Below, one piece after another: positions 1 to 64,000 of a stretch of 64,000 bases of DNA. The stretch's first letter is position 1, and the number at the start of each line of letters is the position of its first letter. The notes beneath the pieces are model-generated. The model was given only the letters and a program-made list of their open reading frames with translations. It had not been told where the DNA came from and did not search any database. The translations under genes were made by a program, and so were the position numbers. Source of the stretch: Betaproteobacteria bacterium (GTDB taxonomy: Bacteria > Pseudomonadota > Gammaproteobacteria > Burkholderiales > WYBJ01); NCBI GenBank assembly GCA_009377585.1, contig WHTS01000001.1, forward strand, positions 69,269 through 133,268, in the 5' to 3' direction.

Positions 1-1013
1 CCGAAGACTTGCTGGCCGGCGGGACTCTTGCTGACCTCGGCGTACACCTTTCTCGCCGCGTCGCGCCAGGCTTTGACGATCTCGGGTGGCGTGTCGGCCT
101 TGAGGTTCCAAGACTTCGACAGCGGCACGCTTATGGACATGAGGGACTTCCAGGCTTCGTAGTCGGCGCCCGAGGGCTGCTTGCCGTAGTAGGCCTCGTA
201 AACCTCGTTGAACGAGGGCACGTCGGGCAGGGCCGGATCGCGGCTGATCGAGCCGTCCTCGTTCATGACGCCGAAGGTAAAGAGTGGAACCGCCAGCCCG
301 CTCTTGATCATGTGTTTGCGCTGGTTGAGATATGCCAGCACATTGTCGGAGTTTATGGTGAACTCGCCGCGCTCGAATCCGAGCGCCATCGGCCCATTGC
401 CGCCCAGGCCGAACACCATCTTCACGTCGATCCCGAGCAGATCCAGCGCGATGGTGTACGTGAGACCGCTCGACGTGGGCGTCTTGCCGCCGTAGACGAG
501 CTTCTCAGCGCCCATCTTGCGCAGTTTATCGATCTTCGCCTTCAGCGTCGGTTCGTCCTGGATACCGAGACTGCCGCGTAGGTACAGCACGCTGCTGCGC
601 GGAGAAAGGATGACCGGCACGAAGTCCTTCATCTCGAAGCGTGCGCGCTTGTCGCCCAGCGCGTAGTTCATCAGCGCGGAGGTCGAAAGCGCGAGCACCG
701 TGATACCGTCCGGTTTGGCCGTCGCGTCGTAGAAGTTGACGCCGGTAAGACCGCCGCCGCCCGGCCGATTGACGACCTGAATCGTCGGATGGCCGGGGAG
801 ATACTTCTCGAAATACGGCGCCATGAGACGGCTGTAGCCATCCGTCCCGCCGCCTTCACTGAAGGGAACGATCACCGTGATCTGCTTGCCGGAAAAATCC
901 GCCGCCGCGACGGCCGCTTCTGTCGCGGCAGCCAGCGCGATCAGCGCCGCGAAGCCGAATGTTGCAACCGTACGAAACAGCGTGCTCTTGGCGTGTGCGA
1001 TGCATGGGTTCAT
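1..1013 (-). CDS. Bug/TctC-family periplasmic solute-binding protein, partial at window edge
   Basis: The reading frame runs off the left edge, so only the first 337 codons are visible. An ATG at 1011-1013 follows an AGGAGG ribosome site. Residues 1-38 look like a signal peptide ending in an Ala-rich cleavage region. A VPFSEGGGTD segment near residue 49 and a VNRPGGGG segment match the two ligand loops of the tripartite-tricarboxylate (TTT) binding-protein family. The protein would bind a small carboxylate in the periplasm. It is more divergent from the family consensus than the other copies here and keeps a conserved core. Ligand unknown. Confidence 0.85.
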   Translation of the reverse strand, partial: MNPCIAHAKSTLFRTVATFGFAALIALAAATEAAVAAADFSGKQITVIVPFSEGGGTDGYSRLMAPYFEKYLPGHPTIQVVNRPGGGGLTGVNFYDATAKPDGITVLALSTSALMNYALGDKRARFEMKDFVPVILSPRSSVLYLRGSLGIQDEPTLKAKIDKLRKMGAEKLVYGGKTPTSSGLTYTIALDLLGIDVKMVFGLGGNGPMALGFERGEFTINSDNVLAYLNQRKHMIKSGLAVPLFTFGVMNEDGSISRDPALPDVPSFNEVYEAYYGKQPSGADYEAWKSLMSISVPLSKSWNLKADTPPEIVKAWRDAARKVYAEVSKSPAGQQVF

Positions 1014-1212
1014 GTCCTGGCCTCCTCGTCGGTTGGAATGGCAGACGCGTAGTCCAAACGTTTCCAGGTGTCGCAAAGCTGGTGACTCGCGATCTCGACG
1101 GGAGTTCACGCGCGGCGTACGGTCGCGATACAGGCCATACGGCATTCGCCTCGCGACGAGCGAGGTCCGTACGTGAAATTGGCGAGCGTCGAGCGCTCCC
1201 GTCACACGTCGA

Positions 1213-2202
1213 TCATTGCGCCTTCAGCCCGGCCTGCTTGACGATGCGCGCCCACTTGGCGATCTCGGCGCGGACGAAAGCGGCGAACTCGGCGGGCGAG
1301 TTGCCGACGGGTTCGGCGCCGAGCGTCGCAAGCCGCTCCTTCACATCGGGCTGCGCCAGCATCTTCACCGTCTGCGCATGGATGGTCTTGACGATCGCCG
1401 GCGGCGTGCCGGCCGGGAAAAACAATCCGTTCCAGCCGACGATCTCGTAGCCCTTCAGTCCCGCTTCGTCCAGCGTCGGCAGGTCGGGCACGAGCGGCGA
1501 GCGTTTCTTGCCCGAAACCGCGAGCGCGCGCAGCTTGCCCGCCTTCACGAACGGCAGCGTGCTCGGGATGTTCTCGAGCATGAGCTGGATCTGGCCGCCG
1601 ACGAGATCGGCGAGCGCCGGCCCGCCGCCCTTGTAGGGCACGTGCGTCATTTGCAGCCCGGCCATCGCCTTGAGCATTTCGCCGGCGAGGTGAGGCGTAG
1701 TGCCGCGGCCGCCGGAACCGAAATTGAGCTTGCCGGGATTGGCCTTGGCATAGTCGATGAGTTCCTTCAACGACTTCACCGGCAGCGCCGGGTTCACAAC
1801 CAGCATCAAGGGCGCCGAGGCGATCAGGCTGACGGGAATGAAATCCTTCAATGTGTCGTACGGCAGCTTGCGATACAGGCTGGGATTGACCGTGAACGTA
1901 AGGCTCATCATGAGCAGGGTATACCCGTCCGGCGGCGCCTTGGCCGCGAGCTCGGTGCCGACGATGCCGCTCGCGCCCGGCCGGTTGTCCACGATCACCT
2001 GCTGGCCGAGGCCTGCGGTGAAGTTCTGCGCGGCGATTCGCGCCATGATGTCGTTGGAGCCGCCGGGCGAGAACGGAACGATCAGCCGGGTCGACTTGAC
2101 CGGATATTCGGCGGCGTGCGCGCCGAATATCGATGCCAGTGCGACGAGACCCATGGCGACGAGAGCCATGATGCAGGCAAGATGCCGGCGGAGCGATTTC
2201 AT
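1213..2202 (-). CDS. Bug/TctC-family periplasmic solute-binding protein
   Basis: 329 residues, the normal length for the family. Residues 1-30 form a signal peptide cleaved near AHA-AEYP. VPFSPGG at 42-48 with Asp51, the DNRPGASG loop, and the VPYKGGGPA segment are the family hallmarks that line the carboxylate pocket. An AAAGGGGA ribosome site lies about 6 bases before the ATG. It lies just downstream of the CMD-family gene on the same strand, about 110 bases away. No TctA or TctB membrane subunit is nearby, so its transporter partner, if any, is elsewhere. Ligand cannot be read from sequence. Confidence 0.93.
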   Translation of the reverse strand: MKSLRRHLACIMALVAMGLVALASIFGAHAAEYPVKSTRLIVPFSPGGSNDIMARIAAQNFTAGLGQQVIVDNRPGASGIVGTELAAKAPPDGYTLLMMSLTFTVNPSLYRKLPYDTLKDFIPVSLIASAPLMLVVNPALPVKSLKELIDYAKANPGKLNFGSGGRGTTPHLAGEMLKAMAGLQMTHVPYKGGGPALADLVGGQIQLMLENIPSTLPFVKAGKLRALAVSGKKRSPLVPDLPTLDEAGLKGYEIVGWNGLFFPAGTPPAIVKTIHAQTVKMLAQPDVKERLATLGAEPVGNSPAEFAAFVRAEIAKWARIVKQAGLKAQ

Positions 2203-2311
2203 CGATTGTCCCCTTTCGCCAAGAGAGCGGCTGCGCGCCGCATCGATGCCGATGCAACGAGCCGTTGCCGAGCGATTCTACGCTTGGCCGCCGATCGGAC
2301 CAGCAAGACGC

Positions 2312-3269
2312 CTAACGCGATTCGCCACCGAGCTCGGCGAGACGGTCTTCTTCCCGGGCGACGCGCTCCAGCACGCGTACCGTCTGCACGGTTGTGGGCA
2401 TGCCGCAATAGGCGGTGGAATGCACGATCACTTCCAGTACTTCGCGCGGGGTGGCGCCGAGCAGCATTGCGCCGCGAATGTGGTTTTCCAGTTGCACCGG
2501 CTCGTTCAGTGCAAGACAGATGCCCACCATCATCAGCAGCCGCGTACGATCGTCGATGATTGAGCGCGGGTACATCTCGCCGTAGATGAAGTCGTACCAG
2601 AGATGAAGGTAGTGCGGGTCGAGCCGATCGTAGGTATTGATGCCGTCGTTGCTCTGGTGATTCTGGGTGCGGATGCGGGTGCTGACGCCTTTCCAGCCAT
2701 ACGCTTCGATCATCCGCTCGCGCCACGCGGCCTCGTCGGCCGATTTCGCGGCCGTCCACTTCGCGCGCTCGGTCTCGAGCGAGCGCTGCGGCATGCGTCC
2801 ATCCAGCGGCAGTTGCGTGCCGGTGAGCTCATCCAGGCGCCCGAGCCGCTCGAGCACCCGCACGCAGAGCTTGGCCCCACGCCCCGCTTTGACGTAGCCG
2901 ATGTAAACGGTGGACTGCAGGATGATTTCGAGCACTTCGCGCGGCGTGGCCCCGGCGGCCAAGGCGCTGGGAATCTGGCGCTCGAGCTCCTCCATTTCGT
3001 TCATCGCCAGGAACTGCGCGATAGTAACGAGCAGCCGGGTTCGGTCGTCGAGATTCTTGCGCGTGAAGAGGCCGCCGTAAGTGAACTCGAGCCACGAGCG
3101 CGTGTAGTGCTGATCGATACGGTCGCGCCATTCGACTTCGTCGAGAAAATCGTCGGGGCGAAGACGCAGGCCGTTGTCGATGGCGGCCTCGTCGTACTTC
3201 TGCTTCAGACGGGCGATGCGTGTTGCCTTGCTGCGCGCTGGCGATGACTTCTTTTGTTCCTGCCGGCAT
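2312..3269 (-). pseudogene. Tandem carboxymuconolactone-decarboxylase-family protein, 5' frameshift
   Basis: Two AhpD/CMD-like repeats are visible, each with a DDRTRLL stretch and a GATPREVLE stretch, in the frame ending at 2312. The intact-looking frame has an ATG only at 3004, which would cut the first repeat in half. The frame stays open upstream and contains good coding sequence, but reaches no ATG, GTG or TTG before a stop. An ATG at 3269 with a GGGGAAGG ribosome site is one base out of frame. 958 bases from 3269 to the stop is 3x319+1, so one extra base around 3205-3230 explains it. Restored product about 318 residues. Likely gamma-carboxymuconolactone decarboxylase-like, but the substrate is unknown. 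Sequencing error is equally possible. Confidence 0.75.
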
Positions 3270-3298
3270 GATTCCTTCCCCCTTTGCTTGCGGCACCA

Positions 3299-4261
3299 TC
3301 AATCCAGGCGCACCTGCGCGACCGTCGCGACTTTTTTCCACTTCTCGATCTCGCTCACAACGAAGCGCTTGAAGTCCTCGGCGCTGCCACCGCCGACATC
3401 GAACCCTGCGGTGACGAGCGTGGAATTCACGTCTCCGGACTTCAGAATGCGGGCGATCTCGGCGTTGAGCCTCGCAACGATCTCCGCGGGCGTTTCGGCG
3501 CGCGCCACCACGCCGTGCCAGGTGGCGGCTGCGAAGCCCTGGAAGCCGGCCTCGGCCATGGTCGGTACGCCGGGGAAATCTTTCGAGCGCGTATTGGCCG
3601 CGATCGCGAGCGCGCGCAGCCTGCCCGATCTGAGGTGTTGGCGCGTGGTGCTGAAGGTCGAGAACGCACACGAGATGTTCCCGGCAATGAGATCCACCAC
3701 GACGCTGGAGCTGCCCTTGTAAGGCACGTGGACGAGCTTCACGCCGGCGACGCTGCTGAAGTATTCCGTCGTGAGATGAATGCCGGTTGCGATTCCCGGC
3801 GTGCCGTAGGTCAGCTGGCCCGGGCGCGCTCTGGCGAGCTTGACCAATTCGGCGACCGAGCGGGCGGGAATCGAGGGATGGACGTGCAGCACATACGGCA
3901 CCATCGTAGCGAGCACGATCGGCGCGATGTCCTGCAACGGATCGTACGGCGCGTTCACCTTGGTCACCGGCAGCACGGCAAGCGAGCTGATCGTTCCCAT
4001 CGCGAGCGTGTAGCCGTCGGCCGGCGCGCGCAGCATGGCCTCGGTGCCGATCAGGCTGCCGGCGCCCGGCCGGTTCTCGACGATCACCTGCTGCTTCAGG
4101 GCCCCGCTCAGCTTCGACGCGATCAGGCGTGCGACGGTATCGGTATCGCCACCGGGGGTGTACGGCACGATCAGCCGGATCGGTTTGGTGGGATACGATT
4201 GCGCGCCGGCCGCTGCTGCGAACGCAAGCAGCAGTGGCAGCCACATGGATGGTCGCATCAT
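3299..4261 (-). CDS. Bug/TctC-family periplasmic solute-binding protein
   Basis: 320 residues from the ATG at 4259-4261; a second ATG follows directly, so the start could be one codon later. An AGGAAT motif lies about 7 bases upstream. The open frame extends further upstream but that stretch does not resemble the family. Signal peptide 1-20 (AGA-QSYP). VPYTPGGDTD at 32-41, the ENRPGAGS loop and VPYKGSSS identify the TTT binding-protein family. It lies about 30 bases upstream of the frameshifted CMD gene on the same strand and may be cotranscribed with it. A 204-base divergent gap separates it from the Gfo/Idh/MocA gene. Confidence 0.92.
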   Translation of the reverse strand: MMRPSMWLPLLLAFAAAAGAQSYPTKPIRLIVPYTPGGDTDTVARLIASKLSGALKQQVIVENRPGAGSLIGTEAMLRAPADGYTLAMGTISSLAVLPVTKVNAPYDPLQDIAPIVLATMVPYVLHVHPSIPARSVAELVKLARARPGQLTYGTPGIATGIHLTTEYFSSVAGVKLVHVPYKGSSSVVVDLIAGNISCAFSTFSTTRQHLRSGRLRALAIAANTRSKDFPGVPTMAEAGFQGFAAATWHGVVARAETPAEIVARLNAEIARILKSGDVNSTLVTAGFDVGGGSAEDFKRFVVSEIEKWKKVATVAQVRLD

Positions 4262-4424
4262 GGACAGATTCCTGCCTGCGCTTGCACGCCAATTCGCACG
4301 CGCGCCGGATAGCTTACAACCCGGAGTATATAGGCCGCTCGCTCCGAGGCGTAAACCGCGAGTGCGCAATGCCGCCTCGACGCCGTGCCGGAACGCTGCG
4401 CTCGGCGGACGCTGAGCGCTGGGC

Positions 4425-4430
4425 TATGAT
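4425..4430 (+). promoter_or_regulatory. Possible -10 element shared with the promoter region at 50145
   Basis: TATGAT sits 35 bases before the ATG of the oxidoreductase gene. The 13-base context GGGCTATGATGCG is repeated at 50141-50153, at a closely similar distance (32 bases) before another ATG. No convincing -35 hexamer is visible, so this is a suggestion only. Confidence 0.3.
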
Positions 4431-4465
4431 GCGCGGGTCGTTCTACCTTTCGAGAGGAATTCGTC

Positions 4466-5515
4466 ATGCCCGATCCCATCCGCATCGGCGTCGTCGGCGC
4501 CGGGGCCAACACGCGCCGCTACCACATTCCGAACCTGAAGAAGATCGCCGGCGTGGAGATCGCGTCGGTCGTGAACCGCTCGCGCGCCTCGTCGGAGCAG
4601 GCGGCGAAGGAATTCGCCATCCCGCGCGTGCACGACAGCTGGCAGGCGCTGGTGAACGATGCGGGCGTCGACGCCGTCGTCATCGGCACCTGGCCGTACA
4701 TGCATTGTCCGATCACGCTCGCGGCGCTGGCCGCCGGCAAGCACGTCCTCACCGAGGCCCGCATCGCGATGAACGCGACCGAAGCGCGCCAGATGCTCGC
4801 CGCCTCGTGCGCACGGCCCGGGCTCGTGACCCAGGTCGTGCCGGGACCGACCACGTTCACGGTCGACCCGATGGTGATGCACTTGCTGGCCGACGGCTAC
4901 ATCGGCGAATTGCAGTCGCTCGACCTCAAAGTGCCGAGCGGCTGGCTCGACCGCGATGCGCCGCTGCACTGGCGCATGAATCGCGATTATTCCGGCATGA
5001 ACATCATGTCGATGGGCATCTGGTACGAGTGCATCTCGCGCTGGGTCGGCCCGGCCAAGGCCGTCATGGCGCGCACGCGCGTGGCTGTTGCGTACCGCCT
5101 GGACCAGGAGCGCGGTGAGCGCCGGGCGGTCGAGGTGCCGGACCATGTCGAAGTGCTGGCCGACCTCGCCAACGGCGCGATCGCGCGCTTGCACCTGAGC
5201 TCGGTGGCCGGCTTCATGCCCGGCCCGGACGCATGGCTGTACGGATCCGAGGGCACGCTTCGGCTCGAGCTGCGGGGACGCGACAATCTCGTCCTGTCGG
5301 GTGGGAAGCGCGGTGACAAGGAGATGCAGCCGATCGCCATCCCGGCGGACAGGACCTACCGCTGGCGCGTGGAGGAGGAATTCATCAGTGCGATCCGCGG
5401 CCAGGAGCCGGTGCGCAGAACGTCGTTCGCCGACGCGGTGAACTATATGGATTTCACCGAAGCCGTGCACATCTCCAGCCGCGAAGGGCGGCGGGTGTAT
5501 TTGCCGCTGGCATAG
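4466..5515 (+). CDS. Gfo/Idh/MocA-family NAD(P)-dependent oxidoreductase
   Basis: 349 residues. An N-terminal Rossmann fold is marked by GVVGAGANT (Gly11, Gly13, Asn15), and a C-terminal GFO/IDH/MOCA alpha/beta domain follows, with the YGSEGTLRLE strand near residue 260. GAGAGGAAT precedes the ATG. The family oxidises or epimerises sugars, cyclitols and related alcohols. The usual EKP motif, whose lysine is catalytic in the family, reads Glu97-Ala98-Arg99 here, so the normal hydride-transfer chemistry may be altered. It is divergent from the Bug gene to its left and points toward the convergent MmgE/PrpD gene. Substrate unknown. Confidence 0.88.
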   Translation: MPDPIRIGVVGAGANTRRYHIPNLKKIAGVEIASVVNRSRASSEQAAKEFAIPRVHDSWQALVNDAGVDAVVIGTWPYMHCPITLAALAAGKHVLTEARIAMNATEARQMLAASCARPGLVTQVVPGPTTFTVDPMVMHLLADGYIGELQSLDLKVPSGWLDRDAPLHWRMNRDYSGMNIMSMGIWYECISRWVGPAKAVMARTRVAVAYRLDQERGERRAVEVPDHVEVLADLANGAIARLHLSSVAGFMPGPDAWLYGSEGTLRLELRGRDNLVLSGGKRGDKEMQPIAIPADRTYRWRVEEEFISAIRGQEPVRRTSFADAVNYMDFTEAVHISSREGRRVYLPLA

Positions 5516-5528
5516 GGCTACGTCCAGA

Positions 5529-5705
5529 CTATCTCAGCCATCGAGCCATGCGAGCCTTGGCCTTGGCATGCGATACCACCCGGCCCTCCGCCACGGCCAT
5601 CTCGCCGCGGGCGATGCCTTCCAGCGGCGTCATGCGGCTCTGGAGGCGTTCGCAGTTCCGTGGCTTGCCGCTCGAGGGTGGTATGGTGACAAGCTTTGTA
5701 CGCAT
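5529..5705 (-). CDS. Small hypothetical protein, possibly an orphan antitoxin-like protein
   Basis: 58 codons starting at an ATG 5 bases after the stop of the MmgE/PrpD gene, on the same strand. The C-terminal part, EGRVVSHAKAKARMARWLR, resembles the tails of short antitoxins that end in a GRVVSHEE-like helix. The N-terminal third is not recognisable and no toxin-like ORF is adjacent. The ribosome site is poor. It could be a remnant of a toxin-antitoxin pair or a chance ORF. Confidence 0.4.
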   Translation of the reverse strand: MRTKLVTIPPSSGKPRNCERLQSRMTPLEGIARGEMAVAEGRVVSHAKAKARMARWLR

Positions 5706-5710
5706 GCGTC

Positions 5711-7078
5711 TCAGCGCGGCGTCACGGACTTCAACGCCTCCGTGAGCTTGGGCGCGCGGTCGAGGCTCCACCAGGAATCGATCGCTTCTTCCACCTGCTT
5801 TTCGGGCAGGCACAGGCGCGCGCAGCTGCGGAACTTGTCTTTCAGTTCCTGCTCGGAGAGCGGATCGGCCGGAGCGCCGTGCATGGTGCGCCGGTTGGTG
5901 CGCTTGCTGAGCCGCTCGCCGTTCTTGAGCGTGATGGTGACCGGGTTGTAGGTCGGCCCGTGCTCGTACTCCGGATCCCAATTGCTCATCACGTTGACGC
6001 GTGTCTTCTCGCGCGCCTCGCGGTACTCCGGACGATTGAGCTTGGCGTCGGTGAAGCTGTCGATGTCGATCTTCCGGTCGACCAGCGCGGTGGCGATGTT
6101 GTAGTGGAGCGAGAACTTGCCCTGATAGCCTTGCGCGGGGTTGGGGTGCAGCAGCACGTGCGAGATCGCGGGCACGTTGTCGACCTCCACGCGTGCGATA
6201 TCGTCGAGCTTGATGTCGTGCTCCTTCAGCATCGAAATCAGCGAATCGAGCGCACCATGGTTGGAGCCGCAGCAAGGATACTTCTTGATGACGATCGTGT
6301 CCTTGCTGTGCCAGGCCTTGCCGAGGTTGGCCGTCATCTTCTCCGGGTCGTAGCGGTTCTCGCCGATGTACGCATGCGCCCAGCCCACTCGGCTATCGAG
6401 AAACGCATCGGTCGCGAACCAGCCCTGCTTCGCCAGCGATGCGGCCATGACGCCGGAGCGGCACGACATGCCGGCATGCAACGGCTTCGTATACGAGCCG
6501 AAATTCTGCAGGATGCCGCTTGGCATGGAGCCCGCCAGGCCGAACGCCATCACCGTCTGCTGCGCCGTGAGCCCCATCATCCGGGCGGCGACGGCCGTGG
6601 CGGAGATGGTTCCGAAAACCGCTGTGGAGTGAAAGCCGGTGAGGCCCTGGACGTTTTCCGAGCCCTTGTTGAGATGCACCGCCACTTCGAATCCCAGCAC
6701 GTAGGCGGTGAGAATGTCGCGACCCGATCTTCCGAGCTGCTCACCCACGGCGAGCGCGGTCGGCAGAAGCGCCACCGTGGGATGGCCGAAGCCGCCCATG
6801 TCGTCGTAGTCGAGCGCGTGCCCGAGTGTTCCGTTGGCGAGCGCGGCAAGGTACGGCGAGCTGCGCAGCTTGTTGCCGATGATCGTGCATTGGGAATTGC
6901 CACCCTGGGCATCGACGAAATCGACGATCATCTTGCCCTGCGGTTGGGCGGCCCCGGCGAGCGAAACCCCGATGCAGTCGAACGATGCCTGCAGCGCCGC
7001 GCGATACGACTCCGGTGGGATCGTGTCGGGATTCGTCTCGGTAACGAACTTGGCCAGTCGTTGTTCGCATGCGCCCAT
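5711..7078 (-). CDS. MmgE/PrpD family protein (2-methylcitrate dehydratase-like)
   Basis: 455 residues from an ATG with a GAAGGAGAG ribosome site. The frame is open further upstream but crosses a repeat element, so the longer start is rejected. The sequence has the MmgE/PrpD layout: an all-alpha N-terminal lid domain containing the GHALDYDD motif, and a C-terminal alpha/beta domain near KKYPCCGSNHGALD. The family dehydrates 2-methylcitrate, and homologues act on other hydroxyacids such as cis-aconitate. It is the shorter MmgE type, distinct from the PrpD gene at 10885. Here it stands with CoA-transferase and crotonase genes, which suggests acid catabolism. Specific substrate not assignable. 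Confidence 0.88.
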   Translation of the reverse strand: MGACEQRLAKFVTETNPDTIPPESYRAALQASFDCIGVSLAGAAQPQGKMIVDFVDAQGGNSQCTIIGNKLRSSPYLAALANGTLGHALDYDDMGGFGHPTVALLPTALAVGEQLGRSGRDILTAYVLGFEVAVHLNKGSENVQGLTGFHSTAVFGTISATAVAARMMGLTAQQTVMAFGLAGSMPSGILQNFGSYTKPLHAGMSCRSGVMAASLAKQGWFATDAFLDSRVGWAHAYIGENRYDPEKMTANLGKAWHSKDTIVIKKYPCCGSNHGALDSLISMLKEHDIKLDDIARVEVDNVPAISHVLLHPNPAQGYQGKFSLHYNIATALVDRKIDIDSFTDAKLNRPEYREAREKTRVNVMSNWDPEYEHGPTYNPVTITLKNGERLSKRTNRRTMHGAPADPLSEQELKDKFRSCARLCLPEKQVEEAIDSWWSLDRAPKLTEALKSVTPR

Positions 7079-7421
7079 GTTCACTCTCCTTCGGTGGATA
7101 CGCCGGCGCAAGCCCTCGGCCGCACGCGTTTCCTCAACATAGGGCAGCGGGTGGGGGGTGTCAAATGCGAGTCCAGAACGCGAACGTCGACATCCGCCCA
7201 CGGGGCTCCGGCGCGAACTCCGTACCAATGGCCCCTCCTTGTCGAGGAGGGGCTGGACGCGAGAATGTCGCGGACGGGGTGGTCTTGTGGCGACGATAAA
7301 CCACACCACCCCGCCTCCTTCGCCGGCACCCCTCCTCGTGAGAGGAGGAGAAGCTTCGCTGCGGCTGCGCTCGCTCCGGCATAATCGGCCGATCGATTCG
7401 TACTCGGAACAAGGAACCGTC
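7079..7421. other. Divergent intergenic region carrying a palindromic repeat
   Basis: No gene is visible between the divergent MmgE/PrpD and crotonase genes. The stretch holds repeat copy A (7232-7317) and a second hairpin at 7324-7352. Promoters for both genes should lie here, but none stands out. Confidence 0.7.
7232..7317 (+). repeat. Dispersed palindromic repeat family 1, copy A
   Basis: A hairpin of CCCCTCC and GGAGGGG arms is followed by GGCTGGACGCG, then ATGTCGCGGACGGGGTGG, then a second inverted repeat ending in ACCACACCACCCC. The same order of blocks recurs at 22011-22086 (opposite orientation, full length) and in part at 51026-51075. REP-like intergenic element. Confidence 0.8.
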
Positions 7422-8195
7422 ATGGCGCTTCAATTCGTTCAGGTCGAGGTCAGCGACTTCATCGCCACGGTGATCATGAACCGTCCGCCGGTCAATGCGC
7501 AGAACTCGCAGTTCCGCGCCGAAATCATGGAAGTTTTCGACGCGTTCAACGATCGCGACGACGTGCGCGTGGCCGTCCTGACCGGCGCGGGGCACGTGTT
7601 CTCCGCCGGCGCGGACATCAAGGAGCGCCGCGGCATCGTCAGGGAGCCGGGCGACTACGCGCGGCACAATCGCGTCGCGCGCGAGTACACGAACTGCATC
7701 CGCGAGTGCGCCATTCCGGTGATCGCGGCCGTCAACGGCGCGGCACTTGGCGCGGGCTTCGGCTTGATGGCCGCTTGCGACATCATGCTCGCTTCGGACA
7801 ACGCCGTATTCGGCATGCCGGAGATCGACGTGGGTCTGGCGGGCGGCGCCGCGATGCTCTCGCACCTGGTGGGCAAGTCGCGCGGCCGGCGCATCATATT
7901 CACCGGCGAGCGGATCTCGGCGCAGGAGATGTACCGCCTCGGCGTGATCGAATGCTGCGTGCCGCGCGAGGCGCTGATGGACGAAGCGATGCAGATCGCG
8001 CGCAGCATCGCTTCGAAGAGCCCGATGGCCATGCGGCTCGCCAAAAAGGCCTACAACGTGTGCGAGAACATGCCGCAGCGCGACGGCTACCGCTTCGAGC
8101 AGGACATCACCGTGCAGTTGTCGCATACCGAGGATGCCCAGGAGGCTCAGCGCGCGTTCGTGGAAAAGCGCAAGCCCGTATTCAAAGGGCGCTGA
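7422..8195 (+). CDS. Enoyl-CoA hydratase/isomerase (crotonase) family protein
   Basis: 257 residues with an AAGGAA ribosome site. The crotonase fold is clear. SAGADIK at 61-67 and NGAALGAGF at 105-113 form the oxyanion hole that holds the acyl-CoA thioester, and GMPEIDVGL follows at 131-139. In true enoyl-CoA hydratases two glutamates activate water. The second (Glu134) is kept, but the position of the first is Gly115 here. The enzyme may therefore be an isomerase, hydrolase, dehalogenase or decarboxylase of the superfamily rather than a hydratase. It precedes a CoA-transferase gene, fitting a route that first makes an acyl-CoA. A tail such as KPVFKGR is usual for the family. Confidence 0.9.
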   Translation: MALQFVQVEVSDFIATVIMNRPPVNAQNSQFRAEIMEVFDAFNDRDDVRVAVLTGAGHVFSAGADIKERRGIVREPGDYARHNRVAREYTNCIRECAIPVIAAVNGAALGAGFGLMAACDIMLASDNAVFGMPEIDVGLAGGAAMLSHLVGKSRGRRIIFTGERISAQEMYRLGVIECCVPREALMDEAMQIARSIASKSPMAMRLAKKAYNVCENMPQRDGYRFEQDITVQLSHTEDAQEAQRAFVEKRKPVFKGR

Positions 8196-8417
8196 GCGCC
8201 GCTGCTCGCCGATTGTGGCATGCCTCAAGGCAGTAACAGCCTGCGTGGCGGCACGCGCAGCGCCGTTGCCAGGAGCATTCTTCGCGTTGGACCCATGACA
8301 TGACACCAGGCCGCCCACCCTTGCTGATACCATGTCACGGTCGTTGTCCATGCTTGCCGTGATCGCTCGCATTGCTTGTGCCGCACCCGCATGTCTCGTC
8401 CAACCGCGCCTTCTACA

Positions 8418-9658
8418 ATGACAATGCTGGCTCCTTACCGAGTCCTCGACCTCACCGACGAGCGCGGGCTCCTGTGCGCAAAGATGCTCGCCGACCTGGG
8501 CGCGGACGTGATCCAGGTCGAGCCGCCTGCCGGCAACAGCGCGCGACGACTCGCACCCTTCCTCGGCGACGAACCCGGTTCGGATCGGAGCTTCTTCTGG
8601 TGGTCGTACGCGGCGAACAAGCGCAGCATCACGCTCGACCTCGCGTGCGCCGACGGAAGAGCGCTGTTCGAGCGCCTGGTCGCTTCGGCGCATTTTGTCA
8701 TCGAGTGCGGCCGGCCGGGCGAGATGGCCGCGTTGGGATTGAGCTACGAGCGGCTGGCCGCAATCAATCCGGCCCTGATCGTGGTATCGATCACGCCGTT
8801 CGGCCAGACCGGTCCTTATGCGACCTGGCTCGCCTCGGACCTGGTCGGCATGGGCCTGGGCGGATTCATATGTACGTCACCGGCGACCCGGATCGCGCGC
8901 CGTTGCGCGTCGGATTTCCGCATTTCTACTTGCACGGCTCGGCGGCGGCGGCGGCGGGCGCCATGCTCGCCAACGCGCAGCGTGCGCTCACCGGCCAAGG
9001 CCAGCATGTCGATGTCTCGTGCCAGGAGGCGGTCGCGCGCTCACTCGCCAATTCACTTGCGGCGAACGTAATGGAAGGCGCGGTCATCGTGCGCCAGGGA
9101 TCGTATCGGCAAACGGGCACCGACACTTTCATGCGCATCACCTGGCCGTGCAAGGACGGATTCGTCAACTTCCAGTTCTCGGGCGGCGCATCGTCGGGCC
9201 AGAGCGTCAACAACTTCGTACGCTGGATGGCCGACGAGGGGTCGCCGGACGAGTATCTGCTGAGTCTCGATTTCAAAGCGATGGGCTACGGGACGATCAC
9301 CAACGAGACGCTGGAACGGGTCGTTCCCCCGGTGTCGCGCTTCCTGATGGAGCGCACCAAGCAACAACTGTTCGACGGCGCGATCGAGCGGCGCATTCTG
9401 CTCTTCCCAGTCGCGACAATGAGCGACATCCTGGAGAACCCGCAACTCGAGGCGCGCGGGTTCTTCCGTTCGGTCGAGTGCCCCGAATTCGATACGAAGC
9501 TCACCACGCTTGGCCCGTTTGCGCGGGCGAGCGCGACGCCGCTCCAGGGCGGCGGAAAGCCCCCGCGGCTCGGCGAGCACAACGCCGAGATCCTCGAGAG
9601 TGAGCTGGGTCTCGCGCGCAGCGATCTGGTTCGGCTTCGAAGCGCCGGCGTGATTTGA
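8418..9658 (+). pseudogene. Class III (CaiB/BaiF) CoA-transferase, internal 2-base frameshift
   Basis: The first 150 codons, with LADLGADVIQVE and SANK-like AANKRS motifs, lie in one frame up to 8867. The remaining two-thirds, including the family C-terminal region, continue in another frame. The switch is at CATATG (8867-8872): removing one AT unit joins GGF directly to MYVTGD in a seamless family-like sequence. 1241 bases is 3x413+2, consistent with a 2-base insertion. Restored length would be 412 residues, normal for the family, which moves CoA between carboxylic acids. The ATG at 8418 (or 8424) lacks a clear ribosome site. Either a fresh pseudogene or an assembly error. Confidence 0.82.
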
Positions 9659-9828
9659 AGCGGCGGCGTAATGCGGTTTTTGCCCGAGACCCTGGTGACG
9701 ATTCGGGCGGGTACGGAGTACATGTCATGCCAATTCGGAGAACAATTCGCTCGTTCTGGATTCCGGCTCGCGGGCGAATGACGCCGGGCTTCGCTTCGGT
9801 TGTGGCGACCGGCCGTCCCGACGCGGCG

Positions 9829-10821
9829 ATGGGTCGTTTCGCCGTGGCGATGAGTCGTGCCGCCGCTCGCTCGCTGGCGATCGCCGCGATCGCAGTCACG
9901 GTCTCTCCCGTTGTGTATGCGCAGGACTATCCCAGCCGGCCGGTGCGCCTGGTCGTCGCCACGTCGCCGGGCGGGGGCACCGATACGCTGGCGCGAGTTC
10001 TCGCTGCCGCGCTGGCTGCTCGGTTGGGACAGCAGTTCGTGGTGGACAACCGGCCCGGGGGCAGCGGCATCGTCGGCACCGACCTGGTTGCGCGCGCCGC
10101 ACCCGACGGCCACACCCTGTTGATGGGCTTCATTTCATCGCTGGCGATGACGCCGGCGCTGATGCCGACGCCCTACGACCCGTTGAAGGACCTGGCGCCC
10201 GTAAGCCTGGTGGCGGACGCGCAGTACCTGCTCGTGGTTCATCCTTCCGTGCCGGCGCGCTCGCTGAAGGAATTCGTCGCCTATGCCAAGGCGAATCCCG
10301 GCCGCATCAACGCGGCTACCGCGGGCTACGGTACCCCCGTGCACCTGGCTGCGGAGCTGTTCAAACAGGCTGCCGGGATCGACATGGTGAGCGTGCCGTA
10401 CAAGGGCGGCGGCCCGGCCGCCGCCGCGGTTCTGGCCGGCGAATCGCAGGTCATATTCGGTAGCGTAGCCGCGACCCTGCCGCACATCAAGGCGGGCAAG
10501 CTGATCTGCCTGGGCACGACCGGCCTGAAACGTTCTTCGGCCGCGCCCCAGTTTCCAACGATTGCCGAGCAGGGTTACCCGGGCTTCGAAATGAGCTCGT
10601 GGTACGCATTGATGGCGCCGGCCGGTACGCCTGCGCCCGTCATCGCGAAGCTGAATGCTGCGGTCCAAGCAGCACTGAAAGATCAGGACGTGCGCGAACC
10701 GATGGCCCGGCAAGGATTGGAGCCGACCGGGGGCAGCCCGGCCGATGCGGCGGCACATCTGAAGCGCGAGCTCGCCACGTGGCGGCGCGTGATCCAGGAG
10801 GCGGGGATCAAGGCGCAGTAG
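9829..10821 (+). CDS. Bug/TctC-family periplasmic solute-binding protein
   Basis: 330 residues if the ATG at 9829 is used; an ATG at 9850 is also plausible. Neither has a strong ribosome site. The frame is open back to 9655, but that part does not resemble a signal peptide and overlaps a degenerate repeat. The signal peptide ends near VYA-QDYP (residue 31). SPGGGTD at 46-52, the DNRPGGSG loop and VPYKGGGPA are family hallmarks. It lies between a broken CoA-transferase and PrpD on the same strand, consistent with a small uptake-and-activation cluster. Ligand unknown. Confidence 0.9.
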   Translation: MGRFAVAMSRAAARSLAIAAIAVTVSPVVYAQDYPSRPVRLVVATSPGGGTDTLARVLAAALAARLGQQFVVDNRPGGSGIVGTDLVARAAPDGHTLLMGFISSLAMTPALMPTPYDPLKDLAPVSLVADAQYLLVVHPSVPARSLKEFVAYAKANPGRINAATAGYGTPVHLAAELFKQAAGIDMVSVPYKGGGPAAAAVLAGESQVIFGSVAATLPHIKAGKLICLGTTGLKRSSAAPQFPTIAEQGYPGFEMSSWYALMAPAGTPAPVIAKLNAAVQAALKDQDVREPMARQGLEPTGGSPADAAAHLKRELATWRRVIQEAGIKAQ

Positions 10822-10884
10822 AAAGCGCCGCGTCATTGCCGCATCCGCCGATCGTATTTTCAGCCGAGCAAGGACGACCCGCAC

Positions 10885-12315
10885 ATGAGCGCACCGGAAA
10901 ATACGCGCCCCGAGCCCGATCGCGAGCTGCAGGACATCGCCGACTACGTCGTGGACTTCAAGCCGTCGCAGCAAGCGCTGGATGCCGCGCGGTCGAGCCT
11001 GATGGATACGATTGCCTGCGCGCTCGACGCGCTCGACTATCCCGAATGCACCAAGCTGCTCGGGCCCGTGGTGCACGGCACGATCGTTCCGCACGGCGCG
11101 CGCGTGCCCGGCACGGCGTACCAGCTCGATCCGGCCAAGGCGGCGTTCGACTTCGGCGCGATGATCCGCTGGCTCGATCTGAACGACACCTTCACCGCGG
11201 CGCAGGGCAGCCACCCTTCGGACAACCTCGGTGGCGTATTGATGCTCGCCGACCATCTGAGCCGTTATCGCAGCGCGCGCGGCGATGCGCCATTGCAAAT
11301 GGGCGACGTGCTCCACTACCTGGTGAAGGCTTACGAGATCCAGGGCTGCATCGCGATCGAGAACGACTTCCAGAACTGCGCCATCGATCATCCGACGCTC
11401 ACCCGCGTTGCCGGCTCAGCGGTGCTCACGCACATGCTGGGCGGCACGCGCGAGGAGATCGTCAATGCTGTATCGAATGCGTGGGTGGACTGTTCGCTTG
11501 CGGTGGTGCGGCACGCGCCCAATACCGGCTGGCGCAAGAGCTGGGCTGCGGCCGATGCGAACTTCAATGCCGTGCGGCTTGCCTTGATGGTGCGGGCCGG
11601 CGAAATGGGCTATCCCTCGGTGCTCACGGCGAAGCGCTACGGATTCTACGAAGCGCGCTTCGGCGGCAAGGCGTTCAAGTTTCAGCGACCTTATGGCGAC
11701 TACGTGATCCAGAGCTCGATGTTCAAGTTCGTCGCTGCCGGCATGCACGGACAGTCGGCGGTGGAATGCGCGCTGCGGCTTCACCCGCTGGTGAGGGACC
11801 GGATTGCCGATATCGCCCGCATCGAGGTGCGCAGCCAGCGCGCCCTGATGGGCATCATGGACAAGACCGGGCCGCTGCAAAACCCGGCCGACCGCGATCA
11901 TTGCGCGCAGTACGTTATCGCGGTCGGGCTGATTTTCGGGCGGCTCGACGCGAGAGACTTCGAGGATGCTCTCGCCTCCGACCCGCGCGTCGACCGGCTG
12001 CGCGCGAAGACGATCATCACCGAGGATCCGGCCTACAGCGAAGGTTTCTACGATTCGCAGCGGCGCACGAGCGCGAACGCCGTCCAGGTATTCTTCGACG
12101 ATGGAACGCATACGCCCAAGGTCGAGGTCGAGTATCCGGCGGGCCATCCGCGCCGGCGCGCCGAATTCATGCCGACGCTCAGGAACAAGGTGCGCAGTAG
12201 CCTCACGCGACGTTATGTGCCCAAGCGTCAAGCCGAGATCCAGGCCCTGTACGACGATCCGCAGCGGCTGGACGCAACCGCGGTGGACCGCTTCGTCGAC
12301 ATGCTGTGTCCATGA
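10885..12315 (+). CDS. prpD: 2-methylcitrate dehydratase PrpD
   Basis: 476 residues, close to the roughly 480 of enterobacterial PrpD, and recognisable along its whole length. Conserved stretches include PGTAYQLDPAKAAF, GAMIRWLDLNDT, HPSDNLGG, RHAPNTGWRKSWAAAD, NPADRDHC and YPAGHPRRR. PrpD dehydrates 2-methylcitrate to 2-methyl-cis-aconitate in cytoplasmic propionate breakdown. The FNDTW...EWGHPSDN region of classic PrpD reads LNDTF...GSHPSDN here, so the substrate may be a relative. AAGGACG precedes the ATG. No prpB or prpC lies in the window. The next gene is a CoA-transferase 53 bases downstream, so this copy may serve another acid. Confidence 0.88.
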   Translation: MSAPENTRPEPDRELQDIADYVVDFKPSQQALDAARSSLMDTIACALDALDYPECTKLLGPVVHGTIVPHGARVPGTAYQLDPAKAAFDFGAMIRWLDLNDTFTAAQGSHPSDNLGGVLMLADHLSRYRSARGDAPLQMGDVLHYLVKAYEIQGCIAIENDFQNCAIDHPTLTRVAGSAVLTHMLGGTREEIVNAVSNAWVDCSLAVVRHAPNTGWRKSWAAADANFNAVRLALMVRAGEMGYPSVLTAKRYGFYEARFGGKAFKFQRPYGDYVIQSSMFKFVAAGMHGQSAVECALRLHPLVRDRIADIARIEVRSQRALMGIMDKTGPLQNPADRDHCAQYVIAVGLIFGRLDARDFEDALASDPRVDRLRAKTIITEDPAYSEGFYDSQRRTSANAVQVFFDDGTHTPKVEVEYPAGHPRRRAEFMPTLRNKVRSSLTRRYVPKRQAEIQALYDDPQRLDATAVDRFVDMLCP

Positions 12316-12368
12316 AGGCGCGACGAAAAGCCGAGTGAACAGATCATAGTGAGTCGACCGGACGACGC

Positions 12369-13601
12369 ATGCAGCCGCTCGCAAATCTGAAGGTTCTCGA
12401 CTTCTGCTGGGTCGCGTCCGGGCCGATGACGACCGGCTATCTCGCCGAGTATGGCGCAACGGTCGTGCGGGTGGAGTCAGGAAAACGTCCCGATCCGCTG
12501 CGCACGTCACCGCCGCTGGCGCCTGGCAAGGGCCTCAACCGCAGCGGGTATTACGGAGCCTACAGCGCCAACAAGTACGCGCTGGGCTTGAACCTCGGCA
12601 GCCCGAAGGCGATCGACATCGTCAAGCGCATGGTGGCTTGGGCGGACCTGGTGACCGAGAACTTCACGCCTGGAACGATGGAGCGCTTGGGCCTGGGCTA
12701 CGAGGAGCTGCGCAAGATCAAGCCGGACATCGTGCTGTTCAGCACCTCGATGCTCGGTCGCGGCGGACCGATTTCGAAGCTGCCGGGGTTCGGCGCCGTG
12801 CTCTCGTCGCTGAGCGGCCTGACCGGCATCACCGGTTGGCCCGATCGCGATCCGACCAATCCGTATGGTGCCTATACCGATTTCATCGCGCCGCGTTTTG
12901 CGCTCACCAGCATCCTGGCCGCGCTGGACTACCGCCGGCGCACCGGCATCGGCCAGCATATCGACATGTCGCAGCTCGAGAGCGCGCTGCAGTTCATCGC
13001 GCCATTGCTGCTCGACTATGCCAACAACGGCCGCGAAGACAGCCGCACGGGCAACCGGCACGAGGCGGCGGCGCCGCATGGCGCCTTTCCGTGTCGGGGC
13101 GAGGATCGCTGGGTCACGATCACCTGCATGACCGATGCGCACTGGGTCGCGCTGCGGCAGGCGCTCGGCGATCCGGCCTGGATGCAGGACGAGCGCTTTT
13201 CGACGCTGCTCGGGCGCAAGCGCGAGGAAGACGAGCTCGAAGCGCTGCTTGCGGAAGTCACGCGCGAATGGGACGCTGATGCGCTCGTGCATGCGCTGCA
13301 AGGCGCGCGCGTGCCTGCGGGCGCGGTACATCCGAACAAGGGCGTGCTTGCCGATCCGCAGTTGCAGCACCGCGGCCATTTCGTCTACTACGACAAGCCG
13401 AAGATCGGCCGCCATGTGGTGCAGCGCTCGGAGTTCCGACTCTCTCGCGCAACCGCCGCGCGCAACTGGGCCACGCCCTTCATCGGCGAGCACACGCGAC
13501 AAGTCTGTCGTGACATTCTCGGCATGACGGATGCCGAGATCGAGCCGCTGATCGACGAGGGGGTGTTGGAGGCAGCGGAGCCGGTCGACGACGACGGCTA
13601 G
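12369..13601 (+). CDS. Class III (CaiB/BaiF) CoA-transferase
   Basis: 410 residues, full length. The N-terminal half has LKVLDFCWVASGP, YLAEYGATVVRVES and the SANKYALGLNL stretch. Asp in the YTDFIAPRFA segment is at the place of the catalytic aspartate that forms the acyl-anhydride intermediate. GIGQHIDMSQLE and the C-terminal GEHTR segment complete the family pattern. It lies 53 bases after PrpD on the same strand and probably shares its transcript. It would activate a carboxylic acid by taking CoA from another acyl-CoA. The acidic tail ends at the border of the integron-cassette island. Confidence 0.92.
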   Translation: MQPLANLKVLDFCWVASGPMTTGYLAEYGATVVRVESGKRPDPLRTSPPLAPGKGLNRSGYYGAYSANKYALGLNLGSPKAIDIVKRMVAWADLVTENFTPGTMERLGLGYEELRKIKPDIVLFSTSMLGRGGPISKLPGFGAVLSSLSGLTGITGWPDRDPTNPYGAYTDFIAPRFALTSILAALDYRRRTGIGQHIDMSQLESALQFIAPLLLDYANNGREDSRTGNRHEAAAPHGAFPCRGEDRWVTITCMTDAHWVALRQALGDPAWMQDERFSTLLGRKREEDELEALLAEVTREWDADALVHALQGARVPAGAVHPNKGVLADPQLQHRGHFVYYDKPKIGRHVVQRSEFRLSRATAARNWATPFIGEHTRQVCRDILGMTDAEIEPLIDEGVLEAAEPVDDDG

Positions 13602-13946
13602 GGGGCGGACGAAGGGAACCCCGTGCCTTTGCTCGGAATGGGGCTGCTCGTGCCGTCACCTATCCGCGCTGGTGAAAGATTGGATCATTTGCCTCCGCGG
13701 CTCTCGGCACGCTGCTCGGAAGCGGCAGGGAGGAATGCCACGAGAACGAGGCCGGCTCTCGGGTGGTAGAAACCAGGAGAGGCGAGCGGCGTCGAACCTG
13801 TATATAAAATCAGTATCCGGGTGCAGCCTATCCAGTCTCAGAAAAATATCGCAACGGCGGCTTATCATGTTGATTGCATGGGCGTAGACTGGCGGGACAG
13901 CGCCAGCTGTCGCTTTGTAAGGCGGCAGAGGGCGGTTAAATTCACA
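13602..13946. other. Atypical intergenic region left of the integron cassette
   Basis: No convincing gene. The stretch has lower GC than its neighbours from about 13800 and contains the LexA-like box. I looked for an integron integrase on the minus strand, where it would be expected, and saw none. Confidence 0.6.
13798..13813 (+). promoter_or_regulatory. LexA-like SOS box
   Basis: CTGTATATAAAATCAG has the CTG-N10-CAG spacing and AT-rich centre of the SOS box, and is followed by TA as in the extended consensus. It lies about 180 bases before the cassette gene and after the end of the CoA-transferase. It may once have controlled a DNA-damage gene or an integron integrase that is no longer there. 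Confidence 0.5.
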
Positions 13947-15201
13947 TTAGACCGCGCTGCCCAGACTCGCCGCAACAAGCTACTGACAACTGCCATGCCA
14001 CAAGAAATTGCAGCCTTTGCACAGACGTATCGCCAGGCACTTCTCGACGTCTTGGACACCCTTCCGAGGAAATCCCGCGCTTTTGTTCCGCCCTGCATAG
14101 AGCACACATCATTCGTGCTCGCGGTTGCGGATCCTCGGGGGCGGCTTGCGGTAGAGTTTCGCAGCCGAGAACGGTATCCAACGCTAAAGATCAATGGCAA
14201 CGAGGCGCAGCCGAAAAGCGATCGGGAACCGGGCCTGATTGCCGTTGCTTCAAATACCAAGCTAGAGACTCTCCTCTTTCCAGGCACTACCGATTCTTCT
14301 TCGGTCACCTGGCGATTGTCCGGACACGCGGCGCTTCATGGCCTTACCTTCGCAAGTGCCGAATTTATGAGCCAGCATGCCCCTCAAGGGTTTCATGCTC
14401 AGTTCACGGGAGGAGATGTTCCTTTTGAAGTTCAATCGGACGGCGGTATCCTCGCTGTCAACATAGCGAATGGTTACGTCGTCGCAGGTAAACCCGAAGT
14501 CAAATTTACAGAGTGGGCCCGTGTATTCGGCGCCCGGTCCTTCTTGCCTAAACCCGAGGCAGAGATTCGTGAATTGGCCATTACTGATCTATCGTCCGCT
14601 GCACTAAAGCTTCCGAATGCCCTGCCCAATTGGAACTTCGCAGACTTCCTTGCTTCTCTTGAAGGACCAGTCGACCAAAACGTTCTACTCCTTGGATCGT
14701 ACGCAACTGGTGACCGTTTTAAGGAAATCGCTGGCGCCCTCGAGAAGCTTGGCTATTCGCCCTTCTTATTGAAAGACTCTCCTGATCTGCCAATCCAGCG
14801 AAACCTAGAGAAATTATTCGCCGCCGTCATGTTTTCTAGCTTCCTCATCATTGTGGATGATGAGGCCTCAGGTCATATAGCCGAACTGGCAACTTTGCTC
14901 CAATTTCGATTTCGACCAATGATCTTGCTTCGCCGTGCGTCACATGGGTCTACGTCGTTTCTCGAAGATGGCGTGCTTACTGAAGAGACATGCCGTGTCG
15001 AAGTCATTGCAGAAGTCACGGCAGCAAGCCTTTTACCGGCGGTCCGTTGGGCGCGCGAATGGCTGGCCAACCGCGAGGGTCGATTGAATGCAATTAATTC
15101 ATGGCGGCAAGACACATAGTGATAAAGCGGTCTAACAAGCGCATGCACACGGACCGTCACCGGCGTGCTTCGCCGCCGGCTCCGCCCGGTGATGCGCGGC
15201 G
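13947..15201 (+). mobile_element. Solitary integron gene cassette
   Basis: The cassette begins TTAGACCGC at 13947. The attC at its right end opens with GCGGTCTAAC, whose reverse complement is GTTAGACCGC. That 9-base match is what is expected when the two ends of a circular cassette form one complete attC. The cut point at the right is G|TTAGAG at 15201. One ORF fills the element. GC content and codon use are clearly lower than in the surrounding genes. No integrase gene and no second attC are visible, so it is a lone cassette (CALIN-like) or an insertion at a secondary site. Confidence 0.8.
13995..15119 (+). CDS. Integron-cassette protein of unknown function with a TIR/nucleotide-binding-like C-terminal region
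   Basis: 374 residues from the ATG at 13995, 48 bases inside the cassette, as is usual for cassette genes. I do not recognise the family. Residues 1-175 look beta-rich. Residues 228-315 read like a Rossmann/TIR-like fold: VLLLGSYATGDR (230-241), an EIAGALEKLGY helix, a FLIIVDDEASGHIAEL segment (283-298) and a following MILLRR strand (309-314). Similar layouts occur in TIR-like and deoxyribosyltransferase-like domains of defence proteins. That link is inference. No signal peptide or membrane segment is seen. Base composition differs from the neighbours, consistent with transfer. A longer in-frame extension upstream lies outside the cassette and is rejected. Confidence 0.75.
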   Translation: MPQEIAAFAQTYRQALLDVLDTLPRKSRAFVPPCIEHTSFVLAVADPRGRLAVEFRSRERYPTLKINGNEAQPKSDREPGLIAVASNTKLETLLFPGTTDSSSVTWRLSGHAALHGLTFASAEFMSQHAPQGFHAQFTGGDVPFEVQSDGGILAVNIANGYVVAGKPEVKFTEWARVFGARSFLPKPEAEIRELAITDLSSAALKLPNALPNWNFADFLASLEGPVDQNVLLLGSYATGDRFKEIAGALEKLGYSPFLLKDSPDLPIQRNLEKLFAAVMFSSFLIIVDDEASGHIAELATLLQFRFRPMILLRRASHGSTSFLEDGVLTEETCRVEVIAEVTAASLLPAVRWAREWLANREGRLNAINSWRQDT

Positions 15202-15208
15202 TTAGAGC
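15127..15208 (+). other. Integron attC recombination site
   Basis: TCTAAC (15131-15136) and GTTAGA (15201-15206) are exact inverted outer boxes. Inside them GCGCAT pairs with ATGCGC, and CACCGG pairs with CCGGTG around a GC-rich centre. This is the imperfect palindrome typical of attC sites, about 80 bases long, directly after the cassette ORF stop. Confidence 0.85.
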
Positions 15209-15283
15209 GCACAGGACCGACTACTCCCGTATGATATTTGCCGTCTCTCCGGTACAGCGATGCCTTCCTGAACGCACTCGATC

Positions 15284-15385
15284 TGGAAGCCGAAGGAGAT
15301 CTACATCACCGAGAACGGCTGCGCTGCGAGCGACCAGATCGCCGCGGACGGCAACGTATACGATTCCGATCGTGTCTGTACCTGA
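15284..15385 (+). pseudogene. Glycoside hydrolase family 1 (beta-glucosidase) fragment
   Basis: A 33-codon open stretch followed by TGA reads WKPKEIYITENGCAASD and then DGNVYDSDR. The IYITENG block carries the catalytic nucleophile glutamate of GH1 beta-glucosidases, and the residues after it match the family. Nothing recognisable precedes it, so it is a scrap of a gene cut off by rearrangement next to the cassette. Confidence 0.65.
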
Positions 15386-15437
15386 GAGGACGAGCACGGC
15401 GAACTTCGCGACCGTCCCTCTCAGACCGAGAAGCCGG

Positions 15438-17150
15438 CTACGCGCGCTGACCGAGCGGTCCGCGCAATAGTCTTCCGGGCAGCGCCCCCGTGTGCTTGCC
15501 GTCGCGCAGCAGCACCTCGCCGTTCACCACGGTCGCCTTCATGCCGCGCGCACGCTGCACGAGCCGGCGCGCGCCCGCGGGAAGGTCGTCCACCACCTCT
15601 GGCATTTCGGCCACGATGGTTTCCGGATCGAACACCGTGATGTCGGCCGCCATGCCTTCGCGGATCAGGCCGCGATCGTGGAAGCCCCACAGCGTGGCGG
15701 GCACCAGGCTCAGCATGCTGACAGCCTTTTCAAGCGTGAATGCTTGTTTCTCTCTTACCCAGTGCGCGAGCAGATGGGTTTGCAGCGAAGAATCCATCAG
15801 CTGCGAGACGTGAGCGCCGGAGTCCGAGAACGTGGTCACGCTGCGCGGATGGCGCATGATCTCCAGCGCGGCGTCCTGGTCCTCGTTGGCGACGGGTTGC
15901 AGGAAAAAGAGATCGAGATCCTTTTCCAGCGCAAGCTCGATCATCGTCTCCGCCGGGTGCTGACCGCGTTCGCGCGCGACCTCGGCCACCGAGCGGTGCG
16001 GGCCTTCGACCGTGTCGAACACGAACAGCCAGTCGTAGTCGGCGGGCCGCGCCTCGGTGCCCACCGCCTTGCGCCCGTCGTTCATGCCGGAAGTCTCGAT
16101 CAGCTTGTGCCGCAGCGCGGGGTCGCGCAGCTTGCGCTTCTGCTCCTCGATCGGCAGGGCCCGGATCTCCTTCCACAGCGGCAAGCGGTCGAACGGCATC
16201 TGGGTCTTGAACGAGAGCAGGGCGGAGAGCGAGCGGCTGTGCGCCTGCGCGAACATACGCCCGCCCATGGCGGCTGTTTCGTCGAGCAGGTCGAGATACT
16301 TCTTCCACGTGCCGGGCGAGGTGCGGCGTCCGAATACGCCGAAGGTGATCGGCCGGCCTGACTCGACTGCCAGATCGCGCAGCCGCGTATGCCATTCGCG
16401 TACGCCCGGGTCGCCTGCGTTGCGATCCACGCCTTCGCCCGCGATTTCGAACAGACCCGCGTTCAGATCTCCCATCACGCCGACCAGTCGGCGCACTTCA
16501 TCCCAGGTCGCCTGGCGACTTGCCACTGGACGCCCCTCCGGCGTTTCGTGGCTCGGCGAGCGCGAGGTCGTGAACCCGACAGCGCCGGCGTTTATTGCGT
16601 CGCGCACGTGCTGCTCCATCGCGCGCAGGTCATCCTCGCTGGCCGCTTGCTCGAAGGCGCGATCGCCCATGACGAAAGTGCGGATCGCGGAATGGCCCAC
16701 GTAGCTCGCGTAGTTGATGCCCTTGGGGAGCGCTTCCAGAGCGCCGAGGTACTCCGGATAAGTGGTCCAGCTCCACTTGATCCCCGCCTCCATCGCAGCG
16801 GGCGGGATGTCCTCGGCGCGCTGGAGGTTGCGCACGACCATGTGCTTGTCCTTGGCCGCGCATGGTGCGAGCGTGAATCCGCAATTGCCCATCACCGCCG
16901 TCGTGATGCCGTGATAGCAGGATGAGGTACCGATCGGATCCCAGAAGATCTGGGCATCCATGTGGGTATGGCCGTCGACGAAACCCGGCGCCACGATGTG
17001 GCCTTCGGCATCGACCACCTCCTTCGCCGAGTCGCGAATACGTCCGATGGCCGCGATCTTGCCGCGGTGCACTGCGACATCCGCGCGATAACGCGGCATG
17101 CCGGAGCCATCGATCACGGTACCGTTCTTGATCACCAGGTCGTAAGCCAT
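15438..17150 (-). CDS. N-acyl-D-amino-acid deacylase / D-aminoacylase family amidohydrolase
   Basis: 570 residues with GGAG before the ATG. The metal-dependent hydrolase fold is shown by FVDGHTHMD (His61, His63), the GNCGFTLAP segment with a possible bridging cysteine (Cys90), and SDSGAH at 442-447 with the catalytic Asp443. The small beta-barrel domain is made from both ends (LVIKNGTVIDG at the start, ADITVFDPETI near the end). D-aminoacylases release D-amino acids from N-acyl forms, but many members act on other amides. The gene is convergent with the cassette island and divergent from the VOC gene. Substrate not certain. Confidence 0.9.
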   Translation of the reverse strand: MAYDLVIKNGTVIDGSGMPRYRADVAVHRGKIAAIGRIRDSAKEVVDAEGHIVAPGFVDGHTHMDAQIFWDPIGTSSCYHGITTAVMGNCGFTLAPCAAKDKHMVVRNLQRAEDIPPAAMEAGIKWSWTTYPEYLGALEALPKGINYASYVGHSAIRTFVMGDRAFEQAASEDDLRAMEQHVRDAINAGAVGFTTSRSPSHETPEGRPVASRQATWDEVRRLVGVMGDLNAGLFEIAGEGVDRNAGDPGVREWHTRLRDLAVESGRPITFGVFGRRTSPGTWKKYLDLLDETAAMGGRMFAQAHSRSLSALLSFKTQMPFDRLPLWKEIRALPIEEQKRKLRDPALRHKLIETSGMNDGRKAVGTEARPADYDWLFVFDTVEGPHRSVAEVARERGQHPAETMIELALEKDLDLFFLQPVANEDQDAALEIMRHPRSVTTFSDSGAHVSQLMDSSLQTHLLAHWVREKQAFTLEKAVSMLSLVPATLWGFHDRGLIREGMAADITVFDPETIVAEMPEVVDDLPAGARRLVQRARGMKATVVNGEVLLRDGKHTGALPGRLLRGPLGQRA

Positions 17151-17271
17151 CGCGGGTCTCCTCCGTGCTGCCGGCTATCGTGAGGCAACAGCGGCATTCG
17201 CGCAAGTGCGGGAATGTCGATTCGATCCCGAACCATTCGACTAGACGGAACACGGACCAAAGGAGGCGATC

Positions 17272-17655
17272 GTGCTGCAAAGCTCCCCCATGCATGCCTA
17301 TATTCCCGTGCGGGATGTTTCCCGTGCCCGACGGTTCTACGAGCAGAAGCTCGGATTGAAGCCCAAGCGGGAAGTGGCCGGTGGCGTGGTGTATGAATTC
17401 GGTGACCGGACTGCATGCTTTCTCTATCCGACCCCGAATGCGGGCACATCCAAGGCGAGCCAGGCGTTCTGGCAGGTCGGGGACGTCGAGCGCGAGGTCG
17501 CGGAACTGAAGGCGCGCGGCGTCGAGTTCGAAAACTACGACATCCCGGATGGCGAGAAGAGCCCCAGCGGCGTCATTACCGCGGGCGGCGCCAAGGCTGC
17601 CTGGTTCAAGGACAGCGAAGGCAACATCATGGCAATCATCCAGGATGCCGGCTGA
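17272..17655 (+). CDS. VOC (glyoxalase/dioxygenase) family protein
   Basis: 127 residues. The GTG start follows a near-perfect AAAGGAGG site. One vicinal-oxygen-chelate module is seen: MHAYIPVRDVSRARRFYEQ opens the first beta-alpha-beta unit, and AAWFKDSEGNIMAIIQ closes the second with the usual metal-ligand glutamate region replaced by an isoleucine run. Members include glyoxalases, bleomycin-resistance proteins and ring-cleavage enzymes, so no reaction is assigned. It is 39 bases before the DUF1428 gene and probably cotranscribed. Confidence 0.87.
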   Translation: MLQSSPMHAYIPVRDVSRARRFYEQKLGLKPKREVAGGVVYEFGDRTACFLYPTPNAGTSKASQAFWQVGDVEREVAELKARGVEFENYDIPDGEKSPSGVITAGGAKAAWFKDSEGNIMAIIQDAG

Positions 17656-17694
17656 TCCGCCCCCCCCCACTCACCACTGACCAAGGAGATTTTG

Positions 17695-18057
17695 ATGGCG
17701 CACTATGTCGATGGATTCGTTGTGCCCGTGCCGCGCAGCAAGCTGGATACCTATCGGGAAATGGCCGAGAAGGCAGGTAAGGTCTGGAAGGAGCACGGCG
17801 CGCTGCAGTTCTGGGAGTGCGCGGGCGACGACGTCCAGCCCGGCAAGGTCACCTCGTTCCCGCAGGCGGTGCAACTGAAGGACGACGAGACGGTCGTCTT
17901 TTCTTTCATCGTCTACGCGACGCGCGAGGACCGCGATCGGATCAATGCGGCCGTGATGGAGGACCCGCGCCTGAAGGACATGATGGATCCGAAAGCCATG
18001 CCGTTCGACGGCCAGCGGATGTTCTGGGGCGGGTTCAAGACGCTGGTCGAGCTTTGA
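17695..18057 (+). CDS. DUF1428 family protein (YbaA-like)
   Basis: 120 residues. The ATG at 17695 follows AAGGAG; a TTG just before it gives an alternative start. YVDGFVVPVP, FWECAGDDV, GKVTSFPQAV and FDGQRMFWGGF are the conserved blocks of the family to which E. coli YbaA belongs. The family has a dimeric alpha/beta-barrel fold and no established reaction. It follows the VOC gene closely. Confidence 0.9.
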   Translation: MAHYVDGFVVPVPRSKLDTYREMAEKAGKVWKEHGALQFWECAGDDVQPGKVTSFPQAVQLKDDETVVFSFIVYATREDRDRINAAVMEDPRLKDMMDPKAMPFDGQRMFWGGFKTLVEL

Positions 18058-18122
18058 CCGACCGGCCGGTGCGGAACTGCGCATTCCTTGCGCGATCTGC
18101 AATCGAGATATTCAACTCCCGC

Positions 18123-18174
18123 GCAGTCGGGAGTCCAGGTCAGCTTCCTGGATTCCCGTTGACATGGGAATGAC
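18123..18174. repeat. Dispersed repeat family 2 (GATTCCCG...GGGAATGAC type), copy 1
   Basis: A GGAGTCCAGG block is followed by CTGGATTCCCG and a CATGGGAATGAC end. It shares its layout with 26249-26322 and 48981-49047. This REP-like type is common between genes of betaproteobacteria. It lies between the converging DUF1428 and yceH genes. Confidence 0.75.
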
Positions 18175-18199
18175 TTGATCCGGGTGTTGCGCGCGCAGT

Positions 18200-18868
18200 T
18201 CACGTAGCGTCGACGCCAAGCTGCTTGCACAGCCTGGCGACAATCGTCCTCATCGCGTCCAATTCGGCGCCAAGCCGAGCCACCTCCGCGCGCAGCGACG
18301 CAACCTCGTCCGGCGTTCGCGTTTCGGTCCCTGGGGATACCATGGTGGCGGTGGCTGCGGGCTGGTCGGCAGGCGGACCGGAAAGCAGGTGTGCCCAGCG
18401 CGGTTCCCGCGCGCCGGGTTGGCGCGGCAGCTCGACGACCAGTGCGCCGGCGGGCCTGTCCGCGAGCTCGCGCAGGAACGCCTCGACCGAGGAAGTGTCC
18501 GCAAACCGGTGCAGGCGCTCGGAGCTGATCCGCAACTCGCCGACCGTCTGCGCTCCGCGCAGCATCAGCGCCGCGAGCAACGCCGTCGCCTGAGGAGGCA
18601 CACCGAGCACGCGGCCGAAATTTTGCGCGTAGCGCATGACGCGTCCGCCGCTCGTCTCGATCACCAGGGAAAGCCGTTTCAGATCGTCCACGGCCGCCTG
18701 GACCTCGGATTCCGAAACATCCAGGACGGGATCGCGGCTCGACTTCTGATTGCATCCGGCGCCAAGCGCGTTGAGCGTGAGCGGATAGGTATCCGGCACG
18801 GTGTGCTGTTTCTCGATCAGCACGCCGAGCACGCGCGTCTCGAGCAGCGAGAGGGGCCGAAGGGTCAT
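18200..18868 (-). CDS. yceH: YceH family protein (DUF480)
   Basis: 222 residues. LSLLETRVLGVLIEKQ, TYPLTLNALGAGCNQKS, SRDPV and the AALMLRGAQTVGELR block are diagnostic of YceH. The fold is two winged-helix domains, so DNA or nucleic-acid binding is likely but the role is unknown. The C-terminal ~45 residues form a predicted coiled coil (EVASLRAEVARLGAELDAM). Normal length. It ends beside a repeat element and converges on DUF1428. Confidence 0.93.
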   Translation of the reverse strand: MTLRPLSLLETRVLGVLIEKQHTVPDTYPLTLNALGAGCNQKSSRDPVLDVSESEVQAAVDDLKRLSLVIETSGGRVMRYAQNFGRVLGVPPQATALLAALMLRGAQTVGELRISSERLHRFADTSSVEAFLRELADRPAGALVVELPRQPGAREPRWAHLLSGPPADQPAATATMVSPGTETRTPDEVASLRAEVARLGAELDAMRTIVARLCKQLGVDAT

Positions 18869-19196
18869 AGGGCCGCGGCGCTCATTCGATCTCGATCCCG
18901 ATCGCTTTCACGACCATGGTGCGTGTCCCAAGTGCAAACGGCGCAAGGCATCGTGCGCAGACCTGAAAAAGGAGTAGGCATACGGGTTGCTCCCATACGG
19001 GGGTTGCTCCTTGGGCACGACCCTGCTCGCGGGCCGCTTTACGGATACTACCGTGAAGGCTGTATCGTCGCAGGTTGCGGCAGCCGAAGTCATCGGGTTC
19101 GATTCGAACGGCAGATCGTACAACGGCATCACGCTGGGCCTCGCCGTTCGCGCGAACGTTTTGGCAGGAGTCAATTCCCGGATACGGAGGGCGGAA
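18869..19196. other. Intergenic region between yceH and the flavin disulfide reductase
   Basis: Divergent promoter region. The only structure noticed is a near-tandem 15/17-base duplication, CATACGGGTTGCTCC at 18979-18993 and CATACGGGGGTTGCTCC at 18994-19010. No gene is supported, although a frame is open from 18987. Confidence 0.6.
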
Positions 19197-20579
19197 ATGA
19201 ACACTGCGGTCTTCGACGCGTTGGTCATCGGCACCGGCCAGGCCGGCCCGTCGTTGGCGATACGCATGGCCAGTGCCGGCATGCGCACCGCCATCGTCGA
19301 ACAGGCCGCCTTCGGCGGCACCTGCGTCAACACCGGTTGCACGCCCACCAAGGCGCTGGTCGCCAGCGCCTATGCGGCCCACATGGCGCGACGCGGGTCC
19401 GACTACGGTGTGGTCCTGCCGCCAGGCGATGTGCAAGTCGACATGCGGGCGGTCAAGCGCAGGAAGGATGCGATCGTCGCACGCTCGGCTACATCGCTGG
19501 AATCGTCGCTGCGCTCGACTTCGGGCTTGAGCGTCGTGCAAGGTCGCGCCCGTTTCGTCGCGCCGCGCACCGTTCGCGTTGGGGAGCAAGAGCTTTCGGC
19601 GCAGAAGGTTTTCATCAACGTAGGCGGCCGCCCGGCCATACCGAAGCTTCGGGGCCTGGAGCAAGTGCCGTTCCTCACCAGCGATTCCGTGCTGGACATG
19701 GATCGCGTCCCGGAGCATCTGGTCGTCGTCGGCGGCAGCTACATCGGCCTCGAGTTCGCGCAGATGTTTCGGCGCTTCGGCGCCGAGGTGACGATCGTCG
19801 AAATGGGGCAGCGGCTCATCGGGCGCGAGGATGCGGATGTCTCCGACGAGATCCGGAAGATCCTCGAAGCGGAAGGCATCCGGATACGGCTTGGCGCCGA
19901 GTGTATATCCCTCGCTCGCTCGGGCGGGTCGATCGCGGTCGGCGTATCCTGCGCCAAAGGCGCGCCGGCCGAGCAGGCAAGCGACGTGCTGCTGGCGACG
20001 GGCCGCGTGCCGAATACGGACAACCTGGGGCTCGAGCATGCGGGCGTGAAGCTGGACGACAAGGGCTACATCGTCGTGGACGACGAGCTTCGCACGTCCG
20101 AAAGCGACATCTATGCGCTCGGCGACTGCAACGGCAAGGGCGCCTTCACCCATACCGCTTACAACGACTACGAAATCGTGGCCGCGAATCTCCTGGATGG
20201 CGGGAAGCGACGCGTCAGTGATCGCAAAACGGCCTATGCGTTGTACATCGATCCGCCGCTGGGGCGCATCGGCATGACTGAAGCCGAGGCTTGCCGCGCC
20301 GGGTCGAACATCCTGATCGGCAAGAGGCCCATGAGCCGCGTCGCGCGCGCGGTGGAGAAGGGCGAGACGCAGGGGTTCATCAAGCTGGTCGTGGACCGCG
20401 ATTCCAAGCGGCTGCTCGGGGCGGCGATGCTCGGGGTTGGGGGCGACGAAGTTGTCCACTCCCTCATCGAGGCACTCTATGCCGGCACCCCCTATCCGGA
20501 GATTCAGAAGGCCGTTCGGATTCACCCGACGGTCAGCGAGCTGATCCCGACCGTGCTCGGAAATCTGGAGGCAACTTAG
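19197..20579 (+). CDS. FAD-dependent pyridine-nucleotide disulfide oxidoreductase (mercuric reductase/lipoamide dehydrogenase type)
   Basis: 460 residues from the ATG after GGAGGGCGG; the longer frame from 18987 lacks family similarity. GTGQAG at 12-17 binds FAD, GGTCVNTGC holds the redox disulfide Cys43/Cys48, and GGSYIGLEFAQ binds NAD(P). IHPTVSE near the C-terminus (His443, Glu448) is the catalytic dyad. All active-site parts are present, so it should be an active reductase. No MerA-type N-terminal metal domain and no C-terminal cysteine pair is seen, so mercury reduction is unlikely. Partner substrate unknown. Confidence 0.92.
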   Translation: MNTAVFDALVIGTGQAGPSLAIRMASAGMRTAIVEQAAFGGTCVNTGCTPTKALVASAYAAHMARRGSDYGVVLPPGDVQVDMRAVKRRKDAIVARSATSLESSLRSTSGLSVVQGRARFVAPRTVRVGEQELSAQKVFINVGGRPAIPKLRGLEQVPFLTSDSVLDMDRVPEHLVVVGGSYIGLEFAQMFRRFGAEVTIVEMGQRLIGREDADVSDEIRKILEAEGIRIRLGAECISLARSGGSIAVGVSCAKGAPAEQASDVLLATGRVPNTDNLGLEHAGVKLDDKGYIVVDDELRTSESDIYALGDCNGKGAFTHTAYNDYEIVAANLLDGGKRRVSDRKTAYALYIDPPLGRIGMTEAEACRAGSNILIGKRPMSRVARAVEKGETQGFIKLVVDRDSKRLLGAAMLGVGGDEVVHSLIEALYAGTPYPEIQKAVRIHPTVSELIPTVLGNLEAT

Positions 20580-20683
20580 CGGAAATGGGTGCGACCGACC
20601 TGCGCAGTCGTAGTGCTTCTATTTTTCCACCAGCCGTTGGAAAAAGAGGCTCGGCCTGGCCGCTTTTTCCGCTGCCTGCCGGC

Positions 20684-21868
20684 TCAAGCTTTCACCGCCG
20701 TGCGCTGCCGCAGCAGCTGCACGCCGACGAATAACGCCGGCAAGCCGCAGGCGACGAAGCCGATGCCATAGTGGCCGGTCAGATCGAGCAGCCCCGAATA
20801 CAGCAGCGGCAGCGACAACGCGCCGACCTGCCCGAACGACAGCACGCCGCCGGTGACGCCGCCGCGCATGTCTTCGGGCGCGCCGCGCGCGGTTTCAGCG
20901 AGCAGTATGCCGTGCCACGAAAGCGCGGTGGCGCTCAGCGCGCACGCGATCAGCCCGACCAGGATCGTCGGCCAGCCCGGGCCGCAAAGCGCGAGCAGCG
21001 CGGCGCTCGCCGCCATGCCGAGCGCGAGCATGGCCATCATCATGCGCGGTGAAACGTGGGTGCTGCCCAGCCAGCCCCACACGATCCGTCCGGGTACCGC
21101 GACCGATACCGCGATCGAGAACAGGAACCCGGCGGCCACCGGCGTGTAGCCGATGGTCGTCAGATACACGACGAAGTACGCGGTTACGACCGACTGCATG
21201 CCGTTGAACGCGAGGCACGCGAACCCCAACGCGCGCAAGCTGGGCTTGGCGAGCACCGAGGTGAGCGTGGTCTTGAAATCCGACAGCTGAAACGTGCGGG
21301 TCGGTATCCGGTCGTCGTCGAAGCGCGATCGCAGCGGCTGCAGCGCGAAGGGGAAGGCGAGGCACGCGATGCCGCACAGGATCATGGTGACGCGCCAGCT
21401 CGACCACTCGGTGATCTGCGGCCCGAGTATCCCGGCCAGCAGCAGCCCGGCCGGCACCGCCGTCTGCTTGATCGAAAACACCAGCGGCATGTAGCGCGCG
21501 GAGGAGACGCGGGCGAGCAGATGCGAGCTTGCGGGCGTCGATATCGCGCCCCCGCCGCCGGCAATGAGGGCGGACAGCACCAGCGACAGCGGCGTTCCGA
21601 CCGCGGCCAATGCGGTGCCCGCCGCCACCATGGCGAGCGAGATCTGGCTCATGCGCAGCGCCCCGTAGCGCACGATGAAGCTGCCGCAGCCGAGTTGGGC
21701 GACCAGGGAGGCCGTCGCGGTCAAGGCGAAATAGACGCCCACCCAGGCGGCGTCGAGCGCGAGATCCACGATGATTGCAGGGGCGATTACGGCGGGAAGC
21801 GCACGTCCGAGCGCGACAAAGGTCTGCTGCAGGAACATCGCGCCGAGGGCGAGCAGGAGCGGATTCAC
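20684..21868 (-). CDS. MFS transporter
   Basis: 394 residues from a GTG at 21868; an ATG at 21838 is an alternative. A longer open frame to 22138 crosses repeat copy B and is not credible. About twelve hydrophobic segments alternate with short loops. The pattern resembles the CynX/NimT or oxalate/formate-type branch, with GGGGAISTPASSHLLARV in the first half and SFGQVGALSLPLLYSG near the end. It should carry a small organic anion or drug across the inner membrane. It is convergent with the flavin reductase gene. Confidence 0.87.
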   Translation of the reverse strand: MNPLLLALGAMFLQQTFVALGRALPAVIAPAIIVDLALDAAWVGVYFALTATASLVAQLGCGSFIVRYGALRMSQISLAMVAAGTALAAVGTPLSLVLSALIAGGGGAISTPASSHLLARVSSARYMPLVFSIKQTAVPAGLLLAGILGPQITEWSSWRVTMILCGIACLAFPFALQPLRSRFDDDRIPTRTFQLSDFKTTLTSVLAKPSLRALGFACLAFNGMQSVVTAYFVVYLTTIGYTPVAAGFLFSIAVSVAVPGRIVWGWLGSTHVSPRMMMAMLALGMAASAALLALCGPGWPTILVGLIACALSATALSWHGILLAETARGAPEDMRGGVTGGVLSFGQVGALSLPLLYSGLLDLTGHYGIGFVACGLPALFVGVQLLRQRTAVKA

Positions 21869-22200
21869 CAGGATTCGAATTCTCGTGTGGCCGAGCCTGA
21901 TGCGGCCCGATCCGCATTGTCGCCGAGCCGGATGCGCTGCGACAGTGTCGATTCCGGTCGCGAGGCTTGCAGACCAGTCTCGCTCGGGATCACGACAATC
22001 TGTCGCCGACGGGGCGGTGTGGTTTTCGGTCGAGGACCACCCCGTCCGCGACATTGCCGCGTCCAGCCCCTCCTTGTCAGGAGGGGAATGAGTTCCTACG
22101 CAGTCGGCGTTCGGTCCGCTTCGTGGACCATCGCGCACATGATCACCGAACCGCGTGCGCCGTGGCGTTCAGGTTGCGGTGTGCACGCGTTGCGGTTGCA
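21869..22200. other. Intergenic region with repeat copy B
   Basis: Between two minus-strand genes. It holds the inverted second full copy of repeat family 1. No gene is supported; the long plus-strand frame here is a shadow of the MFS gene. Confidence 0.7.
22011..22086 (-). repeat. Dispersed palindromic repeat family 1, copy B
   Basis: Read on the minus strand it gives the CCCCTCC/GGAGGGG hairpin, GGCTGGACGCG, ATGTCGCGGACGGGGTGG and then the ACCACACCGCCCC end, in the same order as copy A. Similarity covers about 75-85 bases. Confidence 0.8.
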
Positions 22201-22608
22201 TCAAGGAACCAGCGAAAGATTGGCCTGGATGACGCGCAGGATGTCGAAACGCGTGATCGCGCCCACCAGCCTGCCATCCTCGACCACCGGGAAGCGGCGA
22301 AACGGCCGGACGAGGAAGAGTCCCGCCACGTAGTAGACGTCCATGTCCGGCGGAATGGTCTCCGGATTCTGCGTCATGATGTCCGCGACGGTCCCGCGTG
22401 GAAGATCGCCGCCGATGCCGGCTGCGACCAGCCGCAGGCAGTCCTTCTCGGTGACGATGCCCACGAGGCGGCCGGCCTTGTCCACCACGGGCGCGCCCGT
22501 TACCTTCTTCTCGAGCAGGAATCCGACCGCGTCCAGGATGCTGGTCTCCGGGCGCAGCGTCGCGACATGCCTGTCCATGTGGTCCCTGACTACCGGCAGC
22601 TTCGTCAT
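22201..22608 (-). CDS. CBS-domain pair protein
   Basis: 135 residues from the ATG at 22608 with GGAG 6 bases upstream; a GTG at 22620 is also possible. Two CBS motifs are clear: GAPVVDKAGRLVGIVTEKD at about 45-63 and FPVVEDGRLVGAITRFDIL near 107-125. Tandem CBS motifs form one disc that binds adenine nucleotides and signals energy state. There is no attached enzyme domain, so it is a free-standing regulatory module. Partner unknown. Confidence 0.92.
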   Translation of the reverse strand: MTKLPVVRDHMDRHVATLRPETSILDAVGFLLEKKVTGAPVVDKAGRLVGIVTEKDCLRLVAAGIGGDLPRGTVADIMTQNPETIPPDMDVYYVAGLFLVRPFRRFPVVEDGRLVGAITRFDILRVIQANLSLVP

Positions 22609-22921
22609 ACGAGTCTCCACCGCTTCCTTTCCGGCGTGCCCCTCCGGCCGACGCCGACATTGTAGTCATGACAGCGGCCCGAGACGAGAGCCGGCCGCTC
22701 CCCGCTTGCTCCCCGCTTGCTCCCCGCTTGCTCCCCGCTTGCTCCACGATGGCATGGCCTCGCGTGCTGCGGCTGCGATGGCCAAGCGCGATCCCGCATC
22801 CACGCGCGGACCGTGTCGAGCCGAGATGAGGGGCGCTATCGGCCCGCGCAGCGCGGGAACGAGAGGCCCGGCGAGTTACCATTGCGGTTCCATGCAGGAC
22901 GCAACCCAAGAGGAGTCATCC
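22609..22921. other. Divergent intergenic region with an 11-base tandem repeat
   Basis: Lies between the CBS gene and the selenoprotein gene. Apart from the tandem repeat at 22697-22747 nothing is recognisable. The promoter of the selenoprotein gene should be in the right half. Confidence 0.65.
22697..22747. repeat. 11-base tandem repeat, about 4.6 copies
   Basis: The unit GCTCCCCGCTT is repeated four times without change and is followed by a partial GCTCCAC. A simple minisatellite that may vary between strains. Confidence 0.9.
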
Positions 22922-24484
22922 GTGAACAGCAAGATGGGCGTCATCAGTCCCGAGGGCCAGCAGCTGCGCGCGGTCGGAGCCGCCAGCCGGCATCTCGACA
23001 CGCTCGAAGGCAAGACCATCGGCGAGGTCTACAACAATCACTTCAAGGGCGAGCTGATGTTCCAGACCTATCGCCGCCTGTTCCGGGAGCGCTTCCCGGG
23101 TGTGCGCATCATTGCGTTCGACAAATTTCCGATCGTCTACGTGGGCGGCGATCCGGTGTCGCAGAAGAAAACCGCCCAGGAGGTCGCGCAACTGGCCAGG
23201 CAGTGGGGCGTCGATGCGCTCATCGCCGGCAACGGTGGGTGAGGGACGTGCACTCCGGCCTCGGTGAGGCCGGCCGCAGAAGCAGAGAAGCTGGGCATTC
23301 CCAGCGTGGTGGTCACAACCACGGGCTTCACCAACATTGCCAAGGCCGTCGGCAGGGCCGAAGGCATTACCGGCTTGCGCGTGGCCGAGTATCCGGGCGC
23401 GGTCGGCGTGCATGCGGAAGCGCTGGTGGAAAAGAACGTCGAGACGGTCCTGTTCGACCGGATCGTCGCCGAGCTCACCCAGCCGAGACCCGGCGAGAGC
23501 GAAGGCGCGCTCGGGAGTGAGCGACGCGCCGACGAAATCGTGTTCGAGGGGACTTTCGACGAGATCAACGACCATTTTCGGCAGCAGCTGTGGACCGACG
23601 AGCTGCCGATCGTTGCGCCGACGCGCGAGCGCGTCGAGATGTTCCTGCAGCACACCCGGCGCGCACCCGATGAGAGAATCGCCGTGCTGGCGCAGGCCAA
23701 CCTCGCGGCGACGCCCTGGAACATCGCCGCCAATGCCGTCATGGCCGGGTGCCGGCCCGAGCACATGCCGGTGCTGATCGCAGCAGTCGAAGCGATCGCG
23801 GACAATGGCTACAACTTGAACAACATCGGCAGCACCTGGGGCGTGCTCCCGTTCCTGTTGGTCAACGGGCCGGCCGCGCACAAGCTCGGCATCGAGAACG
23901 GCGCGCAGCTCGTCAACAAGGGCGCCAATCCCGCGCTGGGGCGCGCGCTCGGGCTCATCATCCGCAACATTGCCGGCTACAAGCTGAGCCGCAACTACAT
24001 GGGCACCTTCGGCTATCCGATGAATTTCGTCGTCGCCGAGAACGAAGCGCTGTGCCCGTGGGAACCTTATCACGTCGAGCACGGCTTCGATCGCGACGAC
24101 AGCACGGTCACCGCGTGCGGCACGGTAACCTGGGGGTGGCCGCCCGCCATCTATGGAACCAAGGACAAGTCCGCCGCCCAGACCGCGCTCGAAATGCTGA
24201 GCCTGGAAGTCACCAAGAAGCCATGTTTGGGCAGGCTGGTCGAGCGCGGTCCGAACGGTTTCAGGAACATGGTCACGTTCCTCATCGCGCCGCCGGTGGC
24301 ACGCGCGCTCGCGCAAGCCGGATACGACAAGCAGAAGATCCGCGAGTACGTCTACGAACACGCGCGCGTGCTGCCCAGCCCGGAGGTGATCAACATCGTC
24401 GTGTGCGGCGATCCGGATCGCAATCGGGTGATGGTGCTTTGGGGCGGTTACGTGAGCCCGGCGACGAAGAAGATCGAGGCGTGA
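22922..24484 (+). CDS. UGSC-family selenoprotein, UGA read as selenocysteine at residue 107
   Basis: The GTG start follows AAGAGGAG. The frame meets TGA at 23240-23242 and then continues open and family-like to 24484, giving 520 residues. Around the TGA it reads AGNGG-U-GTC-TPASV: a U-x-x-C redox motif (Sec107, Cys110), followed by EKLGIPSVVVTTTGF. This is the pattern of the UGSC family, whose members carry Sec or Cys at this place. A stem-loop fit for a bacterial SECIS starts 12 bases after the UGA. Residues 1-185 form the UGSC-like domain. Residues 200-520 form a second conserved domain of unknown function with NLAATPWNIAANAVMAGC and GYPMNFVVAENE. The reaction is unknown; thiol-selenol redox chemistry is inferred. 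A plain stop would leave two useless halves. Confidence 0.85.
23255..23273 (+). promoter_or_regulatory. Candidate bacterial SECIS hairpin
   Basis: CCGGCCTC (23255-23262) pairs perfectly with GAGGCCGG (23266-23273) around a GGT loop. The loop begins 20 bases after the UGA and opens with G. Those features fit the bacterial SECIS rules (loop 16-37 bases downstream, G in the first two loop positions) for binding SelB. Confidence 0.75.
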
Positions 24485-24624
24485 CCAACGAGCGGAAACA
24501 TAGGCATCGGCCGCATTCCCGATAGAATCCCTGGGCTGGGCCGATTTCCCTCGGCGCCGGAAATATCCGTTCGATCGGCCGCGGCGGCGCGCACCGGAAA
24601 AGTGTCGAGACAGGAGGCATTGCG

Positions 24625-25095
24625 ATGACAGAGCAAGTCAACATCAAGACCGTAGCCGAGCTCAGGAGCTGGGTCGGCAAGGAGGTCGCGGTCGGCCGCT
24701 GGATCACCGTCACGCAGGACATGATCAACAAGTTCGCCGAGGCGTCCGGCGACTATCAGTGGATTCACGTCGACGTCGAACGCTGCAAGAAGGAGTCGCC
24801 CTTCAAGACCCCGATCGCGCACGGCAACCTGACCTTCTGCCTGCTGTCGTCGATCACGCGCAATGCGGACGTCGCGCTGCCGGCCGGGAGAATGGGCATC
24901 AACTACGGTAGCAATCGCATCCGGTTCACTGGAGTGGTACCGGTCGGATCGCGCATCCGCGGGCGTTACAAGCTGCTCGACGTGAAGGACGTGGATGACA
25001 AAACCATCCTGGTGACCTGGGGCGTGACCGGCGAGATCGAAGGCGGCGACAAGCCCATACTCATTGCCGAGTCGCTGTCGCGCCGCACGTCGTGA
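24625..25095 (+). CDS. MaoC-family (R)-specific enoyl-CoA hydratase-like protein
   Basis: 156 residues with a GACAGGAGG ribosome site. A single hot-dog domain is present. Asp43-x4-His48 (SGDYQWIHVD) is the catalytic pair of hydratase 2, and TPIAHGNLT is the following conserved turn. It closely resembles the NodN/MaoC group that hydrates trans-2-enoyl-CoA to (R)-3-hydroxyacyl-CoA. It follows the selenoprotein gene by 140 bases on the same strand; a shared transcript is possible but not proven. Confidence 0.92.
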   Translation: MTEQVNIKTVAELRSWVGKEVAVGRWITVTQDMINKFAEASGDYQWIHVDVERCKKESPFKTPIAHGNLTFCLLSSITRNADVALPAGRMGINYGSNRIRFTGVVPVGSRIRGRYKLLDVKDVDDKTILVTWGVTGEIEGGDKPILIAESLSRRTS

Positions 25096-25229
25096 AAGGC
25101 GATACGGCGGGCGCAGGCTGACCGCGGCTGCGCGCCACCGACGAGCTCGCCGAGCGGCCGACAGCCGCCATCGCCATCGCGCCGAAGAGCTAGGGTACCC
25201 GGCCGACGAGGTCGCATGCACAATGGCGG

Positions 25230-25282
25230 CAGCGGCGAGACCGGCAGCGGCAAGACCGGCAGCGGCAAGACCGGCAGCGGCA
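25230..25282 (+). repeat. 15-base tandem repeat before the deacetylase start
   Basis: The unit GGCAGCGGCAAGACC occurs about 3.5 times (one copy has GAG for AAG). In the frame of the following gene it encodes repeated GSGKT. It lies just before the likely start at 25303, within a longer in-frame ATG start at 25216. Confidence 0.88.
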
Positions 25283-25302
25283 AGACCAACGGGGAAGGCA
25301 CC

Positions 25303-26202
25303 ATGACGATCGAGCAATCCAAGACCGCACCCTGGCAGTGGCCCGAAGAAGAATGGCGGCGCCGGGTGGAGCGCGTTCGCGCGGGCCGCGCGCTCAAGCC
25401 GCGCCAGTGGCCGGGCGGCGCGCGTTGCGCGATGGCGCTGTCGTTCGACTCGGATCACGACACCACCGATTTGCGCGACGGCGGCGAGTCGATCGGCCGG
25501 CTCTCGCAAGGGCAGTACGGCTATCGCCAGGGCGTGCCGCGCATGCTCGATGTCCTGCGCACGCACGACGTGAAGGCGAGCTTTTTCGTGCCGGCGGTAA
25601 CGGCCTTGCTTTATCCAGACGAGCAACGGCGCGTCATCGCCGAGGGCCACGAGATCGCGATCCACGGCTGGATCCACGAGCGCAATTCGGAGCTTCCGCC
25701 GCAGGACGAGCGCGAGCTGCAAATGCGCTCGGGCGATACCTTGGAGCGCATCACCGGCGTGCGTCCCGTCGGCATCCGCACGCCGTCGTGGGACTTCACG
25801 CCGCACACGCTCGCGATCACGCGCGAGATGGGGCTACTGTACGACTCCTCGCTCATGGCCGACGTGGATTGCTACGAGCTCATGATGGACGGCGAGAACT
25901 CCGGCGTGGTGGAGCTTCCGGTGGAGTGGGTGCGCGACGACGCGGTCTACTTCAACATGAACCGGTTCGCGTCGCTGCGCCCGCATACGCCGCCCAGCGA
26001 GGTGTTCGATATCTTCAGGCGCGAGCTCGATGCCGCGTACGCCGAGGGCGGGCTCTTCCAGCTCACCATGCACCCGCATATCAGCGGGCAGCGCTCGCGC
26101 ATCTGGATCCTGGAGGAGCTGATCCGGCATGCGAAGGCGCGGAAGGACGTGTGGTTCGCGACCCATGCCGACGTGGTGCGCTACGTGAAGAGCGCCGCGT
26201 AG
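25303..26202 (+). CDS. Polysaccharide deacetylase family protein
   Basis: 299 residues from the ATG at 25303, preceded by GGGGAAGG. An upstream ATG at 25216 would add 29 residues of GSGKT repeats and is judged less likely. Motif 1 FDSDHD (48-53) supplies the catalytic base and a metal ligand, and HGWIH (121-125) gives the two metal histidines. RTPSWDFTPHTL and LTMHPHISG are later family motifs. This subgroup (with allantoinase-like PuuE) hydrolyses N-acyl or imide bonds in small molecules as well as sugars. No signal peptide is seen, so it is probably cytoplasmic and not a cell-wall enzyme. Confidence 0.9.
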   Translation: MTIEQSKTAPWQWPEEEWRRRVERVRAGRALKPRQWPGGARCAMALSFDSDHDTTDLRDGGESIGRLSQGQYGYRQGVPRMLDVLRTHDVKASFFVPAVTALLYPDEQRRVIAEGHEIAIHGWIHERNSELPPQDERELQMRSGDTLERITGVRPVGIRTPSWDFTPHTLAITREMGLLYDSSLMADVDCYELMMDGENSGVVELPVEWVRDDAVYFNMNRFASLRPHTPPSEVFDIFRRELDAAYAEGGLFQLTMHPHISGQRSRIWILEELIRHAKARKDVWFATHADVVRYVKSAA

Positions 26203-26562
26203 CCGCGCCGACACCAGTCGCCCGTCGTCAAGGGATCCTCTGACCGACGTCATTCCCGTGAAAACGGGAAGTCCAGGGTGGTTACGTTCGAATGCCTGCA
26301 TTCCCGCTTGCGCGGGAATGAGTGCGGAAAAGTGCGTCGCCCGTGCGCAGAGCCTGACCGAATGCGCTTCAGCCGACCCTTGCCGTCCCCGCGCACATCC
26401 ACGTAAGTCGAACCGCTTATTTCCGGCAGGTCGATATCGACCTACGATCCGATCCGCCAAGTCCACGACCTGGAAGTCGGCCACACTCGTTTTTTCGGGA
26501 ACCACACACGCATCCGGAGGTGACGCGCACGTCTGAGTAACCAGCGAGTGAGGGTGGGCATC
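26203..26562. other. Intergenic region with repeat family 2
   Basis: Contains the REP-like pair at 26249-26322. The rest, including about 150 bases before the next gene, shows no ORF worth calling and no clear promoter boxes. Confidence 0.65.
26249..26322. repeat. Dispersed repeat family 2, copy 2
   Basis: Two hairpins: GTCATTCCCGTGAAAACGGGAA at the left and ATTCCCGCTTGCGCGGGAAT at the right, separated by a GTCCAGG block. The same right hairpin occurs at 49026-49044. Confidence 0.85.
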
Positions 26563-27546
26563 ATGAAGCGGTTAGGCTTTGTCGTTGCATTGTTTGCACT
26601 GGCATTTTCGGTCGACGGTTCACTGGCCCAATCCGGCACGGCGGCAAAATATCCGGAGCGACCGCTGCGCTACATCATCCCCTTCCCGCCGGGCGGCTCC
26701 ACCGACATCGTCGGGCGCATCGTGGCTGCGGCGCTGACCGAAGACCTGGGCCAGCAGGTCGTCATCGACAATCGGGCCGGTGCGGGCGGCACCGTTGGCG
26801 CCGAGATCGCCGCCCGCGCCACGCCGGACGGCTACACGATCTTCGCCTGCAATATCGCATCGCTCGCCGTCAGCCCGGCGCTCTACAAGAAGCTGGGCTA
26901 CGATGCCGCCAACGATTTCACGCCGATCGGCCTGGTGGGCAGCAATCCCAATTCGCTCGTCGTCCATCCCTCGGTTGCCGCCAAGTCGGTGTCCGAGTTC
27001 ATCGCCTTGGCAAAATCCCAGCCGGGCAAGCTCAATTACGGTTCGGCTGGTGTCGGTACGTCTCCGCAATTGTCGATGGAGCTGTTCAAGATGAACGCGG
27101 GCATCGACGTCACCCACATTGCCTACAAGGGCGCCGGGCCCGCGGTCGCGGACCTGCTCGGCGGCCATCTGCACGCCATGTTCGCCACCGTGCCGTCCGT
27201 GCTGGGTGGGATTCGCGCGGGCAGGATTCGCGTGCTCGCCGTAACGTCCAGGAAGCGTGCCCCCGATCTGCCCGATGTGCCGACGCTGGCAGAGTCCGGC
27301 ATGCCGGACTTCGAGGTCATCTCCTGGCAGGGATTGTGCACGCCGAAAGGAGCGCCGAAACAGGCGGTCGAACGGCTGCGCGCGGCACTGTCCGCGTCGC
27401 TCGAGCGGCCTGCAACGCGCAAGCAGCTTGCCGATCAGGGCATCCAGCCCGAGGACCGCACTGCGGAGCAGTTCGCGAGCTTCATCCGCTCCGAGCACGC
27501 CAAGTGGGCGAAGGTCGTGAAGGACATTGGCATCAAGCCGAAGTGA
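26563..27546 (+). CDS. Bug/TctC-family periplasmic solute-binding protein
   Basis: 327 residues from an ATG preceded by GAGGGTGG; a GTG at 26548 is less likely. The signal peptide is residues 1-23 (SLA-QSG). IPFPPGGSTD at 39-48, the DNRAGAGG loop and the AYKGAGPAV segment mark the family. The C-terminus ends in the common WAKVVKDIGIKPK pattern. It is convergent with the HpcH/HpaI aldolase gene, 13 bases away. Ligand unknown. Confidence 0.93.
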   Translation: MKRLGFVVALFALAFSVDGSLAQSGTAAKYPERPLRYIIPFPPGGSTDIVGRIVAAALTEDLGQQVVIDNRAGAGGTVGAEIAARATPDGYTIFACNIASLAVSPALYKKLGYDAANDFTPIGLVGSNPNSLVVHPSVAAKSVSEFIALAKSQPGKLNYGSAGVGTSPQLSMELFKMNAGIDVTHIAYKGAGPAVADLLGGHLHAMFATVPSVLGGIRAGRIRVLAVTSRKRAPDLPDVPTLAESGMPDFEVISWQGLCTPKGAPKQAVERLRAALSASLERPATRKQLADQGIQPEDRTAEQFASFIRSEHAKWAKVVKDIGIKPK

Positions 27547-27559
27547 GCCTATCCGGTGC

Positions 27560-28333
27560 TCAGCTGCCCGCGGCCTTGCGCATCGTCTTCAAATAGGCGT
27601 CGCCGGCGCTTTGCAGCAGGTTGGCGACGTTGCCGTGGAAGTACTGGACGCCCAGGCCGAGAAACTTGGGCACCAGGGCATCCGGGCAGCTCACGCCGGC
27701 GACGACACCCGCGCTGCGGATGCGCTTCACGCCGTCTTCCATCAACGCCTGCACCTCGGGATGGGTCTGCTGGCCGGGATAACCCATCGACTGGGATAGA
27801 TCGCCCGAGCCGATGAAGAGCACGTCGATGCCCTTCACGGTGACGATCTCGTCGATGTTGCGGATGGCCTCGACTTCCTCCAGCATGAGGCAGACGAGCG
27901 TGTTCGCGTTCGCCGCCTTGACGTATTCCGGGGTCGTTCCACCGATCCCATATTCGGCGGGCCGGCCACGGCTGTAGATCCCGCGGCTTCCCTCGGGAAA
28001 GTACTTGCACGCCGCGACCGCCGCCTCGGCCTCCGCGCGCGTGTTCACATGGGGAACCTGCACACCCCATGCGCCGCGATCGAGGAACGGCGCGATGACG
28101 TCCGGCTTGTTCGCCACCGGGCGCACGATCGGCGCAATACCGGTCAGCTCGCCGGCGCGGATCATGTCTTCCGCCGTCTCGACGCCGATCGAGCCGTGCT
28201 CGTTGTCGATCAGCACCCAGTCGAATCCCAGGTAGCCGAGCATCTCCACGATCGGCGGCGATGGAAAGGTGATCATCACGCCGAAGGCGGGCTTGCCCTC
28301 GCGCAGCTTCTGCTTGAGCGTGTTGGTTCGCAT
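27560..28333 (-). CDS. HpcH/HpaI family aldolase/citrate lyase-like protein
   Basis: 257 residues with GGAGAAAG before the ATG. DNEHGSIG (His46) is the catalytic-base motif, IVRPVANKP gives the substrate-binding arginine, and LMLEEVEAI plus FIGSGDLSQSMG carry the divalent-metal Glu and Asp. These class II aldolases cleave 4-hydroxy-2-oxo acids to pyruvate plus an aldehyde. All catalytic residues are visible. The upstream same-strand SDR gene is 35 bases away, so the aldolase probably shares a transcript with it. Confidence 0.93.
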   Translation of the reverse strand: MRTNTLKQKLREGKPAFGVMITFPSPPIVEMLGYLGFDWVLIDNEHGSIGVETAEDMIRAGELTGIAPIVRPVANKPDVIAPFLDRGAWGVQVPHVNTRAEAEAAVAACKYFPEGSRGIYSRGRPAEYGIGGTTPEYVKAANANTLVCLMLEEVEAIRNIDEIVTVKGIDVLFIGSGDLSQSMGYPGQQTHPEVQALMEDGVKRIRSAGVVAGVSCPDALVPKFLGLGVQYFHGNVANLLQSAGDAYLKTMRKAAGS

Positions 28334-28368
28334 GCGGCTTTCTCCTTCGTTGGGATTGGCGTGAAGGT

Positions 28369-29115
28369 TCAGAGCGTCTGTCCGCCATCGACGGCAATCG
28401 TTTGCCCCGTCACCCAGGACGCCTGGTCGCTCACCAGGAACGTCGCGACGTTTGCGATTTCTTCCGGCGTGCCGTAGCGCCCGCTGGGAATTCGCGCCAG
28501 CGTCCGCTCGTAAAGTGCAGGGTTCTGCTGCCGGGCGACATCCCAGGTGCCGCCCTCGAAGAAGATCGAGCCGGGCGCGATGCAGTTGACGCGGATGCGC
28601 TTGGCGGCGAGCAGCGCCGCTTGCGTGCGTGTGTAGTGAACGAGAGCCGCCTTGACCGCGCCATAGGGCGGCGTGCGCGTGGAGGCGTGCAGCGCCGAGG
28701 TCGAGGAGATGTTTACGATGCTGCCGCCCTGTTTTTCGATGTAAGGCAGCGCCGCGTGGCTCGCGCGCACCGCCGCCATCAGGTCGACTTGCAGGCTCAC
28801 GGCCCAGCCGGCCTCGTCGTCGGAGCGGCCGAAGCCCGAGGCATTGTTGACCAGAATGTCGATGCTACCCAGATCCTTCGCAGCCGCTTCCACCCAGTCG
28901 CGGACCTGGTCGGGTTGGGCGAGGTCGCAGGTGCGCGCGCTCACGCGATGGTTGAACCCATTGAGCGCCTCGGCCGCCGCTTGCAGCGGAGCGCTCTGGC
29001 GCGCGCAGATCGCCACGTCCGCGCCGGCCGCGGCAAACGCCTTGGCGATGGCAAGCCCGATGCCGCGGCTCGCTCCCGCGATGAGCGCTCGGCGCCCGGT
29101 CAAGTCGATCTTCAT
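28369..29115 (-). CDS. Short-chain dehydrogenase/reductase (SDR)
   Basis: 248 residues. The coenzyme motif GASRGIG is at 14-20, NNAS near 90-93, Ser138 in the NISSTS strand, and Tyr151-x3-Lys155 completes the catalytic triad. VDGGQTL is a normal classical-SDR ending. It should reduce or oxidise a ketone/alcohol with NAD(P). It sits between the CoA-transferase (24 bases upstream) and the aldolase (35 bases downstream) on the same strand, making a probable catabolic operon. Substrate unknown. Confidence 0.93.
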   Translation of the reverse strand: MKIDLTGRRALIAGASRGIGLAIAKAFAAAGADVAICARQSAPLQAAAEALNGFNHRVSARTCDLAQPDQVRDWVEAAAKDLGSIDILVNNASGFGRSDDEAGWAVSLQVDLMAAVRASHAALPYIEKQGGSIVNISSTSALHASTRTPPYGAVKAALVHYTRTQAALLAAKRIRVNCIAPGSIFFEGGTWDVARQQNPALYERTLARIPSGRYGTPEEIANVATFLVSDQASWVTGQTIAVDGGQTL

Positions 29116-29138
29116 GGTAACGGTTCAGCTCCCTAAAG

Positions 29139-30356
29139 CTACACGGTACCGTTTGAATGCAACTGCGCGATCTCATCACGCGAGAATCCGTATTCCGCGA
29201 GCACCTCGTCGGTGTGCTGGCCCAGGCGCGGCGGCATCGAACGGATGGCCGCCGGCGTGGCGGACAGCCGGTAGGGCGAGGTCGGCACCGCGAAACGCGG
29301 CAGGCCGGTCGCTTCGGTGTCGTCGAACGGATGGAAGAACCCGCGATGTTCGAGCTGCGGATGATGCACGGCGCGGGCGAGCGGAATGACTTCCATCGCC
29401 GGCACGCCGGCCTCGTTCAGAACGACTTCCCATTGCGTTGCCGTCTTGCGTGCAAGGCGCCGCTCGACCTCGGCGTCGAGCGCCTTCATGTTCTGCGCTA
29501 CAGCCGCGTCGGTTGCGAAGCGGGGGTCCTGCGGAATGTCGAGCGCATCGATGGCTTTCCACAGCTTCTCGCGCCGGTCCGGCCCCGAGGCGGCAATGGA
29601 CAGGTGGCCTTCCTTGCAGCGGTAGGTATTGCTGACGTAGGCGCCCTTGCCCGAGGCATTGCCCACCAGCGGCGGCGTCTCGTTGGCGCTGATGGCGCGC
29701 TGCACTTCACCGCCCATCATGGTCATCGCCGTTTCGAGCATCGACACGTCGATCGCCTGGCCCTTGCCTGAGCGCGTGCGTTGGAAAAGCGCGGTCACCA
29801 TGCCCAGCGCCGCGGCGTAACCGGTGGTGTAGTCGACGATGGTCGAGCCGGACTTCAGCGGCCCCGTTTCGGGCGTTCCGGTGATGCTCATCATGCCGCT
29901 CACCGCCTGAACGACGTTGTCGATGGCCGGGTCGCTTTTCTTCGGCCCGGTCTGACCGTAGCCCGTGACGGAGCAGAAGATGATGCCGGGATTGATCTTT
30001 CTCAGATCCTCGTAGCCGATTCCGTAGCGCGCCATCGTTCCGCCCTTGAGGTTCTCGATCACCACGTCGGCGCGCTTCGCCATCCTGCGGAACGCGTCCT
30101 GCCCGGCCGGGGTATTGATGGCGAGCGTCAGGGAACGCTTGTTGGCGTTGTAGGCGAGGAAGTTGTGCGCCATGCGCGCGTCGTGGAACGGCGTTTGCAA
30201 ATTGCCGGAAGTGCGCGAGGAATCGCCGCCATCGGGATGCTCGACGTGGATCACGTCCGCGCCGTGCATGGCGAGCTGATAGGCGGCGAAAGGTGCTGCG
30301 ACGATGCGCGCCACGGCGAGCACCTTGATGCCGTTGAACGCCTGCTCGAAATCCAT
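29139..30356 (-). CDS. Class III (CaiB/BaiF) CoA-transferase
   Basis: 405 residues. GIKVLAVARIVAAPFAAYQ opens the family, then DVIHVEHP, NANKRSLTL, the GYGQTGPKKSDPAID block and IVDYTTGYAAALG with the catalytic aspartate. The GKGQAIDVSMLET and C-terminal LGQHTDEVL segments are standard. It heads a minus-strand run of CoA-transferase, SDR and aldolase genes, and follows the alpha/beta hydrolase by 40 bases. Together these could activate, oxidise and cleave a hydroxyacid (inference). Confidence 0.93.
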   Translation of the reverse strand: MDFEQAFNGIKVLAVARIVAAPFAAYQLAMHGADVIHVEHPDGGDSSRTSGNLQTPFHDARMAHNFLAYNANKRSLTLAINTPAGQDAFRRMAKRADVVIENLKGGTMARYGIGYEDLRKINPGIIFCSVTGYGQTGPKKSDPAIDNVVQAVSGMMSITGTPETGPLKSGSTIVDYTTGYAAALGMVTALFQRTRSGKGQAIDVSMLETAMTMMGGEVQRAISANETPPLVGNASGKGAYVSNTYRCKEGHLSIAASGPDRREKLWKAIDALDIPQDPRFATDAAVAQNMKALDAEVERRLARKTATQWEVVLNEAGVPAMEVIPLARAVHHPQLEHRGFFHPFDDTEATGLPRFAVPTSPYRLSATPAAIRSMPPRLGQHTDEVLAEYGFSRDEIAQLHSNGTV

Positions 30357-30396
30357 CGTTGATCCTCCTGCAACCGACCGCTTCGGTGCTGCCGTT

Positions 30397-31182
30397 TCAC
30401 TTGCCCTTGAAGAATGCAGTCAGCGTATCGGCGAACAGCTGCGGCGTCTGCACGTTCATGAAGTGTCCGGTCTCGGCCAGCAGGTACTTCGAGCCGGCGA
30501 TCGCTGTTGCGACTTGCTCCGCCATCGCGGGCGGACGCAGCGAATCGTATTTTGCGCCGATCAACAGCGTGGGCGCCTGGATCTTGGCGTAGTGCGGCGT
30601 GAAATCCACGTCGCTCATCATGCGCGCCTGGGCGGAGAACGAGGCCGGCGTGTTGCAGACCCAGCGCGCCTGGTAGCGCCGAAAGCGGCTGCGATCCAAC
30701 GCCCGCAGCGCTTCGGGATAGGAGCGATCGTGGCTCGCCGCCATTGCCGCGCGCACGCCTTCGCGCTCGACCAGGGCGCCGCGCTCGAGCGCCGACCCGC
30801 TGCGTCCGGCGTTGCTGCCGAACAGCGGACTTGCCAATGCGAGCCGCGCGACACGCCCGGGATGGCGCGCGGCGAATCCGACCGAAAAGTCCGCGCCCAT
30901 CGCACACCCGGCGAGATTCACCGGCGCGGCGATCGCGAGCGCATCGAGCAATGCGGCGAGATCCGCAACGACACCGTCGAACGTGAGGTCGCGGGCCTTT
31001 TCGGAGAATCCGAAGCCGCGCTGGTCGTAGCGCAGCACGCGGAACGTCTTCTCCAGCGCCGGCAATGCTTCCTCGTAGCTCTCCAGGCAGCCGCCGGCTT
31101 CGTGCACCAGCACAGCCGTTTCGCTTCCCGATCCGCTCAGCTCGTAGCGCAAGCTCGCGCCGTTTGCTTCGATCCAGGGCAT
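30397..31182 (-). CDS. Alpha/beta-fold hydrolase lacking the nucleophile serine
   Basis: 261 residues from an ATG with AAGGAGG; a longer GTG start at 31212 is unlikely. It has the 3-oxoadipate-enol-lactonase-like layout, with LVHEAGG for the oxyanion loop, RYDQRGFG, Asp213 in GAKYDSL and His240 in TGHFMN. The nucleophile elbow, normally G-x-S-x-G, reads Gly92-Cys93-Ala94-Met95-Gly96, so the serine is an alanine. The usual hydrolase mechanism is then not possible, and the protein may be inactive or do non-hydrolytic chemistry. It lies first in the minus-strand run with CoA-transferase, SDR and aldolase. Confidence 0.87.
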   Translation of the reverse strand: MPWIEANGASLRYELSGSGSETAVLVHEAGGCLESYEEALPALEKTFRVLRYDQRGFGFSEKARDLTFDGVVADLAALLDALAIAAPVNLAGCAMGADFSVGFAARHPGRVARLALASPLFGSNAGRSGSALERGALVEREGVRAAMAASHDRSYPEALRALDRSRFRRYQARWVCNTPASFSAQARMMSDVDFTPHYAKIQAPTLLIGAKYDSLRPPAMAEQVATAIAGSKYLLAETGHFMNVQTPQLFADTLTAFFKGK

Positions 31183-31374
31183 CGCACACCTCCTTGAAGT
31201 GGGGACGACCACACTCCTCGCGGCAAGAATAGTGTGGTCTGTACCGCGTCGCCACTACTGTACCGCAGTGTTGGCTTTGTGGCTTCATAGTCCACGACGT
31301 GACCGAACAACTTACTTGCCGCGGCGGCGTGCGTACAATCCGGCGGTGTTCCGATTTTCCGAAACGGAGGGGCG

Positions 31375-32340
31375 ATGATCGGGTGGAAGCGTCTCGTTTT
31401 GCTGGCGGCGTGTGCTGCCGCGGTGTCCCACACGCATGCGCAAGTCGCCAAGTGGCCGCAGCGGCCGGTGCGAGTCATCGTTCCGCTTGCGCCAGGCGGT
31501 AGCGTCGACATGGTCGCGCGGTTGCTGTCGACGCGACTGACGGAGCAGTTCGGCCAGCAGTTCATCGTCGACAACCGCAGCGGCGGTGGCGCGACCATCG
31601 GCACGGCGATCGTGGCGCGCGCACAGCCCGATGGCCATACCATCCTGATGATGTCGGGCGCATTTGCATCGAGCGCCGCGCTCTACAAGCTTCCTTACGA
31701 CCCGATCAAAGACTTTGCACCGATCGCGCGGGTCGCGGTCGGCCCGCTCTTCCTCACCGTCCATCCCTCCATCAACGCGCACAACCTCGCCGAATTCCTC
31801 GATCTCGCCCGCAGCAAGCCGGCCGTCATCAACTACGGCTCGGGTGGCACTGGCACCACAACCCACCTCGCGACCGAATACTTCCAGCAGGCGACCGGAA
31901 TTCGGTTGACGCACGTGCCGTACAAGGGGATCGGCGCCGCGATCGGCGATCTGCTCGGTGGACAGATTCAGATGTATCTTGCGCCCGGCGGCGCCGTGCT
32001 TTCGCATGTGAAAACGGGCCGCTTGCGCGCGCTCGCCCAGACGAGCGAGCAACGCCTGCCGACCATGCCGGATCTGCCTGCGGTGGCGGAGGTTGCCCCC
32101 GGGTTCGCGGCGACATTTCCATACGCCATGGGCGCGCCCGCCGGCACGCCGCAGCAGATCGTATTGCGTCTCAACGCGGCCATCGGCCGGGCGCTCGAGC
32201 AGCCCGAGATTGTCGAGCGGTTGCGTGCGCTCGGTCTCGAGCCGGCGCACTCCACACCGCAAGCGCTCATGCAAGCGGTAACGCGCGAGATCGCCATTTG
32301 GACCAAGGTGGTCAAGGTGGGCGGTATCACAATCAATTGA
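31375..32340 (+). CDS. Bug/TctC-family periplasmic solute-binding protein
   Basis: 321 residues with GGAGGGG before the ATG. The signal peptide ends near THA-QVA (residue 22). VPLAPGGSVD near 36-45, DNRSGGG, NYGSGGTGT and VPYKGIGAA are the family motifs. It is followed 17 bases later by a Gfo/Idh/MocA gene on the same strand, so the two are probably one operon: uptake or sensing of a compound then oxidised by the partner (inference). Confidence 0.93.
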   Translation: MIGWKRLVLLAACAAAVSHTHAQVAKWPQRPVRVIVPLAPGGSVDMVARLLSTRLTEQFGQQFIVDNRSGGGATIGTAIVARAQPDGHTILMMSGAFASSAALYKLPYDPIKDFAPIARVAVGPLFLTVHPSINAHNLAEFLDLARSKPAVINYGSGGTGTTTHLATEYFQQATGIRLTHVPYKGIGAAIGDLLGGQIQMYLAPGGAVLSHVKTGRLRALAQTSEQRLPTMPDLPAVAEVAPGFAATFPYAMGAPAGTPQQIVLRLNAAIGRALEQPEIVERLRALGLEPAHSTPQALMQAVTREIAIWTKVVKVGGITIN

Positions 32341-32356
32341 GCTTCGGAGAACGAGC

Positions 32357-33433
32357 ATGGAGACGCGCGAACTGGGCATCGCGGTGGTTGGGACCGGCCG
32401 CATCGGATCGCTCCGGGCACGATTGGCGGCGGCGCATCCGGCGGTGAAGTTTCTTGCCGTCTCGGATCTCGATGCCGAGCGCGCGAGCCGGGTGGCGAAG
32501 ACGGCCGGCGCGGACTTCGCCTCGGGCAGCAACTACGAGGTGATCTCGCATCCGCGCGTCAACGCGGTTATCGTCTCCACCAGCGAGCACGAGCACCTCG
32601 AGCCGGTGATGCAGGCGCTCGAGCTGGGGAAGCCGGTGCTGGTGGAGAAGCCGATCGCGCTCACGCTCGAAGATGCAGACCGCATCATCGAGAAGTCCGA
32701 GACTACGGGAACGCCGATCCGCGTCGGGTATGCGCAGCGCTTCAAGCGCCGGTACCTCTCGGCCAAGGACCAGATCCTGGAGGGGCGCATCGGCGAGATC
32801 ACGGCGTTCACCGGGCGCGCCTGCAACACGCGTGCGCAAGGCATCGAGATCCTGAAGCGCTCGGCCACCGCCACGCCGGTGGTGGATGTGCTGACGTACT
32901 GGGTCGACGTGGCCGGATGGTTTCTCGAAGGCGTTCGACCGGTCGAGGTGACCGCGCGCGGGCACGGCACGGTCTTTCGCGCGGCCGGCTTCGACGTCAA
33001 CGATGCGACCTTTGCGCTCGTGACCTACGAAAACGGCGCGGTCGTGAATCTCGGCGTGTACTTCGCGCTGCCCGCGCATGCGCCGCAGCTCGGCATGGGG
33101 GTGCGCATCGAGGTCTACGGTTCGGAAGGCGCCTTGATCCTGAATGACGACCACACCGACGAACTGCTCGTCACCAACAAGGGCATCCCGCACGCCTACA
33201 TCCCGGGGCTGGAATTCCAGACGGCGTTCCTATCGTCGTCGACACCCGGCAACTGGCATTTGGGCGACTATTGGGGGCCGGTCGCGGATGAATCGCGCGT
33301 CTGGCTCGACCATCTGTCGCGCAACCGGCCTTGCCCGATGGCAACGGCGCGCGAGGCGCGGCAGACGCTGGAGATCACCCTCGCCATCGAGGAGTCCGCG
33401 CGTACCGGCAAGTCGATTCGGCTGGCGCGTTGA
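32357..33433 (+). CDS. Gfo/Idh/MocA-family NAD(P)-dependent oxidoreductase
   Basis: 358 residues. GTGRIG (12-17) binds the nucleotide, and VLVEKPIAL holds the catalytic EKP (Glu97-Lys98-Pro99). RVGYAQRFKRRY and VVDVLTYWVDVAGW are typical of the inositol 2-dehydrogenase branch. The second domain contains IEVYGSEGAL. Unlike the copy at 4466, the lysine is intact. The gene follows a Bug protein by 17 bases. The natural substrate is probably a polyol or sugar-like alcohol. Confidence 0.92.
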   Translation: METRELGIAVVGTGRIGSLRARLAAAHPAVKFLAVSDLDAERASRVAKTAGADFASGSNYEVISHPRVNAVIVSTSEHEHLEPVMQALELGKPVLVEKPIALTLEDADRIIEKSETTGTPIRVGYAQRFKRRYLSAKDQILEGRIGEITAFTGRACNTRAQGIEILKRSATATPVVDVLTYWVDVAGWFLEGVRPVEVTARGHGTVFRAAGFDVNDATFALVTYENGAVVNLGVYFALPAHAPQLGMGVRIEVYGSEGALILNDDHTDELLVTNKGIPHAYIPGLEFQTAFLSSSTPGNWHLGDYWGPVADESRVWLDHLSRNRPCPMATAREARQTLEITLAIEESARTGKSIRLAR

Positions 33434-33439
33434 GCCAAT

Positions 33440-33624
33440 TGGCGCGTGCGATTGTATTCGTAGTCCTCGCGCTCCCCCGGACCCAGCCGTAGCCCGGGCG
33501 GCATGGGTGGGCGGGTCTGATTGAGCTTGGCATGCGCATCCAGCGCGGCCTGATCGGACCAGCGTTCGAGAAGCGTGAACCGATCGGATTGTCGCGCGGC
33601 CCACTCGCGGGCGCCAGCATGCAT
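33440..33624 (-). pseudogene. Possible antibiotic-biosynthesis-monooxygenase-like fragment
   Basis: On the minus strand, FTLLERWSDQAALDAHAK resembles the central strand and helix of small ABM-type monooxygenases. A stop codon lies just before the only ATG, and no matching N-terminal half is visible. Likely a degraded scrap between two plus-strand genes, or chance similarity. Confidence 0.3.
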
Positions 33625-33679
33625 GCGGCCTTGAGAGGTCTACCACGTGGACTCGCGCGCCCGGCGTTATGCTTTCCCC

Positions 33680-35053
33680 ATGGACGTGATCGTCATCGGC
33701 GCCGGTGCGGCCGGCCTGTCTGCAGCCCGCGTGCTCGCCCGCGCGGGACTGTCGGTTTTGATTCTGGAAGCGCGCGATCGCATCGGCGGACGTTGCTGGA
33801 CGCGGCACGAGCCGGGGCTCCCCGTGCCGATCGAGTACGGCGCCGAGTTCATCCACGGGCGCCCGCCGGTGACGATGTCGCTGCTGCGTGCGTTCGATAT
33901 CCGCGCCGACAAGCGCATCGGGACCCGCTGGTTCGTCAAGCTCGGCGAGCTCGCAGCCACCGACCGGGCCCAGGTGTTCGACCAGATCTGCCGGGCGATG
34001 GCGCAGGCCGGGAAGCCGCGAACCGACATCTCGTTCGCCGAGTACATCGAGCATCATCTCGGCAAGCGGCTGTCGGCCGATGCGCGCACGCTGGCGCAGC
34101 GCATGGTGGAAGGCTACGACGCCGCGGATCCGCGATGCGTCAGCGCGCGCGCCATCATCGAAGAGTGGACCGGGGCGGGCACGTCCAACGATGTGACCTT
34201 ACGCCCGCGCGGCGGCTATGGCGCCGTGCTCGGCGCGCTCGCAAGCGATCTGGTTGCGAGCGGCGTTCGCCTGCGCCTGCACAGCATCGTGCAATCCGTG
34301 CGGTGGCAGCGTGGGCAGGTGCGCATCGAGGGCACTTGCCTGGAGCAGCCGTTTCGGGAAGAAGCGGAGGTCGCGATCGTCACGCTTCCGCTCGGCGTGT
34401 TGCAGCGAACGCCTTCCTCGCTGGGCGCCGTGCGCTTCTCGCCGTCGCTGGCCAGCAAGCGTGCGGCGCTCGCAGCGCTCGTTTCCGGGCCGGCGCTCAA
34501 GGTCATCCTCCGCTTTCGCAGCCCATTCTGGGAAACGTTCGAGGCGGGGCGCTATCGCCGGGCGGGATTTTTCCAGGCGCCCGAAGCGGCGTTCCCGACC
34601 TTCTGGACTTCCTTCCCGGTTCGCGCGCCGGTGTTGGTGGCGTGGGCGGGCGGCCCGAGAGCCCGCGGCATGTCGGATCGCGCAGCACCGGCCCTCATCC
34701 GCGAAGCGCTCGACAGCGTGCGGGTGCTATTCAGCGGGCGCGTCGATTTCGCGACCGACTTCGAGGGCGGCTATGTTCACGACTGGCAAGGCGATCCGTA
34801 TGCGCGCGGAGCGTATTCTTATGTGCGGGTCGGTGGGCGAGGCGCGCGCAAAGCGTTGGCCACGCCGCTGCTCGATACGTTGTACTTCGCCGGCGAGGCG
34901 GCGGATTACGAAGGTGAAACGGGTACCGTCGCCGGCGCGTTGCAAAGCGGTGCGCGGGCCGCACGTGCCTTGCTTGAAGCGACAGGCAGAGCTGGCCCGC
35001 GGACCGCCAGACGGCACGCTCCACCTGGAAGCGCGGCCGGCACAGGACCGTAA
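33680..35053 (+). CDS. FAD-dependent amine oxidase family protein
   Basis: 457 residues from the ATG at 33680. The FAD-binding GAGAAG (7-12) and EARDRIGGR (30-38) open the protein. YGAEFIHG and the C-terminal [20 protein letters not shown] segment close the FAD domain, as in monoamine and polyamine oxidases. It should oxidise an amine, releasing an imine and peroxide, or act as a protoporphyrinogen-type dehydrogenase. The ribosome site is weak. No signal peptide is evident. The tail after residue 440 is basic and low in complexity. It is convergent with the small secreted-protein gene. Confidence 0.87.
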
Positions 35054-35060
35054 CGCCGAA

Positions 35061-35423
35061 TCAGCGCTGGTTTTTTCGGCGGGGCGATCGTGGCCCCCAG
35101 CCATCGTCGTTGCGTGGCGACCCGAAACCGACTTCCACCCCACTCAAGCGCTCGCGCCGGGCGCGTTGCTCGACCCCGCCTGGGGCACCGTCGTCGGGCT
35201 GGGGCAACGTTCCCTGCGGCTGCCCCGCCCCGGTCACGGCGCCCGAGGGCAAAGTCGTTTGCGAGCCCGTGTCACTCGGCAAGTTTTCCACGGAGTTAAA
35301 AGGTCGTGGGTCGGGTCGTGGGTCGACCGGTAGGGTCGCGCGTCGCTCCGCATGGCCGTGCGGGAAGGCGAGAATGGCAGCTGTTGCAAATGCGGCTAAG
35401 GTCGCGTTGGTCTTCCACGTCAT
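35061..35423 (-). CDS. Small secreted hypothetical protein
   Basis: 120 residues from an ATG five bases after AAGGAG. The first 25 residues are a clear signal peptide (FATAAILAFPHGHA). The mature part is rich in Pro, Gly and Asp, for example PVDPRPDPRPF and QGTLPQPDDGAPGG, and looks disordered. No cysteines or lipobox. Family not recognised. It is easily missed because the same frame stays open far upstream with no coding signal. Base composition matches the neighbours. Confidence 0.55.
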   Translation of the reverse strand: MTWKTNATLAAFATAAILAFPHGHAERRATLPVDPRPDPRPFNSVENLPSDTGSQTTLPSGAVTGAGQPQGTLPQPDDGAPGGVEQRARRERLSGVEVGFGSPRNDDGWGPRSPRRKNQR

Positions 35424-35773
35424 CACTGCTCCTTGTCGAGAACTCGTGCCCACGCGGGCAACTGCGCTGGCGCGCAAGGCTCGTGCCTCGCATCCGGAGC
35501 TCGCGCCAGCCCTGGCGACGCTCTTGACGAGTGACCAGCGCTCGCCCGAAAGGGTCTGCAGCCATGGTGCGGATAAGCAAGGGGTCCCGATTAATGAACT
35601 ATCCGTCTTTGAATGGTGTATCCAGCGACGCAAAGGGTGGCTCGGAGAGGGTATCCGCGATATACCGGCTGCACGAACACGTAAGCGTTTCACCTTTGAA
35701 CTGCCCCGGTTCGTTCTCCATAATGCGAAACGTCGCCGCCCTGGCGGCCGAACACTTGTGAGGAGAAACCCCG
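35424..35773. other. Divergent intergenic region
   Basis: Between the small secreted protein and a Bug gene. Locally AT-richer from 35580 to 35740, as expected for promoters, but no boxes can be named. Overlapping frames here are not supported as genes. Confidence 0.55.
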
Positions 35774-36742
35774 ATGGCAATAAAGCTTTGGAGCGGCGCC
35801 GCCGCGCTGCTTGGCATTTGCGCGTGCGCGCCGCTGGTGGCCACGGCACAGAACTATCCGACCAGACCGGTGCGTGTGATCGTCGTCTTTCCGCCCGGCG
35901 GATCGAACGACGTGACTGCCCGTATCGTCTTTCAGAAGATGACGGAGACCATCGGCCAGCAATTCATCGTCGACAACCGCGGCGGCGCGGCGGGCAGCCT
36001 CGGCGCCGCGGTGGTCGCCAAGAGTCCCGCCGACGGCTATACGCTGATGGTGCAATCCACCACGCATATCGCAAACGCGTTCGTGTACAAAGGGAAACTG
36101 CCCTACGACACGCTCGGCGGCTTCACCGGGCTCACGTCCCTGGCGCGACAGGTGGCCATGCTGCTCGTGCACCCGTCCATGCCGGTCAAATCCACCAAGG
36201 AGCTGATCGCGATCGCCCACAAGCGACCCGGCGAGGTGCTCTACGGTTCGGCCGGCAACGGCAGCTACCTGCACCTGTGCATGGCGCTGTTCAACTCCAT
36301 GACCAAGACCAAGATGATCCACGTACCGTACAAGGGCGGCGGACCGATGCTGGTGAGCCTGGTGGGCGGCGAAGTGCAGACCTCGATCGCCACGATCGCA
36401 TCGGCGTTCGCGCATATCAAATCGGGCAGGCTGCGCCCGCTCGGCGTCAGCTCCTCGGAGCGCGTCGAGCAATTTCCAGACGTGCCGGCGATCGCGGAAG
36501 CCGTGCCCGGCTACGACTTTACAGCCTGGGTCGGCGCTTTCGCGCCCAAGGGAACGCCCGCCGCCATCGTCAAGAAGCTCAACGCCGATCTGAAGGCGGT
36601 GTTGGCGGATCCCGAGATAAAGGAGAAGCTGTCCAAGCTGACCCTCGACCCGATGTACATGACGCCTGAGCAATTCGCGGCACGCCTGAAATCCGACTAC
36701 GACCGCTACGAAAAGCTGATGAAGATGGTTGGCGTGATCTAG
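35774..36742 (+). CDS. Bug/TctC-family periplasmic solute-binding protein
   Basis: 322 residues with GAGGAG before the ATG. The signal peptide ends near TAQ-NYP (residue 26). FPPGGSND (39-46), DNRGGAAG, LYGSAGNGSY and VPYKGGGPM show the family. It is followed 180 bases later by another Bug gene in the same direction. The two share the family motifs but differ widely, so they are not a recent duplication. Ligand unknown. Confidence 0.93.
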   Translation: MAIKLWSGAAALLGICACAPLVATAQNYPTRPVRVIVVFPPGGSNDVTARIVFQKMTETIGQQFIVDNRGGAAGSLGAAVVAKSPADGYTLMVQSTTHIANAFVYKGKLPYDTLGGFTGLTSLARQVAMLLVHPSMPVKSTKELIAIAHKRPGEVLYGSAGNGSYLHLCMALFNSMTKTKMIHVPYKGGGPMLVSLVGGEVQTSIATIASAFAHIKSGRLRPLGVSSSERVEQFPDVPAIAEAVPGYDFTAWVGAFAPKGTPAAIVKKLNADLKAVLADPEIKEKLSKLTLDPMYMTPEQFAARLKSDYDRYEKLMKMVGVI

Positions 36743-36921
36743 CGAGCTTTCGGTAAATGACTGGCAAGCTCGCTCCCTCACGCAGGGAGCGGGGAGCGTA
36801 TTGCGGAAAGCGGCTTGTCGGCCACTTCCGCCTTGGCAATAGGGATGTGAGCGAAAATCCTGGACTCGCGCGCGCGACGGCGTGACGATAGGGGAGTTGT
36901 CGCGATAGCGAGGAGGAGACG

Positions 36922-37875
36922 ATGCGTCTAGTACGGCGGTTGTCGGCTGCGTTACTTCTATGCTGCGGAATCGCTGGAGCTCAGGACTATCCGGCGAAAC
37001 CGATTCGCCTGGTGGTTCCCTATCCAGCAGGCGGGCCGGTCGATGCCATCGCGCGCATCGTCTCGCAGCAGTTTCAGCTCGGCCAGACCGTCATCGTGGA
37101 AAGCCGCTCGGGCGCGGGCGGCAGCGTGGGCGCGGACTCGGTCGCGAAATCGGCGCCCGACGGCTACACCATGCTGATCGGCAATACCGGGCCGATGTCG
37201 ATCAACCCGGAGTTGCGGGCAAACCTGGGCTACGACTCCATCCGCGATTTCTCGCCGGTCGCGTGGCTCACTTCGGCGCAGATGGTGCTGATGGTGCACC
37301 CGTCGCTACCCGTGCGCTCGCTGCAGGAGTGGGTCGCGCTCGCACGCAAGAATCCGGGCGAGCTCAACTACGGTTCGGCCGGTATCGGCAATACCACGCA
37401 CCTGGGGATGGAGCTGCTGCAGTCGATGGCGAAGGTGAAGCTGGTGCATGTCCCATACAAGGGTGTCGCGCCGGCTTACGTCGACCTCATGTCGGGCCAG
37501 ATCGCGACCATGTTCGGCAATGTGAGTGGTCCGCTCGCGCACATCCGCGCGGGGCGCCTGCGTGCCGTTGCGGTGACCGGGCCGAAACCTTCGTCCGTAC
37601 TGCCGGGGGTGCCGCGGATCGGCGAGACCTATCCGGGCTTCGAATTGGTGACCTGGATGGGGATCTTCGTGCCGGCCCGCACGCCCGAGAACATCCGCTC
37701 GAAGCTGGAGGGCGAGTTCCTGCGCGTCCTGCGCATGAAGGAAGTTCAAGACAAGCTCGTTGGGCTCGGCAACGAGATCGTGGCCGGCAATGGCGAAGCG
37801 CTCGTCGCCATGGTTCGGCGCGAGCGCAAGCTCTATGGCGGCATCATCAAGTCGGCCGGGATACGAGCGGAATGA
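36922..37875 (+). CDS. Bug/TctC-family periplasmic solute-binding protein
   Basis: 317 residues with GAGGAGGAG before the ATG. The signal peptide is about residues 1-20 (AGA-QDYP) and includes a Cys-Cys pair. VPYPAGGPVDA, ESRSGAGG (in place of the usual DNR), NYGSAGIGNT and VPYKGVAPA are present. The ESR change in the second ligand loop suggests a somewhat different ligand. It converges on a carboxylesterase-like gene. Confidence 0.92.
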   Translation: MRLVRRLSAALLLCCGIAGAQDYPAKPIRLVVPYPAGGPVDAIARIVSQQFQLGQTVIVESRSGAGGSVGADSVAKSAPDGYTMLIGNTGPMSINPELRANLGYDSIRDFSPVAWLTSAQMVLMVHPSLPVRSLQEWVALARKNPGELNYGSAGIGNTTHLGMELLQSMAKVKLVHVPYKGVAPAYVDLMSGQIATMFGNVSGPLAHIRAGRLRAVAVTGPKPSSVLPGVPRIGETYPGFELVTWMGIFVPARTPENIRSKLEGEFLRVLRMKEVQDKLVGLGNEIVAGNGEALVAMVRRERKLYGGIIKSAGIRAE

Positions 37876-37985
37876 CCATCGGCCGCGGCCACGGGCATCG
37901 TATCGCCCAGGCCCCCGAGTGCACTGCCGCCACTGACCCGCCGCCGAGACCTTGATCCGGTCTCGCGCGGCAGGGCCTGCCCAGT

Positions 37986-38861
37986 CTACTTGGCCATGGC
38001 GGCAGCGCGTTCCACGGGCATGTGCTCATGCAAGAACGCGGCGACCGCATCGTACGAAACCGCGCTCTGGCGCGCAGCCTGCTCGATGTACACGAGCCCG
38101 ATGGAACCGCCGGCCTTGCGATAGTTGGCGGCGAATCGTTCGGGCTCGTTCAGCGCCACGGGCGATTCCGGGTCGCGGTAATCGTGCACGGGGTCGGGCC
38201 GGCCCTGCAGCCACAGCGCGGGCGGTGTGACGACCTTTTCGCCGCGCTCGAGCATGAGCACGGGATTGCCGTCGCTCATGTTGTCGTCGTTCTTCCAGAA
38301 CGAGCCCTGGCGTTCCGGGATGTCGCCCACCCAGGCTGCACCGGCCTCGCGCCCGCGCAGCGCATTGCGATAGCGCGACAGCGGATTGATGACCGGCCAC
38401 GACATGGCGACGCAGCGCACGCTGGCATCGACCGCGGGCGAGCCGGCAGGCAGCGCGATGGCGGCATAGCGCGGATCGGCCGGCCGCATCGCCGCCAGCA
38501 TCGCGAGATGGCCGCCGCTCGACTGCCCGGAAAGTCCGATCAGGTCGGCGCGCGTCTGCAGCTGTGCCGCACGGGCCTTGAGCCAGCGGATCGCATAGTT
38601 GATGTCGACCAGCGCGCTCGGATAGCCGTGGTTGCCGTCGCGAAAGTCCAGGGCCGCGACCAAGAGCCCGGATCGCGCCAGCACTTCGTCGCGCCCCTTG
38701 CACTCTTCCAGACTGCCCTTGCCCCAGGCGCCGCCGTGCAGGTCGATCACGGCCGCAAACGGCCCCGTGCCGCGCGCCTTGTACAGCCGCAGTTTCAGCG
38801 CCGTCGAGCCATGGCGCAGGTACTCGATGTCTTCGGTGGTGAATTCATACGTTGTTGCCAT
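37986..38861 (-). CDS. Alpha/beta hydrolase, carboxylesterase-like (HSL type)
   Basis: 291 residues. HGGAW (42-46) is the oxyanion motif of the hormone-sensitive-lipase branch, and GQSSG (112-116) is the nucleophile elbow with Ser114. Asp in QGRPDPVHD can serve as the acid. The expected histidine late in the chain is not obvious, because the region reads VYIEQAARQSAVS. It may therefore be impaired or use a different base. Probably cytoplasmic, acting on a small ester. Divergent from the VOC gene at 38979. Confidence 0.85.
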   Translation of the reverse strand: MATTYEFTTEDIEYLRHGSTALKLRLYKARGTGPFAAVIDLHGGAWGKGSLEECKGRDEVLARSGLLVAALDFRDGNHGYPSALVDINYAIRWLKARAAQLQTRADLIGLSGQSSGGHLAMLAAMRPADPRYAAIALPAGSPAVDASVRCVAMSWPVINPLSRYRNALRGREAGAAWVGDIPERQGSFWKNDDNMSDGNPVLMLERGEKVVTPPALWLQGRPDPVHDYRDPESPVALNEPERFAANYRKAGGSIGLVYIEQAARQSAVSYDAVAAFLHEHMPVERAAAMAK

Positions 38862-38978
38862 GGCATTCCCCTCCGGTTGGCGTGGAAGGACATTGTACTG
38901 CGGGTCTTGCTGCGCCGGGCCCGGACGGCAGTAGAATGCGCCGAGAGGCCCCCTTCACCGTCCTTCAGAGGAGTCGCC

Positions 38979-39368
38979 ATGTCCGCCACGGCCATGAACC
39001 ATTTCACCATCCTTACCGACAATCTCGATCGGACGCTTGCCTTCTATGCCGAGTTGCTCGACCTGCATCCGGGTGCGCGCCCGCCGTTCAAGTTTCCGGG
39101 CGCCTGGTTGTATGCGCGCGACGGCAAGGATCCGATCCTGCACGTGATCGCGGACAAGCCGAAGGCCGAGCTGGTCAAGGGCGTGATCGATCACATGGCG
39201 TTCACCGGGCGCGACCTCGCAGCGATGGTTAAAAAGCTGAAGGCACGCGGCATCGAGTACGACCTGCGCCAGCTGCCCGATTACGGAACCTGGCAACTGT
39301 TTTTCTTCGATCCGAACGACGCCAAGGTCGAGCTCGACTTCGATCCTTCGGAGCACGCCGCGGCGTAG
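38979..39368 (+). CDS. VOC (glyoxalase/dioxygenase) family protein
   Basis: 129 residues from the ATG after AGAGGAG; the much longer frame upstream is a shadow of the hydrolase. MNHFTILTDNLDRTLAFYAELLDL is the first VOC half, with His8 as a probable metal ligand. DHMAFTGRDL opens the second half and FFFDPNDAKVELDF ends it with Glu as the last ligand. Metal sites look intact, so it is probably an active glyoxalase/dioxygenase-type enzyme of unknown substrate. Confidence 0.9.
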   Translation: MSATAMNHFTILTDNLDRTLAFYAELLDLHPGARPPFKFPGAWLYARDGKDPILHVIADKPKAELVKGVIDHMAFTGRDLAAMVKKLKARGIEYDLRQLPDYGTWQLFFFDPNDAKVELDFDPSEHAAA

Positions 39369-39424
39369 TCCGGATATTTCTGTGCCGCCTGGCCTCGGCG
39401 CTTGATTTTGCAGGAAGCTCGGAG

Positions 39425-39451
39425 CTAGCCCAGCTGTGGAAGTTGGGCTAG
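39425..39451. terminator. Hairpin, possible terminator
   Basis: CTAGCCCA (39425-39432) and TGGGCTAG (39444-39451) are perfect arms around an 11-base loop. No T-tract follows, so rho-independent function is uncertain. It overlaps the stop of the binding-protein relic. Confidence 0.5.
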
Positions 39452-39504
39452 AGCTTCAAGTCGCGGATGAGCTTGGCCCAGGTGGTGATCTCCGCGAGGT
39501 CTGC
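39448..39504 (-). pseudogene. C-terminal relic of a Bug-type binding protein
   Basis: The minus strand reads ADLAEITTWAKLIRDLKL and then TAG, which matches the usual last helix of Bug proteins (compare WAKVVKDIGIKPK at 27546). Nothing of the rest of the gene remains; the upstream side is now the start of the MFS gene. Too short to be certain. Confidence 0.4.
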
Positions 39505-39533
39505 CCCACAGTGCGAACTTCGATCTGACGCAC

Positions 39534-40925
39534 GTGCCAGAGCGAGCGGCCAAAGCGGCCGATCCCCTTGCCGGTCTCGTCGTCGTGGGGCTTGGCGCAT
39601 CGCTGGCCGCCATGGACCTGGCGGTCAACGTCGCGTTTCCAGCGATCACCGCCGCCTTCGCCCTGGACATGCCCGCCATTCGCTGGCTGGTGATCTGCTA
39701 CGTCTTGACCTATGCGAGCCTGATGCTGGTTTTCGGCAATCTCGGCGACCACATCGGCCATCGGCGCGTTTTCGCAGCGGGGCTCGTCCTGAGCCTTGTC
39801 GCTTTCGTCCTGTGCGCCGTCGCGCCGAGCTACACCTGGCTGCTGTCGGCGCGGCTCGTGCAGGGGATCGGCACGGCCCTGACTTTGAGTTGTGCGCCCG
39901 CGCTCGCCACGCTGCTGTTCGAAGACAGCGATCGCACCAAGGCGCTCGGCGCTTACTCGAGTCTGTACGCGTTCGCCGGCATCGTTGCACCCCTTGCGGG
40001 CGGGGTTGCAATGACGATGCTCGGATGGAGCGGCGTGTTCTGGTTGCGTGCTCCGCTCGCACTTCTCGCGCTCGCGTTGCTGCCTGTCCTGAAGCCGATG
40101 CGGCAGCCGGAAAAGGCGCGCGCCTTGCGAACGTTCGACTGGCGGGGCCCCACGCTGCTCGCGACCGGCATCGCAGCGCTCTTGCTCGCTGTGAGCTCGG
40201 TGAATATCGACGCTTCGAGTTGGAGCCCGGTCTTGATCGGGCTCGCCGCAATCGGGGTCCTCGTAGTGTTCGCTCGGCACCAACGGCGCACGCCGGAACC
40301 GATGCTGCCTCTAGCGGCGATGCGCGATTCCGACTTCGCATTGACCAACGTTGCAAGTGTTTGCGTGCACTTCGTGGCCTTCGCCGTGCCGCTGCTGCTG
40401 CCCTACTATCTCGCCCGGATCGAAGGCTACACGGCTGCAGCAACCGGTGCCGTGATCGCACTGTCGCCTGCAGGAATGCTGCTCGGCTCGGCCCTCGCCG
40501 TGCCGATCGCTCGCAGGACTGGTTCCCGGCGCACCGCATTGCTGGGCGCAATGATCGTCGGCGCCGGCAGTATCGCGATCGGCACGGCCGTTTCGGCACA
40601 AGCCCTTGCGGCGTTACTGACGGCCGTACTGTTGCACGGAGTCGGGCTCGGGTTGTTTCAGGTGGGCTACACGGATGTCAACGTGGCAACGTTACCGCAC
40701 GGCGCTCGCGGCGTGGCGGGCAGCTTGACCATGGTGACGCGCACGACCGGAGTGGTAACCGCCGCAACGGCATTGACCGCGGTGGTGGCAGCTATCGAGC
40801 GCAACCACCTTGCGTCGGGGGCTGCGGCAAGCGAGGCGTTTGCCGCTGCATTGGTGTACGTCTACATCGGAGCAGGCGGAATTCTTGTCGTGCTGGTCCT
40901 GCTCGGTTGCTCGCAGCGCCGCTAG
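39534..40925 (+). CDS. MFS transporter, DHA2-like drug/proton antiporter family
   Basis: 463 residues from a GTG at 39534 with only a weak ribosome site. It opens with a hydrophobic segment containing AAMDLAVNVAFPAI, as in 14-helix DHA2 exporters (MDxTIVNVALP). FGNLGDHIGHRRVF is the motif A loop, and ARLVQGIGTALTLS is motif B. About 13-14 membrane segments are visible. It probably exports drugs or metabolites in exchange for protons. The gene sits on top of a binding-protein relic, pointing to rearrangement at its 5' end. Convergent with the LLM gene, 3 bases apart. Confidence 0.87.
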   Translation: MPERAAKAADPLAGLVVVGLGASLAAMDLAVNVAFPAITAAFALDMPAIRWLVICYVLTYASLMLVFGNLGDHIGHRRVFAAGLVLSLVAFVLCAVAPSYTWLLSARLVQGIGTALTLSCAPALATLLFEDSDRTKALGAYSSLYAFAGIVAPLAGGVAMTMLGWSGVFWLRAPLALLALALLPVLKPMRQPEKARALRTFDWRGPTLLATGIAALLLAVSSVNIDASSWSPVLIGLAAIGVLVVFARHQRRTPEPMLPLAAMRDSDFALTNVASVCVHFVAFAVPLLLPYYLARIEGYTAAATGAVIALSPAGMLLGSALAVPIARRTGSRRTALLGAMIVGAGSIAIGTAVSAQALAALLTAVLLHGVGLGLFQVGYTDVNVATLPHGARGVAGSLTMVTRTTGVVTAATALTAVVAAIERNHLASGAAASEAFAAALVYVYIGAGGILVVLVLLGCSQRR

Positions 40926-40928
40926 CCG

Positions 40929-41786
40929 CTAGCCGCTTGCCACTTCCTTGAACCGGCGCAGCGTCTCGATCAGCTGATCGAATCGCGACATGCGATACGT
41001 GGGATAGAGCATGACCATGTCCGCGCCCAGGCGGCGCCATCCCTCGGCCGCGCGGGCACAGCGCTCGGGGTCGGGCTCGGCCATGCGCAGCCACCCTTCC
41101 AGGCCGAATCGGTCTGCATCGCGCCCATGGCGCTTCAATTCCTCGCGCAGCAGCGCGAGCTTCTGCTCGGCCTGCGCATCGGGGGAAATGATGGGCATCC
41201 AGCCGTCGGCGAGTCGCGCCGCGCGCCGCACGACAGCTTCCGATGCGCCGCCCAGCCAGATCGGAATCGGCCGCTGTACCGGGGGCGGCACGATCGTGAC
41301 GCCGCGCAGCTCGTGAAAACGGCCGCTGAAATCGACCAGCTCGCCGCTCCACAGCCGGCGCATCACCTCGATCTGCTCCGCCTGGCGCGCGCCGCGCGTT
41401 TTCCAGTCGGTGCCGAGCGCCTCGTATTCGACGTGGTTCCAGCCCACCCCGATGCCGAGCCGCAGCCGTCCGCCGCTCAGCAGATCGAGCTCGGCGGCCT
41501 GCTTGGCGATCAGCCCCGTTTGCCGCTGCGGCGCGATCAGAATGCCAGTCGAAAGCCGAATCGTTTTCGTCACCGCGGCGAGGAAGCCGAGCGTCACGAA
41601 TGTTTCGTGGAAAGGATCCGTCTCGTCGTAGGTCGGTGTCCAGCCGTCTCGGGCGGCCGCGCCGAACACGTGGTCGGGCATTTCGATGTACGCATAGCCG
41701 AGATCCTCCGCGGCTTGCGCCCAATCGCGGATCCGCGCCGGATCGGTGCCGATGTCGCGGGTCGGGAAGATGGCGTTCAGGCGCAT
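40929..41786 (-). CDS. LLM-class (luciferase-like) F420/FMN-dependent oxidoreductase
   Basis: 285 residues. DLGYAYIEMPDHVFG, LSTGILIAPQRQ, LDLLSGGRLRLGIGVGWN and PIWLGGASEAVVRRAARLADGWMP are the marks of the bacterial luciferase-like TIM-barrel family. The length fits the short F420-type group. It starts immediately after the entericidin stop codon, with GGAAG inside that gene as ribosome site, so the two are translated from one message. Substrate unknown. Confidence 0.92.
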   Translation of the reverse strand: MRLNAIFPTRDIGTDPARIRDWAQAAEDLGYAYIEMPDHVFGAAARDGWTPTYDETDPFHETFVTLGFLAAVTKTIRLSTGILIAPQRQTGLIAKQAAELDLLSGGRLRLGIGVGWNHVEYEALGTDWKTRGARQAEQIEVMRRLWSGELVDFSGRFHELRGVTIVPPPVQRPIPIWLGGASEAVVRRAARLADGWMPIISPDAQAEQKLALLREELKRHGRDADRFGLEGWLRMAEPDPERCARAAEGWRRLGADMVMLYPTYRMSRFDQLIETLRRFKEVASG

Positions 41787-41936
41787 CTACATCTTCCGTT
41801 GCACATCCTTGGCCGCATCGCGGATCGCCTCGCCGCCGCGCTCGATATCCTTGCCTGCGCCGGCGATGGTGTTGCAGCCGCTCAGCACGCCGGCCAGGCT
41901 CGTCAGGAGCAGTGCCACGAACAATTTTCCTAACAA
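41787..41936 (-). CDS. ecnB: Entericidin A/B family lipoprotein
   Basis: 49 residues, from a TTG start after GGGAGAA. A hydrophobic signal ends in the lipobox LSGC (Cys21). The mature part NTIAGAGKDIERGGEAI ... AAKDVQRKM is typical of entericidins. These are small envelope lipoproteins linked to stress-induced lysis in enteric bacteria. Its stop abuts the LLM start codon. The short length and TTG start make it easy to miss. Confidence 0.85.
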   Translation of the reverse strand: MLGKLFVALLLTSLAGVLSGCNTIAGAGKDIERGGEAIRDAAKDVQRKM

Positions 41937-42192
41937 GGTCGTTCTCCCATTCAGTGCGACTTAAGCCCGTGCGCCGAGATCGTGCGGATGCGGGCACGAG
42001 AATCTTACACCGCCGCGGCGACGGTCGCGCCTCCTGCGAGCAGGGCGCGCGCCGGCGGCGGCATCGCCGGCATTGCGTCGCCGCCATCGCATTGCGCGAC
42101 AGCACTCCGCGCCTTAAGCTCGCCCTGCCAGGAGTGGGGCACTGCGGTCGTCGAGGACCACGGCATCGAGGTCGCGTGCAGAAGGGGCAGCC

Positions 42193-42997
42193 ATGGAGTT
42201 CGGCGTCAGCGTGGGTCATATTTCGGCAGTGGATTACGCGCAGCACGGCGAGCGGCTCGGTTTCGCGCGCTGTTGGGTCACGGACAGCCCGCTCATTCGG
42301 TCCAACCTGTTCGCCACTCTGGCGGCGGTCGCGCTGCAAACCCGTACGATCCAGGTCGGGGCGGGGGTGGCGGTGTGCGGGATGCGGCTCGCGCCCGAGG
42401 CGGCCAACGGTGTTGCCACCGTCAATGCCACTGGCAGGCGAACTGGCCGACGGGGTCTGCACTTCGCTGCCGCGCGGCGGCACCATGGACGAGGTGATGG
42501 CGAACGTGCGCCGCGGCGCGGCGAAGGCCCGACGAGCTTTGCCGGATGCCTTTCATACTGCCGCGCTGGTGAACGTGCTCATGCTCGAACCGGGCGAGCC
42601 GCTCACGTCCCCGCGCGTGATTGGCGAGGTGGGCCCTGCCGTCATGACCAACTTCCACTACCTCGTGGACTGGGTGCGCGAGAGCGGCAACGAGCCGCCG
42701 CCGTATGTGCGTTCGGTGTGGAACGACTACGTTGCATTCCGCCGCAGCCGCGATGCCGGCGACGCGCACCTGAAGATGCATGCGAGCCACTATGCCACGC
42801 TCGATCCCGACGAGGCGCGCTTCATCACCCCGGAGGTCGTGCGTGGCCTGTGCATCATCGGCGAGCCGCCCGAGCTGATCGAGCGGCTGCAGGATCTCGA
42901 TCGCCAGGGGCTGAAGCAGGTCACGTTCCATCCGCCGTTCGCGCGCCGCTACGAAGTGATGGAGAAGTTCTCGCGCGCCGTGATGGAGAAGATGTAG
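42193..42997 (+). pseudogene. LLM-class oxidoreductase with internal deletion and frameshift
   Basis: Residues 1-80 from the ATG (AAGGGG site) are a good luciferase-like N-terminus: ERLGFARCWVTDSPL, and TIQVGAGVAVCG leading to ANGVATVNA. Soon after, near 42425-42440, the frame changes and the sequence jumps to LAGELADGVCTSLPRGG, which belongs to the C-terminal half. The middle, including the expected GRVFLGIGTG region of roughly 80-100 residues, is missing. 805 bases is not a multiple of three. The C-terminal half to 42997 is otherwise well preserved, so the deletion is probably recent. Confidence 0.8.
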
Positions 42998-43159
42998 CGG
43001 GTCGTGGGCCTTCCGCGCAGCTTCGACGCGCCCGGCGATTCAGCATTCCGGATACCCGGCGCCTTGCGCCGGGCCGTCGCCTGCCCGGCAGGTACGTAGA
43101 AGCGCCTAGGTGTTTCGACTGATTGCCGCGAGCAGGCCGGGAAACTAGCCTACTGCCCC

Positions 43160-43194
43160 AGAAGCCAGGGCGCGATGCTCGCGTCCTGGCTTCT
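43160..43194 (+). terminator. Hairpin followed by short T-rich run
   Basis: AGAAGCCAGG (43160-43169) and CCTGGCTTCT (43185-43194) are perfect 10-base arms. It lies between the LLM pseudogene and the next Bug gene, where transcription from the left could end. Confidence 0.5.
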
Positions 43195-43281
43195 TCGCTA
43201 ACAGCATCCCAGGCAAGCGCAACCATGGCAGTCTTCGCGCCTCACAGTGCACCCATCATGCGTACCGATATTGGAGCCCAC

Positions 43282-44250
43282 ATGTTTACGAGACACATCC
43301 TGTTGCTGGCTGTTTTCCTGTATGGCCTGACGCCGCCAGTCTTTGCGGCAGAGGAATATCCCACCAAACCCGTTCGTCTGATCATTCCCTTTGCACCGGG
43401 CGGGACCAACGACGTGCTGGCGCGCATGGTGGCGAATCACCTGACCGAGGTCTTCGGCCATACCGTCGTGCCCGACAATCGTCCCGGCCATCAGGGCATC
43501 ACCGGCACCGACCTCGTGGCCAAGGCGCCGCCCGACGGCTACACCCTGGCCGTCATATCGTCGGCCTACACCATGAACCCGGTGACGTACAAGTTGCCGT
43601 TCGATCCGGTGAAGGCGCTCGAATTCGTCTGCAAGATCGGGCAAAGCTTCCTCATCATGACGGTCGGCCCGATGATGCCCAACGTCAAATCGATCGACGA
43701 CCTGCTGGCCGAAGCGCAGCGCAAGCCGGGGGCGATCGTGCTGTCGAGCTCAGGCGGGTTCATGCACTTCGCCACGGCGCTGTTCGAGACCCTGTCCAAG
43801 CGCGACTTCAACATCGTGCTTTACAAGGGCGGATTTCCGGCCATGATGGACGTGATGGGCGGGCAGGTGCACGCCGGCTTCGCGGTCAGCGTGCCGGCGC
43901 TCCCGCACCTGCGCGCGGGCAAGCTCAGAGGTCTCGCGGTCGGCACGCTCAAGCGCGCCGAGATGCTGCCCGACCTGCCGACGCTCGACGAGGTCGGGAT
44001 CAAGGGCTATGACGCCTCCAACTGGTATTCGATTGCGGTCCCCGCCGGCACCCCGCGGCCGATCGTGATGAAGCTGCACAACGAGATCGCGCGCTTTTTC
44101 ACCTCGCCCGAGATGCGCACGAAGATGACCAACATGGGTGCGGTGGTCGACATCAAGACGCCGGACGAGATGCGCAAGATCATCCCGGCCGAGATCCGCA
44201 AGTGGACTCAGGTCGCGATCGAGGCCAAGCTGCCGCGAGCGGGCAAGTAG
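43282..44250 (+). CDS. Bug/TctC-family periplasmic solute-binding protein
   Basis: 322 residues from an ATG after TTGGAG; longer in-frame starts lie in the upstream hairpin region and lack a signal peptide. The signal peptide is about 1-22 (VFA-AEEYP). IPFAPGGTND and a DNRPGHQG loop are present, with His-Gln where most copies have Ala or Gly. VLSSSGGFMHFAT and LYKGGFPAM are divergent versions of the later motifs. The altered pocket suggests a different ligand. It is followed by SMP-30 on the same strand, 76 bases later. Confidence 0.91.
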   Translation: MFTRHILLLAVFLYGLTPPVFAAEEYPTKPVRLIIPFAPGGTNDVLARMVANHLTEVFGHTVVPDNRPGHQGITGTDLVAKAPPDGYTLAVISSAYTMNPVTYKLPFDPVKALEFVCKIGQSFLIMTVGPMMPNVKSIDDLLAEAQRKPGAIVLSSSGGFMHFATALFETLSKRDFNIVLYKGGFPAMMDVMGGQVHAGFAVSVPALPHLRAGKLRGLAVGTLKRAEMLPDLPTLDEVGIKGYDASNWYSIAVPAGTPRPIVMKLHNEIARFFTSPEMRTKMTNMGAVVDIKTPDEMRKIIPAEIRKWTQVAIEAKLPRAGK

Positions 44251-44326
44251 CGTCGATCTTGCATCGGCTTGCGCGGGTCGGCCGCATCTCGCACACTTCG
44301 GCCGATCCATACAGGAGGATGCAGAC

Positions 44327-45238
44327 ATGGTCGACGTCACCATTCTTGCGACCGGACTCGGTTTTCCGGAAGGTCCGGTCGCATGCGCGGATGGCTCGGT
44401 GGTGTTCACGGAGCTGCGCAACGCGCGCTGCTCGCGCGTCACCGCCGAGGGCAAGCTGAGTGTTTTCTCCGCATGCGGGGGTGGGCCGAACGGGCTTGCC
44501 GTCGGTCCCGACGGCTTTTTCTACCTGTGCAACAACGGCGGCAACCGCTATGTCGAAGGCCACTCGATGGGCCTCGGGCCGCACCCCGACTATCGGCATG
44601 GCTGCATCCAGCGCATCGATCCGAACACGGGCGAGGCCACGCTGCTCTACCAAGAGGTGAACGGGCGGCCGCTGTCGGCGCCGAACGATCTCGTGTTCGA
44701 TCGGCACGGCGGGTTCTACTTCACCGACATGGGCAAGCGCCACACGCGCCATCGCGACAACGGCGGAGTCTATTACGCGCTGGCCGATGGATCGAAGGTC
44801 GTTGAGGTTGCCTATCCGATGCTCACGCCCAATGGTTGCGGCTTGTCGCCGGACGAAAGCACGCTTTACGTCGCCGACACCGAAGGCGCAAGGCTGTGGG
44901 CGTTCGCGGTTGAGGGGCCCGGGCGGCTCGCGCCGAAGGCGCAGTTTGCGCCGCATAGCGGACGGGTACTCGCCGGCCTGCCGGGCAACGCGCGCTTCGA
45001 CTCTCTCGCGGTGATGGCGAGCGGCAACATCGCGGTCGCCACCTTGATGACCGGCCATATCACCGAGATCTCCCCGGCCGGGGAGATCGTGCGAGCCGTC
45101 GAGATGCCGGACTGCTATCCCACCAACATCTGCTTCGGCGGTGCGGACCTGCGAACCGCGTATGTCACCTTGTCCGACGGCGGAAAGCTCGCCAGGATGC
45201 AGTGGCCCGAGCCGGGGCTGAAGCTCGCCTTCGAGTGA
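44327..45238 (+). CDS. SMP-30/gluconolactonase family protein
   Basis: 303 residues with ACAGGAGG before the ATG. The six-bladed propeller is marked by GFPEGPVACADGSVVF (Glu15, a metal ligand), GPNGLAVGPDGFFYL, SAPNDLVFDRHGGFYFTD and LSPDESTLYVADT with the later ligand aspartate. The family hydrolyses lactones such as gluconolactone using one divalent cation. No signal peptide. It follows a Bug gene and may act on the imported compound. Related enzymes include fumarylacetoacetate-like and drug-responsive Drp35 proteins. Confidence 0.92.
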   Translation: MVDVTILATGLGFPEGPVACADGSVVFTELRNARCSRVTAEGKLSVFSACGGGPNGLAVGPDGFFYLCNNGGNRYVEGHSMGLGPHPDYRHGCIQRIDPNTGEATLLYQEVNGRPLSAPNDLVFDRHGGFYFTDMGKRHTRHRDNGGVYYALADGSKVVEVAYPMLTPNGCGLSPDESTLYVADTEGARLWAFAVEGPGRLAPKAQFAPHSGRVLAGLPGNARFDSLAVMASGNIAVATLMTGHITEISPAGEIVRAVEMPDCYPTNICFGGADLRTAYVTLSDGGKLARMQWPEPGLKLAFE

Positions 45239-45428
45239 GAGGCCGGCGTTTCACGAAGCGTCCCGCGGATGGGCCGCGTCCGATGGGCCGCGTCCAGATG
45301 AGAAACCCGCGCATGATGCAGTAAAGTGTGATCCACCGTCGCATGGCGTCGCTGTTGCGCCCGACGGCGGCATGCGTCGCGCGCGTCGTCGTAGTGCTTG
45401 CAATCCACACACCAACGAGGAGAAATGA

Positions 45429-46397
45429 ATGAAGCGTGCTGCTGTTTCCACCCTGATTATTGCAACCGGCCTGTTAGCTGTGGCCGGTGCACAGGCGCAG
45501 AAGTATCCGGAGCGGCCGATCCGGTTGATCGTTCCGTTTTCGCCCGGCGGTACCAGCGATCTGTTGGGCCGAGTGGTCGGACAACGCCTCGGCGAAGGCT
45601 TGGGGACGACGGTCGTCATCGACAATCGCGGCGGCGCAGGCGGATCGCTCGGCGCCGCTCTGGGTGCCCGGGCGGCACCCGACGGATATACGCTGCTGGT
45701 GTCGCACGTGGGTCTTGCCGTCAATGAGACGCTGTACTCGAAGAAGCCGTACAACGCGCTCCAGGACCTGGCGCCGATTTCGCGGATCGGCGAGACGCCG
45801 GGCGCGGTCGTGGTCACCAATGCCTTGCCGGCGAAGACCATGCAGGAGCTGATCGCGCTGGCGAAGAAGCAGCCGGGGAAGCTCAATGCCAGCTCGGCAG
45901 GAGTCGGCAGCGCGGCACACCTCGCGCTGGCTCTGCTGGAAAATACCTCGGGCGCGAAGTTCAATCACGTTCCGTTCAAGGGCGGCGGCCCGTCGTTGAT
46001 CGCCATCGTCGCCGGCGAGGTCGATCTCTCCATCCCCGCTTACCCGACCGCCGTCCCGCACCTCAAGGCGGGAAAGCTGCGCATTCTGGCGGTGACGGGC
46101 GCGACGCGCGAGCCCACCGTGCCGGACGTTCCGACCGTGGCCGAGTCCGGCGTGCCGGGCTATGAATTCACCATCTGGTTCGCCATGTACGCGCCGTCCG
46201 GCACGCCGAAGGCAATCATCACCCGGCTCAACCAGGAGATTGTCGAGGCGATGGCCGAACCCGGCATGCGCGAGAAGCTAGCTCGCACCGGCGTGAATGC
46301 CGGTTCCTCCACGCCAGAGGAGCTCGGCAAGTATCTGCGGGCCGAAGTGGCCAAGTGGGCGAAGGTCGTGAAGGCGGCGGGGATACCGATCAACTGA
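45429..46397 (+). CDS. Bug/TctC-family periplasmic solute-binding protein
   Basis: 322 residues with GAGGAG before the ATG. The signal peptide is 1-23 (AQA-QKYP). VPFSPGGTSD, DNRGGAGGS, the ASSAGVGSAA segment (in place of NYGSAG) and VPFKGGGPS identify the family. The tail WAKVVKAAGIPIN is typical. It is convergent with the amidohydrolase gene at 46551. Ligand unknown. Confidence 0.93.
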   Translation: MKRAAVSTLIIATGLLAVAGAQAQKYPERPIRLIVPFSPGGTSDLLGRVVGQRLGEGLGTTVVIDNRGGAGGSLGAALGARAAPDGYTLLVSHVGLAVNETLYSKKPYNALQDLAPISRIGETPGAVVVTNALPAKTMQELIALAKKQPGKLNASSAGVGSAAHLALALLENTSGAKFNHVPFKGGGPSLIAIVAGEVDLSIPAYPTAVPHLKAGKLRILAVTGATREPTVPDVPTVAESGVPGYEFTIWFAMYAPSGTPKAIITRLNQEIVEAMAEPGMREKLARTGVNAGSSTPEELGKYLRAEVAKWAKVVKAAGIPIN

Positions 46398-46550
46398 AGG
46401 TTTGGTGGACGTCCGCTTGGCTCGCGCGAGATGCGGAAGCTGACGCTTGGACCGTCGGGGCTATCGATAGACTCGTACCGAGGGAATGACCAACGAGGCA
46501 CGAGTCGGCCGTGGCGCGATGGTGCTGATCCTTGCTCGTCTTGCGGATGC

Positions 46551-47627
46551 TCAGGATCGTGGCTGCGTTGTTTCGATCCGCAATAGCCGCGCCGGGTTGT
46601 CGCAAAGAATCATCTCACGCTCCCGGTGCGTGAGCCCCGGGATCGCCTCGACGAAATCGACCGGCTGCTTGACCGACATCGCTTGCGGGAAATCGGTACC
46701 TGCGACGATCCGATCGGCGCCGACCAGATCGATCAGGTTGCGCATGATTTGCGGATGATGCGTAATCAGATCGTAGTGGAAGCGGCGCAAATACTCGCTC
46801 GCCGGCTTTTTCATGTGCTTGAGCTCCGGGCTCACCGCGATGCCGAGATCGAGCCGGCCGACCAGCCAGGGAAACGTGCCGCCGGCGTGCGGCAGGAAGA
46901 CTTCGAGCTTTGGAAACGCGTCGAGCACGCCGCCGCAGACGAGACTGACGGCCGCATAGCCCGCTTCCTGCGGATTGCCGAGCGTGTTCAGCATGAAGAA
47001 GTCCTGCATGCGCTCGGCGCCGGTCGGATACAGGTTGGTGAGGAAGAGCGGCAGGCCGAGCGCTTCCGCCCGCTCGTAGATCGGCCAGAACTCGCGCTCG
47101 TGCAGGTTCTTGCCCTCGATGTGCTCGGCGATGAAGACCGCGCGCATGCACGGGTGCTTCGCCATGCGCTCCAGCTCCTGCGCTGCGAGACGCAAATCCT
47201 GCATCGGCAGGACGATGCAGCCGTAGAAACGGTCCGGATGCTTGCGATGCGCTTCCACGCAGGCATCGTTGTGAGCCGCAGCGAGCTCGAGCCCGAATCC
47301 CGCCGGCGCCCAGTACACCAGCGGGTTGGTCATCGACAGCGCATAGGTGTCGACCTTGCGCCTGTCCATGTCCGCGATGATGTCCTCGAGGTTGGTCATG
47401 GTCTTGCGCATGTTCGACTTCTGCGTGCAGCCGGGCACCGAGACGACGACCGGGTTGCCCTTGGCGTCTTCGCCCATGACGGCGCCATGCGCGGCTCCTT
47501 TGCGCACCATGAGGTCGACGAATTCCTGCGGATACCAGTGCACGTGCGCATCGATTACCCGGCGGTAGGGGCGTGAGCTGGTTTCGCCGGGACGTTCTTC
47601 GATCGATGGGTAGGCCAGTTCGGACAT
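46551..47627 (-). CDS. Amidohydrolase family 2 (ACMSD-like decarboxylase/hydrolase)
   Basis: 358 residues with GAGGAG before the ATG; the much longer frame upstream runs over the CoA-transferase gene. DAHVHWYP holds the metal pair His28/His30. FLPHAGGTFPWLVGRLD supplies a third histidine and GTDFPQ the metal-ligand aspartate. FYGCIVLPMQD and LPLFLTNLYPTG are further blocks. This is the aminocarboxymuconate-semialdehyde decarboxylase / resorcylate decarboxylase group, usually non-oxidative decarboxylases or hydratases of aromatic-derived acids. It follows a CoA-transferase on the same strand by 62 bases. Confidence 0.9.
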   Translation of the reverse strand: MSELAYPSIEERPGETSSRPYRRVIDAHVHWYPQEFVDLMVRKGAAHGAVMGEDAKGNPVVVSVPGCTQKSNMRKTMTNLEDIIADMDRRKVDTYALSMTNPLVYWAPAGFGLELAAAHNDACVEAHRKHPDRFYGCIVLPMQDLRLAAQELERMAKHPCMRAVFIAEHIEGKNLHEREFWPIYERAEALGLPLFLTNLYPTGAERMQDFFMLNTLGNPQEAGYAAVSLVCGGVLDAFPKLEVFLPHAGGTFPWLVGRLDLGIAVSPELKHMKKPASEYLRRFHYDLITHHPQIMRNLIDLVGADRIVAGTDFPQAMSVKQPVDFVEAIPGLTHREREMILCDNPARLLRIETTQPRS

Positions 47628-47689
47628 GTGAAAACTCCTCTCGTTGCGCATGCGGCGCACGCCTCGCAAGGCAAGGCGTGCCGAATTCT

Positions 47690-48949
47690 TTACGTGGAAC
47701 CGAAAGCGCCTGCCGCGCGCCATTGGTCGAGCTCGCGCGAAGCAGCGCCGAGCCAATCGGCAAGCACGGCATCGGTGTGCTCGCCCAGCCGGGGCGCGGC
47801 CGAGTGGTACTGAACCGGTGTGGCGCTCAAACGAATCGGATTGCCGACCCCGGCGACCGGGACGCCATCGGAGCGCGGCACACTGACCTTCAGCCGCCGA
47901 TGTTCGGCCTGCGGCATCGCGAACACCTGCGCCAGGTCGTTGATCGGGCCGTTGGCGACGCCGGATGCGTCCAGCTTCGCCTGCAGATCGGCCACCGTGC
48001 GCGCCGCAAAGCTCGGCGCCAGCTGCTCGATGATCCAAGGCTTGTTGATCGAGCGCCCCGAAGGCGTTTGCAGCCGGGGATCGGTCGCAAGATCTGCGCG
48101 CTCGAGCGCCGTGCACAGCGAGCGCCATTGCGAGTTGTTGCCCACGGCCACCACCAGGTGACCGTCGGCGCACTTGAATGTCTCGTAGGGCACCATGATG
48201 CCGGCGGACGAGTTGCCCGTTCGCTGGGGCACGCGCCCGGTCTGGAAAAAGCTCGCCGCCTGGTGCGCGCACAGCGCCGCCACCGAGTCGAACAGCGCCA
48301 TGTCGATGCATTGCCCCAGCCCGCTCGCATCGCGTTCGCGCAGTGCCGCCAGGATCGCGATGCCGGCGTAGAGTCCGGTCGAGAGATCGACGATGGAGGC
48401 GCCGAGCTTCATCGGGCCGCCGCCCGAGACTTCGTCTGGATGGCCGGTCATACTCATGAGCCCGCCGACCGCCTGAAAGATGTAGTCGTAGCCGGGGCGC
48501 TCCTTCAGCGGACCGGTCTGGCCGAAGCCGGTGATCGAGCAGTAGACGAGCCGCGGGTTGATTCGCGACAGCGTGTCGTAGTCGAGCCCGCGGCGTGCAA
48601 GATCGCCGACCTTGTAGTTTTCGATCAGCACGTCCGCGCGTTCGGCGAGCCGGCGCACGAGCGCAACGCCCGCATCGCAGGCGAGGTCGATCGCGATCGA
48701 GCGCTTGTTGCGGTTGGCGCTGCTGAAGTAGGTGGAATCTCCGGTCGGATCGCCGCTGGCGTCCGGCAGCCACGGCGGTCCCCATAACCGGGTGTCGTCG
48801 CCGCTGCCGGGCCGCTCGATCTTCACCACGTCGGCGCCCAGGTCGGCAAGGATCTGAGCGCAGGTGGGTCCGGCGAGCACGCGCGCGAGGTCGAGCACCC
48901 GCAGGCCGGCGAGAGCGGAACTCCGGTGGGGTGAGGGGGTGGAATGCAT
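47690..48949 (-). CDS. Class III (CaiB/BaiF) CoA-transferase
   Basis: 419 residues. LRVLDLARVLAGPTCAQILADLGADVVKIE, read in parts, is the standard family opening. NRNKRSIAIDL, GFGQTGPLKERPGYD and IVDLSTGLYAGIA with the catalytic aspartate follow. LGQCIDMALFDSV and the LGEHTDAVL end complete it. It lies upstream of the ACMSD-like gene on the same strand and is preceded by a family 2 repeat. Acid substrate unknown. Confidence 0.93.
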   Translation of the reverse strand: MHSTPSPHRSSALAGLRVLDLARVLAGPTCAQILADLGADVVKIERPGSGDDTRLWGPPWLPDASGDPTGDSTYFSSANRNKRSIAIDLACDAGVALVRRLAERADVLIENYKVGDLARRGLDYDTLSRINPRLVYCSITGFGQTGPLKERPGYDYIFQAVGGLMSMTGHPDEVSGGGPMKLGASIVDLSTGLYAGIAILAALRERDASGLGQCIDMALFDSVAALCAHQAASFFQTGRVPQRTGNSSAGIMVPYETFKCADGHLVVAVGNNSQWRSLCTALERADLATDPRLQTPSGRSINKPWIIEQLAPSFAARTVADLQAKLDASGVANGPINDLAQVFAMPQAEHRRLKVSVPRSDGVPVAGVGNPIRLSATPVQYHSAAPRLGEHTDAVLADWLGAASRELDQWRAAGAFGST

Positions 48950-48980
48950 CGTATACGCTAGCGTCCTGAGTCAGAAGTTC

Positions 48981-49047
48981 GTCACCCCCGCGAACGCGGG
49001 GGTCCAGGCGGAGTCCCCTTCTGGATTCCCGCTTGCGCGGGAATGAC
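48981..49047. repeat. Dispersed repeat family 2, copy 3
   Basis: CACCCCCGCGAACGCGGGGGT hairpin at the left, a GTCCAGG block, and GATTCCCGCTTGCGCGGGAAT at the right ending in GAC. Same layout as 26249-26322, placed between a CoA-transferase start and an SDR end. Confidence 0.87.
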
Positions 49048-49072
49048 GATATACGACGAATTTACAATTCAC

Positions 49073-49891
49073 CTAGTAATACACCGATTGTCCGGCGCCG
49101 CCGGTGGCAACCACCAATTCGCCGTTGATCGCCCAGGCCTTGTCCGAGGCGAGAAACGCGGCCACATAGGCCACTTCGGAGGCGTCGACCATGCGCCCGA
49201 TCGCGTTGCCGCGCGGAGAATCGGGGGCGTAGGCGCGCCGCTCCGCTTCCTCCGGCGTGACACCCAGCTCGGCCGCGCGCGCGGCCAGCAGGCGCGGCGT
49301 GCGTTCGGTTCGGGTGATGCCGGGGTGGATGCAATTGACGGTAATGCCGCTGCGGCCGATCTGCACGGCCAGCGTTTTCGTCAGGTGCACCAGCGAGGCG
49401 TTGCGCGCGCCGCCGCTCAGGTTGCCCGCGGTGCGCGCATTGGTGCCGCTGACGTTGACGATGCGGCCCCACCCTTGCGCCTTGAGATGCGGGATGATTG
49501 CGCGCGCGCAACGCAAGGCGCCGACGTATTTGACGTTGAAGTCGTTCAGCAGCTCCTCGTCGACCACCGTTTCGATCGGGCCGGTGGCGTTGGTGGACCC
49601 GCCGGGCGCCGAGCCGCTGTTCACCAGGATGTGAAGCCCGCCCAACTGGTCCGCTGCCCGCGCCACCATGGCTTCCACCTGCTCCTTGCTGGTGACGTCG
49701 GCGGGCAGCGCGATCACCCGGCGACCGGTTTCGGTGCTCAATTCGCGTGCCGCGGCCTCCAGCGGCTCCTTGCGTCTGGCCACGATCGCCACATCCGCAC
49801 CTTCGGCTGCGAGCACTCTCGCAATGGCCTTGCCGATGCCCTGGCTGCCTCCCGTGACGATCGCGTGCTTGTCCTTAAGGCCGAGATCCAT
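49073..49891 (-). CDS. SDR-family protein with altered active site
   Basis: 272 residues. The coenzyme site GGSQGIG (14-20) and Ser148 (NVSG) are normal. Where the Tyr-x3-Lys pair should lie, 12-16 residues after the serine, the sequence reads Gly160-Gly-Ala-Arg-Asn164, so both catalytic residues are missing. The rest, including ALTK-like LVHLTK and VNCIHPGITRTE, keeps the fold. A divergent subgroup with a GxRNA segment appears real rather than broken, since the frame is clean. It may bind NAD(P) without classical dehydrogenase chemistry. Confidence 0.87.
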   Translation of the reverse strand: MDLGLKDKHAIVTGGSQGIGKAIARVLAAEGADVAIVARRKEPLEAAARELSTETGRRVIALPADVTSKEQVEAMVARAADQLGGLHILVNSGSAPGGSTNATGPIETVVDEELLNDFNVKYVGALRCARAIIPHLKAQGWGRIVNVSGTNARTAGNLSGGARNASLVHLTKTLAVQIGRSGITVNCIHPGITRTERTPRLLAARAAELGVTPEEAERRAYAPDSPRGNAIGRMVDASEVAYVAAFLASDKAWAINGELVVATGGAGQSVYY

Positions 49892-50001
49892 GGCTTGTTC
49901 CTCCGCAAGGTGTGGGGTTGAATGCGCCGCCGTGCCTGCGCGCCGCTCTATGGCGTCATATCATAGATTCTGTCCTCGCGGACCGATAGCGCGGGTGCGG
50001 C

Positions 50002-50107
50002 GCTGTCATCGGCTCTCGGCCCACGCCGGCCGCCGGTAGCGAGTAATCCCGGTACGGTTTTCCCGAACCGAGGCTGTCATCGGCTATCGGCCGACGCCGG
50101 CCGCTGG
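50002..50107 (+). repeat. Direct repeat pair of 35 bases upstream of the CmcJ-like gene
   Basis: Copies at 50002-50036 and 50073-50107 both start GCTGTCATCGGCT and contain ACGCCGGCCGC; they differ at about three positions. They lie 71 bases apart in the promoter region of the next gene and might be a duplicated operator. Confidence 0.8.
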
Positions 50108-50144
50108 GCTTGCGCGTGTCGCATTGCGTCCGGCGAGAATGGGC

Positions 50145-50150
50145 TATGAT
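50145..50150 (+). promoter_or_regulatory. Possible -10 element
   Basis: TATGAT 33 bases before the ATG, with TTGCGT about 15 bases upstream as a weak -35. The surrounding GGGCTATGATGCG is shared with 4421-4433. Confidence 0.35.
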
Positions 50151-50182
50151 GCGAAACGCTTTTCTACCGCCGGAGACGCCCC

Positions 50183-51019
50183 ATGGATACCGTCCTCGAG
50201 AAACCGGCTGCGGACACCATCCGCGCTCAATTCAACTACGTCGCCGACATCGGCGTGCCCTATGTGCGCTACATCGACTGGCCGGAGATGGAGCACATGG
50301 CGGTGCCGCCGCAGTACCGCCAGTTCGAGATGGTGGTGCGAAACGGCAGGCCGCTGAAGGACACGTTCGAGCTGGACACACACGGATTCGTTTTCGCCGA
50401 CCATGCCACGCAGGTGCAAGGCTTCACCGACGAGGCGGAGCGCGCGCGGGTGTACGACGCCGAGGTGCAGGCCCTGATCAGGAAACACTCCGGTGCCTCC
50501 GAGGTCCTCGTCTTCGACCACACCATCCGCATCGGCGACGAGGCAGGCCAGAAGGCCGCGAATGCCCGCCCGCCTGTGAAGGGCGTACACAACGACTACA
50601 CCGAAAAGTCGGCGCCGCGCCGGCTGCGCGACATCGTCGGCGACGAAGAGGCGCAGCGCCGCTTCCGCAAGCGCTGGGCGATCATCCAGGTGTGGCGGCC
50701 GATTCGCGGCCCCGTGCTGGTCGATCCGCTGGGCATCTGTGATGGCCGCAGCATTCCGCAGCAGGGCTTCATACTCATGCAGCGCCGCTACAAGGACCGC
50801 ACCGGCGAGGTCTATCACATCGCCCACAATCCCGCGCACCAGTGGTTCTATTTTCCGCAGATGACGCGCAACGAGGCGCTGATGTTCAAGGTGTTCGATT
50901 CGGATGCGACCAAGCCGTCGCGCTTCACCGCGCACAGCTCGTTCGACGACCCGACCTCGCCGCCGAACGCACCGGCGCGCGAGAGCATCGAAACGCGCAC
51001 GTTCGCGTTCTTCGACTGA
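50183..51019 (+). CDS. CmcJ/NvfI-family putative iron-dependent oxygenase
   Basis: 278 residues with GGAG before the ATG. VHNDYT (His136, Asp138), FTAHSSFDD (His251) and RESIETR (Arg272) are the conserved blocks of the family that includes cephamycin CmcJ, fungal AsaB and NvfI. The H-x-D...H arrangement fits a non-haem iron site; members hydroxylate, desaturate or otherwise oxidise small molecules. WAIIQVWRPIRGPV and the PLGICD segment are typical. It stands opposite a TauD-family gene, so two oxygenases end at a shared repeat. Substrate unknown. Confidence 0.9.
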   Translation: MDTVLEKPAADTIRAQFNYVADIGVPYVRYIDWPEMEHMAVPPQYRQFEMVVRNGRPLKDTFELDTHGFVFADHATQVQGFTDEAERARVYDAEVQALIRKHSGASEVLVFDHTIRIGDEAGQKAANARPPVKGVHNDYTEKSAPRRLRDIVGDEEAQRRFRKRWAIIQVWRPIRGPVLVDPLGICDGRSIPQQGFILMQRRYKDRTGEVYHIAHNPAHQWFYFPQMTRNEALMFKVFDSDATKPSRFTAHSSFDDPTSPPNAPARESIETRTFAFFD

Positions 51020-51025
51020 TCATTT

Positions 51026-51075
51026 CCCCCTTACGAAGGAGGGCGGGACGCGACGATGTCGCGGACGGGGTGGTC
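51026..51075 (+). repeat. Dispersed palindromic repeat family 1, copy C (short)
   Basis: CCCCCTTACGAAGGAGGGCGG hairpin-like start followed by GGACGCG and ATGTCGCGGACGGGGTGG. The distal ACCACACCACCCC part seen in copies A and B is absent. It lies between converging oxygenase genes. Confidence 0.78.
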
Positions 51076-51111
51076 GAGAGGAGTGCGAGCTACCGCTGAG
51101 CCGCACGACGG

Positions 51112-51936
51112 CTACGAGGTCGGCTCGCCCCGGATCGTGATCCGGTGCATGACGCGCCGGTAGCCCAGGTAGTCGTTTACCGGGTAATGCAGCGCGCGCC
51201 GGTTGTCCCAGACGGCGATCGACCCCACTTGCCAGCGGAACCGGCAGGTGAACTCGGGCCGGGTCGCGTGCGCCAGGAGATAGCCGAGGATCGGGCGGCT
51301 TTCTTCTTCGGTCATGCCGGCGATCCGGCGCGTGATCCCGGGGTGGCAGAGATAAAGCGCTTTGCGCCCCGTTTCGGGGTGCGTGCGCGCCAGCGGATGC
51401 TCGGCGATGACCGCGGTATCGAGCGCGGTCGGCGTCATAGCCGCGGGACGGGTCTTCTGCGTATCGTACGCGCTTGTGGTGCGCAGCTTGGCGATGAACG
51501 CTTTCATGCCCTCGGACAGTGCGTTGTAAGCGGCATGCAGGTTGGCGAATAGCGTGTCGCCGCCGACCGGGGGAACCTCCTTGGCATAAAGCATCGTGAT
51601 GCGCGCAGGCGTGGCGGTGAACATCTGGTCGGTGTGCCAGTTCTCGCCGAAGACGGTGGTGTCGTCTTCCTTCTTCACGATCTCGATGACGCCGGGATGG
51701 CCGGGAAGGCAAGGCATGTGCGGATGGAAATGGATCTCGCCCCAGCGGCGTGCGAACGCCGTCTGCTGCGCGGGCGTGATGTCCTGGTCGCGAAAGAAGA
51801 TCACGCCGTACTCGAGCAGCGCCTGGTGCACGGCGCCGAAGGTTTCGTCGTCGATTACCCGCGACAGATCGATGCCGCGAATCTCGGCGCCCATCGCGCC
51901 GGTGAGCGGGTTGAGCTCCAGGCTTTGGCGTTTCAC
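51112..51936 (-). CDS. TauD/TfdA family 2-oxoglutarate-dependent dioxygenase
   Basis: 274 residues. The iron ligands are His101-x-Asp103 (NWHTDQMF) and His250 in the NRRALH segment. Arg265, 15 residues after the distal histidine, is placed to bind 2-oxoglutarate as in TauD. GAEIRGIDLSR and EYGVIFFRDQ are N-terminal marks, and PPVGGDTLFAN is a core block. All catalytic residues are intact. Known relatives oxidise taurine, alkyl sulfates, 2,4-D or phenylacetate-like acids. GAGGAG lies before the ATG. Confidence 0.93.
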   Translation of the reverse strand: MKRQSLELNPLTGAMGAEIRGIDLSRVIDDETFGAVHQALLEYGVIFFRDQDITPAQQTAFARRWGEIHFHPHMPCLPGHPGVIEIVKKEDDTTVFGENWHTDQMFTATPARITMLYAKEVPPVGGDTLFANLHAAYNALSEGMKAFIAKLRTTSAYDTQKTRPAAMTPTALDTAVIAEHPLARTHPETGRKALYLCHPGITRRIAGMTEEESRPILGYLLAHATRPEFTCRFRWQVGSIAVWDNRRALHYPVNDYLGYRRVMHRITIRGEPTS

Positions 51937-51960
51937 GACTGTCTCCTCCTATTGATCGTT

Positions 51961-51986
51961 CCGTATTGGACGACAGTCCAATACGG
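51961..51986. promoter_or_regulatory. Perfect palindrome upstream of the TauD-family gene, candidate operator
   Basis: CCGTATTGGAC (51961-51971) and GTCCAATACGG (51976-51986) are exact 11-base arms around GACA. It starts 25 bases before the start codon of the minus-strand dioxygenase, where a repressor would block transcription. The regulator type cannot be told. Confidence 0.55.
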
Positions 51987-51993
51987 ACGCGAC

Positions 51994-52035
51994 GCTCCCC
52001 TCTCCCCCGGGAGAGGGGTTGGGGGTGAGGGACGA
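51994..52035. repeat. CCCCTCTCCC/GGGAGAGGGG hairpin element
   Basis: CCCCTCTCCC and GGGAGAGGGG arms are followed by TTGGGGGTGAGGG. This hairpin-plus-tail is a common intergenic repeat in high-GC proteobacteria. Confidence 0.7.
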
Positions 52036-52065
52036 GCGTGACATGAAATAGGGAACGCTCGATAG

Positions 52066-53106
52066 TCAGCGCGCGAGCGCCTTTTCCACGCGCGGCTTCA
52101 CCTCGGTCATCATGAGCTCCATCGAGCGCATGGCGGCCTTGTGCGGCGTGGCTCCGACCTTGAACGAGAAGCAGATGTGCACTGGTCTTGCGGCACGGAT
52201 CTCGGCCACGAGCTTTTCTGCAACCGTTTCGACGTCGCCGATCAGCAGATCGCCGTGGATTTTCTCGAGCGGCGGTTCGTCGGGAAACGGCACGTCCACC
52301 AGCACCGTGCCCTGCATGACTTCCTGGCGCCGGCGCAAGCTCGACGCGAGCCGCGACTGGTAGCGCGCGTTTTCCGCGAACCGCTTGCCTTCATCGCGGC
52401 TATCGGTGATGTGCGCAAACCGGTTGAGCGTGATATGAGCGCGTTCCAGCGGCACCTTCTCCTCGGCAAACGACGCCTCGATATCGGCGTATTGTTCTTC
52501 CAACAGCTCGGTGCCGCCGACGCGGCCGGACGTCATGACGCGGTAGCCGTGGCGCGCGGCCGCCCGGAACATCGCCCGGGTGTGCCCCGCCACGTAGATC
52601 GGCAGCGGTTTCTGCACCGGGCGAACCGGGATGTGCGTCTGCGGCAGCCGGTAGTGCTTGCCTTCGTAGCTGAAAAAGTCTCGGCCGAAGGCGAGATCCA
52701 GGATGTCGCAGAATTCGTTCGTCATCTCCAGGTTCTGCGCCAGGTCGACGCCGAAGCGCTCGAACTCGTACGGCTGGTAGCCCGCGCCGATGCCGAGCAC
52801 CAGGCGCCCGTTGGAAATCGCGTCGGCGGTGGCGATTTCGGCCACCAGGCGCGCCGGGTTGTACAGCGGCACGACCACGACTGCGGTCCCGAGCTTGATC
52901 TTCTGCGTGCTGGCTGCGCAATGCGACACCATCATGAGCGGTGACGCGCATAGGCAATAGTTGGAGAAGTGGTGCTCGGCGAACCACGCGATCGCGTAGC
53001 CGAGCTCGTCCGCGCGCCGCGTCTGCTCGGCCACTTCGCCGAATACCTGCGCCGCCGGCTTGTCGGCTTCGCGCGCGCCCATCAGATTGAAGATGCCGAA
53101 TTCCAT
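52066..53106 (-). CDS. LLM-class (luciferase-like) flavin-dependent oxidoreductase
   Basis: 346 residues with AGGAGG before the ATG; the longer frame upstream is rejected. AWFAEHHFSNYC carries the EHHF motif of the luciferase alpha-like group. KIKLGTAVVVVPLYNPARLVAE, GRLVLGIGAGYQPYE and LPIYVAGHTRAM follow the family order. Full-length TIM barrel, probably FMN-reducing-partner dependent. It lies just upstream of the TauD-family gene on the same strand, 129 bases apart, separated by a palindrome and a repeat. Confidence 0.92.
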   Translation of the reverse strand: MEFGIFNLMGAREADKPAAQVFGEVAEQTRRADELGYAIAWFAEHHFSNYCLCASPLMMVSHCAASTQKIKLGTAVVVVPLYNPARLVAEIATADAISNGRLVLGIGAGYQPYEFERFGVDLAQNLEMTNEFCDILDLAFGRDFFSYEGKHYRLPQTHIPVRPVQKPLPIYVAGHTRAMFRAAARHGYRVMTSGRVGGTELLEEQYADIEASFAEEKVPLERAHITLNRFAHITDSRDEGKRFAENARYQSRLASSLRRRQEVMQGTVLVDVPFPDEPPLEKIHGDLLIGDVETVAEKLVAEIRAARPVHICFSFKVGATPHKAAMRSMELMMTEVKPRVEKALAR

Positions 53107-53331
53107 GCCGTCCTCCTGTGGCTTGCCTGGCTGCCTACACCGTGACCATCCCCATCCAGAACATGAGTCTCCCGCCGGCCCGTCGACAGCCACGAGGCTA
53201 CCGCAAAATCGGCTCCGGTGTGCGCGGCGTAAGGATTCCTGGTCGAAAACGACCACGGGTTGCGGGTCGGATTGCGACTTCGGCCCGGGCGTTGTCATTC
53301 GATATCGAACCCAGCGACCAGGAGGTCGGCA

Positions 53332-54126
53332 ATGACACGAAGGTTCATCGGGAAGTCCATGGCGGGCGCCATCGCCCTCGGCTTGTCCGCAGGCACGCAG
53401 GCGGCTCTGATTCAGGTCAACGTGACGGTGGAGAATCTCGCCCCGGCCAACAGCGTGCGCTTCGCTCCGCTGCGCGTAGGCTTTCATGGCGGGGTGTTCG
53501 ATTCGTTCGACATCGGCGCGCCGGCCGCTGCGCCGATCGTCTCGATTGCCGAGGGCGGCAGCGGCTCGGCATGGTTTCCCGCCTTCGCCGCGGCCGATGC
53601 CGGCGCCGTACTCGGCACTGCGGCCGACGCGCTGCTGCCGGGGCAGAGCGACTCGGCCACGTTCGCCGTCGATCCTGCGACCAATCCGTACTTCACCTTC
53701 GCATCCATGGTGGTGCCGAGCAATGATTTCTTCGTCGGCAACGACGACCCGCAGCAATATCGCCTGTTCGGCGCATCCGGGAATCTGCTCGTCAGCGCCA
53801 TCACCCAGCGCAGCCGCGACCTGTGGGACGCCGGTTCGGAGATTCACGATCCGGCCGCGGCCGCGTTCGTCGGCAACAACGACTTGCGCGCGGATCAGAA
53901 CTCGGTCGTTGCGCTCAACTTCGCCGAGTTCGCGGCGTTCGACGGCATGCTCACGGCCGCAGGGTACATCTTCCAGAGCCAGCTTGCCGCCGACACCGAG
54001 ATCTATCGCATCTCCTTCGCGGTGACCCCGGTGCCCGAGCCGCACACCTACGTGCTGATGGCGCTGGGCCTCGCGCTGGTCGGCTGGGTGGGCAGCCGCA
54101 GGACGACCAGTTCCACTGCGACGTAG
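53332..54126 (+). CDS. Spondin-domain PEP-CTERM protein
   Basis: 264 residues from the ATG after AGGAGG. Signal peptide 1-24 (TQA-ALIQ). Residues 25-225 resemble bacterial spondin-N domains, for example VENLAPANSVRFAPLRVGFH, read in parts, and FDIGAPAAAPIV. VPEP (234-237), a hydrophobic span (240-254) and Arg256-Arg257 form a PEP-CTERM sorting tail. Exosortase would cleave at PEP and send the protein to the surface or the extracellular matrix. No exosortase gene is in the window. Confidence 0.9.
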   Translation: MTRRFIGKSMAGAIALGLSAGTQAALIQVNVTVENLAPANSVRFAPLRVGFHGGVFDSFDIGAPAAAPIVSIAEGGSGSAWFPAFAAADAGAVLGTAADALLPGQSDSATFAVDPATNPYFTFASMVVPSNDFFVGNDDPQQYRLFGASGNLLVSAITQRSRDLWDAGSEIHDPAAAAFVGNNDLRADQNSVVALNFAEFAAFDGMLTAAGYIFQSQLAADTEIYRISFAVTPVPEPHTYVLMALGLALVGWVGSRRTTSSTAT

Positions 54127-54211
54127 CTTGGACGAGCCGAACAGGAGGCTCTCGAACCGGACGTTTTGGCGCGCGCTGCACGCGTGCGTGCCCGCTGCGC
54201 CATGCGTCCGC

Positions 54212-55336
54212 TTACCAGTGATAGCCGACGGTGAAAAGATACACCCTGTCCGATTTCACCGTGCCCGGCGCCGGCTTGTTGTCGTAATCCCAGTTCAGTT
54301 GCGCGGTCGCCGTCAGACGACGTAGCAGCGGCAGCCGCAGGCCGGTCTGGCTGCGTATGTAGGTGCGCTCGAAATCGGTGATGTCCGACAAGAGCTCATG
54401 GTTGTGGAAGATCTGCATTTCGGTGCCGAACAGCCGCTGATCGTATTTCAACGCCCAGCGCAGCGCGGGATAGCGTTCGTCGGCCGCTTCGTGGAAATCG
54501 GTGTGCACGTAGTTCAAGCCGCCTTCGAACGAGAGGCGCGTGCGCTCGGTGTCGATCATCTGATGACCGATACCGGCGCCGATCGTGTCGCGCCGGTCGA
54601 TGTCGCGGAAACGGTCCGACTCGAGCGTGAGGATCGAATAGCCGTACCAGCGCTCGCTGATGAAGAGGTCGTACTTGCCGCTGGCGAGCCAGTTGTGGCG
54701 AGTGACGGTGTCCTGATCCGTGCCGCGATCGAACACCCCGGCGAGGGTCCAGCGATTCTGCTGCTGGCGTGCGACCGCTTCGCCCTCGATGCGGATGTTG
54801 TCCGTGCGGCTGTTGCCGCGATTGCCGTTGCCGCCGACGTTGATTCGCCCCTTCCAGCGCACGCCGAGCAGATCCAGGCCTGACCCGGCATTGATATAGG
54901 CGATCGCATCGACTGGAATCGGCGCGGGTTCGGGTTCAGCCGCGCGCGTATCCGGCTGTGCCGCGCCGGTCTGCGGAACGGAGGGCTCGCCCGGTTGCGG
55001 CTCGGCGGCCGGCGCCTTGTCCGCATCGGGCTGGTCGGCGGTTGCGGACGGCTCGGCGGGCGCAGGTTTCGGCTTGGGTGCGGCGCCGATCGTTTTCGAC
55101 TGCGCGAGTCGCTGGTCCGACAGGACCAGCGACATGGGATCCTCGGTAGTGACGCGCACCACTTGCGACCAGGCGATCTTGATCTCGCCCGCGTAACCGG
55201 TGCTGAAGATCAATTCATCGCCTTCCTTGCGCACTACCGTGCCGGTGAGCCGATCGCCGTTGACCAGGATGACCTCGTCGGCGCGTGCCGCACCGAATAC
55301 GAGCAACAGGATGAGAAAGGCGAGCCGATGCGGCAT
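54212..55336 (-). CDS. DUF481 family outer-membrane protein (YdiY-like)
   Basis: 374 residues from an ATG after AAGGAG; longer starts lack a signal peptide. Signal peptide 1-19 (ARA-DEVIL). VILVNGDRLTGTVVRKEGDELIF is an N-terminal small beta domain; residues 85-145 are a Pro/Ala-rich linker; the remainder alternates like a beta-barrel and ends in the aromatic VGYHW typical of outer-membrane proteins. The DUF481 family includes salt-induced YdiY. Function unknown. Convergent with the PEP-CTERM gene. Confidence 0.88.
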   Translation of the reverse strand: MPHRLAFLILLLVFGAARADEVILVNGDRLTGTVVRKEGDELIFSTGYAGEIKIAWSQVVRVTTEDPMSLVLSDQRLAQSKTIGAAPKPKPAPAEPSATADQPDADKAPAAEPQPGEPSVPQTGAAQPDTRAAEPEPAPIPVDAIAYINAGSGLDLLGVRWKGRINVGGNGNRGNSRTDNIRIEGEAVARQQQNRWTLAGVFDRGTDQDTVTRHNWLASGKYDLFISERWYGYSILTLESDRFRDIDRRDTIGAGIGHQMIDTERTRLSFEGGLNYVHTDFHEAADERYPALRWALKYDQRLFGTEMQIFHNHELLSDITDFERTYIRSQTGLRLPLLRRLTATAQLNWDYDNKPAPGTVKSDRVYLFTVGYHW

Positions 55337-55607
55337 GCGGGTGCTCCTTCGGGAAACGGGCGCGGGTTGGCATCCACCTGCGATGCGGGCGCAAACATTC
55401 GTGCGACCGCCAAGGCCCATGTGAGGTTCCGGCACGAGCCGTTGGTTCCTCGGTTCAGCATGTGGACGAAGCAATCTCGCGCGCTGGTCCGAAAGAGCGT
55501 TGTCGGCAGGCGACGCCTGCGGTATGGTCGGCTCGCGCCGCGGCGAGGCGGGCATGGGGGCCTGCCTCCGGGCGCGCCCATCCGTCCTGCACACGCATAT
55601 ACAGAGA

Positions 55608-56801
55608 ATGCAAAAACAATATCGCAACGTCCTAGTCCTGTCGGGATGTCAGGCAACGCTGCAAATTGCCGGAGCCACCATGGTCTCGGTGACCGGCCTG
55701 GCAGGTTACGCGCTGGCCGAGGACAAGGCGCTCGCCACGGTTCCCCTGACGACCTACGTTCTGGGATCCGCATGCACCACCATCCCGGCATCGCTGCTCA
55801 TGCGTGTTGTCGGCCGGCGTGCCGGGTTCCAGAGCGGCACGGTGCTCGGCATCCTGGGCTCGGCGGTGTGCAGCTATGCGATCGTCGCGGCGAGCTTCTG
55901 GCTGCTATGCGCGGGCATGTTCCTCATGGGCTGCTATACGGCGTTCGGCAAGTACTACCGCTTCGCCGCCGCCGACGCGGCCGAGGAGTCGTTTCGCGCC
56001 AAGGCGATTTCGCTCACGCTCGCCGGCGGGCTTTTCGGCGGCATCGTCGGCCCGGAGCTCGCCACGCATACCTATACGGCATTGGCCGACTACACCTACC
56101 TCGGCTCCTACATCTCGCTCGGGGTGGTGTGCGTGCTGGCGATGTTCCTCTTGGCGCGGCTCGACATCCCGCGATTGAGCGAGCAGGAGCGCAGCCATTC
56201 GGGCCGGCCGCTTACCGAGATCATGCGTCAGCCCGTGTTCATCGTCGCGGCGCTGGCGTCGATGCTCTCCTACGGCATCATGAATCTCATGATGACCGCG
56301 ACGCCGCTCGCGATGCGCGCGCACGACCATCACTTCGACGATGCGGCCTTGGTGCTGTCCTGGCACATGATCGGGATGTACGCGCCGTCGTTCTTCACCG
56401 GTTCGCTCATCCAGCGCTTTGGCGTGCTGAACGTGATCCTCGCCGGCATCGGGTTGCTGTTCGTGTGCGTCGTCTCGGCACTGGCCGGCACCATGGTGAT
56501 CAATTTCTGGCTGGCGATGTTCCTGCTCGGCGTGGGCTGGAATTTCATGTACGTGGGCGGCTCGGCGCTACTCACCGAATGCCATACGCCGGCGGAACGG
56601 GCCAAGACGCAAGCGGCCAACGACTTCATGGTGTTCGCCACCATGGCGGTTTCGTCGATGTCGTCCGGGCTGCTGCTCAACAAGAGCGGCTGGCACGCGG
56701 TCAACTACGGCTCGGTCCCGTTCCTGCTGGCCGCGACCATCGCGACCTTGTGGCTCATGTGGCAGCGCCGGGGCGCCACGCGCGCGATGCCGCAGAAATA
56801 G
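55608..56801 (+). CDS. MFS transporter
   Basis: 397 residues from the ATG at 55608; the longer start at 55500 adds a non-hydrophobic Gly/Arg stretch. About twelve membrane segments are visible. ACTTIPASLLMRVVGRRAGF is the loop 2-3 motif, and RFAAADAAEESFRAKAIS occurs in a YfkF/YttB-type group. VGGSALLTECHTPAERAKTQA lies in the second half. Substrate unknown. It stands between an outer-membrane protein gene (divergent) and norQ. Confidence 0.88.
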   Translation: MQKQYRNVLVLSGCQATLQIAGATMVSVTGLAGYALAEDKALATVPLTTYVLGSACTTIPASLLMRVVGRRAGFQSGTVLGILGSAVCSYAIVAASFWLLCAGMFLMGCYTAFGKYYRFAAADAAEESFRAKAISLTLAGGLFGGIVGPELATHTYTALADYTYLGSYISLGVVCVLAMFLLARLDIPRLSEQERSHSGRPLTEIMRQPVFIVAALASMLSYGIMNLMMTATPLAMRAHDHHFDDAALVLSWHMIGMYAPSFFTGSLIQRFGVLNVILAGIGLLFVCVVSALAGTMVINFWLAMFLLGVGWNFMYVGGSALLTECHTPAERAKTQAANDFMVFATMAVSSMSSGLLLNKSGWHAVNYGSVPFLLAATIATLWLMWQRRGATRAMPQK

Positions 56802-57021
56802 AAGCGGGATATATTGCGAAGCGGCCGGCCAGCCACTTTCCGGGACCTCGATAGGCTGCAACGCGGGCGTGAGACGGGCGCAATGACAGGCGCAGTCCAG
56901 GAGGCCGGCCGGGCATTGCACGGTCCGATCGCTTCCCGGCATATTCAACCCGAGGCGGGATGCGTACAATTTGCGATTTGCGCCGCGTTGGCGCGATGGC
57001 CCGTCTTAATAAGGGGTTTTC

Positions 57022-57867
57022 ATGAGCAATGCTGTGAACCGACAGCGTGGGGTCGAGCACGACATCGTCCAGCGCCCCCAGGCAGCCGATGCGGCGCCGT
57101 ATTACGAGCCGCAGGGCAACGAGATCGCCGTGTTCGAAGCGGCCGCCCGGCGCAAGCTCCCGGTCATGTTGAAGGGCCCCACGGGTTGCGGAAAAACGCG
57201 CTTTCTCGAATACATGGCGTGGCGACTCAAACGCGCGCTCGTCACCGTATCGTGCCATGAGGACCTGACCAGCTCCGATCTGGTCGGCCGCTTCCTGCTC
57301 GAAGGCGCCGAGACCGTATGGCAGGACGGACCGCTGACGCGCGCGGCGAAGGCCGGCGCCATCTGTTACCTGGACGAAATCGTCGAAGCGCGCACCGATT
57401 CGACCGTGGTCATCCACTCGCTCACCGATCATCGGCGCAAGCTCACGCTGGAAAAGAAGGGCGAGGAGCTCGATGCGCACGACGATTTCCTGCTCGTGAT
57501 CTCGTACAACCCCGGCTACCAGACGGTGCTGAAGGACCTCAAGCCCTCGACCAAGCAGCGCTTCATCGGGCTCACGTTCGACTTCCCGATTCCGGAAGTC
57601 GAGAAGAAGATCATCATGACCGAGGTCCCGGGGATACCGGCCGACGTCGCCACCAAGCTGGTGGCTACGGGCAACAAGGCGCGCGGGCTGAAGGACCACG
57701 GGCTGGACGAGGTGACCTCGACGCGCGCGCTGGTGTACGCCGCGAATCTGATCATCGCGGGACTGCCGCCCGTGGAGGCGTGCCGGGCCGCAATGGTGAA
57801 TCCGATGACCGACGACATCGAGTTGTCGGCGGCGTTGAGCGAGATCATCAGCGCCCATTTCGATTGA
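57022..57867 (+). CDS. norQ: MoxR/NorQ/CbbQ-family AAA+ ATPase
   Basis: 281 residues, the usual length. Walker A GPTGCGKT (52-59) and Walker B ICYLDE (114-119) are intact. SCHEDLTSSDLVGRFL, DGPLTRAAKAGAICYLDEI (in parts) and SYNPGYQ are diagnostic of the CbbQ/NirQ/NorQ group. With its VWA partner NorD/CbbO it remodels a metalloenzyme, such as Rubisco or nitric oxide reductase. The partner gene follows. No norCB or cbbLS lies in the window, so the client is open and the symbol is a family label. Confidence 0.92.
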   Translation: MSNAVNRQRGVEHDIVQRPQAADAAPYYEPQGNEIAVFEAAARRKLPVMLKGPTGCGKTRFLEYMAWRLKRALVTVSCHEDLTSSDLVGRFLLEGAETVWQDGPLTRAAKAGAICYLDEIVEARTDSTVVIHSLTDHRRKLTLEKKGEELDAHDDFLLVISYNPGYQTVLKDLKPSTKQRFIGLTFDFPIPEVEKKIIMTEVPGIPADVATKLVATGNKARGLKDHGLDEVTSTRALVYAANLIIAGLPPVEACRAAMVNPMTDDIELSAALSEIISAHFD

Positions 57868-57922
57868 TACGCGCTTTTTCGAGCGCGCCTTGTCGCCGCC
57901 TCGAGCGGCAGAACGAGTCGCC

Positions 57923-60445
57923 GTGAGCTTCAGTCCGGATATCGAAAGCCAGCTCGCGCGATTGCGCGAGCTGAGCGCGGTCGCCGCCCGCAGTGCCGAA
58001 GAAAACCTGCCGGCGATTCTTCTGCATGGCCACGACGCGGCCAATGCCTGGCTCGATGCCGCCCATCGTCTGGTCTCTCACGATCGCGACAGCGGGCGCG
58101 CCTTCATCGAGGGCAGCCGAGAGGCCGAGGACGTCTCGGAGCAGGTACTGCCCTGGACCGAGCAGGCGCTCGCGTTCACGCGCTGGGCCGGGGCCGCGCG
58201 CGCGGTCGAGGCGTTCATGCACGAGCTGCCCGAGGCGTACGCAATGCTCGGGCATGCGGGCGAGCGGCGCTGGGCGGAGCTTGGATTGCGCTGGTGCGAG
58301 CGCCACCTCGATTCGGGTCGCGCCTACTTCGCCGTCCCGGTGCGCGAGCTCTCCGGCCGCTCGGGCATCGCCGGCATCGAGCAGATCCTCGATTGCGCCG
58401 AAGAGCTGTACGAATCGCGCCACCTGATGCTGGTGAGCTATCTGCAGGGGGCGCTGCGCGTGCGTAACCTCCTCGGCCCCCAGGCCGTCACCCCGTGGGC
58501 GACCCGGGGCTCGGACATCATGCAAAGCGGGCGCGCCCGCGGCGAAGCCTATTTCCGCCTCGAATCCGAAGAAAGCCTGCGCCTGCTGCTCGAGAGCCTG
58601 CCCGGCTACCGGCCGGTCGAGCACACGCGCCTGCTCTCGCTGCTGGTGGAGGTCTGGTTCGGCGAGACGATCGATCTGAAGGAAAGCGCCTGGACGCCGG
58701 AAAAGGGCCGGCCGTTCATCGAGTGCGACGGGCAAAGCCTGATGCTGCCGCCGGTGCTGACCGACCAGGACGAGACCGTGCTCTCGGTGCTGCACTCGGC
58801 CGGAAGCATGATCCACGGCTCGTACGATCCCGCCGACGTGCGGCGCATGTTCGAGCTCTCGGGCCTGCCGGCGCCGCGCGAAGGCGAGGCCATTTCGATG
58901 GACCCGCTGTTCACGCGCTTCGGCGAGGACGCGCAGCGCTTCAAGCTCCTGTTCGATATCGCCGAGGATCTGCGCGTCGACTGGGCGGTGAACCGCGACG
59001 TGCCCAACCACCTGAAGCGCATGCTGCGCGCCGCCGAATCGCTGGGTGTTCCGCCCGATCCCGCCGGCAGCTACTACCGCTATGCGCTCGACACGATCAG
59101 GCTCGCGCTCGGTGTTCCCACCGAGCTCGATGCACGCGAGCAGGAATTGCTGCAGCGCCTGGCGGCGCCGGAAGCGGGTATCGCCGAGGCGTTCGAGGTG
59201 GCGTTGCGCCTGTTCGAAATCACCCATCTGCCGCTGATCGATTCGCGCGAATCCTCGGTGCTCGCCTATCTTCCCGGGCGCTCGCCGAATGCCTCGCGCG
59301 CCTTCCAGCCGCGCGAGCGCTCGTCCGATTCGCAAAGCGGGGAGTCGGAGGGCGAGCAGGGCGAGGGCGAACAGCAGGAGCAGGAAGCGGGCGAGCAGGA
59401 AGAAAGCGAATCGCAGGAAACCGCGGGCGAGCGCGAGGAATCCTCCGAGACCGACGAGCAGCAGGCAACCGGCACGGGCACCACCAGTGGCGTCGGCACG
59501 TCGCGCAAGCACCAGGAAGAGCAGGCCGGCAAGGGCGGAAGCTCCGACAAAGGCATCCCGTATCCCGAGTGGGACTACCGTGAGCAGCGCCTGAAGCGCA
59601 ACTGGGCCTGGGTGCAGGAGAAGAAGCTCGCCGAATCGAACCTGGGCGAGGCGCGCCGCCTGGAGCAGGAATACGCAGTGCCGCTGAAGAAGTTGAAGCA
59701 GGCGCTGCAGGCACAGAAACCTACCCGGCTCGCGCCGCAACGGCGCCAATTCGAAGGCGAGGAGATCGATCTCGAAGCCGCGATCACCTATGTCACCGAG
59801 CGCGAGGCCGGGATGTCGCCGGAAGCAACGGTGTATCGGCGCCGTGAGCTGAATCAGCGCGAAGTCTCGGTGATCCTCCTGGCCGATCTGTCGACTTCGA
59901 TCATGCAGCTGCTGCCCGAGGGCCGCGGGCGGCTGGTCGATCGGGTGCGTGCCGGCATCCTGCTCTTCGCCGAAAGCCTGGAAATGGTGGGTGACAGCTA
60001 TGCCATTGCCGGCTTCTGCTCGAAGTACCGCGACAACGTCGCCTACTACCGGATCAAGGATTTCGACGAGCCGTGGTCGACGGAAGTCAAGGCACAGGTG
60101 GGCGGCTTGTCGGGACGGCTTGCCACCCGCATGGGCACCGCCATCCGCCATGCGACTGCCTGCTTCAACGATGTTTCGTCACGCCGCCGTCTGCTGCTGC
60201 TGGTGTCGGACGGACGGCCCGAGGACTACGACGACGGCGGCGACCGGCGCTACCTGCACGAGGATACGCGCATGGCGGTGAAGGAAGCGGTCGCGCGCGG
60301 CGTCCATCCGTACTGCATCACCGTCGACACGCTCGCCAACGAATACCTGCCGCAGATCTTCGGCCAGGGCCATTTTCTGGTGCTCGATCACATCAACAGC
60401 CTGCCGCGGAGGTTGCCGGAGATCTATCTGAAGCTGCGCCGGTGA
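57923..60445 (+). CDS. norD: NorD/CbbO-like VWA-domain protein
   Basis: 840 residues from a GTG at 57923; a TTG at 57890 is an alternative. The N-terminal two-thirds is helical. Residues ~470-550 are a Glu/Gln/Ser-rich linker. The C-terminal von Willebrand A domain has the MIDAS DLSTS (Asp655, Ser657, Ser659), a later Thr in MGTAIRHAT and the SDGRPEDYDD segment. This is the adaptor that recruits the client to NorQ hexamers. It is 55 bases (or 22) after norQ, so the two form an operon. It is longer than many NorD proteins because of the acidic linker. Confidence 0.92.
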   Translation: MSFSPDIESQLARLRELSAVAARSAEENLPAILLHGHDAANAWLDAAHRLVSHDRDSGRAFIEGSREAEDVSEQVLPWTEQALAFTRWAGAARAVEAFMHELPEAYAMLGHAGERRWAELGLRWCERHLDSGRAYFAVPVRELSGRSGIAGIEQILDCAEELYESRHLMLVSYLQGALRVRNLLGPQAVTPWATRGSDIMQSGRARGEAYFRLESEESLRLLLESLPGYRPVEHTRLLSLLVEVWFGETIDLKESAWTPEKGRPFIECDGQSLMLPPVLTDQDETVLSVLHSAGSMIHGSYDPADVRRMFELSGLPAPREGEAISMDPLFTRFGEDAQRFKLLFDIAEDLRVDWAVNRDVPNHLKRMLRAAESLGVPPDPAGSYYRYALDTIRLALGVPTELDAREQELLQRLAAPEAGIAEAFEVALRLFEITHLPLIDSRESSVLAYLPGRSPNASRAFQPRERSSDSQSGESEGEQGEGEQQEQEAGEQEESESQETAGEREESSETDEQQATGTGTTSGVGTSRKHQEEQAGKGGSSDKGIPYPEWDYREQRLKRNWAWVQEKKLAESNLGEARRLEQEYAVPLKKLKQALQAQKPTRLAPQRRQFEGEEIDLEAAITYVTEREAGMSPEATVYRRRELNQREVSVILLADLSTSIMQLLPEGRGRLVDRVRAGILLFAESLEMVGDSYAIAGFCSKYRDNVAYYRIKDFDEPWSTEVKAQVGGLSGRLATRMGTAIRHATACFNDVSSRRRLLLLVSDGRPEDYDDGGDRRYLHEDTRMAVKEAVARGVHPYCITVDTLANEYLPQIFGQGHFLVLDHINSLPRRLPEIYLKLRR

Positions 60446-60450
60446 GGGCA

Positions 60451-60533
60451 AAAATGGGGACGCACACAATTTCCGACTGTGCGTCCTATTCAGGGAAAGC
60501 GGGCCGATGGGAAATTGTGTGCGTCCCCATTTT
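60451..60533. repeat. 83-base element with perfect 24-base inverted repeats
   Basis: AAAATGGGGACGCACACAAT... at 60451-60474 is exactly inverted at 60510-60533, with a 35-base centre containing TGTGCGTCC again. Elements with GGGGACG...CACAATTT ends are associated with REP/IS200-type transposition in proteobacteria, so a MITE-like origin is likely. It lies between converging norD and lplT and could also end transcription from both sides. Confidence 0.85.
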
Positions 60534-60550
60534 CACCTTTCACGCTTCAC

Positions 60551-61828
60551 TCAATGATGCGATGACCTCGCCACCGTCAACAGACTCTGCACCTCTTCGC
60601 CGTAGAGCCGTAGATTGCGCCGGTGCCAGGCGCGCACCAGCATCATCGTTCCCGCGACGAACAAGCCGAAGGTCACGATCGCGGTGTGGATCGAGGTACC
60701 CTGCTTGATCAGCGACGAGTAGCCCCAGATCATCAGCAGGATGCTCGCGTTCTCGTTGAAGTTCTGCACCGCGATCGAGCGCCCGGCGCCCATGAGATGA
60801 TGGCCCCGATGTTGCAGCAACGCATTCATCGGCACCACGAAGAAACCGGCCAGCGCACCGATCATCACCAGTAGCGGCACCGCGATCCAGACCTCGCGCA
60901 CGAAGATCATGCCGATCACGATCAGCCCCATCGCGGCTCCCAGCGGAATGACCGAAACCGCGCGATCGAGCGAAACCCGGATCGAAGCGATCACCGCGCC
61001 CGCCGCGATGCCGGCGGCCACCACGCCTTGCAGGATCGAGGCCTGGCTCAGGTTGTAGTCGAGCGCCGCGTCGGCCCAGGCGATCACGATGAACTGCAGC
61101 GTCGCGCCCGCCCCCCAGAACAGCGTCGTGACCGCGAGCGAAATCTGGCCGAGCTTGTCGCGCCACAGGCGCGCACAGCAGATCGAGAAATCCTTCAGGG
61201 TCGCCCATGGATTCGACGGCAGCGCCTTCAGCGGGACGCCTGTGCAGGGGATGTACAGGTTGAAGATCGCCGCGACGACATAGAAGAACGTAATAGTGGC
61301 GATCGCCACTTCGGCCGACGTATCGAGGCCGCTCTCGATGAAGGGCAGGTCGAAAGCCAGCAGCGTGCCCGACACTTTCGGCGTAATCAGAACGCCGCCG
61401 AGCACAGTGCCCAGGATGATGGAGCCCACCGTCAGCCCTTCGATCCAGCCGTTGGCGGCAACCAGGCGGCTGTGCGGCAGGTATTCCGTCAATATGCCGT
61501 ACTTGGCCGGCGAGTAGGCGGCCGCGCCGAGCCCGACCAGGGAATAGGCGACGAGCGGGTCGATCCCGATCAGCATCAACAGGCAGCCGCCGACCTTGAT
61601 CGTATTGCTGATGAACATCACCTGGCCCTTCGGCAGGCGATCGGCGAATGCGCCGACATAGGGCGCCAGCACTACATACGAAATGACGAAACAGAACTTG
61701 AGATACGGCGGCAGCCAGTCCGGGGAGTTGAGCTGCATCAGCAGCGCGATCGCAGCCACCAGCAGCGCATTGTCGGCGAGCGACGAGAAGAACTGCGCCG
61801 CCATGATGGTGTAGAAACCGGCCGGCAT
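60551..61828 (-). CDS. lplT: Lysophospholipid transporter LplT
   Basis: 425 residues from the ATG at 61828; a TTG at 61840 is an alternative. AAQFFSSLADNALLVAAIALL (in parts), FADRLPKGQVMFISN, GAAAYSPAKYGILTEYLP and VPMNALLQHRGHHLMGAGRSIAVQNF (in parts) are strong LplT marks. The MFS protein flips lysophospholipids across the inner membrane for re-acylation. The N-terminal SLADNALL motif is intact. There is no fused acyltransferase. The lplT-alr neighbourhood is common in betaproteobacteria. Confidence 0.94.
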   Translation of the reverse strand: MPAGFYTIMAAQFFSSLADNALLVAAIALLMQLNSPDWLPPYLKFCFVISYVVLAPYVGAFADRLPKGQVMFISNTIKVGGCLLMLIGIDPLVAYSLVGLGAAAYSPAKYGILTEYLPHSRLVAANGWIEGLTVGSIILGTVLGGVLITPKVSGTLLAFDLPFIESGLDTSAEVAIATITFFYVVAAIFNLYIPCTGVPLKALPSNPWATLKDFSICCARLWRDKLGQISLAVTTLFWGAGATLQFIVIAWADAALDYNLSQASILQGVVAAGIAAGAVIASIRVSLDRAVSVIPLGAAMGLIVIGMIFVREVWIAVPLLVMIGALAGFFVVPMNALLQHRGHHLMGAGRSIAVQNFNENASILLMIWGYSSLIKQGTSIHTAIVTFGLFVAGTMMLVRAWHRRNLRLYGEEVQSLLTVARSSHH

Positions 61829-62236
61829 CGGTGTGCTCAAGGCGTGCCGCGCGTCGCGGCCGGCTCCGCACCGGCAGCGCGCACGCTATACGGGATCGGC
61901 ATGAAAGCTCGAGAGTCTGATCGGAGGCGGATCGCGGCCGGGCGCTGCTGGACGCGCGCTTTTATACCATATGTCTGGATCAACTTCGGCATCTGCGGCC
62001 GATTCTTCAGTGCCGCAACGGTGCGCTCCGCCTCGCGCCGGCTGCGCAACGCGTCCTCGGTGCGCCGCAATACCGGCACGGTACATCGCATGCTGGCACG
62101 GTGCGTCGTAATGTCGGCACGGGACATCGCGAGGGACGGCAGGTACATCGCAATACCGGCACGGTACGCGAACGGGGGCGAACTGTGCTTGAATAGCGTG
62201 CGGCCCCAATGTCGCGCCCAGCCGGGATTGCCATCT
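61829..62236. other. Divergent lplT-LysR intergenic region with degenerate tandem repeats
   Basis: 408 bases without a gene. It holds five imperfect 20-21-base repeats at 62067-62170. Promoters for both genes must lie here; I see no convincing boxes. Confidence 0.65.
62067..62170 (+). repeat. Five degenerate 20-21-base tandem repeats
   Basis: Units begin at 62067, 62088, 62108, 62129 and 62150 and follow the pattern GCAATACCGGCACGGTACATC. The first and last units are almost identical; the middle three are diverged. About two helical turns per unit, ending 66 bases before the LysR start codon. Confidence 0.8.
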
Positions 62237-63142
62237 ATGGCCGATCGACGTCTTCAGGTCTTCCACGCCGTCGCCAAGCATCTGTCCTTCACCAAGGCCG
62301 CGGAAGCGCTTTTCATGACCCAGCCCGCGGTCACGTTCCAGGTCAAGCAGCTCGAGGAGCACTTCAACGCGCGCCTGTTCGATCGCGCCCATGGCCGCAT
62401 CAAGCTCACCCCGGCCGGAGAGCTGGTGTACGAGTATGCCGGCCGCATCCTGAACCTTTCGGGCGAGCTGGAAGCGCGCATGGCGGAGATGAGCGGCGAC
62501 ATCGCCGGTCCGCTGATCATCGGCGCGAGCCTTACCAACGGGGAATTCATCCTGCCGCAGGTGATCGGCGAGTTCCAGGCGAGCCACCCGCGGGTGGAAA
62601 TCCGGCTCACGGTCGGCAACTCCGAGCTGATCGAGAACCGGGTGGCGGACCGCAGCCTGGATCTGGGCTTCATCGAGTCGCCCCCGCACTTGTCGAACCT
62701 GGAGACGCAGCAGATCTGCGAGGAGGAATTGCTGGTGATTTGCGCCCCGGGGAGCGAGATCGCGCGCATGCGCCGCGTCACGCCGGCGCAACTGCTCGAC
62801 AAGCCCTACGTGCGCCGGGAAGCGGGCTCGGGCACGCGCGAGTTCGCCGATCGTTATTTTCGCCAGCACGGCGTGTCGCCGGACGATATCCACGTGGTGA
62901 TGGAGCTCGGCAGCACGGTCGCCATCAAGAGCGTGGTCGAGACTGGTCTCGGCTACTCGATCATGTCGCGCGCAACCATCGTGAAGGAGCTGCGGCTCGG
63001 CAGCCTGGTGGCGATTGCGCTCGAGCCCCGCCTGATCCGCATCCTCTCCTGGGTGTGTCTGAAAGAACAGTTCCGAACCCGCCGCCTGCAGACCTTCGCC
63101 GAATTCGCCACCGCACGCATGCAGCAGATCGTGGCGCCTTGA
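62237..63142 (+). CDS. LysR-family transcriptional regulator
   Basis: 301 residues from the ATG at 62237; the much longer frame upstream is a shadow of lplT. The winged helix-turn-helix is at about 3-62 (LSFTKAAEALFMTQPAVTFQVKQLE, in parts). The effector domain starts near 90 and contains GFIESPPHL and the GSGTREFADRYF loop. It is close to the CysB/CbbR-like activators of sulfur and carbon metabolism (inference). It is divergent from lplT and precedes alr. The target may be lplT, itself or a distant operon. Confidence 0.9.
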   Translation: MADRRLQVFHAVAKHLSFTKAAEALFMTQPAVTFQVKQLEEHFNARLFDRAHGRIKLTPAGELVYEYAGRILNLSGELEARMAEMSGDIAGPLIIGASLTNGEFILPQVIGEFQASHPRVEIRLTVGNSELIENRVADRSLDLGFIESPPHLSNLETQQICEEELLVICAPGSEIARMRRVTPAQLLDKPYVRREAGSGTREFADRYFRQHGVSPDDIHVVMELGSTVAIKSVVETGLGYSIMSRATIVKELRLGSLVAIALEPRLIRILSWVCLKEQFRTRRLQTFAEFATARMQQIVAP

Positions 63143-63258
63143 TCGGCCGTTCGTCGTAGGCCGTCGCGCTCCCGACCCGCTGCGGCCGGCCTTTCGCACC
63201 GGCCGGCTTTCCCTGGTCGACCTTCCGTACTCACGCGCCCTCCTTTATCCTCTCGGCC

Positions 63259-64000
63259 ATGCCGAGACCTCTGCAAGCGAGCATCGAACTCTCTGCGCTG
63301 AGCCATAACCTCTCCGTGGCGCAGCGCGCGGCACCGGCTGCCCGCACTTTCGCCGTCATCAAGGCCAATGCCTATGGCCATGGCCTCATGCGTTGCGCTT
63401 CCGCGCTCGCCGCGGCCGACGGCTTCGCGCTGCTCGAAATCGATGCGGCGGTTCGCCTGCGCGAGGCGGGTTATCGGCAGCCGATCCTGCTGCTCGAAGG
63501 CGTGTTTGACGCGGATGAGCTGGCGGTCGCGGCGCACAACGGATTTGCCTGCGCGCTGCACGATCCCGACCAGGTCGCGATGCTGCGCGATCTGCCCTCG
63601 AATGCGCGCCTGGATGTGTTCGTCAAGCTCAACACCGGCATGAATCGGCTGGGCCTGCGCCCGGACTCGCTGGGAGAAGTGCTGGAGCGCCTTGCCGCAA
63701 ACGCGCGCGTGCGATCGGTGACGCTCATGACGCATTTCGCCTGCGCCGACGACGATCGGGGCATCGCCGAGCAACTGCAGCGATTTCTCGACGCCGCCCG
63801 CGACCGCGCGCTGCCGCACTCGATCGCCAATTCGGCAACGATCCTGCGCTTTCCCGAGGCGCACGGCGACTGGATCCGGCCCGGCATCATGCTCTACGGC
63901 GCCTCGCCCTTTGCCGATCGGCCCGCGACTGCGCTCGGGTTGCGGCCCGTGATGACGCTCACCTCACGCATCATCGGCGTGCAGGAACTGGCCGCGGGCG
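63259..64000 (+). CDS. alr: Alanine racemase, partial at window edge
   Basis: 247 codons visible, open at the right edge; the family is about 360-370 residues. FAVIKANAYGHG (Lys35) is the PLP-lysine motif. LDVFVKLNTGMNRLG, MTHFACAD, IANSATIL and RPGIMLYGASP are the classic following blocks. It interconverts L- and D-alanine for peptidoglycan. The start ATG at 63259 lacks a strong ribosome site but matches the family N-terminus. The catalytic tyrosine region lies beyond the window. Housekeeping gene next to lplT. Confidence 0.95.
   Translation, partial: MPRPLQASIELSALSHNLSVAQRAAPAARTFAVIKANAYGHGLMRCASALAAADGFALLEIDAAVRLREAGYRQPILLLEGVFDADELAVAAHNGFACALHDPDQVAMLRDLPSNARLDVFVKLNTGMNRLGLRPDSLGEVLERLAANARVRSVTLMTHFACADDDRGIAEQLQRFLDAARDRALPHSIANSATILRFPEAHGDWIRPGIMLYGASPFADRPATALGLRPVMTLTSRIIGVQELAAG

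Follow-up and report, generated by a model that had tools for sequence, protein, structure and literature searches.

The window analysed here, a stretch of 64,000 nucleotides (C1:69269-133268 of a betaproteobacterial genome of 6.76 Mb in 242 contigs, hereafter the source genome), holds at 22922-24484 of the forward strand one reading frame of 520 residues, running from a GTG start (22922) to a TGA stop (24482-24484) and crossed by a sole internal TGA at 23240-23242, codon 107. A candidate ribosome-binding site, AGGAG, read by eye, lies 6 nt upstream of the start (22911-22915, forward strand). The product would be a selenoprotein made of two fused parts: an N-terminal UGSC domain (PF24696; 22940-23482), predicted to be Rossmann-like alpha/beta, and a C-terminal domain (C-domain; 23549-24370), delimited by its own profile, without recognised fold and encoded elsewhere by a separate adjacent gene. 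Codon 107, in the context AGNGG-U-GTC-TPASV, would specify the selenocysteine (Sec) that opens the U-G-T-C motif; the Cys of this UxxC, Cys110, is encoded by TGC at 23249-23251, and this codon is TGC in all 27 aligned sequences. Further down on the same strand come a MaoC-like dehydratase gene, the next one downstream and possibly in operon (24625-25095; PF01575, 85 bits), then a polysaccharide-deacetylase-type hydrolase (25216-26202; PF01522, 65 bits) and a TctC solute-binding protein (26548-27546; PF03401, 275 bits). The coordinates of the frame, the codon number and the UGTC motif are exactly those given by an earlier, sequence-only reading of this DNA.

This reading also held that the frame is coding on both sides of the TGA, which is borne out. 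The G+C content at third codon positions is 0.858 before the internal TGA and 0.862 after it, and each half carries a piece of the same domain: scored alone against PF24696 (gathering threshold 25 bits), the part preceding the TGA obtains 19.4 bits, below the cut-off, and the part following it 40.6 bits, while the read-through protein reaches 81 bits over residues 7-186 and so belongs to the UGSC family. Besides, every one of the 27 aligned codon sequences, that of the window among them, has this TGA. Chance is excluded as the source of the open frame across the TGA.

Over a wider set of 83 homologous UGSC domains, the Sec column is occupied by Sec/TGA in 80, Cys in one and Ser in one, and it is missing from one truncated locus; the sole Cys copy, with the motif CGTS, comes from the source genome. 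UGTC, first taken for a peculiarity of this gene, is in fact a common variant, found in 46 of the 83 domains—48 loci were found via patterns drawn from the window protein, so that the motif counts lean toward its orthologues. UGSS occurs in two domains and UGTU in one, and a Cys or Sec at +3 is retained in 78 of the 80 Sec copies. The source genome possesses selA (559 bits), selB (443 bits), selD (412 bits) and a tRNA-Sec with anticodon TCA; selA, selB and tRNA-Sec lie together on contig C118 and selD on contig C2, this last gene having an in-frame TGA of its own (HGGGUGCK). Finally, TGA is the commonest stop, terminating 82 of the 142 other genes called by our own gene caller at the sampled loci of this genome, which indicates that it is not reassigned there.

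Downstream of codon 107, starting 15 bases past the T of the TGA, the sequence CCGGCCTC-GGT-GAGGCCGG (23255-23273, forward strand) can fold into a perfect SECIS-type hairpin of 8 bp with the loop GGU. Its score is 11.5, versus a control median of 5.0. Codons +5 to +10, which encode it, show no synonymous difference at all among the 27 sequences, versus a gene mean of 0.45, and the Arg at +9 is written AGG in 27 of 27, versus 45 of 692 at other Arg codons. For 16 homologues sharing one hairpin register, selected from 80, 96.9% of the cells pair versus 88.8% in shuffles, three of the eight stem pairs change on both sides, and the covariation score was reached by none of 500 shuffles. A hairpin score of at least 8 is found for 21 of the 23 Sec copies of the source genome (0.91) versus 8.1% of 805 in-frame control positions, for 61% of 57 other copies versus 4.8% of 1939 control positions, and for 70% of 146 Sec copies of a Chloroflexi metagenome-assembled genome (MAG) described below versus 5.1% of 5110; for this MAG the p-value was set aside, as its calculation takes related sequences for independent ones. 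Some UGSC copies lack a clean hairpin where one is expected: a mismatch interrupts the stem of 10 orthologues with PSSVRP, and a better helix in another register was obtained for 7 of the 11 Chloroflexi copies that combine UGTC with TPACTRP. An Rfam search of the hairpin gave no useful match (one chance row, E 0.61). Altogether these comparisons indicate a SECIS-type hairpin maintained by selection.

The sequence-only reading had proposed that the gene inserts selenocysteine. This is supported by homologues that have TGA nearly throughout at position 107 and almost never Cys or another residue (27/27 and 80/83), by the hairpin, and by the complete machinery, all four elements of which—selA, selB, selD and tRNA-Sec(UCA)—were found in the source genome. 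We thus regard the UGA at codon 107 as almost certainly decoded as Sec. To see in this TGA a sequencing error, a pseudogene mutation, or the trace of a genome-wide suppression or reassignment is hardly credible: its constancy among orthologues and domains, the frozen codons of the hairpin, the Sec machinery and the ordinary use of TGA as the commonest stop (82 of 142 genes) all speak against it, and nothing was found in its favour.

The family and the fusion architecture are already known, and the window gene is a member. It shares with the UGSC family (PF24696, NF041046) the domain, the Sec in first place of UGxC and the Cys at +3; it differs by its UGTC motif, by being one of 24 paralogues in a single genome, and by its score of 51.8 bits with the NCBIfam equivalog model NF041046, below the curated cut-off of 125. 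The window protein is therefore placed on a diverged branch of the wider UGSC family, apart from the NCBI equivalog, a model that may well miss this gene. UGSC is a major environmental selenoprotein family, represented in GOS by 255 sequences with Sec and 21 with Cys (PMC2398784); the same paper, by Zhang and Gladyshev in 2008, reports a fusion of UGSC with a domain called 'Unknown_1' and suggests a Trx-like fold. The fusion to a second domain, noticed early in the window gene, thus stands as a fact and falls as a novelty, the window gene being likewise fused to a conserved C-terminal domain; by inference, this domain is 'Unknown_1'. In a 2016 survey of more than 5200 genomes, the figures attached to UGSC are 26 and 33, which we take as organisms and genes.

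The UGSC domain appears related to the selenoprotein subunits of two reductases, PrdB of D-proline reductase and GrdB of glycine/sarcosine/betaine reductase. Among the fused proteins (51 of the 60 eligible ones were used), the PrdB model TIGR04483 matches 30 of 51 at E <=0.1 (best 4.9e-7), the GrdB model TIGR01917 24 of 51 at the same threshold (best 1.2e-6), and TIGR01918 20 of 51. A profile-profile alignment by hhalign gave a probability of 92.8% and an E of 4.1e-7 over 105 columns; the UGSC profile was built from 44 of 45 N-domains less than 75% alike, drawn from the 83 (one with two Sec being set aside), and the PrdB-like profile from 11 of 16 loci of a phylum search. In this alignment U/C-G-x-C falls on U/C-P-x-C and the downstream GIPtVV is aligned as well. 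With PrdB the window protein thus has in common a homologous domain, a UxxC at the same place and GIPtVV after it; it stays far below the cut-off (20.7 against 300 for TIGR04483), and its partner is a C-domain of no recognised family. With GrdB the match over the UxxC region is weak and repeated; for the window protein it spans about 75 of the 431 GrdB positions, below the cut-offs (20.5 against 602.2 for TIGR01917, 20.5 against 65.45 for TIGR01918). From these profiles, UGSC is very probably a remote homologue of PrdB/GrdB. The source genome encodes, besides, a separate PrdB-like selenoprotein (C3:149450-150016).

The AlphaFold2 model of the UGSC domain (pLDDT 83.7) displays alternating beta-alpha units in a Rossmann-like arrangement, and Sec107 is predicted to sit between strand 99-105 and helix 110-123. 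Structural comparison of this model returned 50 rows with Z from 8.6 to 11.1; the first is a designed protein, and most of the others belong to folds that we take to be Rossmann- or flavodoxin-like, a common arrangement; a fold absent from these rows, such as thioredoxin, may nevertheless apply. These data bear on the possibility that UGSC would be a selenium-dependent thiol-disulfide oxidoreductase or peroxidase of redox defence, thioredoxin-like through its UxxC, the many copies being mere redundancy. The UxxC motif is indeed there in most copies, and a Trx-like fold was judged likely in the 2008 paper (PMC2398784). At the opposite, the predicted fold is Rossmann-like with Sec after strand 99-105, the homology points to PrdB/GrdB, the second Cys is dispensable in UGSS (2/83) and UGTU (1/83), and solute-binding proteins and catabolic enzymes are among the neighbours, as described below. 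Moreover, we know of no redox-defence enzymes present in more than 100 diverged copies per genome. This role seems unlikely.

The second half of the protein is a constant companion of the first. All 24 UGSC domains of the source genome are paired with a C-domain: in 16 cases, the window gene being one, the two are fused in frame, and in 8 they are encoded by adjacent genes, on the same strand, in either order and at most 560 nt apart; a single lone C-domain without UGSC was found, on contig C33. The N- and C-domain distances are correlated (r = 0.84 over 22 pairs, those of the 24 with enough length), a value that none of 2000 permutations reached (maximum 0.37). An alignment of 47 of 82 C-domains (less than 75% alike) plus that of the window reveals invariant or near-invariant residues—D226, P233, A269, G276, C277, N315-G316-P317, N336, R341, N349, E373 and W380—and this set looks like a putative active site. 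UGSC and C-domain form, with high probability, a two-component enzyme.

We found no recognised relative for the C-domain in the collections searched: 48 members matched no family in Pfam or NCBIfam, the best E against the PDB by sequence profile was 9.3, and its model gave with Foldseek a best E of 1.1, without convincing fold match, and with VIA-align a best Z of 5.4 over 101 residues, such an absence of match being no proof of a new fold. The [4Fe-4S] cysteine desulfidase CyuA and the Leishmania fumarate hydratase came back repeatedly as weak Foldseek rows, all with E > 1, and were not retained. PrdB and GrdB work with partner subunits of pyruvoyl type, PrdA and GrdE. As it resembles no Pfam or NCBIfam family, the C-domain showed no similarity to these pyruvoyl subunits either, which PrdB and GrdB require, and this observation goes against the explanation that we favour further on, above all against its substrate-activation step.

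The window gene belongs to an amplified family. Of the 24 UGSC domains in the source genome, 23 have TGA and a single one has Cys. UGSC matches number 17, 19 and 26 in three congeneric genomes (a few of these matches being under the cut-off), and 6 and 9 in two others from the same order. UGSC is present in 9 of the 60 genomes searched, source included, and was found in none of 14 control genomes. In a sample of the phylum, with the best 8 candidates considered per genome, 5 of 398 genomes have UGSC, source included, the other four with at most 2 each. Among the 13 genomes behind the homologous loci, UGSC matches number 10-19 in the seven where the window gene has an orthologue, 12 in a Comamonadaceae MAG, at least 132 in a Chloroflexi MAG and 3-5 in the remaining four. 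The paralogues of the source genome, with a median identity of 27% in the N-domain and 36% in the C-domain, are old.

The Chloroflexi MAG (JACPQD, isolate NC_groundwater_644, 5.0 Mb) is the extreme case, with at least 150 UGSC matches among 208 candidates, the weakest of the 150 listed still having an E of 9e-23. In the 150 aligned domains the Sec column reads TGA 146 times, Ser three times, Gly once and never Cys, and the motifs are UGSC (65), UGAC (33), UGGC (24), UGTC (17) and others (7). The identity of each domain to its nearest neighbour has a median of 0.70 and a maximum of 0.91, none exceeding 0.95, and two contigs, one of 359 kb and one of 351 kb, carry 18 and 20 copies by themselves. 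We therefore rejected the co-assembly of several strains as the main cause of the 150 copies. selA is present (568 bits); the 4.3-kb locus of this selA contains no tRNA gene, which concerns that locus alone. In a tree of 211 domains, comprising 23 of the 24 from the source genome (one short domain was dropped), the 150 domains of this MAG are spread over 18 clusters, of which the largest has 34 members; both an old diversity and later duplications thus seem to have contributed to these copies.

In this same MAG we sampled 18 regions picked for their UGSC density, which together span 301 kb and hold 73 UGSC and 72 C-domains. The proteins most often met beside them form a cluster of 59 similar sequences, represented in 17 of the 18 regions; three of the 59 were run against Pfam and all three are SBP_bac_5 (238-251 bits). 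In these UGSC-dense regions, a gene of this cluster lies no more than 2.5 kb from 60 of the 73 UGSC units, in all 60 cases on the same strand. The label 'lipoprotein' was not kept for these solute-binding proteins: a lipobox-like motif appears in 13 of the 59, and some starts look lipoprotein-like by eye, for which we make no claim. Other neighbours recognised by single tests are MmgE/PrpD, a glycyl-radical enzyme, LarA-type, HMGL-like, LUD-domain, cupin and PGA_cap proteins, together with a CoA-transferase named by eye.

In betaproteobacteria the picture is less clear. The window's TctC gene is the third downstream of the UGSC gene and the nearest of its kind, no TctC gene being within 500 bp; its product groups with those of 17 of 127 neighbour genes. 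With at least 150 TctC genes in the source genome, among 454 candidates, such an adjacency means little there: TctC is near 7 of the 24 source-genome units versus 21 of 133 control genes (p = 0.15). For orthologous units the proportion rises to 15 of 30 versus the same 21 of 133 (p = 0.00015), these orthologues being related to one another and the control coming from another genome. The pairing with TctC in betaproteobacteria is thus weak, with a clear excess for the orthologues of the window gene only. As for the other genes, we rejected a conserved operon around the window gene since its neighbours are hardly kept around the orthologues: at the 29 loci compared, some of which are short, neither the MaoC nor the deacetylase gene turned up, an upstream MFS gene is near two and a CBS gene near one, and weak relatives of HpaI (one locus), SDR (three) and CaiB (one) complete the list.

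Some of these neighbours could favour another chemistry, where the selenol would serve as nucleophile or general base in a non-reductive lyase, hydrolase or isomerase of acyl-CoA or organic-acid catabolism. CoA-transferase III, HpcH/HpaI aldolase and MaoC genes are near the window gene; six proteins of MmgE/PrpD type, named by eye, occur at five UGSC loci of the source genome, and in JACPQD a cluster of five proteins, whose representative is MmgE/PrpD by Pfam, occurs in four regions. We find this possibility unlikely, as the relatives PrdB and GrdB are reductases and the Cys or Sec at +3, kept in 78 of 80 Sec copies, would rather suit a redox couple. Besides, selenocysteine has to our knowledge little use outside redox chemistry.

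A reductive cleavage is favoured here because the selenoprotein subunits of proline and glycine reductase, to which PrdB and GrdB belong, act in the reductive cleavage of their substrates (PMC13188914). On the sequence evidence, the UGA of codon 107 is most probably decoded by SelB and tRNA-Sec through the downstream hairpin. In the predicted fold of the UGSC domain, the selenol of Sec107 would sit where a helix begins, and Cys110 would serve as resolving thiol from its place three residues further. By analogy with the two reductases, the selenolate could then attack a substrate activated by the partner C-domain and bring about the reductive splitting of a carbon-heteroatom bond; the Se-S bond so formed with Cys110 would be reduced again by a thiol donor. 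In view of its constant pairing with UGSC in the source genome, the C-domain may be the partner that binds or activates the substrate. The paralogues might differ in substrate while sharing one chemistry, and each might be served by a solute-binding protein of its own; from the neighbourhoods, ABC family-5 proteins could be the feeders in Chloroflexi and, less firmly, TctC in betaproteobacteria.

Taken as a whole, this explanation—a two-domain Sec enzyme of reductive cleavage, related to PrdB/GrdB, whose paralogues are substrate variants—has in our opinion about as many chances of being right as wrong, judged from comparative data; for the function alone, i.e. the reductive cleavage of imported substrates, the chances are at best balanced. 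More tentatively, and with somewhat less confidence, we propose a new large class in which the pyruvoyl subunit would have been swapped for a new activating domain, with 20 to more than 150 paralogues per genome and solute-binding proteins of its own. For UGSC, a common environmental selenoprotein on record from 2008 or earlier without assigned function, the homology, the partner and the neighbourhood now provide an idea that can be tested. If it is true, freshwater betaproteobacteria and groundwater Chloroflexi would feed on many small organic compounds, and selenocysteine would be a workhorse of carbon catabolism. Since ordinary annotation may cut UGSC genes at the TGA, databases may conceal a part of this metabolism.

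With regard to the accessible parts of the literature, four points appear new: the amplification, the C-domain as constant partner, the common ancestry with PrdB/GrdB and the solute-binding-protein genes in the neighbourhood. In the available texts on UGSC and on Chloroflexi, betaproteobacterial or groundwater selenoproteins, we found no report of such an amplification; the work of Deng et al. 2026 on groundwater MAGs, cited in PMC13188914, may have met JACPQD. About twenty Sec genes are kept in betaproteobacteria which, if aerobic, would be at odds with the statement of a review that selenoproteins are seldom kept by aerobic bacteria (PMC13188914). As to unusually many Sec genes per genome, deep-Sep reported 46 (PMC12013277), and the records given in PMC13188914 are 57 for the Delta 1 endosymbiont of Olavius algarvensis and 63 for a Methylomirabilota MAG, the latter figure being traced to Deng et al. 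2026. The source genome with its 23 Sec genes in UGSC, and JACPQD with at least 146, are likewise rich but differ in that these belong to one family; and for JACPQD at least 146 distinct Sec genes of this one family in one MAG represent more than twice the largest bacterial selenoproteome that we found in these printed sources (63).

Among the 24 UGSC domains of the genome from which the window derives, a single one carries Cys in place of Sec: this copy, with the motif CGTS and Ser for the second Cys, lies at C44:7810-8316 (gene at 4302-5801 of locus L077, + strand). Ser at the +3 position is also found in two copies of the same genome that read UGSSTPWT, at C44:11571 (L077) and C21:4592 (L083), and for both the best helix is placed farther downstream than the usual register of the SECIS-type hairpin, just after the TGA.

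Other departures from the motif occur in the groundwater Chloroflexi MAG JACPQD (G350). One variant, UGTU, has two in-frame TGAs, the second Cys of the motif being likewise encoded by TGA; this single gene is covered by two loci, L054 (4230-5774, + strand) and L187 (G350, C101:30937-31443). In three further copies, L251 (the same gene as L054:9885-11414), L233 and L265, Ser replaces Sec within SGVY or SGVW motifs, and the one of the three read full-length retains the fused C-domain; these copies may be regulatory or inactive paralogues. Cys at the Sec column was found in none of the 150 UGSC matches listed for this MAG.

Further observations concern the C-domain and the C-terminal tail. In the fused gene C161:4624-5589 (L084) of the window's genome, the C-domain match ends after about 120 positions, and this gene is possibly broken. 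For the 40 C-terminal residues of the UGSC protein encoded in the window, there is a short match at C139:13814-13933 in its own genome, apart from any UGSC match, and a 99-residue ORF, similar by eye, adjoins a UGSC gene in G350 (L285:17799-18095, - strand); judging from these two sequences, this tail may constitute a separable module, the third of the protein. In three loci of Dehalococcoidia/Chloroflexi (L071, L072 and L073), one free UGSC gene stands between two or three C-domain matches, two of which lie within one frame in L073. This layout suggests that several partners share one selenoprotein.

Genes for TctC solute-binding proteins, such as that at 26548-27546 of the window, are extremely amplified in the window's genome (at least 150, from 454 candidates). 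Separately from its UGSC set, this genome encodes a PrdB-like selenoprotein (C3:149450-150016, L117; motif SPV-U-PNC, open frame of 427 residues), and its SelD (C2:81361-82290, L026) is a selenoprotein too, with Sec inside HGGGUGCK.
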